Assembly: GCA_949317995.1 (NCBI GenBank)
Contig: OX439049.1
Span: 14,322,395-14,386,394, forward strand
From: Acholoe squamosa
Taxonomy: Eukaryota; Annelida; Polychaeta; Phyllodocida; Polynoidae
Length of the DNA: 64,000 nucleotides
Direction of reading: 5' to 3'
This document shows positions 1-64,000 of this stretch, one piece after another. Under the pieces are notes generated by a model. The model did no database searches and was not told the origin of the DNA. It saw nothing but the letters and a program-made list of their open reading frames with translations. Numbering within the stretch: position 1 is the first letter of the stretch; each line of letters opens with the position of its first letter. The position numbers were made by a program, and so were the translations under genes.

Positions 1-255
1 TTCCTAGACACACCACTATACGGGGTTTAGATGTATGACCCTACTATCTGCTCAGCCTTTGGTTTCACTGAGGTCACTTGTGGCTTCCACATATAGGTTA
101 GCAGCAATGTGGAGCAGCATCATATATTGGTCGTGTCCTAATTTCTCTGAACACCCCCCCCCCCTCACCACCTAAAAACCTGTGTGCCAACAGATGGCAT
201 AGTCTCATTTAGCTCCCCTTCTCACTGTTGAGTCTTAATTCTTTTCTTCTTTTAG

Positions 256-358
256 ATCTATCAAATCAAGACAATTATAAGTTTGATGAACAGAATGAAT
301 ATAGTAAAACTATCATTTTCCTCCAAGAAAATGTGCAGCTTATACGTGGGTTTTTACA
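256..358 (+). CDS. candidate internal coding exon, product not recognised
   Basis: A T-rich tract ending in TTTTAG (to 255) precedes a 103-base stretch that ends at a GTAAGC donor (359-364). Read in the phase that leaves two bases at the start, it is open throughout and encodes about 34 residues. The composition is polar and ordinary (LSNQDNYKFDEQNEYSK, then a more hydrophobic end LQENVQLIRGF), unlike the biased peptides from the repeats nearby. The other two frames contain stops. No family is recognised. No partner exon was found in the window, so the rest of any gene would lie upstream or beyond a long intron. Seen: splice-like borders and one open frame. Inferred: that it is an exon at all. 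A short open stretch between chance splice motifs is a real alternative. Confidence 0.3.
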
Positions 359-840
359 GTAAGCAAATTATCTTATCCTATTTTCCCACAACTCTCCTAC
401 AATTATCTTTTTCTGCATTCATTGCTTTTTTAGGAGGTGAGGGGACATATCCCTTTGATATGTTTTTATTGTCTGTCACTACTAGATGCCCATGACCCTT
501 CTGGATCGAATTGTTTATATTTGTTTGTCATATTAGACATGTCATCAGAGGGCTATGGGGGTTGACCAATTACTGGCAGTTCATCAAGAATTGCAAATAC
601 AATAATGGCCTGAATAACAAAGGTTCTCCATGTATCTAATATCCTATTAAATAAATGTACCTGGCATTCACCCAGATATCTGCATGTGAGTCAGCAACTT
701 GGCTCAGTACTATGCTAAAAAAACCAATATAATCACTAGTTAATTGTTAGTACATGCCCAATGATAGTTAATGATATATTGATCTATTCCTACAATGGAC
801 ATATGATATCATAATAACATGTATGCACTGCTCCATTCTA
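359..840. other. gene-free AT-rich stretch
   Basis: AT-rich unique-looking sequence. No open frame of note, no repeat structure and no RNA gene seen. Confidence 0.5.
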
Positions 841-905
841 CTTACCAAGTGCTCAGCAATCACTTTAGAAACACCAACTTACCTGGAACAGAGAGAAGAA
901 TCATC
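841..905 (-). promoter_or_regulatory. recursive-splice-site-like motif (site A)
   Basis: Read on the minus strand, a pyrimidine tract (TTCTTCTCTCTGTTCCAG, ending at 883) is joined directly to GTAAGT (from 882), so a 3' splice site abuts a 5' splice site with no exon between. A second donor, GGTAAGTA, follows 37 nt downstream (GT at 845-844). This is the layout of a ratchet point, or of the short 'RS-exon' described for recursive splicing. The same 16 nt after the junction recur at site B near 46960. Function is inference; no parent gene has been identified. Confidence 0.35.
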
Positions 906-1137
906 TAGTACAAATGTAAACAGATCACATGAGGAATTTAAATACTAAATAAGTATGTAACATGGATAGTTTAACTCCCTGACATGGATAATTACCAACT
1001 ACCTTTGTATGAATTTTCTTAATAATCACATCATTTCCTTTGAAGATCTTGCACATCATATTTCAATCGTGCATATGGTTGGCAGCTAGGCCAAACAGAA
1101 AAGTTATGTGTTTCAGATAACATGCTGAAAAGAATTA

Positions 1138-1829
1138 CCGTAATGCCTGGTGTATAAGGCACGTCTTTTACAAGAGGATGCGCCTTATAGAAGCAGAATT
1201 ATTAAGGAGAGATTTTTCTTTAAAATTACCTCAATAATCCTTTGACCCTGAATTGTGGTAAAACAAGATAGGGGAGGTTTATAAGGCGCGTCTTTCACAA
1301 GAGGATGCACCCGAAGTGCGCCTTATAGAAGCAGAATTATTTAGGAGAGATTTTTCTTTAAAATTACCTCAATAATCCTTTGACCCTGAATTGTGGTAAA
1401 ACAAGATAGGGGAGGTTTATAAGGCGCGTCTTTCACAAGAGGATGCACCCGAAGTGCGCCTTATAGAAGCAGAATTATTTAGGAGAGATTTTTCTTTAAA
1501 ATTACCTCAATAATCCTTTGACCCTGAATTGTGGTAAAACAAGATAGGGGAGGTTTATAAGGCGCGTCTTTCACAAGAGGATGCACCCGAAGTGCGCCTT
1601 ATAGAAGCAGAATTATTTAGGAGAGATTTTTCTTTAAAATTACCTCAATAATCCTTTGACCCTGAATTGTGGTAAAACAAGATAGGGGAGGCCCCATTGG
1701 TCATTGAATTTTGAAAATCCGTTGCTTAGAACAAAAATTATGACATTATTTATTTTTACATTCGCACCTGCAAAGTCTGGGTGTGGCTTATACGCAAGGT
1801 GCGCCTTATACGCTAGGTATTACGATAGG
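1138..1829. mobile_element. MITE with 'gtataaggc' termini, expanded by internal repeats
   Basis: The left end reads CCGTAATGCCTGGTGTATAA and the right end is its imperfect inverse (GCCTTATACGCTAGGTATTA, then CG). This is the end signature shared with the TA-flanked MITEs at 54.6, 55.9 and 61.7 kb. There is no coding capacity. Most of the length is a 138-bp tandem repeat, so this copy is about three times longer than its relatives (222-233 bp). It is a non-autonomous DNA transposon, probably Tc1/mariner-like judging from the TA duplications of the better copies. Confidence 0.6.
1157..1690. repeat. 138-bp tandem repeat inside the MITE
   Basis: Identical units begin at 1273, 1411 and 1549 (period exactly 138), with a shorter first copy from 1157. 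The units are almost base-identical, so the amplification is recent. Each unit contains 'aaggcgcg' and 'gcgccttata', that is, part of the element's own sub-terminal sequence. Confidence 0.85.
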
Positions 1830-2534
1830 TAAGAAGGTCGGATTTTTTAAAAAATAATTAATTGCTAAAAAGACTTGCAATGAGACACGGTGACTTAGGG
1901 GTGAGTTGTGGCGACTCAGGGATGACTAAACTGACTGAAAACGTGGCCAAAACCCTAAAATATTTGTTTTCAGAAACGGAGAAAAAAAAGTCGGCCCTGT
2001 TTTGCTAGGTAGGGTTGCGTTACCTGAAACAAACAATTTATTTTTTTTTTGGGCCCTAGTAAAGATTTCCCAATGAGGGCAATGGACGCAGATGAAAATG
2101 TTTTCAGTGTGCAAGATGGCAGGATAGTCAATACACAATGCATTGTCTTCCCATAGTGTAAGCTCAGACTACTGTACTGTATTATGTATTGAAGCGTTCA
2201 CATTTACACGTATCATCTGCAAGGTTAAAGAACCACCATGGACTGGGTGAATAGGAGAGCATGAGAGTCAATCTACTATCTAGGACTTCCACATGGGAGA
2301 CCGCATAGCCTATGTAAGGCTATGATGGCTTGCTGCTATACATGTTACACAGCAAGGGCCCGACAATTAATCTGTAGGTTCTGGATACAGCAAAGACCGT
2401 TAAATATGATATGACTCCATCACAGTGATTATGAAGGATTGGATACATTAATGATTATAGACTGGGTTGGGGGGGGGGGGCGGGGCATGACAGTTACATG
2501 TTTTATGATCTGGTCTGGATATTACATATAGACT

Positions 2535-2536
<2 letters not shown>
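1830..2536. other. gene-free stretch
   Basis: No supported gene. It holds A/T homopolymers near 1985 and 2040 and a G-run around 2467-2480. Confidence 0.5.

Positions 2537-2607
<71 letters not shown>
2537..2607. repeat. (AT)n microsatellite
   Basis: Uninterrupted alternating AT of about 71 bases. Confidence 0.95.
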
Positions 2608-2609
<2 letters not shown>

Positions 2610-4050
2610 TCTTGGGTCAGCAATGGATACAGCGTATATGGTAATGACCTGTTTAACAGGCCCTAGGCTTCAAGGATCAGCACGTTAATACTACTTGGGA
2701 TTTTAGTGCTTAATACTCATATCAATACCCATGTACCCTCAAAGCCTAAACTGAACTAGTGTTTGATCAAATGCTGCAGTGCTTATACAAGTCATTACGG
2801 TAGACCAGGTGTATAAAAGATGACAGTCACTGTGAGGTGCTCAGCAGACAGGTGTACACATACACAGGGTCTGCTGGGGGCTGCCTGGCAGTAAATGATG
2901 TCAACTCATGCCAACAGAAACACTCCCCCACAGTGAGGCAGGTGTCTGCTGTATGGGGGTCTGTAGTCAAAGCACTGGTAGACAAACATTACACACTGCC
3001 TCTAACCATTTATTGGCTGCATAGGGAATTAATGCATTATGCCTTGTGGTCCTTACGGTACATGACTGCAACACTGGCTAGTCAACTTACTAGAGTTCCA
3101 TGATACAGGGACACAATCATTCTCCAGGGGTTTGCCATGATGTCCCAATGCAGTGCTAGTGAGTATACTTGCCAGCACTCCATTGGTGCAGTATGACAAA
3201 GGAAAGGGAGTCTTGAGGCACCAACTGGGCTACCACCAGACTATCTAGGATACTACAACCAGATGTACTATCAGCAAGCCAGCTAACACCTGTAGACAAA
3301 TTGGTGCTGGATTAAGGATGTTATGAGTAAAGGCCAATGGCACTATACCCCAGTTCTAAAAACCCATACATTTCGAAAATTCAGCATTTTGTGGACTTTT
3401 TTCTTGATACTGCCTCATTTCCCAAAGTCAATATGAACTGGAACCTTTATGCAAAATGCTTTTGGGGCCACACTTTCATATTGTACACTTGGTCGGGTAT
3501 AGAGCTCAGCATTTTTCCACATAGTCTTGGTCAATCTATACCATACGTCCCCTCATCTCATCAACAGACTATTTATTACTGGGCGATAATTCATAGACAC
3601 ACACCACTTCGCTGGTGGCCAATGGCACACACAGCAGCAGCCAAGTGTTCGCCAGCCATCAACAAGCGCAACCAGCAACCGCTGGTGCTCGCTGGTCCAT
3701 GCCTTCATCTCCTATCTTGCTCGGGCACCAGCGAAACGAGATGACTCTGCTGATGCCAAACAATTGAATTTCCTGGATAATCACACTGGTGAAATGTTGT
3801 CGCTACAGCGCATAGTCCAGCGTCAGGGATTAATTACATTTTCTTATATTGTTAATCATGAATTCTGAGGAAAAAAGGCCATGGTAGTAGAATTGGGAAA
3901 GCTGTCAGAGTCTTCTGTAGAAAACTGTCTCTGGAGCTTTGTCAGACAGCTGGGAGCAATAATATTGATATTAGCTGGTGCTATAATCAAAAGATAACAA
4001 AATTCTATTTACTCAATGTCAATAAAAGTAATGTCCTGTGATATTTTAAG
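2608..4050. other. gene-free stretch with a fragment of the hairpin family
   Basis: A degenerate copy of the dispersed double-hairpin element lies around 3121-3205 ('atgtcccaatgcagtgc', then 'gccagcactcc', 'attggtgcag'). A 135-codon open frame (3337-3744) has no recognisable domain and unremarkable composition, and is not called as a gene. Nothing else is seen. Confidence 0.5.
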
Positions 4051-4052
4051 GA

Positions 4053-4494
4053 GCTTTCCTGTGATGTATTTGGAAACTATGGCTGTAAATTATCATTCTT
4101 GTCCTGGGAAAGTTTAATATAACGATCCCAGATACTATACAGAATCCATCAGGGACATGCAAACACTTGTAAATAGAGATTTATGCCCCGTTGGGAATGT
4201 CTGTATAACATGAGAAATGGCCGACATAACTGACATACAAAGCCAAATTCAGAGAGATGTACATTTAAGTGATTTTCTGTGATCTATTTCAAAGCTGCAG
4301 CTGTATAAAAAATATCATTCTTGTCCTGGGAAATTCTATAACAGTGCCAGTTATTATATATAACTCATCTGGGATATGCGAATGCTTGTAGGCTAAATAT
4401 AGACCGTTCTATGCCTGAGTGGGAATTTATGTAGAATATGAGAAATGACCAGCATGACCAACATACATGGCCTAATTTAGGGAGATGTACATTA
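4053..4494. repeat. old tandem duplication of about 220 bp
   Basis: Two diverged units (about 4053-4272 and 4273-4494) share in order 'ctgtgat.tattt', 'atcattcttgtcctggga', 'catc.ggga.atgc.aa', 'atgagaaatg.cc' and 'gagatgtacatt'. The order and spacing are kept while many bases differ, so this is an old local duplication. Confidence 0.7.
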
Positions 4495-6121
4495 CCCCTG
4501 GCTATCATCCCTTAGTTCTAACACAATATGACTACTTAGGGGTACTTATGAGCAATTATGGCAGCTTTTTGAGTTGGAATGAGCAGAAGCGAGGCAATAG
4601 GGGCTGATAGGAGCTATTATCAGCCCGTATGGAGCTGTTGGAGACTGTGGTGTTATCACTACATTACCATATAGGGACTCACAGACAACATTTATTGTAA
4701 ATGAGCAGCTGTGGTGATAGGACGTGTCATTTAAATTGATTACAGCAATTAGAATTATCAAATGACTGTGGTGGGAATGAAATGGGAGGAGTGGGATGAT
4801 ATATCAGTTTATTGTTATTTCTATTTTAAGTAGAACAGATGGCTATAATCTGCCTCAGTGTACTTGTTGTTCGTGATGCTGTACTTAAAATGAACATGCC
4901 ATGGTGGCCTGTTCAACCAGTGGCCTTGTGCTTATAGATTTCATTACCACTCTATTCTTAGTGCTTATTCACGACCAGCGTTTATTTGAGGAGTGGTAAG
5001 CACTTTCACAGTAGTGGGTAAATGGGGTTTTCGGTTATCTTTGACAGCTTTCGACTTGACATTTTAGGCTTGAACTCTTTCTGGGAGTTGGTTAATGTAG
5101 AGATGTAACTTTTAGTCCTTGATATCTATTTCAATACTCATGGGCACTAACTCATGACCAGTGCTTATTGGAGACAGATAGAGACCAATACGATGAATAG
5201 AAGTACAAGTTTTCATGACTCTGAATGATGAAATAATATGCCTTTAGTCCAGTTGTGGCAATAACATATGGTAATTCTAGTTTGGGGCTAGATATAACTG
5301 TAGTGGGATCTCTATAACTTACCTATAGTTTGAGTTTGAGTTGTGGCGGTACCAGAGATATCATACAAGTACATGTACAGGAATGGGAAGAAATTATAAC
5401 GCTATGGACACGTGGAATAAAGCTAGAGGTTTTATCTTCCATGTGCAGCTATACTTTGCGGTTAAGGGGTTTCAAAAGGGGTAGATTCCTTTATCCAAAT
5501 CTTATCATTCACTGGCACTGGCAGTACTCAGTATAGAGAGCGTTTGGAGATCATGGGACTCTTCAAACAAGTTCACATTAAACAGGAGAAGTTTGTCAAA
5601 CACCTGAAGTTTTCTTTTGTATAATCACCTGGGGTAAACTTCAAGATCTGTAAATGCACTGGGGCGATCATTCATGACCGTACGGTTCCTGATAATGATA
5701 TGTCTTGTAGTGGGTGGAGGAATGAAGGATGGTGGTATATAGGGATGAGGGATATGGATGAGGGGTACCAACCTCACCACTATGGTAGTAGTCCTTTATC
5801 TAAGCCCCACAGATATACACAATCTCCCTTAGTCCCACAACAAATGGGCCCCTATTAATCTCTATGTAGCTACTATGTGGCTGTGGACCTGGCCCCAGGT
5901 GCCTAACTGACAGCTTAGTGCCCTTTTCTACTGCCCTCTGCTTATCCTTCCATCCTTCTGGGTAGCTGTAGGCAGCCCAGGTGCCAAGCCAGGCAGTGGT
6001 AGGAAGGTGGCTACAGTAAGGGTCTTACATAGCTTCTTTATGGAGCCAACTTGCCCCCTGACACTATTAATCTTCTGAGATTGGTGGGGGCTTCTGCATA
6101 GCATAAATGATTTTCAGGTTC
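4495..6121. other. gene-free stretch
   Basis: No repeat, RNA gene or convincing reading frame seen in about 1.6 kb. Confidence 0.5.
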
Positions 6122-6370
6122 TAAGGAGGGTTTTAAAAGAAGTGAGAAATTGTATGATCACCAGTGGGTGGACAGATTGTAGGCGTCAACCTGAAGGCCT
6201 ACATGAATATCCTTTTCCTTGGTTATATTCGGATATTTATCAGATCCTTTGAAGGGTTTTAAAAGAAGTGGAAATTGTAATCACCAGTAGGTGGCCATAT
6301 TGTAGGCTTCATCCTGAAGGTCTACATGGATTTTCCCCTTTTCTTGGTTATATTCTGAGATCTATCTTTG
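6122..6370. repeat. tandem duplication of about 124 bp
   Basis: The pair 'gggttttaaaagaagtg' ... 'atcaccagt.ggtgg' ... 'cctgaaggtctacatg' ... 'cttggttatattc' occurs twice in succession (about 6122-6246 and 6247-6370), with moderate divergence. Confidence 0.75.
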
Positions 6371-6928
6371 TCATCTAATCAAAAACTAACAAGCGATTAA
6401 TGATTGTTAAACACCAGATCCAAGATTATATTCATGGTAAGGAAACTACGTTAGATATAAGGCTGATGAATGGCATATGCACAGGCACATATATCTGTGG
6501 CCTTGCCAAGGGGACTAAATACAGAGATGGGGCAGAAGAAAGGAGAAAACTTTATAGGCTGTTTGAAGATGAATTATGCGAGGCCGACCACAATATAAAA
6601 TGTTCAGCGATTCAGCTTAAATCTTGAGAGGCTATCTTAAAATAGAAGCACAGTCCCAGTGTGATACCTAACAAAAATACCCCATCCTAGAAACCACATC
6701 TGTGCCAAACAGACCATATGGCAGACCACACTCACTCTCCATGTTTTATTACATTTCTCATCCTAACACCAACGTCTCCCCCAAATCCATCGCCACTGCA
6801 GATTTCTACCTCCTTTACTTAAAACCCTAAGACTCTCATGGGCTAAGAGCAGTTGCTAAACAGCTGGCAAATGACTTACTGAGCACCATAAGAAAGGCTG
6901 AGCCACACTCTTTGACGTAAGAAGAGCC

Positions 6929-6930
<2 letters not shown>
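6371..6930. other. gene-free stretch
   Basis: A 75-codon open frame (6400-6627) has no recognised motif and no splice-like borders. It is left uncalled. Confidence 0.45.

Positions 6931-6931
<1 letters not shown>

Positions 6932-7011
<80 letters not shown>
6932..7011. repeat. (GA)n microsatellite
   Basis: About 80 bases of GA repeats with a single interruption. Open frames across it encode only Ser-Leu or Arg-Glu runs. Confidence 0.95.
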
Positions 7012-7016
<5 letters not shown>

Positions 7017-7220
7017 GGAGGTGAGTCTATATGCAATCCCTTTTGATGTTTGCTACCTCACCGAAAGCTTCTCACCAAGGCTTGCATCACTCCCTCCTAC
7101 AGTTTATCAACAGCCTATCCCTACCAAGAGCCTACACATATCAGCAATCCCTGTTGCTGTTTGCTCCCAGACTGTCCTTACAAAGAGCCTCTAGACAGAG
7201 TATATCTCCAGCCCCCCTGC

Positions 7221-7707
7221 TATTTACTACCGACTGTCCTTACCAGAGATTTGCTACCAGGCTGTCCTTATCAGAGGTTTGCTACCAGACTGTTCTTACC
7301 AGAAGTTTGCTACCAGGCTGTCCTTACCAAAGATTTACTACCAGGCTGTCCTTACCAGAGATTTGCTACCAGGCTGTCCTTACCAGAGATTTGCTACCAG
7401 ACTGTCCTTACCAGAAGTTTGCTACCAGGCTGTCCTTACCAGAGATTTGCTACCAGACTGTTCTTACCAGAAGTTTGCTACCAGGCTGTCCTTACCAAAG
7501 ATTTACTACCAGGCTGTCCTTACCAGAAGTTTGCTACCAGGCTGTCCTTACCAGAAGTTTGCTACCAGACTGTTCTCACCAGAAGTTTGCTACCAGGCTG
7601 TCCTTACCAAAGATTTACTACCAGGCTGTCCTTACCAGAAGTTTGCTACCAGACTGTCCTTACCAGAAGTTTGCTACCAGGCTGTCCTTACCAGAGTTTT
7701 ACTACCA
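7221..7707. repeat. 28-bp tandem array
   Basis: About 17 units of the type 'gctgtccttaccagaa' + 'gtttgctaccag'. The period of 28 is not a multiple of three, so the array is open in all three forward frames and gives overlapping 190-250-codon frames with a 28-residue periodicity. These are artefacts, not proteins. Degenerate relatives lie just upstream (from about 7166). Confidence 0.9.
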
Positions 7708-9357
7708 AAAATAAGGGTACCTTTTATGCCTCAAACATACCTGCGAATTTACCCAAAAATAAGGCACCATTTTCACTCAAAAGTCGGTGGAAAGCTGGTC
7801 TATATTAATTCTTTTATCATGGATGGCGTAAGTAGGCCTGACGACCAGGTTTAATTGCTCCTTACTTTAGAATATCCAGTGACGCAATCTTGTAAATATG
7901 TAATTCATGCATTCTCTATTGTAGCTGGTATCTAAATTTTGTATTGATTTTGGAGTGTTTTTATTGTATGAAGTATATATGATGAAAGACATTATGGAGA
8001 TCTTCCGTTTCTGAAGGCTTTCTTTATGAGCAATATAGGGGAACATGCTTTTTGATTTCTGTATGTTTGTGGTCAGAAATTATGTATGTTTGTGGTGTAA
8101 AACTATGTCTTTTTGAGTAATCAATATATTTATATTTATTAAATATTATATATTGAGGGTCCCATGGTTTGGTCCAACTTGTGAGAAACTACCATGTCAA
8201 GTTATCATAGTTCATGATTAGAGAACAGATCTTTTGCATCTGTAGCACCTGTTCTAGAAAATGGTCGTAAATTGGGTGTTACTTTTAGCATCTACATATT
8301 TCCTTCACAGTATAGCTTCCTGACATATATATGGATTAAATTGTTCTCACAGAAATTTCTAAATTGGTTTAAATTGCCTTATTTCAAGATTTTTATAAGG
8401 CTTAGATGAGCAGCTCAGTGCTATTCCAAAAGGCCGGGTGCATGAGTATCAGGGAAGATGCACCAGGTAAGGGGGTGCAGTTGTGGTCACAGCAGGCATT
8501 ACTCCCTGTGGTGAGGGCCGAGATACGTCAGCAAACATGTGTCACGCTATATATAGTCCTTACCAGGACAGGCCTATTCTCTTGCCGTTTTGCTACCAGC
8601 CTGCTGGAGAGGGGTGAGTAGCTCTTGGTGGTTGCATGAGTAGTTCAGGGTATACAGGGTTTGGCAGGTGGTCCTCATTAAGCAGTACGCCAGCTGGTGT
8701 TCTCCCCACTCTTACCTCACTCACATACCATATTCCCAGGCTTCCTCTGAGTAACTCAGCAACTGCTCCCTTCGGACAGCTTATATGCTGAACATTGCAG
8801 CAGCTCAAAAACAGGTCCTATTGATCTGCGCTTTATTAAGTGTACTTGAGGGGAGGTAAATGAGAATTTAATGATGATTTTCTTTCTTTTTGTAGTGAGG
8901 TGCAGGGGTCGGGGAGTCGTAGATTGTAATGGCCTAAAATCTTGAGTCAATCAATTTCTAAAACCTCGGTTGGGGATTCATGGACTAAAGCAGTTTAGTT
9001 ACCTGTTAATGAATTGTGAAATGAATTCAATTAGTGATTTTCTGTGATTTAAAGCTCCTTAGTCATAATTGTTTAGTACCTGATCCTTTCCTACCAATGA
9101 TATGTCAATAGTTTGAAGTATTGCAGTGGTATTTTTATTAGCCTCCAGTGCTCATAGATGTCAATAGCACTCTATCCCAGGTAATTAAACACATCTTTTT
9201 CAGATGAAGATTTAAGTGTCTCCTACATATGTCAACAGTGAACACCCGTGTACCCCAGTACTTATTTGAGACTGGTTCTTACTTTGAAAGTTACTCATAC
9301 TGGCCATTACAAGAACCCTCTCCCTCACACCTCTGAGTAAAGTATATGATATTCCAC
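7708..9357. other. gene-free stretch
   Basis: AT-rich to mixed sequence. No gene, RNA or strong repeat seen. Confidence 0.45.
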
Positions 9358-9360
9358 TAA

Positions 9361-9682
9361 GGGAGTGGTCATTATTTATCAACAGGGGGGGCTGGTGAGT
9401 TTTCGCGCGGATGCGCGGAAATTTTTTACGCCCCCCCCCCCTTGACGGCAGTCAAAATTTTTTGCGCCCCCCCGCGCCAGAGGCGCGGAGAGTTTTCATG
9501 CCCCTCTTTGATCTATAGTAGCGCGCTGGCTTTTTTGCTAAAAAGAGGGTGAATTTATTTAGCCCCCCCCCAAGAGGGGTCAAAATTTGTTTAGCCCCCC
9601 CTCGGGAGGGGTCTGAAAATTTTACGCCCCCCCCCTCAAACCCACCACCCCCCCCCCCCGTTGATAAATAATGACCACTCCC
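9361..9682. mobile_element. MITE, PIF/Harbinger-like, with TAA target duplication
   Basis: The terminal inverted repeat GGGAGTGGTCATTATTTATC (9361 onwards) is matched exactly by its complement at the right end (9661-9682). The element is flanked by TAA on both sides (9358-9360 and 9683-9685). A 3-bp TWA duplication with termini starting GGG is typical of PIF/Harbinger transposons. The 322-bp interior is very C-rich on this strand, with alternating 'acgcccccc' and 'aaaattttt' blocks and CpG-rich 'gcgcgg' motifs. There is no coding capacity. A truncated relative lies at 39.74 kb. Confidence 0.75.
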
Positions 9683-9995
9683 TAACGTGGTACTGGAAGT
9701 ACATTCAAGCCTACTACAGCAACATACTATGCCCTCTACATGAGGTGTAGCATTAAAGGCAGGAACCATTAATAGCTACCCCCCCCCCCCCCTAAACTAT
9801 CCACATAAAGTCTGGTAATAGCTGTACAGATTGTGGTGGGTACAAGAAAGAGCAGGATCAATTAGGGAGCACGCACTGCTATGTGATTAGTAACCCACAC
9901 GACAGACTGTTTTATGGACCAGTGCGCCAGCAATCAGTGTTACAACCAGCACCTGGTGCCACCAGGTATCAGCAGCCCATGTAATGGAACAAGGT
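9683..9995. other. gene-free stretch with C-run
   Basis: A poly-C run lies at about 9780-9792. Nothing else is seen. Confidence 0.5.
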
Positions 9996-11290
9996 AATCA
10001 TCAGTCTGACGTCACGTCAGAGACAGTAATGTGAGGTATGACGTCACGCCACAAATCAGTGACCATCAAAACCCAAGGTAGTGTAGTGTATGACCAAATC
10101 CTACCATCAAAAACACGGTAACATTTGATGGGAATTATATCACATCGCAACCAGTGTCCACACTGCCAGAGGCCATCAGAAACAAGGTACATCTGGGTAT
10201 GACCACACTGCCAGTGGCCATTAGAAACAAGGTTTTGATGGGTATGACATCACATCACAGTGACCACACTGCCAGTGGCCATCGGAAACAAGGTTTTGAT
10301 GGGTATGACATCACATCACAGTGACCACACTGCCAGTGGCCATCAGAAACAAGGTTTTGATGGGTATGACATCACATCACAGTGACCACACTGCCAGTGG
10401 CCATCAGAAACAGGGTTTTGATGGGTATGACATCACATCACAGTGACCACACTGCCAGTGGCCATCGGAAACAGGGTTTTGATGGGTATGACATCACATC
10501 ACAGTGACCACACTGCCAGAGGCCATCGGAAACAGGGTATTGATGGGTACGACATCACATCACAGTGACCACACTGCCAGTGGCCATCGGAAACAGGGTA
10601 TTGATGGGTACGACATCACATCACAGTGACCACACTGCCAGTGGCCATCGGAAACAGGGTATTGATGGGTACGACATCACATCACAGTGACCACACTGCC
10701 AGTGGCCATCGGAAACAGGGTATTGATGGGTACGACATCACATCACAGTGACCACACTGCCAGTGGCCATCGGAAACAGGGTATTGATGGGTACGACATC
10801 ACATCACAGTGACCACACTGCCAGTGGCCATCGGAAACAGGGTATTGATGGGTACGACATCACATCACAGTGACCACACTGCCAGTGGCCATCGGAAACA
10901 GGGTATTGATGGGTATAACATCACATCACAGTGACCACACTGCCAGTGGCCATCGGAAACAAGGTTTTGATGGGTATGACATCACATCACAGTGACCACA
11001 CTGCCAGTGGCCATCAGAAACAGGATATTGATGGGTATAACATCACATCACAGTGACCACACTGCCAGTGGCCATCTGAAACAAGGTTTTGATGGGTATG
11101 ACATCACATCACAGTGACCACTCTGCCAGTGGCCATCAGAAACAAGGTGAAATGTTGGGTATGACATCACATCGCAACTAGTGACATCACAATTAAAGAC
11201 CACCAAAAATGAGGTAATGTGGGGTGTGATGTCATATTTCGACCAGTGACCAACAGAAACAAGGTAGCCCTCGGTATGCATGTCAAAGCA
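9996..11290. repeat. 61-bp satellite array
   Basis: The regular core (about 10195-11150) repeats 'atcacatcacagtgaccaca', 'ctgccagtggccatc', 'ggaaacagggt' and 'attgatgggtacg' with period 61, about 16 units. Units in the middle (10530-10900) are nearly identical, while both flanks decay into degenerate units, as expected of unequal exchange. Each unit contains 'tgacatcacatcacagtgac', a palindromic-looking TGAC/GTCA cluster. The flanking degenerate units carry TGACGTCA-type CRE palindromes. Confidence 0.9.
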
Positions 11291-12045
11291 CATTAATGAA
11301 ACGTCAATGGTGATAAAGGGTTGTAACAGTGTTATTCTTTAGACCTGTAGCAGTCGAGTCAAATATCTCATCTAGCCTAGATCTCTAGTAGAGGATAGAG
11401 TTGTATGTATAGTCATAGGATTAAGAGGTGGGGAGATCCTATTTCTGTGTAGGGGTTTAACATACTGACTGTAACGCCACCAAAGTAGTAGTGAAAAGGG
11501 GGGAGACTAGCTACCTGCATATGTGATAACAGTCCAACTGTGCCCAATGTTTACAGCAATTCGTTCATAGAAAAGTTTTCATGGATATTGGCACAGCACG
11601 TCAATTTCCAAAAGCAATGGTGGACAAAAGCTACAATATGGCTGCACTCATTGGGCAAACACTTACAGTGCTATACCGACACATCGCAGAGATCTCCAAT
11701 CACAAGATTACACGGAGTACAAGCCAAGTCCCCCATAGCAGCATCCCCTTAGGATATACTTTGTCGCATCAAAACCCTTTCGCCGTTATTACCACAGACG
11801 TGTCATCATTCATCTTCTCTCGGGCGAAAATCTAATAACGTTCCATAGAGCTTAAGGACGCTCTTACATTAGTTCGGATTACACTGCATGCTAGCAGCAG
11901 CAAATATAGGTGGCGGCAGGCCGCTGTGTGGTGTGTGTCCCTTGTGTTTTTGAAGTGGCTCTTATTGGAAAAGTGGACCTGGCCTTCATCTAGTCCTTTG
12001 TACATCCTAGATCACTTCCACTCTCCATGCAGCAACAGGAGCAAC
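11291..12045. other. gene-free stretch with one weak coding-like frame
   Basis: The frame ending at 11835 is open from about 11546 and has balanced composition (for example MDIGTARQFPKAMVDK, TLTVLYRHIAEIS). It follows a 'tttacag' acceptor-like motif near 11552. No family is recognised. It could be a transposon remnant or chance, and is not called as a gene. Confidence 0.3.
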
Positions 12046-12048
12046 ATA

Positions 12049-12250
12049 CCGTAGCACCTCGTGTATAAGGCGCACCCCGCAAATTAGGCGCACTCTGAGT
12101 TGTGGGAGAAGCTATACGGCATGCCTAGCTTCACCAGGCTTGATTCTGGCTGTTCTATAATAAAATAATTAATTCATACCCTGCCTACAAGGCGCATCCT
12201 GAGTTAGGTATCCTGGTGTCTAAGATGTGCCTTATACACGAGTTATACTT
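12049..12250. mobile_element. old 'gtataaggcgc' MITE copy
   Basis: The ends CCTCGTGTATAAGGC and GCCTTATACACGAG are inverse to each other, and internal 'aaggcgca' blocks match the family. This copy is more degenerate than the copies at 54.6-61.9 kb. TSD not clear. Confidence 0.5.
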
Positions 12251-12287
12251 TGGTCTGCCCTTTGCTGCATGGTACCTCCACCTTATT

Positions 12288-12431
12288 GAGTGAGTGAGTA
12301 ATAGGTGTTTAACGCCATTTCAACAGCTAAGGTCATATTCATGGCGATAATTACATTACACAATTTTCACAGAGGAATGTGTCGATGCCCGCGCATGTGT
12401 GCACCACACACATCCAGAGGGAATAGGAAAG
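12288..12431 (-). mobile_element. truncated SINE-like retrocopy
   Basis: Matches the SINE-like family from the 'gtgagtgag' end through 'aacgccatttcaacagctaa', 'catattcatggcga' and 'gaggaatgtgtc', but stops before the 'aagtgggctagggaagcccg' end. Near-perfect 10-bp flanks (ccaccttatt at 12278-12287, ccaccttttt at 12432-12441) look like a TSD. Because retrocopies are usually cut at their 5' end, this places the sense strand on minus, with the (ctcact)n-like tail as the 3' end. Confidence 0.6.
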
Positions 12432-12441
12432 CCACCTTTTT

Positions 12442-14505
12442 GTTATTTGGTTATGTTGATGCACCAATGCCCAACACTCACTAGCACTGCATGACTACAT
12501 CGTGCTATTCCTTTATTGGTGCACCGACCCTGCAGGGTCAAAACAATGCATGAATGCTGTGCTGGTGTGTATACCTGTGCCAGGGTTACATTTACACAGG
12601 GTTACATTCACACATTACTGCACTTTGTGTCATTATAAGGGTTAAACCTGCTGATATACTTACACCAGTGACTTCAAACCAAACCCATTCTGAGGCAGTG
12701 CCTTAGTTATTTGGAGACGGGATCTAAGTAAGTGGTAGGTGTCTGTTCCTCACAGGAGCAAAGAGATGGCGTAAAGGTTAACTTGATGCTAAGGTGTCAG
12801 ACTAAGTAGAGTGGTGAAGGAGTCTAAGTGCTACTTACACCTTTCCTCCACTTTAAAGGATTTAAGGCAGCCTACTTTGAGTACTCAGGTTCCAAACTAG
12901 GTATGTGTCTTCTATCAGTAGAGATTATTTTGCAATACATGAATTTTACTTTGTGTGCAACTGAATCACTACAATTTCTAAGCATATTTCCTTTCCCTTT
13001 CTCTTCCTTTCACGCATGTCCTGTCTCCTTCCCTATTCACAGGACTTTAAAGCTGCCTGCACTGGCTCCCTAATTGCAAATACTGCACACTTTCCTGCCC
13101 TGCTGCTGTCCAACGACAGTCCTTCATCATATACCATTGCCTCCTTCATTCCCTTACCTCATATGATCTGCCCTGACCTCTTCCCCCCCCCTGATTTGCC
13201 CTCCCCTACCCCTACAATCCTTACCACTGCCTTTTACATTGCCCTACAACATGCTGCAATCTGCCCTGCACTGCCTTACCCTATACTATAAACCTATACC
13301 CTACCCCCGCACCCTGTCCTGCCCTGCTCTTCTCTCGCCTGCCCTTCCCTGCCCTTCCCTGCCCGTGCCCTGTCGTGCCCCTGCCCCACACGGCGCTGTG
13401 TGTGGTGTTATGTCTACGGGTGAGTTTGTTCTATCCTGTGTGAGTGAGACATGTACCTACAAGGCAGGTAACGTGACCCACCGTCACTGGTTTGTTTAAT
13501 AACAGTCTGTGTGATGGTACTGCCACAGGGCCCCTGCTGCAGCCCAGACTCCATCCATCCTGCTGCCTGCTGTAATACAGAAGCAAACTGACTGACTCTC
13601 ACTTCTGTCTGTCTCACACTGATCTCCACTAAAGCTGGCCTTCTGTTAGTGGTGTATTTCCTCATCCACTGCCTAAGGTCTTCTTGTCTGCCTTTATATC
13701 CTTCTATTAAATATCATTGCCCGTGTCCACTTAATTTTCATAATGAAAACTAGTTGCCTCCCCCTTTCTGTCAGCCATTTCACCAATCCTCCATTCCCAA
13801 TGCTTAGTTCTTCCACATCTTCACAGTGTTTATTTACACCATTCGTTCACAACGACTTGCTTGTTCTATTCCTACCTTCCACTCCCTATACACTCATTTC
13901 ACTAAGCTAGTACACTTCCGATCCACTAGGGACACAGTGTGCCTACAGGGGCAAGCCTGGACTCCACCCCCAGGCTCCCATAGGCTTACTGTAGGAGAGA
14001 AGACACCTCTCACAATCATGCCATTTTGTCAGAGAAGATATGCTCTGGTCTCTTAGAAAACTAGATACACAGAGAGAAAATGTTGGCAAACCTGTCATAG
14101 TGATATCCTCGGGACATTTTCATGTCAAGAAGTGTTATTTAAACTTTTACATGACTTTACATGAGTTGAAAAGTGACTAGATTCACATGGGTAGAGGGGG
14201 CAGAATGGGGGTGTCAAGTGAGGGCATCTGGCTCATTAAAACCTACTTAGGCTACCAGATGGGCAGATGTTAATGTCAAAGGACCTACCCCTTTCTGGTA
14301 CAGATTTTCACTGCCACCAATGACCAAAGTCTGCCCCTGTAGACCGGAGGAATTTTGAAGACTGACACTAGCGCCCTCTGTAGTATAGACTTGATGAACT
14401 CACCTTGATGCCCTTGTCCTACTCGCGTGCTACAGACTTTAGCTTTCTATCCACATGGCATCCCGTTACACCCCAGTCCACACATGAAGCAAGAGTAGAG
14501 GTCTT
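12442..14505. other. gene-free stretch, partly CT-rich
   Basis: About 2 kb without a supported gene. 13170-13400 is C/T-rich with loose 'ccctgccct' iterations. Short open frames here follow the base bias. Confidence 0.5.
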
Positions 14506-14809
14506 CACTGAAAACATAGAAGATCCGAAACTAGTCAGCGGTGACCACTTTAGGTCCTCAAGTTGATGATACCTAAAACTACAGCTTTAGGTAGTCAAAA
14601 TGACGACTTTAGGTCGTCATCCTGACAACCTGAGTCATCAGGATGACAATACTGACAGTACAGAGTCGTCATATTGATGACTCAGGTCGTCAGAGTGACG
14701 ACTTAAAGTCGTCATTTTGACTACCTAAAGCTGTAGTTTTAGGTATCGTCAACTTGAGGACCTAAAGTGGTCACCGCTGACTAGTTTCAGAACTTCTAGG
14801 TTTTCAGTG
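14506..14809. mobile_element. 304-bp near-perfect hairpin (foldback element)
   Basis: Left arm (14506-about 14650) and right arm (about 14665-14809) are inverse along nearly their whole length. Termini are CACTGAAAAC / GTTTTCAGTG, and inner blocks include 'gaccactttaggtcctcaag', 'acctaaaactacagctttag' and repeated 'gtcgtcat'. There is no coding capacity and no clear TSD. The CACTG end recalls CACTA/Chapaev-type termini, but that assignment is weak. Confidence 0.7.
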
Positions 14810-14935
14810 TTGTCATATTTAACTTCTAAAATTCTAGTCTAAATTGAGAAAGTTTCTTTTGGTCTTATACCCTTAGAGGACCACATAATGTTTGCTGCAT
14901 TTATAATACTCTTTGGTTGTCATGATGCAGGAATG

Positions 14936-15640
14936 CAGCCCTGGCAAGCAGACTCACCAGGGCTACATTCATTTATGACATCTTCATAGGATTGATCCCT
15001 TCCCTGATGGTGGCAAGCAGACTCACCAGGGCTACATTCATTTATGACATCTTCATAGGATTGATCCCTTCCCTGACGGTGGCAAGCAGACTCACCAGGG
15101 CTACATTCATTTATGACATCTTCATAGGATTGATCCCTTCCCTGACGGTGGCAAGCAGACTCACCAGGGCTACATTCATTTATGACATCTTCATAGGATT
15201 GATCCCTTCCCTGATGGTGGCAAGCAGACTCACCAGGGCTACATTCATTTATGACATCTTCATAGGATTGATCCCTTCCCTGATGGTGGCAAGCAGACTC
15301 ACCAGGGCTACATTCATTTATGACATCTTCATAGGATTGATCCCTTCCCTGACGGTGGCAAGCAGACTCACCAGGGCTATATTCTTTTATGACATCTTCA
15401 TAGGATTGATCCCTTCCCTGACGGTGGCAAGCAGACTCACCAGGGCTACATTCATTTATGACATCTTTATAGGATTGATCCCTTCCCTGATGGTGGCAAG
15501 CAGACTCACCAGGGCTACATTCATTTATGACATCTTTATAGGATTGATCCCTTCCCTGATGGTGGCAAGCAGACTCACCAGGGCTATATTCATTTATGAC
15601 ATCTTTATAGGATTGATCCCTTCCCTGACGGTGGGAATGA
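14936..15640. repeat. 69-bp satellite array
   Basis: About ten units of 69 bp with few differences. 69 is a multiple of three, so long frames exist on both strands: a 242-codon minus frame of 23-residue repeats (GRDQSYEDVINECSPGESAC) and a 234-codon plus frame. Neither is supported as a gene. Unit parts 'gcaagcagactcaccagg' + 'gctacattcat' are the hairpin arm of the dispersed double-hairpin family. The array runs on at 15641 into 'cagtgctggcaagcag' ... 'catcatgacaac', again that family. Confidence 0.9.
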
Positions 15641-16884
15641 TGGCCCAATCAGTGCTGGCAAGCAGACTCACCACCACTGCATTTTGTACATCATGACAAC
15701 AAAGTGCCTTCATTTTTTAGGTATAACGTGGTCCTTAAAGTTTGGCACATGCCTCCATGGCATGTCAGATAGCCTCCTCAGTAGCTGGCATGCATTCAGC
15801 ACACTCCATGTACAGAGGTTTATAATCAGCTACAAGGCACAATGACAGGCTTGACATAGGGGGTACAGCAGCGGCAGGGGTAGTGTGAAATGAAGACGGC
15901 AGGTGGCGTGTTCACCTGGCTGCACACCTGACCTGTCTGTCAGGGAATGTCACAATTACAGGTAACCCACCTCCACCACCACACCCCTCCTATAGCTGAT
16001 AACTCACTAACCTTTTAACGACCTCATATTACCGTAGAAAATATATGTCCTTTGGCATTATGATGCTTAGATGTATAGTGTTGGTGATTCTACTCGCTAG
16101 CATTGGATTGGCGCATCATGAACCTTGAGGCATCATGCGACCATTGAAGGGTGAAGGACTGCAGCAGCTTTCCTGCAGTATGCCTAAAAGTTCCTGCTTA
16201 TTTACCATGTAATGGCCACCACTCCTGCACTGCATTGGTGCAGCACGACAACCCTTATGGGGTGCATCACACATGGTCCACATTAAGCATCACTGAAAAC
16301 ACAGTTTGCCAGGGATCAATTGCTGCATTAGGATGACATAGGTATAAGATGCAATAAAGAAAAATGTGGCCCTTTTAGGATTTATGGACGACATGCCACC
16401 CTAGTACTGTAACCATACACCGGTTAGATTCATCATTTTATTTCCTCTTTATCAAACTTTGTGCGTGTTGGTTCACCGCTGCTATTTCATCTTGTTTTTA
16501 TGACGTGAAGGCATCTCCCCATTTACCTTTACTGACGTGAGGTGAAGTTCTTTGTGGAAATAATGACGTGAACTTTCCTTTGACCTACAGGTGTATATAA
16601 AGGTCCATGATTTGAACTGGAAAAGTTGTGACCTTCACATGAACTACAAGTTTTTGATGACCTCCATTCTGTGTCTTTCTTTTTGAGGCCCGGTGCATCT
16701 TGTTATGTATGTGTCAAAGTAGCAGTTAGATTAATTCGCCAAAAAAATATCAATTTATTGATTGATTGGTAATTCCTTGATTTATCCTAAAAGTACATCG
16801 GCCCAGGCCATATGTTGTAATACGTCCAGCTCAAGTGTTCACAAAGTGTATTGTTTTGCCCTACAGGTGCATAACCTCAGGTGT
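15641..16884. other. gene-free stretch with hairpin-family fragments
   Basis: Fragments of the dispersed family lie near 16060-16150 and 16215-16345 ('gcactgcattggtgca', 'cagttgccaggg'-like). No gene is seen. Confidence 0.45.
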
Positions 16885-17095
16885 GCGATTTGGTGACCTT
16901 CAAAAGGCAGAGTGACCTTTGCAATGACCTTGAGGCTGAATATGACCTTGCCCTGTAGGAGGTGACCCTGCGAACCCCTGGCCACTGTCCTCTAGCTCCC
17001 TCTTTGACCTTGGGCTCAGACAGTTTGACCTTTACTATGACCTTGAGGCTGGAGTTGACCTTGACCTGCAGCAGGAGGTGACCCTACAGGTTAGT
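16885..17095. promoter_or_regulatory. cluster of TGACCTT half-sites
   Basis: Eight TGACCTT heptamers (complement AAGGTCA), plus TGACCTG and two TGACCC, occur within about 200 bases. They include TTGACCTTGACCTG, a direct overlap of two half-sites. AAGGTCA is the extended half-site of monomeric nuclear receptors (ERR, SF-1/FTZ-F1, ROR types). Part of the density comes from a local duplication: 'atgaccttgaggctg' ... 'ggaggtgaccct' occurs at about 16928-16973 and again at about 17037-17083. Regulatory use is inference. Confidence 0.35.
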
Positions 17096-18399
17096 AACTG
17101 TTGTACCTGCTGGCCCTCCCTGAGCTGGAGATCATATTTCTGCAAGTTATCAGTTTGGTGAATGGGGAATGTAGAGGTAGGGGCAGGTAGCAGAAGCCGT
17201 GACGAGGGTAGGGGTGTGTGATAACAGATATTGATAACTCCTGGGACTGAGTACTAAACTATAACGAGTGTTTCAGGTAACATGGTCTGAAAATCTAGGG
17301 TAGATATGTCTATTTTTCATTTCTAATTTATCTCCTTTTCAACCTTCAGCCTAGAGAGCTAACGCCTGATTCAACTTACATCTGACATAAGAAATTGGCA
17401 CGCAATTCACAAAGGCTCACGGCATCATCTCGTTACCAACTGAAAAAAGCTCAAAGACTTCCGAAAATAGCCTAGAACGAACAATTTTCTCAAAATTGGC
17501 ACAAGATTTCCAGGGTCGGACCTGTACTGGAAAGTAGGATGACTTAAACACACTTTTCTTTTCATTTTTCTGTTTGGCCTGGGGTAGTGAGTGAGTGAGC
17601 AGGGGTCAGCAGCACGGGAAGGGGCAGGGGGATCTATGACATGGACATTTGTCTCACCTTCACAGCTGAACGGCCGTGTAAGCGGTGGGGATGGGGGTGT
17701 ACCTGAGTCAGGTGTCATGGGTCTAGAGTCAGCCTATGATAAATACTGCTCGCTACATTCTATCATGTCTGGTCAGGGTAAAGCTAGCCTGACATAAGCT
17801 TCATAAGAGGGACTGTAGAGAAGAGAGAGAGAGAGGTCTCGATTCAAAGATTGCCTCTTTTTCATAAATCAGTAAAGCCACACAAGAGCTAAGGGATTCG
17901 TATTCGCCATAACTTATGACTGAGTGTTCTTTGGAGGGGGGAGCCAATATCATCGATCTTAATGAATGCTGGAGCTGGTGCTGCACCCTTCTTACCTTCT
18001 TACTGAGGGATCAAACAGTCACGTGACAGGGGGACAGCAGACACTGATAGTACTAGGGGTAAGTCCCGGTAAGCCTTTAACCCTTTATAGGCCAAATGAT
18101 GTCTGCCTCCTGGTTCTTGTTCTATGTTGAATGTTCCATGGTCGTCTCGATATCCCAAATGAAGTGGTGGCGAGTCGATGCATAATGCTGAGCCTATGGG
18201 TGAGTATCAATCCTATGGGGTGAGCATTATGCATGATTATAAAACGGCAGCCCATGCACTGCTGCACAATAGAAGTGACCTTGAGTGCATTATAGGAGTA
18301 CAGTGCACATCTGAGCAAGGTCACAGCTTCTCTATCATTGCTGTGGGATATTAGAGGCTTTAGACTTTTGATCAATGTGATGAAAATGGTAACATGTTT
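17096..18399. other. gene-free stretch
   Basis: No supported gene. Contains a short GA run near 17825. Confidence 0.5.
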
Positions 18400-18543
18400 T
18401 ATAAAGACAAGAGACAACTCATTCTTCATGTCTTGACTCTCTGTTGGACTATAACACACTATGGTCTCGGGCCTTATAAAGGCCCTCGAACATCGTGCGT
18501 TATAGTCCAACAGACAGTCTCGACATGAAGAATATCGTTGTCT
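18400..18543. repeat. 144-bp inverted repeat (hairpin)
   Basis: Arms meet around 18476 at 'gggccttataaaggccc'. Matching blocks outward are 'gttggactataacac' / 'gttatagtccaac', 'ttcttcatgtc' / 'gacatgaagaa' and 'agacaac' / 'gttgtct'. Arm identity is high but imperfect. It is possibly the core of a MITE. No TSD recognised. Confidence 0.65.
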
Positions 18544-20990
18544 ATTCTCTAAATGGAGCACTTTTTGAGTAGACTCCGCAGCTACATTTATAAATCACTA
18601 TGAGCAAAAGTCATTATGTATTATGCGGTCCTTCAACGTGCATAATATAGTGATGGGGAATGATTTTATAGGAACCATGCAGGGTCTAGAACCCTCCCCT
18701 CTAAGGATACATGTTGATCCACCCTCTCCTTTCAAAACTTGTCTTGTACATATTTGTTATGGCCCTTTCCCGCAATGTAACATATACACAGTTATCAATT
18801 GAGGTGTCAGTTGCCGGGACGTAGTGAAACCTGGGGGACAAGATGGCAGCCTGCTGCCCAACCCCTATAGGATGTGTATGATGATTGACCAGTAGTAGAG
18901 GGGGCTGACTCCGGGTGTGTAGTGACAAGGGCACTCCACATCTACATACCGTAGTCTGTATTGACAAGGGAAAGACAAGCTACTGTAAAACCCAGCATGT
19001 AAGTCACAGCTATGAACAGACCGTTTCAGAGGCTTACTCTGCCTTATAGGTTCTCTAGGTACTCAGGGTGCAGCTTATAAGGCCCATAAGGGGTAGGGGT
19101 TACATTACTAGGCTTTTAAGTAGAAGCAACCTTTTCAGGCCCAACATGGGGCATATTGCATTATTGGTAAACCAGCACCTCAGGGTGCGTCTTATATGCT
19201 GGTGCGGCTTATACGTGGGACTTGTTTACATTAGGAACTGTAGAACAGGATCTATAGGGATTGGCCGCGTCTATCCACCCTGTAGATATTGGATATCTGG
19301 TCATCTACTCACAGCTGGCCTGTATCCCCTCCTCTATGTCTATCCTATACTGCATATACTACCTGCCCTATCTAGTATCTCATGTTCAATATCATCTGTT
19401 GTCCATTGACGTCACACACATAACCATGGTCCTCTCAGCATTTACCATAAAAAAAAAAAAAACAAGTATATAAGCGGCATTCTGACTTTGAGAACTTTAT
19501 ATATACCAAGGAGGCATTTGACTTGTCTTCAAGCCATAATGCGGATTACAGTAATTTCGTAATTAGATTGGTTACATCAACTAATGTGATAGTTTGACCC
19601 TAATCATGTTAATATTTTGGCGGCAAATAGCTCAGGGGGAACATGGTCAATGTTTATTCAGGGATGGCCAAAACATTGCACCACATGAGGCTGTGGGGAA
19701 CTAGCAGGTGTCTGCTCGACATAAGCATGGACTGTGCTATGGGGAATAGTACACGGACAATGACCTTAACCCCTTTAGTGCCAAATTGTGTTTAAATGCA
19801 CTATATCCATGCTCCATGATACATCCTTCATAAAAGCCATATGGGATTGCTCCAAGCATGAAGACTCAGCATGATGCCCCCATGCATCATATACTGTTTT
19901 CCGGTATTAATTGGAAGTTTTGTTCATTAGAAAATAGGAATAGGCTTCCCAACCTTTTTTGTGTGCGCACAGATTGGAAATTTAGAGAAAAAAAATCGCT
20001 GAACTATAGGGGGGAAACTATGATGCCTACAGTGCTCCAATACAGTGCAGGCAAGTCGGCTGGTCAGCCCTACATTGGTGCATTATGATGACACAGGAGC
20101 ATGACCCTGGAGGCCTCATGTGGTCAATAAAAGTTTACCAGTTAGCAGTGCAGACAGACCAGATGTGTTCATGTTGAATGGTGGTGCTGCAGATTTCACA
20201 TGTGAGCGGCTATCTTCAACAGGTGGGTGGCTGTAGCACGTCTCCTCCCATCAATCATACATCTCCTCCACCTGCATATTTCACGACCCCTGCCCAGCCA
20301 CGGCATGACCAGCAGGAAGGGCTGGTGGGTGGGTGCATGGTGGGGCGGGGGGGGGGTCCTCTCATCTTACACGTACATATTTACAACATGGTATTCTGAG
20401 AATACTAGTTCAGGAGGTTTCAATGGTCAATGTGTGAGATAAATATTAATACTGGATCAATCACTTAAATTGTATTGAGACCAATGTATGTCATTACCGC
20501 TTTTGTGACATCCTGTTGCCTTTTGTCAGCTTGACACAATGCAGCCTTGGTTAGGTATAGTAGCTATACTAGAGCTGTGTCATGCATTCATCAATCTATA
20601 TACTGACTCTATGGGGACGAGCAAAACAGTGTGAATGCACTGAATATTCAACTCATCCAAATGAGTAGAGATTTGAATCATGAAATTAGATCCACCCGTA
20701 AAGTGAAAAGTGTCAAATCTAGTGCATATACTGGTTGGCATGTGGTATTCAGTATATAGAGGAATCCCTTACAGCCCTCACACCCAAGATGACAGCCACC
20801 AGTGTACATCACACCAGCCACCTATAGGTTATGGGTTGTGGTGTGTGGCTATACAGATAACGGTGTATAGAGCTGTCAACATGGGGATTACCATGTACAC
20901 TAAACCGTCAACACAGAATGTTACATTAGTGTACCACATCCCTGAGTTGCTCCCCTTAACCCATTTCATGTATATAAATTATGCACCTAC
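18544..20990. other. gene-free stretch with old repeat remnants
   Basis: A degenerate 'gcttataaggc' MITE remnant lies at about 19030-19220, an A-run at 19449-19460 and a hairpin-family fragment at about 20025-20130 ('gtgcaggcaagtcggctgg', 'cctacattggtgcattatga'). No gene is supported. Confidence 0.45.
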
Positions 20991-20994
20991 ACGA

Positions 20995-22165
20995 AGAGCT
21001 GCTCTGCCTGACTATTCCCTTTATGCTAGATACACACATGTAACTAAGTCAGAGCTGCTCCTTTATTTTACTTCATACACATATATGATACCTAGAGCTG
21101 CTCCTTTACCTTACTTCATACACATACCCAACGTAGAGCTGCTCCTTTACCTTACTTCATATACATACCCAACCAAGAGCTGCTCCTTTACCTTACTCCA
21201 TACACATACCCAACCAACAGCTGCTCCTTTACCTTACTTCATACACATACCCAACCAAGAGCTGCTCCTTTACCTTATTTCATACACATACCCAACCAAG
21301 AGCTGCTCCTTTACCTTACTTCATACACATACCCAACCAAGAGCTGCTCCTTTACCTTACTTCATACACATACCCAACCAAGAGCTGCTCCTTTACCTTA
21401 CTTCATACACATGCCCTACTTAGAGCTGCTCCTTTACCTTACTTCATACACATACCCAACCAAGAGCTGCTCCTTTACCTTACTTCATACACATACCCAA
21501 CCTAGAGCTGCTCCTTTACCTTACTTCATACACATACCCAACCAAGAGCTGCTCCTTTACCTTACTTCATACACATGCCCTACTTAGAGCTGCTCCTTTA
21601 CCTTACTTCATACACATACCCAACCAAGAGCTGCTCCTTTACCTTACTTCATACACATGCCCAACCTAGAGCTGCTCCTTTACCTTACTTCATATACATA
21701 CCCAACCAAGAGCTGCTCCTTTACCTTACTTCATACACATGCCCTACTTAGAGCTGCTCCTTTACCTTACTTCATACACATACCCAACCTAGAGCTGCTC
21801 CTTTACCTTACTCCATACACATACCCAACCAAGAGCTGCTCCTTTACCTTACTTCATACACATACCCAACCTAGAGCTGCTCCTTTACCTTACTTCATAC
21901 ACATGCCCAACCAAGAGCTGCTCCTTTACCTTACTTCATACACATATATGATACCTAGAGCTGCTCCTTTACCTTACTTCATACACATACCCAACCTAGA
22001 GCTGCTCCTTTACCTTACTTCATACACATGCCTAACCTAGAGCTGCTCCTTTACCTTACTTCATATACATACCCAACCTAGAGCTGCTCCTTTACCTTAC
22101 TCCATACACATACCCAACCAAGAGCTGCTCCTTTACCTTACTTTATACACATGCCCTACCTAGCT
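20995..22165. repeat. 42-bp satellite array
   Basis: About 28 units built from 'agagctgctcctttacctta' + 'cttcatacacatacccaac'. 42 is a multiple of three, so forward frames of 237 and 127 codons run through the units (14-residue repeat with LLLYLTSYTYPT). The variants 'atgccctactt' and 'atatatgataccta' recur at intervals, hinting at a higher-order arrangement. This is not a gene. Confidence 0.9.
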
Positions 22166-22964
22166 GCTAGCTCTCTTAGACTGCACATCATACACAAATA
22201 TAATCTTCAAAATATTCTGGTCATGCACTAAGACAGGCAGAAAATTGAGTCTGATAAAATGAGAAATTGGGTCAATTCTGTCAATAGGCTCAGATGAAAT
22301 GGAAACTTTATCATGCCTTTCTTGTAGAAATCTTTAACGTGAATGAATACAAGGCCTAGCCTCAGCTGGGGCGGCATTATGAACCAAACCTCCCCGGGAA
22401 TTGTAATGAAGGGGTCTAATTTCATTCAATTTGAATTAAGATGGAATTTGAGCTGGGCCACCTTTCTCATTTCATTTGAATAGAAATAGTTGAATGTCCC
22501 AGATTCTCTTCTGATCTTAAAAATGGGTGTGAAAGCGCACAAAACAATATAATGCTATGGATGTTCAGCACTAGCTGTTCACAGCCAATGCAGCAGTGAT
22601 ACACCTAAGTTGTTCATGATTTAGTGCATCATGCCCAACCATCAGGAGCGTATCATCCACATAGGGAAGAATCCACCCTGACAGCAAAGGGGCAGAAAAG
22701 TGGATTGAAACAGATTAAGGCATTAAGTGGGCCTTGTTCATGTATTTCATGATCCTCCAAGGGCTGACTTTGCTACCTCTGTGCGAAGTCGATGCATCAC
22801 CAGCAGCAGGAGGAGGTTGAGGAGCAGTGGGGGCTGCAGGACAAGCAGACATGGAACCATGAAGTACAGGCTGTGATTTTGTCCAGCCACTGATAAGACA
22901 GGGGAGCTTGGGGAAAGATAACCCTTGATGCGCTGCATAGTGTATTAATACATAATGGACATTG
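22166..22964. other. gene-free stretch with hairpin-family fragment
   Basis: Fragments of the dispersed hairpin family occur near 22585-22660 and just before the next array (about 22925-22965, 'gtgtattaatacataatgga'). No gene is seen. Confidence 0.4.
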
Positions 22965-22965
22965 G

Positions 22966-23377
22966 ACTCCTATGATGAGCCATATAATGCTTCCTATGAT
23001 GACTCCTATGATGAGCCATATAATGCTTCCTATGATGACTCCTATGATGAGCCATATAATGCTTCCTATGATGAGCCATATAATGCTTCCTATGATGACT
23101 CCTATGATGAGCCATATAATGCTTCCTATGATCAGCCATATAATGCTTCCTATGATCAGCCATATGATGACTCCTATGATGAGCCATATAATGCTTCCTA
23201 TGATGAGCCATATAATGCTTCCTATGATCAGCCATATGATGACTCCTATGATGAGCCATATAATGCTTCCTATGATGAGCCATGTAATGCTTCCTATGAT
23301 GAGCCATATAATGCTTCCTATGATGAGCCATGTAATGCTTCCTATGATGACTCCTATGACGAGCCATATAATGCTTA
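22966..23377. repeat. 12/24-bp satellite array
   Basis: Mixed 24-bp units (tcctatgatgagccatataa + tgct) and 12-bp units (tcctatgatgac). Both lengths are multiples of three, so long frames arise on both strands, including a 225-codon minus frame of hydrophobic IIWLIIGSI repeats. These are artefacts. The sequence on both sides ('attaatacataatggacatt' before, 'caatgcccattagtaac' and 'gtgcatgaatgcagg' after) belongs to the hairpin family, so the array seems to have grown inside one copy. Confidence 0.9.
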
Positions 23378-24305
23378 GTGAACAATGCCCATTAGTAACT
23401 GTGGTGCATGAATGCAGGTACTTACCCTGATACCTCTCTACCAGTATCTCACCACTGCTGCATCCATGTATCATGCAGATGCACTAATGCAGTTCTGGTT
23501 TGATAACCTACCACAAAACACTCCATATAAGCCGCATTTCACACCGTTGATGCGGATTATAGAATCATCCTGAAGTAAGGGAAGCAGCTATTATAAAAGA
23601 CTTATAGTTATAGTAAGGCTTTGCAAGCTTCTCATGACCAAGGTGCAGCACTTAGCACTCTTCCATTGTCTGCATGCGGCAATTATACACAATTATACAC
23701 AGTTGCAGCTTGTAACACAAGAGTTTTACAGAAAGTGCATTTTGATGTTTTCTGCAGCCGCCAAACAGTTAAGAGGGGCAGCCAGCCCGGCAGCCAGCAG
23801 ACCGCCCCAGGACAGCAGTAGATATGGGAGGCTGCCCTGTGCTGCTGGGGACTGCAGAGTCTGATCCACAACATCATGGACACACAGCAGTTATACTCAC
23901 TGCCTGACACATGTATGGATTATAGCCTACACAAGACCAGACTCACTTTACATACTGGTCTTTGTATTTTCCCTTTTTTTCTCTCCTGCTGTTTTTTTTT
24001 CTTTTCCTTCTTGATTAGACTTTATACTACAGGGAGAATATCAAATGCACATCAAATCAATGCCCTATGGAAATCAGTTCTGTGATTGTAGAGTCAAAGG
24101 TTCAGACTAGCTTTGTCTGTAACAATCGTTTCGAATTGTCTTTCTTCCCTTTCCACTGGGTGATCTTTTAACCCATTATGGGTGACATAATGTCTTGATG
24201 TCTGTGTTTATTAGCCACAATGATGCAGCATTCCAATACCACTAAATGATCCAATGGGACAATGTAGCCTAATCAGTTTTAAAATCATGCCTCAGGATGG
24301 CACAT
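23378..24305. other. gene-free stretch
   Basis: Remainder of a hairpin-family copy up to about 23500, a T/C-rich patch near 23970-24010, and another family fragment near 24170-24300. No gene is seen. Confidence 0.4.
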
Positions 24306-24453
24306 GGGCGTGGAAAGCAGGGGGGACAAGGGGGACATGTCCCCCCCACCCCACTTTTGGACAACTCCTCAAAAGGTCAAAACTAAGGGAAGTCAAAAAT
24401 TGCAGAAAACCCCCCTGGTCCCACCCACTCTGAAACTGCTTCCGACGCCCCTG
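24306..24453. mobile_element. short MITE with 'gggcgt..gaaagc' ends
   Basis: The left end GGGCGTGGAAAGCAGG is the near-inverse of the right end GCTTCCGACGCCCC. It is about 148 bp, with 'gggggacaagggggacatgt' next to a C-run, so the left part can fold on itself. There is no coding capacity. Confidence 0.5.
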
Positions 24454-25397
24454 TGGCAACCGTTGCCATCATGTTTGAAAACCATGTTGCTATCTTTAAA
24501 GGTTTAAACTCCACTTAACTTTCTGAAACTCACTCAAGACTCTCCCTCCTTTCCCAGACACCACCCACCCACCCTCTACACCCCAATGTTATCATATGCT
24601 ATAATGTATCTATATTTGGTTAAGGTGCTGGAGGAATGGTGGGAGTGGGGCCCTGCTAACTTGTTTAATACCACCTTGAGGGATCACCAAATGGGCACTG
24701 GCCATGCACTGCTCAGTCTCCATTCAGGAAGCCATGCCAGGACAGACCTACCAGCAGCAGCCCCCTTGCAGTGTTGTTGCTCACATCTTCACCTCTTACT
24801 GCCTCACCCCAGCTCCTTACACTGCGTCACGTGTAGGCTGCCTGGTGCCTCCCCACTAAGTGGGAGTATAAACATACCTTGCTAACCATTTAAGGATATT
24901 GTAGGGCTTAATAATGCACTATGCCTTTTGGTCGTCACTATACATGGATGCAGCCACGATGAGTGTCTTACCAATGCTGCATTAATGCATCATTCCAAAA
25001 GGTTACTGTATATACCAGGGATGTAAGTCAGACAGAGAGAAAAATCAGGAAGTCAGATTTTGTTAACTTAACAGTTTAATAAGGTAAATTAAACACTATA
25101 GAAACTCATACAGGCATTAACATTCTGAATGCAAGTCTCCTGGTTGACCTATTGTTGAGATTTCTTTTTTCTTTTTGTGAGACTCCATCTGTTTTCCTTA
25201 ATGCCATGCCCTCCCTCCTTCTCTTTCTAGACTCCTCTTGCTGTGCCCTCTTTCTCCTTTTCTTGTAGCAAAGTTCTAGTTCTCTAAACTGCCACTTGGG
25301 CAGCACTAGGGGCAGCACAAAGCATTCCCCCCTAGTGTCTTAAAACGAAACTAGTTGTTTTTCAGCCAATCAGAGACCAGGGAATATTCAGCCCTTA
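24454..25397. other. gene-free stretch flanking the DIRS-like element
   Basis: A hairpin-family copy lies at about 24890-25010 ('gtgtcttaccaatgctgc', 'attaatgcatcat'). 25290-25385 resembles 53865-53980 ('gcagcacaa.gcat', 'cagccaatcag'). Confidence 0.45.
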
Positions 25398-25528
25398 TTT
25401 TGGAATTTTGGGAAACTTACCGTAGGGTACCGGAGGGAAGTTGAAGTAAAACTTCTTATTTTACCGAGGGAATACGGGGTATTGGAGGAACAGATGAGAT
25501 ACGACCGAAGCCGGTCACGTGACGACAG
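25398..25528 (-). repeat. 3' inverted terminal repeat of the DIRS-like element
   Basis: The outer 99 bases (25398-25496) are complementary to the ICR (25655-25753). The inner 36 bases (25493-25528, containing GCCGGTCACGTGACGAC) are the exact inverse of 31271-31306 in the 5' ITR. The outer part is longer than, and only partly similar to, the 5' ITR, so the two ends are unequal, as in DIRS-1. Confidence 0.9.
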
Positions 25529-25654
25529 ACTTGAAAACCTAAAATCTATGAGTAGAAAAACACACACAATTTTCTGGAAACAACCAGATTAGACATTTCA
25601 ATTTTTTCATATAATAATAATGACCTCGAAAGAATACGGGTAGGGTGGGAAGGG
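25529..25654. other. spacer between ICR and 3' ITR
   Basis: AT-rich 126 bases of element sequence with no coding capacity. It would form the loop of a hairpin between the ICR and the 3' ITR. Confidence 0.6.
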
Positions 25655-25797
25655 CATCTGTTCCTCCAATACCCCGTATTCCCTCGGTAAAATAAGAAGT
25701 TTTACTTCAACTTCCCTCCGGTACCCTACGGTAAGTTTCCCAAAATTCCAAAATTTTACCTCGGGAATACCTCGGGTATTTCCGTAACCGATGAGAT
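25655..25797 (-). repeat. internal complementary region (ICR)
   Basis: Two abutting parts: 25655-25753 is the complement of the 3' end (25398-25496), and 25754-25797 is the complement of the 5' end (31299-31342). The join sits between 25753 and 25754 (CCAAAA/TTTTACC). It therefore predicts the exact junction of a circular DNA intermediate and fixes both element ends. Confidence 0.92.
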
Positions 25798-26033
25798 GTT
25801 GAAAGCGAATGTGTTTTTCTAGTCATAAAGATTTTTGGCTATTATCAATAATTCTCAATTATTATCAATTTAATAATTGACCAAGACCAATACAGAATCA
25901 ATTCAACACCTTTAATTTTCTGACCTTTACCAACTTGGTTAAAGCACAGTACACTAGTTATCTGGAGTAGTCAAATAACCAACCAAAGCAATTAATACAC
26001 CAGACAACCCATACATTTGAACGTTCAACAAAT

Positions 26034-27281
26034 CTAATCTGCTAGTCTCAGCAAGTTAGTAGCTACATGCTCTGTATCAACCTCGATGGGCTTGTTGTAG
26101 AATTTCCGATATGAGTCAGCTGACTTCCACCCTGCCAGGCGCATTACGGCATTCAAGCAGGATCCTACCTTGGTGGAAGCTGAAGCTGAAGCCCCACGAG
26201 TAGAGTGGGCCTTCCAACGTGAAGTGTCAATCTCAGCCATGTCTAGAGTGGCAATGGTCCACCTGGCCAGGGTATCCCTACTGATTCCGTCATGAGGCGA
26301 AATGTAACTCATAAGGAGCTGTAGTGAATTTTCAAGAGGTGGGAGGTTCAGCTTCCTCCTAAGTCGTTCAGACTTTTCACGGACCTTTTGCCTCCTAGTG
26401 AGATATGCTTTGAGGGTGCTGACCACACAGAGTTTTTCATTCAGGATGTAGGGTCGCAAGACCACAGTGTTTAAAGGGTCACCGACTCTGTTAGACTTTA
26501 ACAGAGTACTGAGTCTGAAGACAGCATTTCTGTCTTCCCAAGACAGTTCATCTGTCCTTAACGCTAAGATTGTCTGCCCTCTTTGAGATGTGACAAGCAA
26601 AATTAAGACCGCTAGTTTCAACGATAACTTCTTAAGTGACAAAGAACTGTTATCCCCCCAACTTTTGAACAACTTGAATACCTTTGTAACGTCCCAAAAC
26701 GTGTCATACCTTGGTCCACTAGGTCTATCTTCGTATGTACCCTTTACCATATGGCAAATGTTTGGATGTTGCCCAATAGGCACCCCATCTACCTGTGGTA
26801 ACAGGGTTCCCAAAGCACACCGTGCCACATTCATAACTCCATGACCTACTCCCGAGTCATACAAAGTTCTCATAAATTTACACACTTGTGGCATAGTGCC
26901 CTTCATCCAGTTATAACCCCGTTCAACACAGAAAACTATCCATTTGTTTATGTAAGTCGTATAAAGTTTCCTTGTAGATGGTCTCCAAGCTTTTATCATA
27001 AGGTCAATGGAAGCCTTGTCATACCCTTCCTTTTGGAGGCGTCGCCTCAGAAAAGGAAAGCTATAATTGGTAGACTTCCTATGAACTGTAGGCTTGTAGG
27101 GGCCCCATGAGGTAGTAGGTTGTTCTTTCTCTTGCGGAACCGTACGTAGTCCACCGCATACTTGTGGGCTTTTGCCTTCCAGGGTTGACTCTCCCAATCC
27201 GGCATCACGAGGATTGCCCTTGCTCCTGCCCTCAATATGCGTTGAAGCACCCGGCCTGCAATGCTGAACGGAGGAAAACAA
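26034..27281 (-). CDS. tyrosine recombinase (integrase) of DIRS-like element
   Basis: The 415-residue frame is closed by a stop just before AT-rich non-coding sequence and the ICR. An N-terminal SAM-like DNA-binding region (about residues 85-200, with RPSTRKLYTTYINKW) precedes the catalytic domain. Candidate catalytic residues are Arg234 (SQRGQTIL), His359 and Arg362 (AHSTRGAS), Trp385 (AGWKSADSY, replacing the second His as in many DIRS recombinases) and nucleophile Tyr395 (YRKFYNKP). It would cut and rejoin the circular cDNA into the genome in place of a DDE integrase. The frame overlaps the end of the RT ORF by 235 bases in another phase, so the first 60-80 residues may not be translated as shown. 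The ATG at 27281 is only the most upstream one in frame. No internal stops or frameshifts. Confidence 0.92.
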   Translation of the reverse strand: MFSSVQHCRPGASTHIEGRSKGNPRDAGLGESTLEGKSPQVCGGLRTVPQEKEQPTTSWGPYKPTVHRKSTNYSFPFLRRRLQKEGYDKASIDLMIKAWRPSTRKLYTTYINKWIVFCVERGYNWMKGTMPQVCKFMRTLYDSGVGHGVMNVARCALGTLLPQVDGVPIGQHPNICHMVKGTYEDRPSGPRYDTFWDVTKVFKLFKSWGDNSSLSLKKLSLKLAVLILLVTSQRGQTILALRTDELSWEDRNAVFRLSTLLKSNRVGDPLNTVVLRPYILNEKLCVVSTLKAYLTRRQKVREKSERLRRKLNLPPLENSLQLLMSYISPHDGISRDTLARWTIATLDMAEIDTSRWKAHSTRGASASASTKVGSCLNAVMRLAGWKSADSYRKFYNKPIEVDTEHVATNLLRLAD

Positions 27282-28936
27282 TATAAGAGCTTATTAGGCC
27301 ATGTGAATGAGAAAGAGTCAACTTTCCATGCTTCTGGTTCTGGCCTACGTGACACAAAACATTGAACTTTACAATTTGTTCTAGAAGCGAACATGTCCAC
27401 CTGAGGCCTCCCAAACCTTTCACAAATGATTTCAAAAATTGAGTCATTTATCTCCCACTCAGTCTCATCTTGGAAATGGCGTGACTCATGATCAGCGATG
27501 ACATTATCCACTCCCGGCACATGAGCCGCTGTCAACCAGATCCCTCTAGACTCACACCAGTTCCAGATGTTTCTTGATACCAGATTACACATTGGAGACT
27601 GCAGCCCTCCCATATGTCTCACATATGCAAGTGCCGTGGTATTATCTGTCATGACCCTAATATGAGCCCCTCTCACTTTACACAATGATTTTAGCCCATA
27701 TTCTATTGCCATGGTCTCGTGGATGTTGGTGTGGAAGTCCACCTCAGGAGGAAGCCATCTGCCATTAGTTCTGACATTCCCCCTGTGTGCACCCCAGCCG
27801 TCATCCGATGCATCCGTATACAATTCAAACTCTGGTGGACCTACATCCAGTGCCTTCTTAGCAGTTGGTATGCTGGCTTGCCACCATAGTATGTCCTGTA
27901 TAGCATCCTTGGAAAGTACCATTTTTGCATCAAAATTCCCTTTTCGGTAGGCTAACCATTCATTCTTGCATTTCTCAAGTCCTTTAATATGTGCAGGCCC
28001 ATATTGAACTCCTGCCGAGTAAGCTACCATAAGACCTATGAGAGATGCAACCTCCCTGATTTTTGGCTTGACTTTCCCCAGCAGCAAGTAGGAATCTGAC
28101 ATGAATTTGTCTACCTTCTCCTGAGTTGGATATATAGACATATCCACAGAGTCAATCCAAAAACCCAAGAAAATCACCTTTTGCGAGGCTACAAAGGCTG
28201 ACTTATTTGGGTGAATTACAAAACCTAACCCATCCAGGGTTTCACACACTCTTCTGATAGATTGCTCACAACCTTCTTTTGACTCATGCATAATAAAAGA
28301 ATCGTCAATGTAGGGGAAACAGATGTGTCCCTCCTCCCTTAGCTTTGCGAAGGGGGGAGTGAGCAACTTAGTGAATACTCTTGGTGCACATGAAAGACCG
28401 TTTGGCATCCCTACAAACTGGTAGAGGACCCCATTCCACCTGAACTTCAGAAATTTACGATAATCTTCTCGTACAGGAATAGAGTAATAGGCATCCTTTA
28501 AATCTACACTCCCCATAAAACAATTAGGGGTGACAAGGTCCACAGCAGTTTGTAGGGAGGCCATCTTAAAATGCTCATACATGACCTGCTTGTTCATATC
28601 TGTCAAATCCAATATAAGCCTGTAATCCCCATTGGGCTTGGGACGCAGGAAAACATTGGAGATGAATTCGCCCTGTTCATGTACTGTAAACTCAATAATA
28701 CCCCTAGCTACCATTTTATCTACTTCCTTATCCATAAAGGCCACCTCTACCGGATCAAGTTTATATGGAGGAGGCACCCAGTCCTGGGATGGTAAGGCAT
28801 TAAAGTCAATGGTGACACCCTGAGACATGGCTAAGATCCAAGGGTCCTTGGTGAGTTTAAACCAAGCATCAGCACACTTCAGAATGTTTCCCCCTTGAAA
28901 GGATTGGACAGTGTTATGTAGTGGGAAGGGACTCAC
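27047..28936 (-). CDS. reverse transcriptase / RNase H polyprotein of DIRS-like element
   Basis: 629 residues. The reverse transcriptase (about residues 60-270) shows LRPKPNGDYRLILDLTDMN (97-115), catalytic Asp145 in SVDLKDAYYSIP, VGMPNGLSCAPRVF, and YIDD at 209-212 with catalytic Asp211/Asp212. RNase H (about 370-490) has Asp375 (YTDASDDGWGA), Glu407 (IHETMAIEYGL), Asp431 (VMTDNTTAL) and Asp482 (VIADHESR). The C-terminal 130 residues contain VDMFASR and a CFPPFS ... ILVMPDWESQPW block, which I associate with the region after RNase H in DIRS elements. The role is copying the element RNA to cDNA in a cytoplasmic particle and degrading the template. The ATG lies 5 bases after the gag stop, in another frame. 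All catalytic residues are present. Confidence 0.93.
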   Translation of the reverse strand: MSPFPLHNTVQSFQGGNILKCADAWFKLTKDPWILAMSQGVTIDFNALPSQDWVPPPYKLDPVEVAFMDKEVDKMVARGIIEFTVHEQGEFISNVFLRPKPNGDYRLILDLTDMNKQVMYEHFKMASLQTAVDLVTPNCFMGSVDLKDAYYSIPVREDYRKFLKFRWNGVLYQFVGMPNGLSCAPRVFTKLLTPPFAKLREEGHICFPYIDDSFIMHESKEGCEQSIRRVCETLDGLGFVIHPNKSAFVASQKVIFLGFWIDSVDMSIYPTQEKVDKFMSDSYLLLGKVKPKIREVASLIGLMVAYSAGVQYGPAHIKGLEKCKNEWLAYRKGNFDAKMVLSKDAIQDILWWQASIPTAKKALDVGPPEFELYTDASDDGWGAHRGNVRTNGRWLPPEVDFHTNIHETMAIEYGLKSLCKVRGAHIRVMTDNTTALAYVRHMGGLQSPMCNLVSRNIWNWCESRGIWLTAAHVPGVDNVIADHESRHFQDETEWEINDSIFEIICERFGRPQVDMFASRTNCKVQCFVSRRPEPEAWKVDSFSFTWPNKLLYCFPPFSIAGRVLQRILRAGARAILVMPDWESQPWKAKAHKYAVDYVRFRKRKNNLLPHGAPTSLQFIGSLPIIAFLF

Positions 28937-28941
28937 CTGCC

Positions 28942-30357
28942 CTACTTGGGCCCCTTCTTGGAAAAACCCTGTTGGGCTTGCTGCTGCTGACCTTGGCCCT
29001 GCGGACGAGGTGCTTTGAAGCGGTAACCCTGGCCTTGTGTCTGGTAATTCTGAGAGTAAGTCTGCCTGTAGCCATGAGCCACTTGAAATCTCGGCTGAGC
29101 GTACTGATGGCGCGGAGCAGGGTAGCGGCCCCTAGGGCCCTGGACATAGTAGTGGTTCTGTCCATAAGGGTGTCTAGGCCCCCAGGCTTGAGCAGGTGCT
29201 GTGCCCATGACCTTCTGCCTCTTAGACTGGGAATGAGAGTCCTGCGGCCCCGGGCGTTTGGACGCTAGAACCTTGTCTGAGATCTTCTTGTCCTCCTCAG
29301 CTTGTTTAATACGAGCCTCCAGGTTGCCCCCAAAAAGCCATTGTGGGTCCCCATCAATGTTGGTCTTAGTGAGCGCCTTAGCATAGGGCTTAGCAAGGAA
29401 AGGTTTTAGCAAGTCCCTCCTCTTCACCGATAGCCCATTGCATACATTGACCAGTAGTCTGGTTGCCTTATTAAAATCCCTTCCAAAGGCATCCAGTTGT
29501 TGGTCCTCGGGCCCTTTCTCCAACATCATCGAGCCTAACGGTGCCATAGCTGCAATGGCCGAGACCACCCCTTTCTGCAGGGTCTGAAGAGATACATCCA
29601 GCATACGCACTGCCGCATTCTTGGAAAGTGCCTCAGAGTTGAAAATTGCTTCCTCTAACTTAGGTGCTACCAGTCTCTGCACATTTGAAGGCCTAGGAAA
29701 TTCTTTAGCCGCTTTCTCCAAGTCCTGGGCAATATAAGTCTCTTCAAAATAGGAATTGATGGCATCGGAGAGGGCTTCATGTACAGTGGGGCCTTCCTTG
29801 GTTAGTTCAGCTTTTTCCCGTCTGTAGGACTGGATACTCTCAGCTAGGCTTCCTGTTAGCCCCTTGAGATGGTCTATTGGAGGTGGCTTAGCCTTTGACG
29901 ACTGTGCCTCAAAATCACCTTGCACAGAAGCCACTTCCTCCTCATCATCCACTACTGACATAGCATGTGCCTGTCCATGTGGGCCTAGTACCACATAACC
30001 CTGACCTTCCTCCTCTACTGGTTCACACTGGTAGGCCATGTGATCCATACCATAGGCATAATCCATCGGTTGATAAGGGTCCTGATAGTAATCATAACCC
30101 TGCTGGTAGTAGGGCATAGGAGGAGCCCATCTTTGAGGTGGCTGCTGGACCAACAGCACAGGAGCACTGGGAGTCTCAGTAGTTTGAACCTCAGGCTCCT
30201 TCTCAGAGTTTACTGAACTCACAGTGTCCTTCTCAGCACCCTTATCCTTAGAATGCCTAGATGAAGATCTAGCAGAGCTGGAACTTGAACTAGAGTTCTT
30301 ATGTGATTTCTTCCCCTTCTCCACAGCAGTGGGACTGGACTGAGATGTACTTGCCAT
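28942..30357 (-). CDS. gag-like ORF1 of DIRS-like element
   Basis: 471 residues, first ORF of the element, beginning at an ATG preceded by a purine-rich leader. Residues 1-45 are a Ser/Lys-rich low-complexity tail (SSSSSSSARSSSRHSKDKG). 85-130 are Tyr/Gln/Pro-rich. About 160-360 form a helical, charge-mixed region, the likely assembly core. The C-terminus (about 385-471) is basic and Arg/Gln/Tyr/Gly-rich (PRPQGQGQQQQAQQGFSKK) and probably binds nucleic acid. There is no CCHC knuckle, unlike the second YR element at 48 kb. By position it should be the particle-forming protein. Fast-evolving gag proteins carry few diagnostic motifs, so the family call rests mainly on synteny with the RT and recombinase. 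Confidence 0.8.
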   Translation of the reverse strand: MASTSQSSPTAVEKGKKSHKNSSSSSSSARSSSRHSKDKGAEKDTVSSVNSEKEPEVQTTETPSAPVLLVQQPPQRWAPPMPYYQQGYDYYQDPYQPMDYAYGMDHMAYQCEPVEEEGQGYVVLGPHGQAHAMSVVDDEEEVASVQGDFEAQSSKAKPPPIDHLKGLTGSLAESIQSYRREKAELTKEGPTVHEALSDAINSYFEETYIAQDLEKAAKEFPRPSNVQRLVAPKLEEAIFNSEALSKNAAVRMLDVSLQTLQKGVVSAIAAMAPLGSMMLEKGPEDQQLDAFGRDFNKATRLLVNVCNGLSVKRRDLLKPFLAKPYAKALTKTNIDGDPQWLFGGNLEARIKQAEEDKKISDKVLASKRPGPQDSHSQSKRQKVMGTAPAQAWGPRHPYGQNHYYVQGPRGRYPAPRHQYAQPRFQVAHGYRQTYSQNYQTQGQGYRFKAPRPQGQGQQQQAQQGFSKKGPK

Positions 30358-30406
30358 CCTGGAAAAAGACCAGAAATAAAAGGATTATAGCCTAGCTGCT
30401 GATCGA

Positions 30407-30792
30407 TATGTACTTAGAGCAGGACTAGAAAACATGTACCTGGAGTAGACCCGCTTAGCGGCAACGGCGAAACTCGCCGAGCGCTATGTACTTAGAGCAG
30501 GACAATAACGTGTACCTGGAGCAGACCCGCTTAGCGGTAACGGCGAAACTCGCCGAGCGCTATGTATTTAGAGCAGGACTAGAAAACATGTACCTGGAGC
30601 AGACCCGCTTAGCGGCAACGGCGAAACTCGCCGAGCGGTATGTACTTAGAGCAGGACAATAACGTGTACCTGGAGCAGACCCGCTTAGCGGTAACGGCGA
30701 AACTCGCCGAGCGCTATGTATTTAGAGCAGGACTAGAAAACATGTACCTGGAGCAGACCCGCTTAGCGGCAACGGCGAAACTCGCCGAGCGG
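30407..30792 (-). repeat. alternating 78/76-bp leader repeats of the DIRS-like element
   Basis: Units start at 30407, 30485, 30561, 30639, 30715 and 30793, so spacings alternate 78, 76, 78, 76, 78: a 154-bp higher-order unit of two variants ('gactagaaaacatgtacc' and 'gacaataacgtgtacc'). Every unit holds two adjacent small hairpins, CCGCTTAGCGG and CGGCGAAACTCGCCG. They lie upstream of ORF1 in the 5' leader, so they may hold the promoter, act in the RNA leader (packaging, translation), or bind element proteins. Which of these is unknown. Confidence 0.85.
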
Positions 30793-31270
30793 TATGCACT
30801 TAGAGGTATACTTTAGGTAGCTCTCGCATTGTCCTACTCTAAGTACGCAGGTACAACCGCGCTGGTGCTCGGCGAGCCCCAACGAAGAATTTTTCGATCG
30901 CTATCGACCAAAACTGCCCGAAAAACGGGCAAACTGAGGGCAAAATGGGTGCCAAACATCAGGGAATGCTCAAAAAACCCTGTTAGATCCCTGTAACGAG
31001 AGAATTCCAGCGGAATTCCTCCAGGAATTTGTAAAAATGTAAAATCTCTCTACGGCCTGCCGACACGACAACCGTCTTTGAGAGAAAACTTTATTTTCTA
31101 GCACTAAAAGGGTACCCCAACGGCGTAACCCTGGCTAGAAGCAAACGAGAACAAAAACCCTTAAAATAGGGCAAAAACTGCCCAGAAAAGGGCAGTAAAA
31201 TGGGTAAAACCGATCAAATACTCACCTGGAAATTTGAAACCGTCTGCCAAACACGGACGCTCGATCCAAA
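30793..31270 (-). other. 5' leader of the DIRS-like element
   Basis: Non-coding element sequence between the 5' ITR and the sub-repeats. It contains repeated 'aaaactgccc' / 'gggcaaaa' blocks. No TATA box stands out. Confidence 0.5.
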
Positions 31271-31342
31271 CTGTCGTCACGTGACCGGCTTCGGTCGTAT
31301 CTCATCGGTTACGGAAATACCCGAGGTATTCCCGAGGTAAAA
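31271..31342 (-). repeat. 5' inverted terminal repeat of the DIRS-like element
   Basis: 31271-31306 is the exact inverse of 25493-25528, and 31299-31342 is the exact inverse of the ICR half 25754-25797. It ends in GAGGTAAAA at 31342, followed by host sequence. Confidence 0.9.
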
Positions 31343-31655
31343 CTCGGTAAATAGATCTGGAAGATGTTTGGAACATGTTAGGAGCAATGTAGGGAGGTCG
31401 GGGAGGGTCTTAGGGATGGGAGGAGCCCGTCCTGGTTGCATCTATTGGCCGGCAGCAGTGCAGGGAGGTCGGGAGGAGTCTTAGGGTCCTGGCTGCATCT
31501 ACTGTATTCTACTGGCCGACAGCAGTGTACAGTTGGGCTAAGATCAAACAAAAAGTGACCTTCTCATGATTTTGTTAGTCTGTAATAATAACAGTTTTTC
31601 ATTTTCTAGAAAATAGGAATTCCTTATAAAACTTGAAGACCTGATTTTATACACT
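31343..31655. other. gene-free flank with short duplication
   Basis: A local imperfect duplication ('agggaggtcggg' ... 'gtcttaggg' ... 'tggttgcatcta' ... 'ggccggcagcagtg') occurs at about 31388-31460 and 31460-31525. Confidence 0.5.
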
Positions 31656-31659
31656 CCAC

Positions 31660-31790
31660 ATGGGTGGGCATCGGATTGGCATCATGCTCCAATGCAATGC
31701 TGATGAGTAGACTTGCCAGGCCTGCATTGGTGCATCAATGGTGACCATAGGACATGAACCTGGAGGCATCATCCAGCCCTTAAAGGTATA
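31660..31790. repeat. double-hairpin family, partial copy
   Basis: 'atcatgctccaatgcaatgc' ... 'gccaggcctgcattggtgca' forms one hairpin of the family, with 'gaacctggaggcatcat' following as in other copies. Confidence 0.65.
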
Positions 31791-34700
31791 AACATGGCTT
31801 AATAGCTGGAGGCGGCGCCTGGGGCGCTGCTGACCACACTGTAAAGGTCTATTAATATTAGGGTGATGGGGGGCTGTGGGGAGAGTCAACACCTACATGT
31901 ATGCACCCACACCAGCCAATTATACCTCCACCAGGTCAGAATCAATATCACCTACAAGCCAAACCCACACCTTCATGCAGTCTATGGGCATGGGAGGGTG
32001 GGAGGGTGTGGGCAGAGGGTGAGGCAGGGAGGGATGATGGTGAGAGAGGTATGCGCAGAATTGTGCATGGAAGTGACTGATACTCAAAAAAGGACTTGAA
32101 CACAACTTTGAAGTAAATAGGAAAATGTTGAAGGAAACTGATGCCTGAATGGGATAAAGAAGGTGAGGCACAAGAATACCAGCCTTATTGACCTTACTGC
32201 GAGAAGCTCACAAATGAGAAGCTTTGAGGCACAGGAGTCCAGGAGATAAGCTAAGGGATAGGGCACTTGGAGGAGAGGAGATAAGTAAAGTGAAGGATAC
32301 TTAGGACCAGTGCAGTTGAAGGGAAATTTGTGTCCCTTTAAGGGGGCCTAATACCTAGCACAAAAACCATTAAGGTGCTCAAATAGGACCCCCTGAATAT
32401 AGGTTTTATATAGCAGTGCATAGTTCTTTGGAACTTGAAATTCGCTGTCAGGGAAAAGACCCAGACGGCTGCCATCGCTGTTTACAGTGCCGGCAGGTGG
32501 ATTATATAGCCCTGCAACAGTGCATTATGATGACAAAGATACATGACCTTTGAGGCACCATGTACCCCTTAAGGGGTTAAGAGTATCCCTCAAAGGCTTA
32601 AGGGAAAGGGTGAGCAGGTACTGAGGGTGGTGTATATGGACAGGCTGCTGATGGAGCAAGACTTTGGGGAGTGAAATTCACTGCACGACTGCGTAAACAG
32701 ACCCAGATGTTTGACCAGGGACAACTTTTATGAAGTTGTTTCTCAACTGCTCTAGACCTGCTGTAGACGTTCAGCGAGCTGCTCCCAAATTCTCATAACT
32801 GCGGGTAATGGAGTCTGGAATTGCAGCTCAAGCTGATACTAAATGTACAGAGGGGGATTGCTTCCATGTGCCGAGGTGGCTGTGAAAAGGGGAAAGTACA
32901 AGAGATGTAGATTATATGGCAAGAGGAGTACATGTGGTCCAAAAAATGGAATTGTAAGAGAAAGAGGAATCGATGAGTAACAGAGGTGAGGGTAAGGAGA
33001 TGGAAAATAGGAAAATACAAGACAACAGAGAGGGATGGAAATGGGAGCTCGAAAGGGAACCGATATGACTATAGAAGAGAGGAGGGGAGTGGAAATAAGG
33101 GTTAGAGAAGCAAAAGAGGATAAAAAGACACAAGACCAGAGGAGAGAGAAAGGGGGACTAGACTAACGGAGTTGAGGGGAAGGGCCTCAAAAAGGGCAGG
33201 TTGGAAGAACAGAGAAGTAGTGTGGTGTATTTTCTTGTACCCCCATCGGTGTAGGAAAATGAGAGGGGAATATATGGAAAATGCAGCGCTGGAGAAGCTT
33301 AAGGGGGAGAAGGGAGACTGGGTAGGTGCTGTATAAACCTACTAATGAATGCCCATTTTAATCTAGATTTAATTAAGAAAGGCCTGCCAGGGTCCTAATA
33401 GGATCCAATATACTCCTCAGGAAGATATATGCAGTATTGATCCAATTTTCAGGAGTAGGTCGCAGCCAGGGTTTCTAAGCCTGATACCTCAGGTTCCACT
33501 TGATTAGATTACTATTGCCATAGCATACCAATATCACGATATAGATGGTGACCAACTGTGAACAGTTTTCTCCTTCAATCTGAATATATAGGAAACTGCC
33601 TGTGGAATTCCAATAGGCCTCACTACTTGTGTAGCCAAGAGGGTCTAGGAAGCAAATCTTCATTTTTTGGGGTGGGAGGGACTGGGGGTGTTTGGCCCCA
33701 TACCCAATTTCCAGTAATCATCAACATAGTCAGCCCATGCTTACCTGTCTTGTATTACTTTATTGGGCAGGCAAAATTGAGAAGAGACAGATCAAGATAT
33801 CCCAGGCAATGCCTTGAGCTTTGCCATCCCAAAAGGGCACCCAGTCTGCATTCTGAGAAAAGATTGCATGGTTCAAATGGTACATATTGTCATACATGGG
33901 TAATAACCTATGAAATTGTAAGATGAGAGAGGAGGGGAAGGGGGGGGGGCAATTTTGTTTGTGAACTTGTGGTTTCAGGCTCTTTATTTGGACATGTTTC
34001 TTCCAACTCCTGCGGTCACTCCTTATAAAACACACATTGAACTATATTTTATATTGGTGTGCAGGTTGTGGTGTCAGGGCTGTAGGAAGGTGGGTAGGAA
34101 TACTGCTGACTGCCAGCTGCTGGGGGTAGGGGTGGAACTGTGCATGGGAAGGTGTGTGTGAAGGCTAGGGTCCCATGTGGCAGCCAGACCTCCTGACATA
34201 TTGAAACTTGGGATACATGTATATATGCGCATTGCTTTCTATCTAAGCCATGCAGACGGCTGTAACTGGGCTAATGCCCCTCATGTACATAAACAGATAT
34301 GTCTATGGGGCACTTCCAGGTCATTATATGTTGACAGACATCTTGCTACCCATCATGGATTAATTCAATCAGCTAGCAGTGAAAATAGACCTACTCCTCA
34401 CTTTATTTCTTATTATTATCCTTGTTTTGTCGATCTATGATTACTATGGAAACTGACAGTGTTGCAAATGACAGTTCATAGAGGATGTGCCTTTTTCATC
34501 TGAATCTGACACAGCTAGGTCTTATTTCACTACTGTATACATACCAGTCCGCTCAGCCTCCACTGGTGCCATTTTCCCTTTCTCTGCCTACTGTTACATA
34601 AATCATAGTTTTCCACTTCAAATATATCCTTAATTTTCACAAACATGACAGAAATGTAGTGTTATCGTTGAATTTATGAGGTCTTAAAATGGGCGGAGTT

Positions 34701-34815
34701 GGGCTCCACTTACAGCCACATAAAACGCAACCGATCGGCAGATGTCGGAAGATTTATATGTGCCCCATCAGAATTCAAAGGTCCAACCATCCTAACTTTA
34801 ACCAACTAAGGGTTG
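31791..34815. other. gene-free stretch of 3 kb
   Basis: No supported gene. A hairpin-family fragment lies at about 32478-32585 ('cctgcaacagtgcattatga', 'cctttgaggcaccatg'), a purine-rich region (AG-biased) at 32880-33330 gives CT-biased minus frames, and a G-run lies near 33940-33950. Confidence 0.45.
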
Positions 34816-34817
34816 GA

Positions 34818-34957
34818 CAGACTCAAAATGGCCATCATGATGCACGTATGGTGAGTTACTCACTAATGCACCCACGGCTGGAGAAGCATTCATGCATCAT
34901 GCGGACTGGTCAAGTGGGGTTGATACATTCACTGCAGATGCACTTATGCATTGCAGA
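34818..34957. repeat. double-hairpin family, partial copy
   Basis: Contains 'catcatgatgcac', 'gcattcatgcatcatgcg' and 'actgcagatgcacttatgca', parts of the family. It abuts the SINE-like insertion to its right and continues after it (35163-35235), so the SINE landed inside this copy. Confidence 0.6.
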
Positions 34958-34969
34958 TGAGTAAACTGG

Positions 34970-35150
34970 AGTGAGTGAGTAATAGATGTTTAACGCCATT
35001 TCGACAGCTAAGGTCATATTCATGGCGAGAACTACATTACATAATTTCACAGGGGAATGTGTCAGTGCCTGCGCATATGTGCACCACACACATCCCGAGG
35101 GGATAGGAAAGAGGAGAAATAGACCCTGTTAAGTGGGCTAGGGAAGCCCG
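34970..35150 (-). mobile_element. SINE-like retrocopy with 12-bp TSD
   Basis: A full 181-bp family member: 'gtgagtgagtaatagatgtt', 'taacgccatttcgacagcta', 'ggaatgtgtcagtgcc', 'gtgcaccacacacatccc', 'aagtgggctagggaagcccg'. It is flanked by TGAGTAAACTGG at 34958-34969 and 35151-35162, a perfect TSD of the length made by LINE machinery. Sense is taken as minus, with the ctcactcac end as 3' tail. There is no poly-A and no certain tRNA-like promoter. Confidence 0.8.
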
Positions 35151-35162
35151 TGAGTAAACTGG

Positions 35163-36030
35163 GCAGCACTGCATTGGTGCATCATGACAACACACATACG
35201 CCTGCAGGCATCATGCGGCTCTTAGACGGGCTTTAAACATCTGAATGGATCTCCTGGGATTCCCAGGCCCCAGCCCCTGTGAGTCTTAAAATTCCGGAAG
35301 AATGTCATGCTTTCAGAGAGTTTTTGGTTCATTTAATTTGTTTATTTAGTTTGATGTCCTGTACATCCTTTTAAGAGAAATAACTCGTGCCTGATAGAGA
35401 CATCGACCTTAAACCTTTAAGGGTTGTTTATACAAATACATGCATTATACCGATCCTTTGAGAGGGTATAAATCCTGTGATGCTGCCATGAATGCTGCAC
35501 GAATGAAGCCCTGGGAATAGGTCCGCTACAAAACCTAGAGCTGTATTCATGTATCATACCTACCAGTGGATATTATGCATCACTACAATATCAGCATGTA
35601 AATGGGGTTTTGAAACTCTCACCCCTGGGGCTCTTGACTTGACCTGCACTTCCTCCAAATTAGCCGGTCGGTGAGCACCTCTCTGACCCCCTAATATCTC
35701 CACAAAGTAGAACCGTGACCCCTAAATCTGCCTACAAGTCCATTTAAACTTGGACTTCTCCATCCGCCTAAACATGACCTGGGCTGCCCGTATTTCAGCT
35801 ATTTTAGCGAGCTACCCCGAGTAACCCCTACTAGCACAGACGTCAGAAATGTTGTGCATTTGACAGAAATGTGTTCTGGATAGAAAGCAGAGTGGTGGTC
35901 TGGATCGTACTCCCTGCACCCACTCCCTTACCTCTGGGGTTAACCCTTAGACAGTGGCATGATGACTACAGATGCAGGACGTGTCTATGTCGCCATGATG
36001 CAGCATTGCAGTGCTGGCGAGTCTTCTCTC
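35163..36030. other. gene-free stretch with hairpin-family pieces
   Basis: Hairpin-family remainder 35163-35235, another copy at about 35452-35595 ('gccatgaatgctgcacgaat', 'tgtattcatgtatcatacc'), and the start of a third at 35985-36030, which leads straight into the 27-bp array. Confidence 0.5.
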
Positions 36031-36031
36031 T

Positions 36032-36329
36032 AGTACTGATGCACTGTGACAGCCCTTCAGTACTGGTGCACTGTGTCAGCCCTTCAGTACTGGTGCACTG
36101 TGACAGCCCTTCAGTACTGGTGCACTGTGACAGCCCTTCAGTACTGGTGCACTGTGTCAGCCCTTCAGTACTGGTGCACTGTGACAGCCCTTCAGTACTG
36201 GTGCACTGTGTCAGCCCTTCAGTACTGGTGCACTGTGACAGCCCTTCTAGGCTGGTGCACTGTGACAGCCCTTCAGTACTGGTGCACTGTGACAGCCCTT
36301 CAAGGCTGGTGCACTGTGACAGCCCTTCA
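36032..36329. repeat. 27-bp satellite array
   Basis: Eleven units of 'agtactggtgcactgtgaca' + 'gcccttc' (period 27 = 9 codons, so all frames stay open on both strands). It is preceded by 'gcattgcagtgctggcgagt' and followed by 'gtcagcatgatgcatgga', both hairpin-family sequence. The unit 'tggtgcactgtgacagccct' matches the family's 'tggtgca.catgacaaccct'. It therefore looks amplified from within one copy. Confidence 0.88.
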
Positions 36330-38029
36330 GTCAGGAGGGTCAGCATGATGCATGGATGAACCAAGCTGAGATGCATTTATGGGGGGGGGGGGGGTGAAAG
36401 CGACTGAACACAAAAGAAAGGTCCTGAAAAGCTCAATCAGATCCTTTATTTACAGGTTTTATATAGGCCTGAATTTCAAGTTTTAAATACTTATTAAGTA
36501 TTTGGAACCTGAAAATTTCTGAAATCTGGGAAACTCTTGTAGACTATATTCCCTGAATTTAATCATCGTCACAACCAAAGATACATCAAAAGCACTATGT
36601 AGCACTTAAAGTATTGAGCTACTCAGTAGTAGTGAAAACCCCCCGTGCCTGCCCGTGGAGCTGGCCGTGCTGGGGCTGACAGGTGCGGCCAGCCCGAGCT
36701 GACTAACGACCCGACCAGCTATTTGGGCCAGGATCAAACATCTCCAAATGTCAAGGTCATTTATCTCAGCTGGCCTCTCTGTGCCGGAGTAGTGTGCCAG
36801 ACGTGTTACACCCCTCCCCCCTACCTGTCTACCTCGGCTCTATCACTGACTCCCTTAGTGGGGAGTTTCTCCACCCCCACCCTACCCTAACCCACTCACC
36901 ATCTAACCCACTAAGGAACCTAGCAGAGCATTCAGGCCCATTTATCAGGCATGGGACTAGGTTTTGGAGAAATATCCAAGGTGGCTCCTAAATCCCTCTT
37001 CCAGGGGGTATTTGACATGGAATGATATAGGAGGGTTCCCTTCAAGGTTTCAAGATCACCCCCGCCCCCCTTTAATGTTAAAATATTTTCACAATATACC
37101 TTTGCAAATCACCAGAATGACCAAATTCACCTTCATGTCTACAGGATTTTGGTTATAGCCTGAAGAATCCCATACCGATCAAGTGATAAATTCTTGCTTA
37201 ATGCTGACTTTCCAACAGTATTTCAACCTACAAGGTTAGCATGATGTATGTTTCAAGGAATGCAGGCCTGGAAAGTAATTCATCAGGACTATGAACAGAA
37301 ATTGGCATAAATGAATGGGTTAGCCTACACCTGCTCTCTCAGTGTTACAATCACTGCACCCCACCCCTGCACGTCCACACCAACCCATCTACCCTAACCT
37401 GCAGGCACCCAGATACACGGTCCTCCTGGTGCTCCTGGTTCTGTTAGGCTATACACTGCTGAAATTCCTCATACTATCTCCCTTTGCACAGTCTGCCTCC
37501 TGCACAGTCTGCATTTCCAGCTTCTCTTCCCTTTTGCAGTCTCTGGTCAAATTCCTCTGCTCCCCTATATGTCTCCCACTCGTCTCTTTTTCTATGTACC
37601 AATCTAATTCTCCAGCAATCCTTTCTATACCTCCCACATTTTATAGCTCCCATTGGGAGTAGCCTCTCATTTATGTCCCCATTCTCCAGTTTCTACATAT
37701 GCCCCCTTCATCAATTCTACTTATCTTGGATTCTCATTACTGTAGTTTCATATTTTTCTCTCCCTGTCTGAATTTTCCCCTTTTCTTTTGAGGGTATTAG
37801 CAATTTTAGTTTCTTTCTTTTTCAGAGCTCCCACCCAAGCCAGTTACCATCCTTTCCAATGCCCTTCATCCACATCCACACACTCTGCCCTTTCCACCTC
37901 CTGCCTAGCACTCTCCATACAACTTACAAACCTAATATTTGGCTGTATCTCTCTCTAACCTTCAACCCCTAGCTTCTACTCCCTCATCAACTCACACACT
38001 AGTCCTGGTTACTGGGCATGGCTCGACTC
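36330..38029. other. gene-free stretch
   Basis: A G14 run lies at 36381-36394. 37340-38000 is C/T-rich, and open frames there follow base bias. No gene, RNA or mobile element is recognised. Confidence 0.5.
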
Positions 38030-38237
38030 CACCCTACCACCTGGGTAGGGGGCGGTTGTATTTACCTTGTTTACAATGACCCCTCGACTCCCGACCATGT
38101 AGCCTTTCACAACGAACACATAGAACACATACGTAACCCGTCAGTGCCTGAATGATTTAGTAATGATTCCTATTACACCATCAGCAACTTGTCTATAGAA
38201 CTGGTATTGAATTAATGACTCTTATAGGCAGGGGATG
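38030..38237. repeat. 200-bp dispersed duplicate, copy 1
   Basis: Nearly identical to 39223-39423 in the same orientation: 'gggtagggggc.gtt', 'atttaccttgtttacaatga', 'cccctcgactcccgaccatg', 'acgtaacccgtcagtgcctg' and 'gaattaatgactcttata' all recur. Only scattered substitutions and a short indel near 38108 separate them. Function unknown; it could be an unrecognised short mobile element. Confidence 0.8.
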
Positions 38238-39222
38238 TGTGGGTAGGACAGATGCTTCACCAATGGGTGTATTTGGAAATACATTATCATCACTGACACT
38301 TGAACTCCCTGACATAGAGCGACTCACAAAGCACACATACATAACCATTTGGTTCACAATGGTCTATTTCACTGCCATACAATGGAACAACATTAAGTAA
38401 ATGGATGATATAAGTACAGATTGAGCATAACATATACTAGTAGTTGATTAACTGTTGGCCACTGAGTCTGACCTTACTTAAAGTATGGTATGGTCATCAA
38501 TAACTGTTTCCAGCAGGCTGTGTCCCAGGGCGTTTAGATTTGGAGGGATTGTTTACCCCTGGCCTGTATATGAAACAGCCTTACATTCAAGATATACTTT
38601 CATTACTTCAGATTTAAAATTACCATCCCCCTTAACACACCATTCATAGAAAACAGGCCCTCATTCAAAACCTAAGATAACAGTGCAGTGCTTCTCTTTA
38701 CCTTAAAACCCTACGGATTTTTGACTGACACATTCGCTTCCCGTTTCCTTTAAAACCTACATGAGCAAATCTTGCTCTCGCCACTCCTTTTAATCGCAAA
38801 TAATTCCTTTTAATCAATTCGCGCCGTACATTTCCATCTTCAGGCCCAATTTCATTCATTAATTTCCTCTGTTTGCTCCCCTTCCTGCCACACCGTCCGC
38901 TCATTTTTATTTGTAATATTAGCCCTTTAAAGGCCTGACAAGTACATCAATGTGTCATATTGGTTTGTCGTTATGATATATAAATGTAGGCGTGGTGAGT
39001 ATAGACACGACTCCTCAGGGCTACATAAGTGAATTCGGCCGACCTGAATGGGGACCGTGGAATGGGGCTCATATACTCTCAAAGGGCTGATTTGTACTCC
39101 CAAAATATATGCATCATCACTACACATGGGAAGCATCTCTTAAAGCCCTGACTGGCTGCGAAGAGATTTTTAACACAGATTCTCATAACATGCCTTGCCC
39201 TTCAACTGGGCCTGATTTGTCC
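38238..39222. other. interval between the two 200-bp duplicates
   Basis: 985 bases with no recognised gene. A degenerate hairpin-family copy lies at about 38925-39160 ('gcatcatcactacacatggg'). A 68-codon minus frame (38698-38904) is Lys/Arg-rich and unrecognised. Confidence 0.45.
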
Positions 39223-39423
39223 TGACCTACCCGGGTAGGGGGCCGTTTTATTTACCTTGTTTACAATGACCCCTCGACTCCCGACCATGTAGCCTTAAAC
39301 GAAAACACCTACGTAACCCGTCAGTGCCTGAATGATTTAGTAATGATTCCTATTACACCATCAGCACCTTGTCTATATAACTGGTACTGAATTAATGACT
39401 CTTATAGACAGGGGAGCTGTGGG
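39223..39423. repeat. 200-bp dispersed duplicate, copy 2
   Basis: Direct partner of 38030-38237, about 1.19 kb away. It begins 'cctacccgggtaggg' where copy 1 has 'accacctgggtaggg', and ends at 'gacaggggagctgtgggt'. A direct pair at this distance could be the two ends of one element, or two independent insertions. Confidence 0.8.
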
Positions 39424-39738
39424 TGTTAAAGTGGGGCAGTGGCTGTATTAAGATAAACACAGATTATCTAATAATCCCCCAGAGGATTATAGCCAGATTA
39501 TCACTTATTCCAAACCACCATAACCATCCCCCTCCTCCTTTCATAAACCTACGCATCATGCATATGCCTACTAGTACTTCAATTTGACAAATTTAGTCAC
39601 AGATAATGTTATAACCCTTTGTTGTCATCTTAGCTTTGAAGGTATAGCAAATTCAATAGCGGTAGGGGTGTATGAAGCCTTCAGGTGAAAGACATTCATA
39701 AAATGGGTGTGGTTGGTTGGGTGAGGCTGGTACAACGT

Positions 39739-39865
39739 CAAAAGGGAGTTTTATTTTTACAACAGGGAGGGTGGTCGGTTTTAATGCGGATGCACGAAAA
39801 AGCTTTAATAGAAAGGAGGTGCTTTACTTGATTCTTGCAAAGTATTCCCCAAGTCTTATTCATGA
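39739..39865. mobile_element. fragment of Harbinger-like MITE
   Basis: 'aagggagttttatttttaca' followed by 'acaacaggga' and 'cggttttaatgcggatgcac' resembles the left half of the MITE at 9361-9682. The right half is missing or decayed. Confidence 0.4.
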
Positions 39866-40443
39866 GAAAAGATGCTAGTGAATGACATACTTTGAAACGT
39901 CAAGGTGCATCTTCTCCCAAATGATTTATAGTAGCAACGCACAGTTTTGCTTGGATTGAGCATGAAATCAATGACCATTATGGCAATGCAATTGAAGAAG
40001 CTAGGTCTGTGTGTACCTATTTCCCCACTTACTGAAACCATATCAGGCTGCCATAGGTATAACTGTCAGCTAGAGAGGACTCAAGTTGTGAGTTTACTCT
40101 GACATCATGAGTTACCATCAATGTCCACTTAGTGCTCTGTGGTCACTCCGCCCATTGGCTGACCACTGGGCAGGAGGCCAATGTCTGTGTGCTCCCCACT
40201 GTGGACGTGCCAAAAAGGTAGCTTCTTAACCCTTTGGGGGTATTGTGATGTTACAAACTTCTTGTGTCTTCATATTATTGCACAGATGCAGACAATGGCG
40301 GATAATCAAGCAGCAATTTATTGGCGCATCATGATGAAAAGACGCTTTGAGAAAATATCAACGTGATATACTCCATTTTTTTTCAATTTCTCAAATTACT
40401 CATATGGTTGTCATGATGCTTTCTTGAATACCGGTATAGTCCT
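39866..40443. other. gene-free stretch
   Basis: A degenerate hairpin-family copy lies at about 40228-40400 ('ggcgcatcatgatga'). Nothing else is seen. Confidence 0.45.
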
Positions 40444-40457
40444 GGGACCAGCCATGT

Positions 40458-41107
40458 GAGTGAGTGAGTAATAGCCTTTTAATGCCATTTCGACAGCTAA
40501 GGTCACATTCATGGCGAGAATAACATTACTACATTTTCACAGAGGAATGTGCCAGTGCCCACGCATATGTGACCCATCCTAACAAAACGGTTCGAAAGTC
40601 GCACATACAAAATGTTTAGTTATTGACATATCCATTTACAGCTCATCAAGAGCTTTCATTTGGTATATAGCACTTGCATATTTGAACCAGGTGGCCCTCT
40701 ACAGATTTTCTGCTGGTAAATCTAGTCGGATCAATTAAAAATTGATTAAACTGAGATAATTGACATATTAAACATATAATGATTTATGAATCCTATATAA
40801 TTCCTATGTAATTCTATATAACCATGCCACCTATAGCTATGACTTTAATGGATTTGGGGCTTAAATTCAGTTGAGTAAGCAGAGATTCTGAAAGATATCT
40901 ACCTATATGTTAGAAAAATGCTAAAATACCAATTTTGAAAAGTCTGATATTTTTGACACTATACCAATTAAAAAGGCTATATCTAGGCTCCTAAATGTGC
41001 GACTTCAGTACCACTTTGTAAGGATGGGTCACATATGTGCACCACACACATCCTGTGGGGATAGCAAAGAGAAGATATAGACCCTTTTAAGTGGGCTAGG
41101 GAAGCCC
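40458..41107 (-). mobile_element. SINE-like retrocopy with 14-bp TSD, split by a MITE
   Basis: A family member beginning 'agtgagtaatagcctttta' and ending 'aagtgggctagggaagccc', flanked by GGGACCAGCCATGT at 40444-40457 and 41108-41121. The element is interrupted between 40568 and 41035 by a 466-bp MITE. Removing the MITE restores the family sequence 'gcatatgtgcaccacaca'. Confidence 0.85.
40569..41034. mobile_element. 466-bp MITE inside the SINE-like copy
   Basis: Terminal inverted repeats start GTGACCCATCC / GGATGGGTCAC and extend imperfectly over about 36 bases to 'aagtcgcac' / 'gtgcgactt'. The flanks ATAT (40565-40568) and ATAT (41035-41038) are the duplicated target, proven by the undisturbed SINE copies. 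There is no coding capacity and the interior is AT-rich. Superfamily not assigned. Confidence 0.85.
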
Positions 41108-41276
41108 GGGACCAGCCATGTAGAATGTATTGATCATGGTAGCATTATATGGGCATATAGAAAATGGGTAAACCGGATAACTATGCTATGAGGTATATAG
41201 TGGTCAATCCCTTAACGGCATTGATGCACAATGACCTTTGTCCCCCATGATGCACACAAGGGTACATGTGACAAGT

Positions 41277-41555
41277 GAGTGAGTGAGTAATGGTTGTTTA
41301 ACGCCAAGCCGACAGCTAAGGTCATATTCATGGCGGAAAAAGTACATTAGACATCACGTCACAAAGGAATCCATGTGCCTGTGCCCGTGCATATGGACAC
41401 CAGACACATGTAAGAAAGAGGGGACAGGAAAGAGGAGATTCAAGGAACGAATATGTGCCTGTGCCCACGCATATGGACACCACCCACACTCAGAGAGGAT
41501 AGAAAAGCAAGACATAGACCCCTTTTAAAGATGGCCTGGGGCTGGGGAGGCCCGC
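41277..41555 (-). mobile_element. SINE-like retrocopy, long variant, 13-bp TSD
   Basis: Flanked by ACATGTGACAAGT at 41264-41276 and 41556-41568. It is longer than the other copies because the middle block ('gtgcctgtgcccgtgcatat' + 'ggacaccagacaca') is present twice (about 41385-41450 and 41451-41515), an internal duplication. It ends 'aggcccgc'. Same orientation as the other copies. Confidence 0.8.
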
Positions 41556-41568
41556 ACATGTGACAAGT

Positions 41569-42660
41569 AATCTGTCAATGACCAATTCATGCATCATGAC
41601 AACCCTATGGGACTGATGCACACTCAAAGCAATGACATGATGCACTGTTCACTATCAGAGGTGTCAGTTGGGTGTTGGTCCAATCCCTGGGCCCAATCTC
41701 TGAAAAGTTTAGAGCCCTAGAACAATTCACAGATCGAAATATTTCTCAACATAGGAAGCTGCACTTAGGGTCTAATTCAGAGCCTCTCAACCTCTGGAAC
41801 TCTATGATCCTCTAAATGTCTGACATCCTTGGGTCATGACCCTGGAGGCATCATGCGGCCTTTAAATGACTATAGTGTTCTCCAGTATCAGTGGCAGTAG
41901 TGGACAGTTTATCTGTGCTGTGCCAAGGTGACAAGGGCAATGTGTGGTGGGTGGGGGAAACATCCGGACTAATGTCATAAATATCTACACTACTGAATAG
42001 GATAAACGTGCATGGACAATTATTATCAAGGATTGGTCGTGACAACAATTCACTCATGCCCCACTGTAATATCTCTCATTGTGTTAACTTATACAGCACT
42101 GATACCTAATCTATTCTGAATTGTTATCTCCTTTTATCCAGTGGACCTAGCAATAGGTTTTCTATATATAATTTCTCATGTGGGAATACATAAGTGGTTT
42201 AAAGTTTCATTTCCCTTTTGCTTTAATAGGATGATGCCCTTTTGCATCGGTCCAATGCCATCAAATTGCTTTTCCACCGTTTTACTACACTCCTTGTTTC
42301 TTTACACAACCTTTAAATCTAAAATCTATTTTCATTTTTAAAGGGAGGCACCTTTGAACAAGGATAAACCAAGAACCAAGGGTCATACTTTTTACCAGCT
42401 ACAAGTGAGAAGCTATACCATAGCCGGTGTAAATCTTTGCTTTAGTAACCACACTAGCGGTAGTTTAAATACATACTTCTGTCATTGTAATTAAATACAC
42501 ACTGCAGGCTGTGTTGGAGTGCCCATGTCCCTAATGTTTACAGTTATAGTATAGACCTGACCTCTCAGGTCCCAAGTGCACAAAGGGTGGGTTTTATTTT
42601 TATTTCACCCTTTTTCTGTTTCCTCCCTGTTCTGTTGTTGATTCTGACAATATATACCTT
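41569..42660. other. gene-free stretch with hairpin-family pieces
   Basis: Family pieces lie at about 41569-41660 and 41820-41870 ('gaccctggaggcatcatgcg'). No gene is supported. Confidence 0.45.
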
Positions 42661-42662
42661 AG

Positions 42663-45235
42663 CCCTTTAGGGTTAGGACAGTGCGACACTTACCAATGCT
42701 GCAGTACATTAGCACTTTAGGGTTAGGACAGTGCGACACTTACCAATGCTGCAGTACATTAGCCCTTTATAGGGTTAGGACAGTGCGCCACTTACCAATG
42801 CTACAGTACATTAGCCCTTTATAGGGTTAGGACAGTGCGCCACTTACCGATGCTGCAATACCTTAGCCCTTTAGGGTTAGGACAGTGTGACACTTACCAA
42901 TGCTGCAGTACATTAGCCCTTTATAGGGTTAGGACAGTGTGACACTTACCAATGCTGCAGTACATTAGCACTTTAGGGTTAGGACAGTGCGACACTTACC
43001 AATGCTGCAGTACATTAGCCCTTTATAGGGTTAGGACAGTGCGCCACTTACCAATGCTACAGTACATTAGCCCTTTATAGGGTTAGGACAGTGCGCCACT
43101 TACCGATGCTGCAATACCTTAGCCCTTTAGGGTTAGGACAGTGTGACACTTACCAATGCTGCAGTACATTAGCACTTTAGGGTTAGGACAGTGCGACACT
43201 TACCAATGCTACAGTACATTAGCCCTTTATAGGGTTAGGACAGTGTGACACTTACCAATGCTGCAGTACATTAGCCCTTTATAGGGTTAGGACAGTGCGC
43301 CACTTACCGATGCTGCAATACCTTAGCCCTTTAGGGTTAGGACAGTGCGACACTTACCAATGCTGCAGTACATTAGCCCTTTAGGGTTAGGACAGTGCGA
43401 CACTTACCAATGCTGCAGTACATTAGCACTTTAGGGTTAGGACAGTGCGACACTTACCAATGCTACAGTACATTAGCCCTTTAGGGTTAGGACAGTGTGA
43501 CACTTACCAATGCTGCAGTACATTAGCACTTTAGGGTTAGGACAGTGCGACACTTACCAATGCTACAGTACATTAGCCCTTTATAGGGTTAGGACAGTGT
43601 GACACTTACCAATGCTGCAGTACATTAGCCCTTTATAGGGTTAGGACAGTGCGCCACTTACCGATGCTGCAATACCTTAGCCCTTTAGGGTTAGGACAGT
43701 GCGACACTTACCAATGCTGCAGTACATTAGCCCTTTAGGGTTAGGACAGTGCGACACTTACCAATGCTGCAGTACATTAGCACTTTAGGGTTAGGACAGT
43801 GCGACACTTACCAATGCTGCAGTACATTAGCACTTTAGGGTTAGGACAGTGTGACACTTACCAATGCTGCAGTACATTAGCACTTTAGGGTTAGGACAGT
43901 GTGACACTTACCAATGCTGCGGTACATTAGCACTTTATAGGGTTAGGACAGTGTGACACTTACCAATGCTGCAGTACATTAGCACTTTAGGGTTAGGACA
44001 GTGTGACACTTACCAATGCTGCAGTACATTAGCCCTTTAGGGTTAGGACAGTGTGACACTTACCAATGCTGCAGTACATTAGCCCTTTATAGGGTTAGGA
44101 CAGTGCGCCACTTACCAATGCTACAGTACATTAGCCCTTTATAGGGTTAGGACAGTGTGACACTTACCAATGCTGCAGTACATTAGCACTTTAGGGTTAG
44201 GACAGTGCGACACTTACCAATGCTGCAGTACATTAGCCCTTTATAGGGTTAGGACAGTGCGCCACTTACCAATGCTACAGTACATTAGCCCTTTATAGGG
44301 TTAGGACAGTGCGCCACTTACCGATGCTGCAATACCTTAGCCCTTTAGGGTTAGGACAGTGTGACACTTACCAATGCTGCAGTACATTAGCACTTTAGGG
44401 TTAGGACAGTGCGACACTTACCAATGCTACAGTACATTAGCCCTTTATAGGGTTAGGACAGTGTGACACTTACCAATGCTGCAGTACATTAGCCCTTTAT
44501 AGGGTTAGGACAGTGCGCCACTTACCAATGCTACAGTACATTAGCCCTTTATAGGGTTAGGACAGTGCGCCACTTACCAATGCTGCAGTACATTAGCCCT
44601 TTAGGGTTAGGACAGTGCGCCACTTACCGATGCTGCAATACCTTAGCCCTTTAGGGTTAGGACAGTGCGACACTTACCAATGCTGCAGTACATTAGCCCT
44701 TTAGGGTTAGGACAGTGCGACACTTACCAATGCTGCAGTACATTAGCACTTTAGGGTTAGGACAGTGCGACACTTACCAATGCTGCAGTACATTAGCACT
44801 TTAGGGTTAGGACAGTGTGACACTTACCAATGCTGCGGTACATTAGCACTTTATAGGGTTAGGACAATGTGACACTTACCAATGCTGCAGTACATTAGCA
44901 CTTTATAGGGTTAGGACAGTGTGACACTTACCAATGCTGCAGTACATTAGCACTTTAGGGTTAGGACAGTGTGACACTTACCACTGCTGCAGTACATTAG
45001 CACTTTAGGGTTAGGACAGTGTGACACTTACCAATGCTGCAGTACATTAGCACTTTAGGGTTAGGACAGTGTGACACTTACCAATGCTGCAGTACATTAG
45101 CACTTTAGGGTTAGGACAGTGCGCCACTTACCAATGCTACAGTACCTTAGCCCTTTAGGGTTAGGACAGTGCGACACTTACCAATGCTGCAGTACATTAG
45201 CACTTTAGGGTTAGGACAGTGCGACAATTACCAAT
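42663..45235. repeat. 50/52-bp satellite with telomere-like motif
   Basis: About 51 units of the form 'ccctttagggttaggacagt' + 'gcgacacttaccaatgctgc' + 'agtacattag'. Two length classes differ by the AT in 'ctttatagggttag' (52 versus 50 bp). Each unit contains TTAGGGTTAGG. Variant units (gcgcc, cgatgctgcaatacc, tgctacag) recur in a fixed order, for example at 42765-42865, 43015-43120 and 44235-44335, showing higher-order repeats. The last unit passes without a break into hairpin-family sequence ('accaatgctgcattcatgca'). Confidence 0.93.
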
Positions 45236-45787
45236 GCTGCATTCATGCATTGTTCTGGTCCTACTGCAAAGATGCACCCCCAAAAGATCTGCATGATGCA
45301 TTATTGCAGTGCTGATGAGTAGACTTAAATAGTTAAAGGTGCGTCTACTGGGGACATGTGACTGTGACGTCACAAGGCGCACACATGTAGCCTGGGAGGT
45401 GGGATCTAGTACTTCCGGTCAGATTGTACCACGATCAGGGTTGTGAAGAAAGACTTATCCTTTGACTTTGTTGTTGTTGTTGTCCTGACTTTCAACAAAA
45501 GCTCAAGGGCGAACAAAAACAATGACTAACAAGTACATGTGATAAGAGCTGAGGGGAGACTTCCAAGTATCCCTGTATTATGTCTAGGTCTTTAGCAGGT
45601 TAGAATCACAACGTCTGCCCATCTACATTTATACATTTGGTGAATCCTGGCTTTAAAACATGTGGAATCACACGTGTGACTGCTGGTAGTTGTTTGGGAG
45701 AATGTTGTTCATCCTGTTGTATTGTGTCTGGGACAGTTCACCGTGTCTGCTGGTTCTTATTAACTAAAGTGCCATAAGCTTATAGTC
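45236..45787. other. gene-free stretch after the satellite
   Basis: A hairpin-family copy continues to about 45335 ('gcatgatgcattattgcagt'). Then comes unique-looking sequence with a short GTT run near 45468. Confidence 0.45.
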
Positions 45788-45890
45788 TTACCTCGTATAT
45801 AAGGCGTGGCTTATACAAGAGGGTGACTCTAGCTGCGCCTTATAGGGTGGTTATTAGCGGATTCGCCTTATACATGTATTCGGGGTACTA
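45788..45890. mobile_element. small 'gtataaggcg' MITE copy
   Basis: 'tacctcgtatataaggcg' on the left faces 'cgccttatacatgtattcgg' on the right. This is a shortened, degenerate family member. Confidence 0.45.
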
Positions 45891-46177
45891 CGGCACATGG
45901 TTGTTCTCTTTATTTTCTTCATTTCAAAAGTGTATCTAAATCCATGGTAATACATACACAAAAAGTATATGTTTGCTGCGCATATATACTGTAATAAGCA
46001 TCTACTGCTGTCATAAATAGCCATCCCAGTACATTATAAGACACTCTCATCATCTTCCTCCTTTTCCTATCATAATGATACATAAGAAGTCATCCCTAGC
46101 TGCTGCAGTAAAGACCCTGGGAGGACTGACAAATAATCCCCATACCTAAGTAATTACCAGGGTACATATCAGACAAA

Positions 46178-46436
46178 CTCTTTTAAAGGCTGCGTATTAA
46201 TGCCTCTAGGTTCATGTTCCTTTGTCAACATGGTGTACCAATGTTGTTCTGGCAAGTCGACTCACCAGCACTGCATTGGTGCATCATGCCAACCCTTTGG
46301 GAATGAATTAATACCATAGGGTCAGCATGATGCATGAATGCAGCACTGGTGGTTGACTGCCAGGGTTGCATTCATGTATAATGCACATTAGGGAGCATGG
46401 GGAATGCATGCACTATGTGGGTCATAAAGGGTTGAG
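46178..46436. repeat. double-hairpin family copy
   Basis: Both hairpins are present: first around 'ctggcaagtcgactcaccag', second 'gcatgaatgcagcactgg' / 'ccagggttgcattcatg'. Ends are 'ctcttttaaaggctgc' and 'ataaagggttgag', an imperfect inverted pair. Length is about 259 bp. Confidence 0.75.
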
Positions 46437-46900
46437 TATGACAAAGACTGCTCCCCCTGTATGAGAGTGCCCCTTATCATAAGAGCAGCAACATCACATC
46501 CATTGTCCTCCGTGTAATGTAGTCTCTGTACGCCCAACTGATAGAGAAGATAACAGAGTGACACGTGTATGGGAGGGAGGTAGGCCTTATAATGAGATAG
46601 CTCAGGTACAATCTTGCATACATGTATGTGCCTGCATTCAGTATCCATTATTTTGTTGATAAGGATAATGTAGTGTACTACATTATTCAGAAAGCAAATA
46701 AGAGTTCTAGATAGTATATATCTCGGGCCCTAGGGTCCTAGCGAACTACTGATCTAATATCAGCGGCTGATTAGATTCTATTGGACATGAATCGAAGTGG
46801 AATTAAGTATATAATGGCATTGCGGGGATGCGTACAGCCTAACTTGAACATCCACAAGTTGGAAAATGAGCTCCTGAGAGAAAAATAAAAGTTTTGGGGT
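46437..46900. other. gene-free stretch
   Basis: Nothing recognised. Confidence 0.4.
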
Positions 46901-46990
46901 ATACTTACCAAAAGGGCCGTCAAAAGCAAAAGTTGAGCGATGGAAACAGAAACACCAACTTACCTAGAATAAAAAGAAAGGATTCATTAG
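46901..46990 (-). promoter_or_regulatory. recursive-splice-site-like motif (site B)
   Basis: On the minus strand, TCTAATGA (branch-point-like) and CCTTTCTTTTTATTCTAG (ending at 46964) run directly into GTAAGTTGGTGTTTCT (from 46963). A second donor, TTGGTAAGTA, follows 55 nt on (GT at 46908-46907). The 16 nt after the acceptor are identical to site A, and the second donor context is also shared. Function is inference. Confidence 0.38.
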
Positions 46991-47306
46991 ATTATAATGC
47001 AGATCTATACAGTACATGGCTCGAAACAGTGGCAAAATTTACAATTCACACAATTATTCGGTAGTGGATCCCTATGTAGATACATGCTGCAAACCGCTAT
47101 GGGGTGTAACATGTTTTCTTGAATTCAAAACTGAGCACTAAGGTCAGAGAGAGAGAAAAAAATGCAAAGTGTAACCCCCCACCCACCCTTTCCAAAATCT
47201 GATATCCGCCATTGCCGTTTGATATTTCGTAATAGCATTCTGGTTCATCTCCTTGCCATGTGCCACATGTATTATCATTATAGACTAAAGCATGAGCTTG
47301 GAACTT
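46991..47306. other. gene-free stretch
   Basis: No feature recognised before the first promoter-like repeat. Confidence 0.4.
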
Positions 47307-47540
47307 ATATATGGAACTATATACTCCCAGGTATATATATATAATTAATGAGTGATACGTTGGTACTACTTTATCCAGGGCGCATGGTTTTCTATGACGT
47401 CACACATAACATTTCCTCCAGTATATAAGCTCTAGCAGTTGAACTAACGGTCAATTGGCTTCATATACTCGGACAGCATACACCACGCTGGGTGGTGCTG
47501 GAATTTTAAACTTTACTGTGATATTGTGATTGATTGTTAT
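47307..47540 (+). promoter_or_regulatory. diverged copy 1 of the retroelement 5' region (promoter-like)
   Basis: Shares with 47794-48022, in order: 'atatatggaactatata', TGACGTCA (47395-47402), TATATAAGC (47422-47430), GTCAATTGGCT (from 47450), 'caccacgctgggtg' and 'ggaattttaaa'. No gag frame follows. It may be the leftover terminal repeat of an older element, or part of a split repeat. Confidence 0.6.
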
Positions 47541-47793
47541 ATTACTCTTTATTGTATTATATTGTTATGTCTATATATTGCTATGTTATTGTATTATATT
47601 GTAAATTATTGTCTTATTAATAAAGGCATGTATTGGATTGATATTGACAAAGTCAATTCTCACCAAACCCAATGTCTCCTTATTATTCCATATTTATTGT
47701 TATAATTATTATAATGTTCGTTATTAATAATTACCGGTACACTCGATCAACACATTAACTTATATATACATATATATATATATACATATATAT
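47541..47793. other. AT-rich spacer between promoter-like repeats
   Basis: 'ttgttatattactctttatt'-type AT-rich sequence and a (TA)n tract near 47760-47800. No gene. Confidence 0.5.
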
Positions 47794-48022
47794 ATATGGA
47801 ACTATATACACTCGTGTATATTTATATAATTAGCCGCGGACGGTTAGGGACTACTTGCAGCTCGTAAGGATACCAATGATGTCATAGTATGACGTCACAG
47901 TCAACATCCCATTGGTATATAAGGGGTGGTTTCAAAGTAACCGTCAATTGGCTCGATTCACCTGGACAGGTAACACCACGCTGGGTGTTCCCTGGAAATT
48001 TTAAAGATTTCTTGGTTATAAT
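47794..48022 (+). promoter_or_regulatory. promoter and leader of the Ngaro-like element
   Basis: A CRE palindrome TGACGTCA (47890-47897), an inverted CCAAT-like CCCATTGG (47908-47915), a TATA box TATATAAGG (47916-47924) and a shared GTCAATTGGCT 27 bases downstream (47943-47953), where an initiator is expected. Spacing equals that of copy 1 within one base, although the surrounding sequence has diverged, which argues the motifs are under constraint. The gag ATG lies about 90 bases after the presumed start. Confidence 0.6.
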
Positions 48023-49075
48023 TTGATTTTTCGAATCAAAATGGGGAGGAAATCTACTAGAGGTGCCAAAGCGGCTACTACTTCTAAAAAATCAGCCAAA
48101 TCGGCTAAGAAGGTAGTAGAATCGGCCAATTTGGGATTTGCGAGTGACTTGGATTCGTCTTGTGTGGATCAGAGGTCTGCATCGCCCAACCATGCTAACG
48201 GGTTAGAAGACGACCAATTCATTGACCAGACGGATAGGATGGACCTATTGGAAGGCGAGTTGTGCACCATCAAGAATCTACTGCAGGATTTGGTTGCTGG
48301 AAAGGACAAGAGAGACGAGACGAAATCAGCCGAGAGGGCGTGGCAGCATGCACGTGCGAATGTTTGTCAAAGACCGGTGACGTCACACCTCCAAGGGCGC
48401 AGCCGCGTATCTAGGCAGTGGTCCCCGAGCGTCCTTAGCAACGGATCGAGGCAGGACGAGGGCGCACACCGTGGTCGTCGCCGGAGATCGAAATCTTCTT
48501 TTTCCGCTTGTCACAGACCTCGGTCGTCGTCAAGAGGGTCGTCAGTTGATTCATCTACATCCAGGGTTCACTCCAATACCAAATGTGGTGAGTTTGACCA
48601 TGAAATATATGTAAAAAAAACGGAAAAGATCGACACCGTTGAGAAATTGATGCTAGTCAACTTGAATTTTGTCTTGGATTATTACAGAGATAACAGTGAT
48701 GTAGAAGGCATGTTAAAACATCTCCAAGTTCTGGTTGAAAAGGCTGGGACGAGAATGTATACAGTAGCAGCCCTATTGGCTTACGATAAATCGGTTAGGA
48801 CCAGGGTAAATAAGGATGGGGTAGAAGCTTTTGGGGTTATAGACAACTCTGACATTCTTAGATACCTATCCTATGATGGTACCGTTCAGGCACAGAAGGC
48901 ATACGCCACCAAGACTAGGAATGGTACCAAACAAAAAATCTTAAATAACTCTTGCTATGCTTTTAATAGAGCAGAAGGTTGTGTAAGGGACCCCTGCAAG
49001 TATAAGCATGTTTGTAGTGTATGCAGTTCCTCAGGACATGGCAAGACTGAATGCCAAAGGTCCAAAAATGAATAG
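48023..49075 (+). CDS. gag-like ORF of Ngaro-like retroelement
   Basis: 350 residues. The first reasonable start is codon 1 (MIFRIKMGRKST; the second Met in a purine-rich context is the likelier start). Residues about 10-40 are Lys/Ala/Ser-rich, 70-95 acidic and possibly coiled, 110-185 Arg/Ser-rich, 195-300 a helical core. The C-terminus carries a CCCH finger (CYAFNRAEGCVRDPCKYKH, C-x8-C-x4-C-x3-H) immediately followed by a CCHC knuckle (CSVCSSSGHGKTEC, C-x2-C-x4-H-x4-C). This tandem CCCH-CCHC end is, from memory, typical of ORF1 in YR retroelements such as Ngaro. It ends at TAG (49073-49075), but the same frame stays open downstream into the RT. Confidence 0.8.
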   Translation: MIFRIKMGRKSTRGAKAATTSKKSAKSAKKVVESANLGFASDLDSSCVDQRSASPNHANGLEDDQFIDQTDRMDLLEGELCTIKNLLQDLVAGKDKRDETKSAERAWQHARANVCQRPVTSHLQGRSRVSRQWSPSVLSNGSRQDEGAHRGRRRRSKSSFSACHRPRSSSRGSSVDSSTSRVHSNTKCGEFDHEIYVKKTEKIDTVEKLMLVNLNFVLDYYRDNSDVEGMLKHLQVLVEKAGTRMYTVAALLAYDKSVRTRVNKDGVEAFGVIDNSDILRYLSYDGTVQAQKAYATKTRNGTKQKILNNSCYAFNRAEGCVRDPCKYKHVCSVCSSSGHGKTECQRSKNE

Positions 49076-49834
49076 GAAACTGCAGGTGGTCAATGTCCCA
49101 TAACTGGTAATGATTTTTGTTTGGTGCCTGACCAAGTTATGGTAGGTGTGGTAGATGTCGGCTTGCCTTCACAAACTCCAGTACAGGAGGTGAATGATGC
49201 GGAGAGGGTTAATGATTATATTCTTTCAACTGGGTCCGTGTCTGAACTAAATATTTTCCAGGAATTTAATTCTTTAGGAAACGATGTAAATATTACCTGT
49301 AATGGTCTAGTACAGGTGGAGGATGAACTCCTTTTTACTGTTAGTGTCGCAGATTTACCCAGCATCAGGGTATATGACAAGTGTATAGAGGGTGTATGTA
49401 CTTATGTTCATTACATTGGTGGGGAGAGAGCTCAAATTTTACCATGTAGGGTAGCTGCTTTCCTTCAACAAAACGGTCTTATTGATATTAGTGGCACAGA
49501 GGCTGATTTTCTATGGCATGGTATTGTTCAAGGGTTTAAAATTGTGGATCCGGACTGTCAAACTACGTATGATTGTAAAAATTATAAATCAATCCTGGAG
49601 GGGAGATTTTATAATGAATATTGTGGTATATTATTAGACGAGTTGGAAGCGGGTCTAGTCTCAAAGAGTGATAGTAAACCTCGTTGTATCCATGCTCTAG
49701 GTGGTGTAGAAAAATCAAATGGCAAGTTAAGACCCATAACTGACTGCAGTATGCCTGATAAAATATCTATTAACAATTTTATGGATACCACTAGCTCAAC
49801 TTTTTCTTATAATAATATTAGCACGGTATATATA

Positions 49835-49836
<2 letters not shown>
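49076..49836 (+). pseudogene. 5' part of pol (linker plus start of RT), truncated
   Basis: Open without a break in the gag frame from the base after the gag TAG; the first Met is at 49121 or later (49139). About 200 residues of linker precede the start of a reverse transcriptase (RCIHALGGVEKSNGKLRPITDCS, about 49681-49750; then SINNFM). The RPITDCS...SINNF signature matches the first RT blocks of Ngaro/DIRS-type elements as I recall them. The frame then enters a (GA)n tract at 49838 and becomes Arg-Glu repeats. The catalytic YxDD block, RNase H and recombinase are absent from what follows, so the element is 3'-truncated and cannot be autonomous. Confidence 0.75.

Positions 49837-49878
<42 letters not shown>
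49837..49878. repeat. (GA)n microsatellite at the retroelement break
   Basis: About 40 bases of GA repeats where the RT sequence stops. It either marks the breakpoint or grew at it. Confidence 0.95.
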
Positions 49879-49884
<6 letters not shown>

Positions 49885-50800
49885 GGTGGAGACAGACTAT
49901 AGTTGAACAAAGTAAGACAAAGTAAGACCTAAGTACTACATTCAGTGATAGTAAGATACACCTTACACATTCCCTGAGTACACTGACTGTGGGCTAGATA
50001 AGATATGGTGAGATAAGGGATAAGCAGCATCTGATGTCAGCTTCCTCTTATCACATTCTAATCACAGGCACATTATGAACTATGTACAACCATGCTTAAC
50101 TGTGCGATGTGTATATACATGTATCGATACACTGGAAGACTTCTTGGGAAGGGGGAGAAAATGTTGATCCCCTGTTTCCCTTTTCTTTTTGGTGGTTGTA
50201 GGCGGAAGACCGCTTTTAGAGACAAGGTCTGCCTGTACTGTATAGGATTAAATACATAGCAGGGTTAGGGTGAAAGATATGCACCCCAAATGGTTTAATT
50301 TGAAGATGGTTATCTCTCTTGTATTCTGAGGGTTGGGAGTAACTTATTGAACTAAAGAACCCTTTCCCCAAAGAAAAGATGGTTCTACGTCTTATTCTAT
50401 ATGATTAAACTTTTGTAGAATGTGACTGACATCAAAAGCATACAGGCGTACCATCAGGATTATGTCAATCTTCTACCGTCATATCAACACTGCCTCCCTG
50501 AAGACACCAAAGAATTTCAAATTAATATGTCCCTATGCTGGGCTATCTTCTCCTTTACACGATATACTAGCTCACTCTTCTCTGTTCTTTAAACCAAGTA
50601 CAAGGCCGACTTTTTACCTAAGCCCCTTACATTGATACCAGGTGTTCACGACGCCCTCAAGGTTCACTCAAAGTGTCACATTTTTACTCATAATCTTCAC
50701 AGGCTCACTTGAGGGCTTGTTAAATCGATGATACTGAGGATTAAGAGCAGGAGCGTCTTCAGGAGCTGTACCAAGTTAACCCTCACCTTGACGCCTTAAG
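49879..50800. other. gene-free stretch
   Basis: No RT, RNase H or recombinase remnant recognised on either strand, and no other gene. Confidence 0.45.
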
Positions 50801-50802
50801 AA

Positions 50803-50955
50803 CCTTTTAAGGGCCCTCGATGCAGGAGTGCATCATTCTCATTAGTCTTCATGATGCACCAATGAAGTGCTGGCGAGTCTGCGAGTTACTTGCCAGGGCG
50901 GCATTCATGCATCTGACCAATGGACATGATGCATTAATGCATTAGTTAGGGAATA
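50803..50955. repeat. double-hairpin family copy
   Basis: 'ttcatgatgcaccaatgaag' + 'tgctggcgagt' faces 'acttgccagggcggcattca' + 'tgcatc'. The right part is cut short by the next MITE. Confidence 0.7.
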
Positions 50956-51016
50956 ATGCATGGGGCATGGCTGTGGGAGTCTAGAGCAAGACTACAGCCA
51001 TGACCAAGTGCATTAT

Positions 51017-51222
51017 TCCCGTTATAACACAGAAAAAAATCAAAAACCAAACAGCCACCTGACAACACATGAATATCAATTGTGAAGTGTAAAGGTGAGA
51101 TGAAGTTAACCTACTTTGCCAGGAGTGCATTATCCATCTAGATAATGCAAGGTCAAACAGCCAATCAGAACGCAGTATTCAAGATAATGCACTCTGACTT
51201 CGCCCAGCAGTGTTATAACGGT
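51017..51222. mobile_element. MITE-like element with 'cgttataac' ends
   Basis: CCCGTTATAACACAG near the left faces AGTGTTATAACGG at the right. Inside, 'tgcattatccat' and 'gataatgca' repeat in both orientations. There is no coding capacity. Boundaries are approximate, and the left arm may start earlier ('gggaataatgca' at 50949 is inverse to 'tgcattattccc' at 51009). Confidence 0.5.
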
Positions 51223-51863
51223 TGTAAGATGCCTCCAGAGTCATTTACGGTGCGCCTTATTAGGATGGGCCTGGGTTGGGGTGCGTCTTATGCGAGATGC
51301 GCCTTATATGTCTACAGAACCTTGTAGGATTTAATTACTTGGGTATTCATAAGTCAGCTTTGTGGATGCTGTTCTTAAAAATAGGGTGCGGGAGGTTTTT
51401 TTTTTTTTATTTATTTTTATTTGGGTCTAGAGTGATGAGGGAGGGTCCTTTTTGTTTTTATTTTCTGATTATTTTTGTAAAATATTATTCCTAAGTATTT
51501 TCATCAAAAGATCGAACTTAAACCTCATGTAAATGACACTCTTACATTGTTTATGGAGAAATGGGGATTAATATGCTTTTTAGATTTTGTTTCTACTCAA
51601 AATTATTGCTGAGATATTAACTATCTTGTCTATGGAAATTTTTTCTCAGTGGATGCGGAATTTTTACACTTTTTTTTAAGGGAAATTTGCAATAAAAAGC
51701 TACAATGCGGCCCTTTTTATAAGGTGCAGGCGGGTCTGCAAAGCTGAAAACTTTTTTTAAGTGGCCTAATGCATAACCTTTTATAGAAGGGTGGAGCAAG
51801 AGTTGAAAGTGCAATATGGTGTGGCAGAGTGATAAGAAAAATTCAATAGGGATAGTTTTTGGT
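51223..51863. other. gene-free AT-rich stretch with MITE remnant
   Basis: A degenerate 'gtgcgccttat' remnant lies at 51248-51312, followed by T-rich sequence with homopolymers (51395-51420, 51670). No gene. Confidence 0.45.
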
Positions 51864-51876
51864 TATTTTTGCTGAT

Positions 51877-52046
51877 TTATTGATTGATTTGTGTTTTACA
51901 GCACTTTAGCGGCACTAAGTGGCTATCCCGTGCTTCACAGGTTGATAATTTAACAGAGGAATGTGTCAGTGCCCGTGCATACACACATACTGAGGGGATA
52001 GGAAAGAGGAGATATAGACCCTTTTAAGTGGGCTAGGGAAGTCCGC
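51877..52046 (-). mobile_element. SINE-like retrocopy with alternative 3' tail, 13-bp TSD
   Basis: Shares the body ('gaggaatgtgtcagtgcccg', 'ggaaagaggagatatagacc', 'cttttaagtgggctaggga') with the other copies, but the other end is 'attgattgatttgtgtttta' + 'cagcactttagcggc' instead of the gtgagtgag/aacgcc block. Flanked by TATTTTTGCTGAT at 51864-51876 and 52047-52059. It is therefore a subfamily that swapped its 3' tail. Confidence 0.8.
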
Positions 52047-52141
52047 TATTTTTGCTGATGGTTACTATGTATGGCAAACCTTTGTATCAATCTTTTAGGG
52101 TCGGTACGATGCATGGGTGCACCAGAAGCATTTAAATGGTT

Positions 52142-52395
52142 GACCCTTTGACGGCTGCTAATGCAGGAGTGCATCATGCCCATTGGTCGTCACGATGCAT
52201 TAATGAAGTGCTGGCAAGTCTGCTCGCCAGCACTTCATTGGGGCATCATGCCAACTCTGTGAAAATGCATCAACCCTGTAGAGTCGACATGGTGAATGAA
52301 TGCAGCCCTGGTGAGTTACTCCCCAGGGCTGCATTCATGCATCATGATGACTTAAGGGCACTATGTATTAATGCAGCAGCAGCCCTTAAAGAGTT
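52142..52395. repeat. double-hairpin family, best full copy in the window
   Basis: 254 bp. Ends 'accctttgacggctgctaat' and 'gcagcagcccttaaagagtt' are an imperfect inverted pair. Hairpin 1: 'gatgcattaatgaagtgctg' with 'cagcacttcattggggcatc'. Hairpin 2: 'tgaatgcagccctggtgagt' with 'actccccagggctgcattca'. There is no coding capacity. At least twenty further copies or fragments are scattered through the window. Confidence 0.85.
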
Positions 52396-53253
52396 CGGCA
52401 CATAAATAAAGCTACAGCAGGTATAAGGCGTGCTTCACATTGACAGGGCATGTCTAGGTGTCTGCAGGGGGCGGCCTGGGGTCACTGGGGCACCAGCCTG
52501 TGTAACCGACACATCATAGAGGGTAGTATGATCATGATCCGAACACCTAGCTGTTCAGTAACAGAGATGCCGACAAAAGAAAGGGAAAATTGCAATTCTG
52601 GACACCTGGGATTCCAGCCAAATTAGGAAAAGTGTCATTCAAAGTACCGGGGGTACATTAGTCCACGTTGAGAGAGCTAAATTATAGTCTATACCTCACT
52701 GATTTTGAGCATTTTCCTATCAAGTGTCAGTGTTTCCCATGGTATTCAAAGAGCTTTGTACCCGGTACCTGACGCCTGAATTCTAAGGAGCAGAACTCTG
52801 GCTGCTAAAGACATGACCAAGGGTTAAATAACATAGGCAATGTACTAGAAAAAGTCACCTTTTGCTGATTTCTTTTCTAATATCGGGAATAGAAGATAAG
52901 GTATCACATGTGTGATGTACATTTTGAATATCTTTCAGATTGTGTACTGTGTTTTGCCGTAGGCTCTTCCCTGCGTAATTAATGGGGAATTGTTGATTGA
53001 TACAAGTTTGAAAAGGTCAAGTGGTCAAAGCATGGGCGACTACCATAAGCCCAGACGTCTGGGTTGGTGGATGGGGGGAGCTGAGGTAGCAAAGATCAAG
53101 GCATACTGTATCCATGTCCCCATGATGAGGTTTTTATTTGTATGTTTGTTCAGGGAGCTCTATGCCACATAGGTCCTTTCAACAGTCTAGACTGCCAGAC
53201 GGATTAGACTTTCCTCTGGGATGATGACTTATGAGGGTGGGATCCTACAAACA
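52396..53253. other. gene-free stretch
   Basis: Nothing recognised. Confidence 0.45.
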
Positions 53254-53500
53254 TTAACCATTTTAAAACTGCATATTCCATCCATGCATTATGGTTACCA
53301 TGATGCTAAAATGCAGCCCTGGCAAGTTTATTCACTGGGGTTATTTTCTTAATCCATGCATCATGTCGATCCTATGAGGGCATCAAGGGTAAGCATGATG
53401 CCCCCCAATGTAGCGCTAAGGTGACTCAACACAACTGCATTGGTGCATCATGACGATCAAGAAACGCAGGCCGGGCGATCATGCCGCCTTTAATGGGTTT
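53254..53500. repeat. double-hairpin family copy
   Basis: Ends 'ttaaccattttaaaact' and 'gcctttaatgggttt' are an inverted pair. The inside has 'atgctaaaatgcagccctgg' and 'aactgcattggtgcatcatg'. Hairpin pairing is weaker than in the 52.1 kb copy. Confidence 0.7.
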
Positions 53501-54580
53501 ATGTACTAGAAATAGGGAAATACAGTGTCTGGACCCCTTACAACAATACCCCCCCCCCCCAAGCACTGTACCCATCATGTTTACAGTGACCAGAAGGTTA
53601 ATCAGACCTATGACCCTTTCGTCTTACCTCGCCTCTACATAAGGAGAAGGTCAAAGGTCTATGTGCAGAGATGTCAGTTGGGTATGGGCTCAACCTCTGA
53701 AAATTTTTGGGTGTTAGCAAAACACCCATTCTCCCAATGTATTATGCTATAAAAAGCACCAATTTTGTCTTCATTTCAACCTATTCCCCTCATCCAAAAT
53801 CACTAAAACCTCTCTGGAGTGTATGGTCATAGAAATACAATTAAAAACACTGCATCAGAATTTCAGCCAATCAGCAGCCAGCTTAGATTCATGAGATTTC
53901 AGAGATCCTCTGATTTCTAGAAGGTGGTTTGTCTAGAAAAAGCTAGAGGGCAGCACAAGGCATGCTTAATTCCACCTGCTGAAGCCTGAATTATGCTCAG
54001 CCTTATGCCCCCTAGAAGTAGAAGGGCATGTTGTAAGGGTGTATCTATGATTTATGTAATCAAGCATTCATGAATTGATTCTGTCCCCACAGAATACTGT
54101 GGGATATGTGTTTCATATTCCAAGTCCATAGTGGGTACTAAGGCAGAGATTACAAACAAATTGTGACAGTTAGGCAACAGTAGCCGTGGATGACTAAATA
54201 TACTGAGGGGAAAAAATCACCCTCATCCTTTCTCCTTTTCTCAAAAGTAGATGAAGATTTCTAGGATCGGCCCCATATAATTTTAGTAGGTAGGATAACT
54301 TTAATCGGCTCTTTTTGCTGGCTAAAGAAAAGAGAGAGAAGGGGGAAATGGTCAAACAGATAAATTTCTTAGCTATACAGTCTCAGTTATATCAAGAGAT
54401 CAGAAAAAAAAGCTGCACCTTCTCCAAACTCTGCAGTGTCAGTTACAGAGTAGAAAAAAACCATATCATCTGCCCACTAAGTTACAATGTATAAAGCTCA
54501 CACCCTCTACTTACTGCTAAAGGCCCTAAGGCACAGGACAGGGGGAGCACTTTCATTTACAAAGCAAGTAAACTCTACTA
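53501..54580. other. gene-free stretch
   Basis: A C-run lies near 53550-53560. 53865-53980 resembles the left flank of the DIRS-like element. Nothing else is seen. Confidence 0.45.
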
Positions 54581-54813
54581 CCGTAATCTCCCGCGTAGAA
54601 GACGCGTTGCGCATATAAGACGCACCCCTAACTTGTCAATGGTTGTTTCGCGTATAAGACGCACATTTTAAGGCTAAAATTTGTAAGATTAGTACATTTC
54701 TATAGTAAAATTACCCCTCGTATAAGACGCACACCCAACTTGAGAGAAAGCTATAAGACGCCCCAGCATTTTGTTTGGTTTAGAGGACGCGTCTTATACA
54801 CGGGAGTTTACGG
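54581..54813. mobile_element. 'ccgtaatctcccgcg' MITE, TA-flanked
   Basis: 233 bp. Inverted ends CCGTAATCTCCCGCGTAGAA / TTATACACGGGAGTTTACGG, flanked by TA (54579-54580, 54814-54815). Internal 'tataagacgca' blocks repeat in direct orientation. TA duplication fits the Tc1/mariner superfamily. Confidence 0.82.
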
Positions 54814-55184
54814 TAACATTGATTGTAATGTCATACGTTGAGGATGTGTGCAACGTATAGTGTGCCTTATGTTCCTTGTAGCATGAGTGAGACCTGCTTG
54901 TTAGGTAAACCATAGTGTATAAGACCACTAGCATCCATGTGTATACTATAGTTTTACTTAACTTTAATTAGAGCTCTATCATTAGCAGGAGCTTAATGGT
55001 TAGAGAGAAGGGATTAGAGGGGTAAGGGATTAATTCTCTACCCTTTGAATAGAGATTAACCCTCCACCTTTTTCTTGTGTAATAAACAGTGCCTTAATGC
55101 TTTCAGACTTGGAGGCCCGCAAACCACACCGGTCTTTAATACATGTTTTGGGACATCTTTCCAGATCCGGCTTTTCAGACTATA
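54814..55184. other. gene-free stretch
   Basis: Nothing recognised. Confidence 0.4.
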
Positions 55185-55385
55185 TGCACGAAGTCCATCA
55201 TGTTCACGGAGGCCCCCTGGTGGTCATGATGCACCAATGCATCGTGGGCTGGTCTATTTACCAACACCACATTGCTGTATCATACCACCGCTTTGGCAGC
55301 GTTTTGATCCCTCATAAGCCGGCATGAAGCCGAATCACTCTCTAAGGCATCATGACAAAAATGGGCATAATACATTCATTAGAAC
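55185..55385. repeat. double-hairpin family, degenerate copy
   Basis: 'catgatgcaccaatgca' + 'tcgtgggctgg' faces 'caacaccacattgctgtatc' + 'atacc'. The second hairpin is lost. Confidence 0.55.
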
Positions 55386-55866
55386 CAACAGGACCATACT
55401 CTCTGTGTAGGTCGATGGGCAGTGATACTTCCAGCCCTGTGTACATGGGGGGATCCCAAATGCAATTTGCAGAAGTTAGGCCACCCTTAAAAATATGTAT
55501 GTTTCCTTTCCAGTGGGTTGGATTTTTTAGACCATGAAGGAGAACATCGTAAGCATGGATGGCATGAATTTGCCATCACGTTTTAAGATTTAGTGATTGG
55601 AATCCTACATTCATGTACTGATGGACAAAAAATTGATAATTTCAGAACTCAGGAAAAGATTTTCTCAACAACAACAAAATCCACCAGGCCTCTTGACAGG
55701 AAACAAACATAATTATTTTCTAAGGGTGGCCTTAGGAAGTTAAGTCAACTAATACGGTACATACATCTTGGTGTGCGCTAGCTGCAGGGCGGTACATCAT
55801 GCTCCATGTCCTGTCAGAGATAGACTTACCAGTTACCAGACCTAACCCCCGGGTTACAGCTTCAAG
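55386..55866. other. gene-free stretch
   Basis: Nothing recognised. Confidence 0.4.
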
Positions 55867-55868
55867 TA

Positions 55869-56090
55869 CCGTAATCTCCCGCATATAAGGCGCATCCTGC
55901 GTATAAGACGCACCCTGAGTTGAAGAGAAACCTATAAGGCTCACCTAGGCCTGAATTTTGAAGGATTAGTACTGTTCTATAGTAAAAGTACCTTGCCTAT
56001 AAGGCGCACCCAGACTTCAGGCTTATTCTATAAGGCAAAGGTGGCCTCTGATTCAACTATAAGACGCGCCTTATACGCGGGAGATTACGG
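55869..56090. mobile_element. 'ccgtaatctcccgc' MITE, TA-flanked
   Basis: 222 bp. Ends CCGTAATCTCCCGCATATAA / TTATACGCGGGAGATTACGG, TA on both sides (55867-55868, 56091-56092). The best-preserved terminal repeats of this family in the window. Confidence 0.85.
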
Positions 56091-56130
56091 TACTGTAAAA
56101 TCTATGGGTTAGTAGATCTTTACGCACATC

Positions 56131-56369
56131 ATAGAATGTCAAAGGAACATGTGCCCTTATGGCGTTATGATACATGAATGTAGCCCTAGTGAGTAACTCA
56201 CCATGGCTACGTTCATGTATCATGCTCACCTTATCGTGGGACCAATATGCTCCCAAAGGTTCATCGTGGTGTTCCAATACAGTGAGGACATTTACCAGCA
56301 CTGTATTGGCGCATAACGACAATCTAGAAGCATCAGTTTAAGGGGTATTATACAATCCTTAGAGGGTTA
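56131..56369. repeat. double-hairpin family copy
   Basis: Hairpin 'tgatacatgaatgtagccct' with 'ggctacgttcatgtatcatg' is close to perfect. The second hairpin is around 'ccaatacagtg' / 'cactgtattgg'. Right end is 'cttagagggttaag'. Confidence 0.75.
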
Positions 56370-58380
56370 AGAATTCACCATTGGTATGGGGGAGAGGGAG
56401 GCTCACGTCTCTGATGAGTATCTACAGTGGTGCAGGGTCACCATGAGCCCTTCTCCGGTGCATATCAATATACCACTTCTCTCTTTTTTGCTCTCTTTTA
56501 AGAATTTTCTTTTGACATGTTTTATCACACATTCTTACTCATTGCAATAATATTTTAAAACCTGTTCCACCCAAGAATGGAGAGCTCTACATTGTGTTGT
56601 TGCTCCGCTCCTCCCAACTAATGACCATGGTTTTCTCTTTTTCCCCTCTTTTTCTTCTCTTTTGCTTCTAGTCCCATTTCTCCCTTCTCTACTGTGAACT
56701 ATTGACGTCGGAAAGGCGCTACTTCAAGCCAACCACTAGAGCTGCCTTTAATGATTTTGGCAAGTATAACAAAATACTCATAATATACAGATACCTTACT
56801 TAAACGGTCAGATCTCTAGCTGTCCCTTCTAGAGACAGCTTTTGGCCTTATATTTCCATTTAAAATCTATCATTTAAGTCAAGTTTTTGGCTGTGGCCTG
56901 GGAGCTGGGAGTTAGGTCGGAGAAGTCACTTCCACCCTATCAGTCGGCATCTCTAGGTGTCAGATGGCAACCAGACATACGGGGTGTAAAATAAATTACA
57001 CAGCCTCAGCTACAAAAAGCAGAGCAGTCTAAAGTTAAAGCATGCGTGTTTAAAAAGGTAACAGATGTTATAAGTTAAGGTGTCCTAGGCCGCCCCAGGT
57101 AGCTGGCCACAAACCACGCGGTAAGGAGCTGCAACTTGACTCCCCCTCTCCCTCAGGCCGGCCCTCAGGTCATACTTACATTGGGATTTAAGCAATGATT
57201 CCAACAGAACCCATTGAAAAAAAAAAAATTCAGGTCGATTGCACCCATTTTTCTGTCACTTTTTTTTATTCTCTTTTTTTAAAAAAGTTTACCCGCTGTA
57301 CGCATGAGATGCACAATACAAGTTACCGGTAACTATAATGTGGCTTAAACGCGAGGACTACCCCAACTACACCTCGGAGGGAAGCGTTGTAGGGTGTGTC
57401 TTACAGCCTGGGTTTTCATACTAAAGAATAGTACTAAAAATGCCCTAATTATGGCCCTTGTAGGACGTTGTTGAACTCAGGGTGCATCCTGCATGCCAGA
57501 TGAGTCTTTTACACTGGATCTATCATCTATACAGTGCCGTTCAGAGCGATCTATTGGGTAAAAGCTATAGAGTAGTCTATTTTGTCTACATCTCAAAATA
57601 TTTGTATGAAATCTATGATCACTTCAGATTCGATTCAGGAGAGCTAGTTTCTCTTCTTCTAATATATATGTAGAGCAATTTAAGAGATATTTCCAAATCT
57701 CAAAATCCAGTTTGGTGGACGACCCCCTTTATGTATATCACTGATATGATATTAGAAACTGCTCCATCAATTCATGACCTAACTCCCCTTTTTCTTGCTT
57801 TACATGGGTAGTGAATGTACAAAACCTCTCAGGGGGAGAAGAGTTAGCTCTAATCCCGCTGGCTCCAATACTATTCCTGGCTCAGCTGTATGCCTTGGTG
57901 ATGTCTCGACACATTTCTCTTGGACCAGCCTCAGGCCCTCCTGGCCTCCTTTCGTGAATGTCTAAAAAATAATATTTGGCTACCTTAAAGTTAACTGTTT
58001 ACCTATTTTATGTAATCAGCCTGACCAGAAAAACCTCTTTGTGCCGGCATTAAAGGCGAATTGATTAAATTTGTCCTTTTCAATAGAAGTTACCCTATAA
58101 ATCCCCAAATCTTGATAAGGTCATTGGGAAAATTAGAATAGGGGACTAAGGTAGTTGTAATTAAGCTTTACCCAACACACAAAAAGGGGTTTGTAAAATG
58201 GGGCGATATTTAAATCCCTGGAGCTTAGCCTTGGCCTGGTTTAGAGGAGTGTAGGAGTATTTTAGTAGGCTGTAAGTGGGAGCTATTCACACCTAAGTAA
58301 AACTGTCACATCTGCCACCCTTTCACACACGTGATGGCCACAGTGTACTTCTGTTAACCCTTCATGGACTGCTGAGGGTG
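56370..58380. other. gene-free stretch of 2 kb
   Basis: A degenerate 'tataagg'-type MITE remnant may lie at 57290-57500. A/T homopolymers lie near 57217 and 57260. No gene is supported. Confidence 0.45.
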
Positions 58381-58935
58381 TTAACCCTTGGAGGCCTCTG
58401 AGGCATTAATGCATCATGCCCATTGGTCATCATGATACATGAATGCAGCCCTGGCAAGTAACTAGCCAGAGCTACATTCATGCATCATGCCGACCCTACT
58501 GCCTTGATACACGAAATCCTGGAGGGGGGGGTCTAGATGGGGGGTCCCCATGTCACTTGTCGATTTTAAGAAAAGCCCATGTCACATGTCACTTAATTTG
58601 AAATTTCCCCTGTCCTTGTCACTAAGCTCCATGTCACATGTCGATTTTAAGAAAAGCCCATGTCCCATGTCACTATGTTTTTTTCTGGCCTGTCATTGTC
58701 ACTAGAACTCTATGTCCCTTGTCGATTTTAAGAAAAGGCCATGTCACACTGTCGATTTTAGGGGTCTAGACCCATTGGAGGGTCGGCTTGATGCTCCAAT
58801 AAAGTGCTAGCGAGCAGTCTCAACAGCATTTCATTGGTGCATCATGACGACCAATGGGCATGATGCAAGACTATAATCATGCATCATGCTTCAGCTCTAC
58901 CTACATCAACCCTGTAGTGTCAGTATGATGCGTGA
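58381..58935. repeat. double-hairpin family copy split by an insertion
   Basis: Left half (58381-58526) has 'catgatacatgaatgcagcc' / 'agctacattcatgcatcatg'. Right half (58776-58935) has the other hairpin, 'ccaataaagtgctagcgag' / 'acagcatttcattggtgcat'. Removing 58527-58775 restores the normal order of the family. Confidence 0.75.
58527..58775. mobile_element. 'gtctaga'-ended insertion with internal repeats
   Basis: It starts near 'gggggtctagatgggg' and ends 'ggggtctagaccc'. The interior has three repeats of 'tgtcgattttaagaaaa' + 'gcccatgtc' spaced by 'catgtcact'. TGGAGGG at 58520-58526 and 58776-58782 is a possible 7-bp TSD, though G-runs make it ambiguous. No coding capacity. Superfamily unknown. 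Confidence 0.55.
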
Positions 58936-60496
58936 AAAAAGGGGTCAACCCTATTGTCCAATAGGCGCAGCCATTGCTTCATCTGGTACCGGCAAGGTAA
59001 GTGCTGATGACAGGCACCACGATGGGTACTAGTTTTACCCTAAAAAGCCAGCACTGAATACAGAAAAGTATTTCTTTGTTCTAAAATCTATCCCTATATA
59101 TCATGCCACCAATGGTCAGGATGTTTTTGTACACTAACAGTACTGAGAGGGTAAACTGGGGGAGGTGCAGTTGCCTGAGGAGGCGAGGGTTGTGTGGAAT
59201 AAAGAATGTCTCATTAAAGTAGCGCTTTAGAAGTGGTAGCTTCAGGTCTGCCCCAGTTTGTGGATATTTATGAATCCTTTGGTGGGAGAAAAACAGGAGA
59301 CTACAGTCCTTCAAACCCTAACCTTGTGCTTTCAGTGGTATTTGAACTCTAGAAGTCAAAGCACAGAACCTCTTGTAGCTGCTAAGTTCAGCTCTCAAAA
59401 GACCTCATTTGGTGGTTATTATTATATTTTCTTTCCATCCACATCAAGGTATTGATAAGCCTTAAACGTAGGTTAAGTTGTAAGTTTTTAACTATATGTA
59501 CTGCTATACCTCGAGTATAAGGCGTGGCTTATACATACCTGCAAACTCCGGCCGAGGAAAAAAAACTGAAGTTCTCAATTTTTATTAAGTCCCCAGCCCC
59601 CTTATATATGTGGTGAATAATATCCCATTGGATCTGAGCGAACCACAACATTGAGCCAGGTAGGTGGATCTTTGAAAACTGAGAAAACTTAAAAAACCTG
59701 AGGAGCCTGCAGGTTTGTTATACAACAATACCACACCACGTTACTGCACCTTATGTGATGTTTATAAACATAGGGTGCACCTTTAAGGCGAGGCATTGAT
59801 TATATAGAACAAATCTCCGCGCATACATTTATAAGCTGATCTTTTTTTTCTGCTATTTTTGGTAAAGATTGGCTTCAACTTTTTGACAAACTCTATCTGG
59901 GTATATTACTTACAGTAGATCACAGAGAATAAAATCTTTAACTCGATCTACCCCCGGCTTGACTGAGGTCTTATAGAACTCACAATACAAGCCCTTAGGC
60001 CACACCAAAAAAATAAGTTGGTCTACGGATTTCCCTCTCCATATTTTCGGAAATACAAATTTTTTTTTTTTCTTTTAAAAAGATCTCGTCTACGGATTTC
60101 GCTCGCTTCACTTTCTACAAGTTTTCTCTTTGTGATGTTTGGCAAAATTAAAAAAAAAAATTTGTTTGCTCGCCTCAATTTCCCAGCAAGGTAGAAAGAC
60201 AATCAAGATGAAGAGCCGACTGCACCCTATAGGATTGGCTTCAACTCAGGGTGCGCCTTATATACAGGGCTGCATTATATGTGTGGTGTTACAGCATCAT
60301 GTAAGAGAACCACTTCTAGAAAACCCAGAGTTCTGATCATGAGAAGTGCAATAATGAAATGATGAGTAATGAAATGGGAGCTGCATTCAATGGGTGACCA
60401 AGTTTTATCTATGCCGGGGCTGATTAGAAAATACAGACAGTAAATGAATAGGGTTAATCCAGTTTTCTCCTGAGACTAATTAAACTCTGATTCATT
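58936..60496. other. gene-free stretch with MITE remnants
   Basis: 'tatacctcgagtataaggcg' at 59506 and 'caaggcgaggc'-like pieces near 59780 are remnants of the 'gtataaggc' family. Another remnant lies near 60222-60270. T and A homopolymers lie near 60060 and 60150. No gene. Confidence 0.45.
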
Positions 60497-60744
60497 AACC
60501 ATTCAAGGACCGATTAATGCTTTAATGTGTTATGCCAATTGGGCTTCATGATGCATTAACGCGGCCCTCACCAGGACTACATTCATGCTTCATGCCGACC
60601 CTACAATACCCATACACTCCCAAAGGGTCGGCATGATGCTCAAAATACAGTGCTGGTGAGTAGCCTTGCCAAACATGCCTTGGTGCATCATGGCAACCAA
60701 GAAGCATCAATCTGGAGGCATGAGGTCGGCCCATAGAGGGTTAA
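60497..60744. repeat. double-hairpin family copy
   Basis: Ends 'aaccattcaaggac' and 'gcccatagagggtt' are an inverted pair. Hairpin parts are 'atgctcaaaatacagtgctg' and 'ccaaacatgccttggtgcat'. Confidence 0.7.
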
Positions 60745-60759
60745 CCTGTGTTTCATTAG

Positions 60760-60833
60760 ATGAATATCACAGGTCTTTCATGTATAGTCAGTATGGGGAT
60801 CACACAGAGGTGGCAGACATGGACAGTGGCAGG
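60760..60833 (+). CDS. candidate short coding exon, product not recognised
   Basis: A T-rich acceptor (GTGTTTCATTAG, ending 60759) is followed by an open frame with ordinary composition (EYHRSFMYSQYGDHTEVADM), then a possible donor GTACTG at 60834. The frame remains open to 61004, so the donor choice is uncertain, and a second one lies at about 60870. The opening overlaps no repeat. No family is recognised. Support is only the splice-like borders plus a protein-like sequence. Confidence 0.2.
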
Positions 60834-61570
60834 GTACTGGGAGGTGGGCCAGGAGGTGGGCAATTATCGGTACTTAACATGTGGAACTACATGCCGTCTC
60901 ACTATGGAACTGGTCATTTTTTATTAACAAAAAGGTTGGGGGTGGATGTTCCCTTGGTTGGGGACAACAAGCTTCACCCGATTTTGGCCAAGAAAGCGAA
61001 TTAGGACACATTTGATTTCTGGTCTCCTGATGGGAGCAAAGACAGACTGGTGCATCTAAATGAAATTCTACGCCTTTACACGTTGTTAGAAAATGAACAT
61101 TTCCTGTACAGGCTGGTAAACACCTTTATCTTAATTTTATTTACGTTTAAGTTGTGTGGAGGAAAGTGGAGGAAACCAGAGTACAGCCAAGTAAACAGGA
61201 AACCTTAGCTGTCAATAGTTCTTCTTTTATTCAGGTGATTACTGGGCCGATTGCTGATATCTCATGTTCCCCTGATGCTGTGCCAAAGGTAGAAGAACTA
61301 AGTGTGTTTCTCAACCATTAACCAAATAATTCTTGTCATCAACCACTTGTACCCCAATTATTTATCACCATGGAGAAACCATAACGTTTTAAGCATCCAC
61401 GGAGATTGGGGGTGAGGGCTACTATTGGGTCTGAGTGGGACTGGAGCTAGTTTCTGGCCACCTACACTGATTTTAAAGAACTAATAAGATAGAACCATCC
61501 AGGGACAAGGTACCATCATGACATGCCTTATTACCGGTAGTGTGTTTTTCCACTTTAAGCAAATCCAGAG
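60834..61570. other. gene-free stretch
   Basis: Nothing recognised apart from the continuing open frame to 61004. Confidence 0.4.
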
Positions 61571-62186
61571 CTTTAGTACACACCGGTATGTATTTACACA
61601 CCGGTATGTATTTACACACCGGTATGTATCTACACCCCGGTATGTATCTACCGTAAACTCCCGCGTATAAGACGCGTCCTCTACGCCAAACAAAATGCTA
61701 GGGGGGTCTTATAGGATGTACTGAAATTGGGGGTGCGTCTTATACGAGGGGTAATTTTACTATAGAACTGGATTGACAAAAACCCCCCTAAGAGGTGTGT
61801 CTTATACGTGAAAATGCATGTGCTGAGTTGGGGGTGCGTCCTATACGCGCAGCGCGTCTTCTACGCGGGAGAATACGGTACACCCCGGTATGTATCTACT
61901 CACCGGTATGTATTTACACACCGGTATGCATTTACACACCGGTATGTATTTACACACCGGTATGTATTTACACACCGGTATGCATTTACACACCGGTATG
62001 TATTTACACACCGGTATGCATTTACACACCGGTATGTATTTACACACCGGTATGTATTTACACACCGGTATGTATCGACACCCCGGTATGTATTTACACA
62101 CCGGTATGTATTTACACACCGGTATGTATTTACACACCGGTATGCATTTACACACCGGTATGTATTTACACACCGGTATGTATTTA
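61571..62186. repeat. 18-bp tandem array interrupted by a MITE
   Basis: Units of 'ggtatgtatttacacacc' (period 18 = 6 codons). About four units lie before and seventeen after the MITE at 61651-61878. The period is a multiple of three, so frames of 118-161 codons exist on both strands and are not genes. Variants 'gtatgcattt' and 'gtatgtatctacaccc' recur. There are no unique spacers, so it is not a CRISPR-like array. Confidence 0.92.
61651..61878. mobile_element. 'ccgtaaactcccgcg' MITE inserted in the 18-bp array
   Basis: 228 bp with ends CCGTAAACTCCCGCGTATAA / TCTACGCGGGAGAATACGG. Flanked by TA at 61649-61650 and 61879-61880. Excision of element plus one TA gives 'tatgtatctacaccccgg', exactly the array unit just upstream, so insertion site and TSD are certain. 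Confidence 0.92.
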
Positions 62187-62204
62187 AGGTATTTCAAGAT
62201 CTTT

Positions 62205-62560
62205 CACCTTAAAGCCAGCCTATTTAGCTGCCTCCCACAATGGACAAATAACCCTATTTGGCTCCCAACAGACAAATCAATTCATTACAATGCCTATTTT
62301 AGATGCACAGCAATTGACACAGAATGTATCTCACAATGGACAACTGAGTCTATTTATAGATACATGTACCTATGACTATGGACAAGTGACCCTACTCCTA
62401 TGATTCTTACAATAAACAAGTAACCTATTTAGATACCTTGAACAATTAAAAAGTGAGCCTATTTAGATGCCTCTCACAGCTGACAAGTGGGCCTATTTAT
62501 AGATGCCTATCGGCCTATTTTGATGGCTCTCATAACAGGTAAGTCAGCCTATTTGTCCAG
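62205..62560. repeat. degenerate tandem repeat, 40-55 bp
   Basis: 'gcctatttagatgcctctca' + 'cagctgacaagt' and variants (with 'aatggacaa', 'cctatttatagatgcc') recur about seven times with irregular spacing. An old, decayed array. Confidence 0.6.
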
Positions 62561-63735
62561 TACCAGAAAAGACAAAATAAAGGACAAAGTCTTCCCACCT
62601 CCTCACAAAGCATGAGCAAAGATAAATGCTTGCCATTATATAGTCACTGGCTTACGGTGGTCATTCTTGCAGGGTGATTTATATCTCCATACTCCGCCAT
62701 GCCTCCTGGCATGTCGCCCAAGTCCATTAAAGACCGAAGGGACTAGGTGTGAGCCAAGCATAACAAGGGGTGTGTGTGGCCGAGTCTATTTGATAAGGGC
62801 CCTGAGCCCACTTATCAGCCCTGTCATAATCCACTTGTCCGGGTAGAAGTCCCATCTACTCCGCTCACTCGCTGCTCTTCGAGCCCTGATCCAGCTACCG
62901 TCAGTGCGCGTTAATCCGGCTGGCCGAGGCTAAGGAAACAGGCTAACAATGTTATACTGTTATAGATGTAGACCCTTATACATAGTTGTATATTTACACA
63001 TAGTCTCAGAGTCTGGGTATATATTATTATAATGTAACTGCGTCATGTTATTCAAACTGATACTGGCTCGATAAGCATTGGTCATATATTCTCATTTTTC
63101 AATTTTTCAATCGACTGACTCTGACCCTGAGGTAGTGTCAATGTATAAGATTGTGGTCATTGCCAAAGTTTATGAATAGATAGCATGCATTCCAAGCTGA
63201 GTTGAACCCTCCTTGTCTTATTCTAGTTGTATTGTTTTATAGCTCTGGTGAACCCAGGGAGTGCTTTTAAGTGCCTGAATTGGCATGGGATCAACCTACT
63301 CACCTCCTCATACAGAGAGCGAATGCTGAACATCATAGTTCTTTTTTTTTAAACATCAAAAACGCTTTTATCAATTATTGATATATGATGCCTTGATTAC
63401 CAAGTTCTTTTCACTGGTGCCTTCCTGTTCATTGTTTTTTTATATTTTAATTTTCATTTCAGCAGCACTGCTTCAGCAGTTTTTGATTACACGATTTGTA
63501 GAAAAATTAATTTCAACGAGTCTGCTTGTAAAATAATGGGGAGAAGAGTCTGGATAATTTCCAATGGAGGATTGGTTTTGTCCAATTAGCCAACACATCA
63601 TGGTTTAGAGCTTTGGACCACAATAAACAAGGAACTAAAGGATTTCAAACCATCACTTTGAAGAATGTGCACCACTCCTAAACAAGTCCTAAAATAGTAC
63701 AAAAAGAAAGCCAGACATGTCTTATGTTTATTTAA
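62561..63735. other. gene-free stretch
   Basis: A slightly GC-richer patch lies at 62820-62940. No RNA gene or coding frame is recognised. Confidence 0.45.
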
Positions 63736-63737
63736 TA

Positions 63738-63886
63738 TACCGGTAAGTGATACCATACAAGCCCTTATAAGGGGAAGGTTTTGAATAAGGGCCGGTCTTG
63801 AATAAGCGCCTGGGCACCAATGTATTTTCAAATTCAAATACAGTACACTTAATGAATAAGCGCTTAAATAGGGACTACCGGTAGTC
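63738..63886. mobile_element. MITE-like remnant with 'taccggta' and 'aataagcgc' blocks
   Basis: 'ataccggtaagtgatacc' at the left and 'agggactaccggtagtcc' at the right, with 'ttgaataagggcc', 'ttgaataagcgcctgggc' and 'gaataagcgctt' between. An inverted pair is suggested but poorly kept. Low confidence on limits. Confidence 0.35.
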
Positions 63887-64000
63887 CTAAAAGATTGAAC
63901 GTGTGATATAGATCACATATGGCCCAGGGCTCCATGCAATTAATTGATTTTGCTATCTACAACCTGTGAGTACAATGTATAAGTAGAAATATGTTACTCA

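Follow-up and report, generated by a model that had tools for sequence, protein, structure and literature searches.

Retrotransposons of the DIRS1-like kind, such as DIRS-1 of Dictyostelium, XtDIRS2, XtDIRS3 and AcDIRS2, carry three open reading frames (ORFs) that include a reverse transcriptase (RT) and a tyrosine recombinase, inverted terminal repeats (ITRs) and one extension. An internal complementary region (ICR) spans the circle junction, and insertion leaves no target duplication. In the published model, the element RNA would lack parts of the ends, the ICR would template these during reverse transcription, and joining of the ends would give a circle, for the element described here with the junction AAAA^TTTT. 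The circle is modelled as double-stranded and the target trinucleotide as identical to the junction, hence the lack of a duplication (PMC3266345). Circular cDNA for Dictyostelium DIRS-1 is recounted in PMC5633606, and DIRS integration is presented in PMC5941688 as proposed, without experimental demonstration. Start and end trinucleotides, as listed in Table 3 of PMC3266345, are equal in 18 of 28 elements and unequal in 10, and the Xenopus DIRS families are given in PMC9210276 with TTT at both ends.

The element described here lies in a window of 64,000 nt from the annelid Acholoe squamosa (contig OX439049.1, positions 14,322,395 to 14,386,394), and copies were sought in a genome of 1.48 Gb in 63 contigs. 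Two of its 18 globin matches, compared with PDB entries, show weak likeness to neuroglobins (best E about 1e-5), which suggests an invertebrate host. It is a complete, intact and recently active DIRS1-like retrotransposon belonging to a young, large family (Table 1). The ICR is the reverse complement of the joined ends (31299-31342 plus 25398-25496) at 143/143 positions, so the exact complementarity of 99 + 44 bases claimed by a first-pass annotation returns on realignment with zero mismatches. The inverted arms, of 100 nt and 44 nt and both at 100% identity, are far beyond chance. The circle junction predicted from the ICR is AAAA|TTTT, as had been proposed. The same annotation held the ends to be fixed by the ICR, and they do coincide with the limits of likeness among 23 copies and with the paralogous empty sites of other copies. 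Split direct repeats of the Ngaro/PAT-like kind are absent between 24800 and 32000, where the only direct repeats detected besides the tandem array are a 33-nt pair that lies outside the element. The tandem array upstream of gag had been missed by the first-pass annotation.

Table 1. Features of the element and empty sites of other copies, in positions of the window
Feature	Position	Strand	Remarks
DIRS1-like retrotransposon	25398..31342	-	5945 nt; ends set by ICR; 23 full copies located end to end
Coding 5' terminus, begins TTTT	31299..31342	-	44 nt complementary to ICR
ITR, coding 5' end	31271..31342	-	72 nt; pairs with the other ITR in predicted folds
Tandem repeat, unit about 78 bp, 5.2 units, upstream of gag	30407..30805	-	
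Gag-like ORF (by position), 471 aa	28942..30357	-	no Pfam match at E 0.1
Reverse transcriptase / RNase H ORF	27047..28936	-	RVT_1; weak Dam-like match near C-terminus; overlaps recombinase ORF
Tyrosine recombinase ORF	26034..27281	-	start taken as first TTG of the frame, true start uncertain; Phage_integrase below cut-off; R-H-R-Y residues
ICR, carrying the circle junction	25655..25797	-	143 nt
ITR, coding 3' end	25459..25528	-	70 nt
Coding 3' terminus, ends AAAA	25398..25496	-	99 nt complementary to ICR
Extension beyond the ITR (published term rE)	25398..25458	-	61 nt; loop of the predicted circle-junction hairpin
Target-derived trinucleotide, coding 3' junction of the window copy	25395..25397	-	TAA (coding strand); read via empty sites of other copies
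Empty paralogous site (repeat) for copy L011	40884..41047	-	A^TAT intact; 91% over 164 nt
Empty paralogous site for copy L056/L045	34980..35076	+	A^TTA intact; 90% over 99 nt; further sites agree

The ORF list and a motif check confirm that the three ORFs are open and carry the RT, RNase H and recombinase residues named beforehand. The RT ORF matches RVT_1 of Pfam at 75.6 bits (cut-off 29.6), with YIDD at residue 209. RT_RNaseH reaches 16.2 bits, under its cut-off of 24.8, with the D-E-D-D motifs YTDAS, HETMA, TDNTTA and ADHES present, and the Dam methyltransferase match near the C-terminus of pol scores 18.6 bits, under a cut-off of 28.1. The recombinase gives a Phage_integrase match of 22.2 bits (E 1.3e-4), under the cut-off of 27.1, and has the catalytic residues R234, H359, R362 and Y395.

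The DNA search for copies yielded 594 candidates at first look, 23 of which were scored, and all 23 are full, end to end, with lengths of 5849 to 5948 nt. The long aligned piece of each is 99-100% identical to the window copy; in 10 of the 23, a second piece (query 5079-5945, with the tandem repeat) aligned separately at 89-97%. Ten copies fall short of the window copy by 76-83 nt, the alignment being broken in the tandem array. Outside that array, the closest copy (L002) shows 0 differences from the window copy over 5464 nt. Of the 23 copies, 21 have every ORF open; in L019 pol contains 2 stops, and in L023 the recombinase contains 1. Variants counted against the window copy, with pol and recombinase taken by their non-overlapping parts, give pN/pS values among the 23 copies of 0.32 for gag, 0.34 for pol and 0.26 for the recombinase (range 0.26-0.34). 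A 36-nt left-end pattern, allowing up to 3 mismatches, has 286 + 282 = 568 matches genome-wide (reversed control 0), which corresponds to about 280 copies because an intact copy yields two matches.

A protein search with the recombinase gave 2441 candidates, and all 120 that were scored are 99-100% identical and without stops. As a source of other DIRS1-like families on which generality could be judged, this search gave only these close copies. Among the Pfam integrase matches (147 scored of 4426), the 17 places inspected hold elements with direct repeats of ~200 bp, mostly ending in (TA)n, which are unusable for polarity.

Recent insertion, which the first-pass annotation had argued from the identity of ICR and ends, is supported on other grounds. 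The ICR matches the element's own ends perfectly in 21 of the 23 copies and with one mismatch in 2, but this is a weak clock, because each round would presumably restore the ends from the ICR. Near-identical copies elsewhere are better evidence of youth, and the many close ones found when the assembly was searched for them uphold the claim. Variation in the termini is confined among the 23 copies to 2 sites, each in one copy and at the coding 3' end, and a further 20 left ends add 3 copies that depart from the window copy, L034 and L039 within the end and L033 within the ICR. Across these 23 + 20 ends, covariation of ICR and ends is too sparse to bear on ICR templating, either way.

In coding orientation, the 23 flanks depart from background (p < 0.002) at position -1 (A 18, G 5), at +1 (T 22, C 1) and at +2 and +3 (A or T in 23/23), and more weakly at -8 and -7, which are A/T-rich. 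When the search anchor left the core free, 48 stretches at the 5' side were examined; two (L066, L084) were left out for want of an edge, and the 46 located junctions all have the core TTT, preceded by A in 37 and G in 9. Genome-wide, the base before the exact 5' end is, when not A, G in 58 cases, T in 1 and C in 0. At the other side, the element ends in AAA at 56/56 junctions, and the trinucleotide that follows is TAT in 32, TTT in 7, TTA in 6, TAA in 4, TCT in 2, and CTT, ATT, GTT, TCA and TTC in 1 each.

Empty paralogous sites, all belonging to copies other than the window's, show what these targets look like before insertion: four are clear, one has a nearby indel and one is weak. Besides the two within the window (Table 1), the site for the L023 insertion reads G^TAT intact in tandem units, and that for L070/L079 reads A^TAT intact in neighbouring units. 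The site for L094/L031 agrees, with an indel close by, and that for L068/L077 is a weak match, gapped close to the junction; L007 and L021 were not counted, as they match the copy's own filled junction. At the clear sites no base is duplicated and none is lost, so that insertion is seamless at R^TWW, and the lack of a target-site duplication that the first-pass annotation had expected is borne out by these other copies. Linear cDNA joined into host breaks without the recombinase would also form no duplication; the R^TWW motif, the exact ends at all located junctions and the seamless empty sites are unlike end-joining, which makes such an origin scarcely credible. One young copy (L091) directly abuts the 5' end of an older one (93% over 667 nt) and thereby creates a genomic AAAA|TTTT junction, head to tail. 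This is best read as insertion into the older copy, and it fits R^TTT as a valid target.

The two junctions are not interchangeable. Both were seen in 45 copies, and 41 of these are informative, having a 3' trinucleotide other than TTT. In 41/41 the circle's TTT stands at the 5' junction and the target trinucleotide at the 3' junction, an outcome with a probability of 4.6e-13 if both polarities were equally likely. The genome-wide counts point the same way. An unchanged 5' 31-mer has 441 exact matches (ends and ICRs), or roughly 220 ends, and 3' ends followed by T then non-T occur in 170 places, one being the damaged ICR of L096. Of the 56 targets, 34 are TAT or TCT, and an equal split therefore predicts that about 30% of 5' ends match T, non-T, T; this reverse form, the only one sought genome-wide, has 0 exact matches when placed before the exact element at its 5' end.

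These counts bear directly on the published model, in which a double-stranded circle and its target share an identical 3-bp core; staggered exchanges there would leave any mismatched core to segregate both ways. The model is stated in PMC3266345, where the 18 equal-ended elements of Table 3 agree with it, and it draws further support from the circular cDNA of DIRS-1 (PMC5633606). In this family, however, the target is identical to the circle's trinucleotide in just 7/56 cases, intact empty sites read TAT or TTA, and the target trinucleotide is found at the 5' junction in 0 of the 41 informative copies. The target trinucleotide thus need not equal the circle junction in this family, contrary to the text of PMC3266345; identity, a part of the proposed mechanism, is not taken here to define DIRS1-like elements, since 10 of the 28 in Table 3 have unequal ends. 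After a staggered two-strand exchange the core would be heteroduplex, and replication should then sort it in both directions, which is not seen. The fixed polarity contradicts an identical target trinucleotide combined with equal segregation of a heteroduplex core, and the identical-core model, already disfavoured for this family, is very improbable as its explanation. Neither the fixed polarity nor a target that differs from the circle had been foreseen by the first-pass annotation.

A two-strand exchange on a double-stranded circle could still give fixed junctions if the overlap were zero or one base, the crossover falling sharply at R^T without a heteroduplex. Seamless insertion would be explained equally well. 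Known tyrosine recombinases make staggered cuts of about 6-8 bp, with which so short an overlap is at odds, and at +1 to +3 the target favours T, W, W, suggesting a core of ~3 bp; this arrangement is unlikely.

The best explanation, with a probability of roughly 0.6, is that this DIRS1-like retrotransposon integrates by exchange of one strand at R^TWW followed by host replication. The recombinase would join the circle junction to chromosomal R^TWW, exchanging one strand only; the element would be cut at A^T and the target at R^T, and replication by the host would complete the integration. The circle's TTT would thus always come to lie at the coding 5' junction and the target trinucleotide would stay at the coding 3' junction. 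The recombinase may act on a circle, single-stranded or nicked, that is folded at the inverted repeats. As single-stranded DNA, the joined ends are predicted to form a long stem, with z -14.5 for one strand and -13.5 for the other relative to dinucleotide shuffles; a stem is to be expected because inverted repeats alone give one. The predicted pairing runs to within one base of the crossover and leaves the 61-nt extension as the loop. Because AAAATTTT is palindromic and reads the same on both strands, the data fit exchange of either strand.

A variant of this explanation, whose probability overlaps with that of the explanation itself, places the one-strand exchange on a double-stranded nicked circle instead of a folded single strand. 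Strand-biased circularizing integrative elements (SE), for which PMC10214605 gives a double-stranded nicked circle as the intermediate, show a similar one-sided placement of circle and target bases, so a one-sided scar is no proof of a single-stranded substrate. The data here fit this variant and a folded single-strand substrate alike. A 2020 paper, which from its title reportedly deals with linear, single-stranded cDNA intermediates for DIRS, speaks against it, and the variant is possible, though on the doubtful side. No statement of a fixed DIRS junction polarity was found in the literature looked at; the 2020 work may discuss strand use.

Exchange of one strand at R^TWW can be held against the other elements of Table 3 in PMC3266345. 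By our own reading of that table, 7 of the 10 elements with unequal trinucleotides have a right extension and match the circle junction at the start, and AcasDIRS1, with a left extension only, matches it at the end; the remaining 2 have two-base junctions that are not assignable to a side. The 18 equal-ended elements are silent on polarity and compatible with the identical-target model. One of the 7, AmDIRS2, has both extensions in PMC3266345, and because such elements exist, a crossover at the border of stem and loop is not universal. The mechanism is read from the scars of one family and this one published table (PMC3266345), and the biochemistry of a one-strand exchange would follow by analogy. 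It is tentatively suggested, at rather less than even odds, that integration of DIRS-type retrotransposons in general is integron-like: one strand would be exchanged on a circle folded at the ITRs, and host replication would resolve the product. A recombination hairpin would then be built from the ITRs and the unpaired extension, and in DIRS of animals, fungi and amoebae alike the side bearing the extension would set the polarity of the scar.

With ~280 near-identical copies and readable empty sites, the question of DIRS integration becomes one of counting. The counts reject the two-strand reading with an identical trinucleotide for this family and point to one-strand exchange. To our knowledge, one-strand exchange has been described only in tyrosine recombinase systems of bacteria. 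If true for DIRS, a one-strand route would offer a reason why these elements have inverted rather than direct repeats.

The scar polarity fits, by analogy, one-strand exchange as it occurs in integrons and in the bacterial strand-biased elements. Insertion of an integron cassette (attC x attI) is alike in working: one strand is exchanged, the site is a folded single strand and resolution is replicative (PMC8946536). Integrons differ in being bacterial, and the element here is not a member. We know of no reverse transcription step and no ICR in integron cassettes. The SE likewise use tyrosine recombinases and, as described in PMC10214605, leave one junction with the circle's spacer and the other with that of the target. 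They differ as DNA elements of Gammaproteobacteria with a 6-bp spacer, two recombinases and two further core genes (PMC10214605), and the element here does not belong to them either. Ngaro and PAT-like elements share the RT and tyrosine recombinase but carry split direct repeats where DIRS1-like elements have inverted repeats and an ICR. By its repeats, its ORFs and the lack of a duplication, the element is DIRS1-like, set beside the named DIRS through their published features. XtDIRS2, for which PMC3266345 gives the start TTT, the end TAT and the junction AAA, equals most copies here. The longer half of the ICR (99 nt) exceeds all those in the table of PMC3266345 except that of AmDIRS1 (110), and the sum of 143 lies inside the table's range. 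What sets this element apart from other DIRS1-like elements is the tandem repeat upstream of gag, together with a fixed junction polarity and an R^TWW target measured over many copies: the kind of element is already known, and the fixed junction polarity is new here.

Several copies of the DIRS1-like family elsewhere in the genome are rearranged or damaged, or abut another copy. At L088 (G000:C6:26747900-26748700), two recombinase frames lie 1.7 kb apart: one copy continues past its own internal complementary region (ICR) and repeat up to coding position 5858, counted along the element's coding strand, and is followed by coding positions 4169-4400 from another copy. An internally deleted copy of 1.76 kb (L098/L099, G000:C3:17242872-17244628) has its gag region joined directly to its left end. 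Two copies stand head-to-tail at L091 (G000:C3:63239150-63239900), best explained by insertion of the young one precisely at the 5' end of the other, which is older and 93% identical. At L096 (G000:C2:92185080-92185650), ∼12 nt are missing from the ICR at the junction, and yet both termini are apparently intact, as expected if the damage came after insertion.

The window holds several long tandem arrays within one 64-kb stretch, and two neighbouring open frames for which a Pfam search gave no match at E 0.01.

Tandem arrays and open frames in the window
Feature	Position	Unit or length	Strand
Tandem array	7223-7707	∼28 bp	
Tandem array	10200-11173	∼61 bp	
Tandem array	14942-15634	∼69 bp	
Tandem array	21051-22163	∼41 bp	
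Tandem array	42655-45241	∼50 bp	
Two neighbouring open frames	48005-49906	356 + 276 codons	+

The same genome carries tyrosine recombinase elements distinct from the DIRS1-like family (L100-L116, from a Pfam integrase search), with direct repeats of ∼200 bp 3' of the recombinase. Among the 15 3' ends examined, 14 have TAACTTATA, L110 being without it; (TA)n continues from TAACTTATA in 13 and only partially in L106. Judged from these end sequences, it is as if (TA)n microsatellites were the target of the elements.
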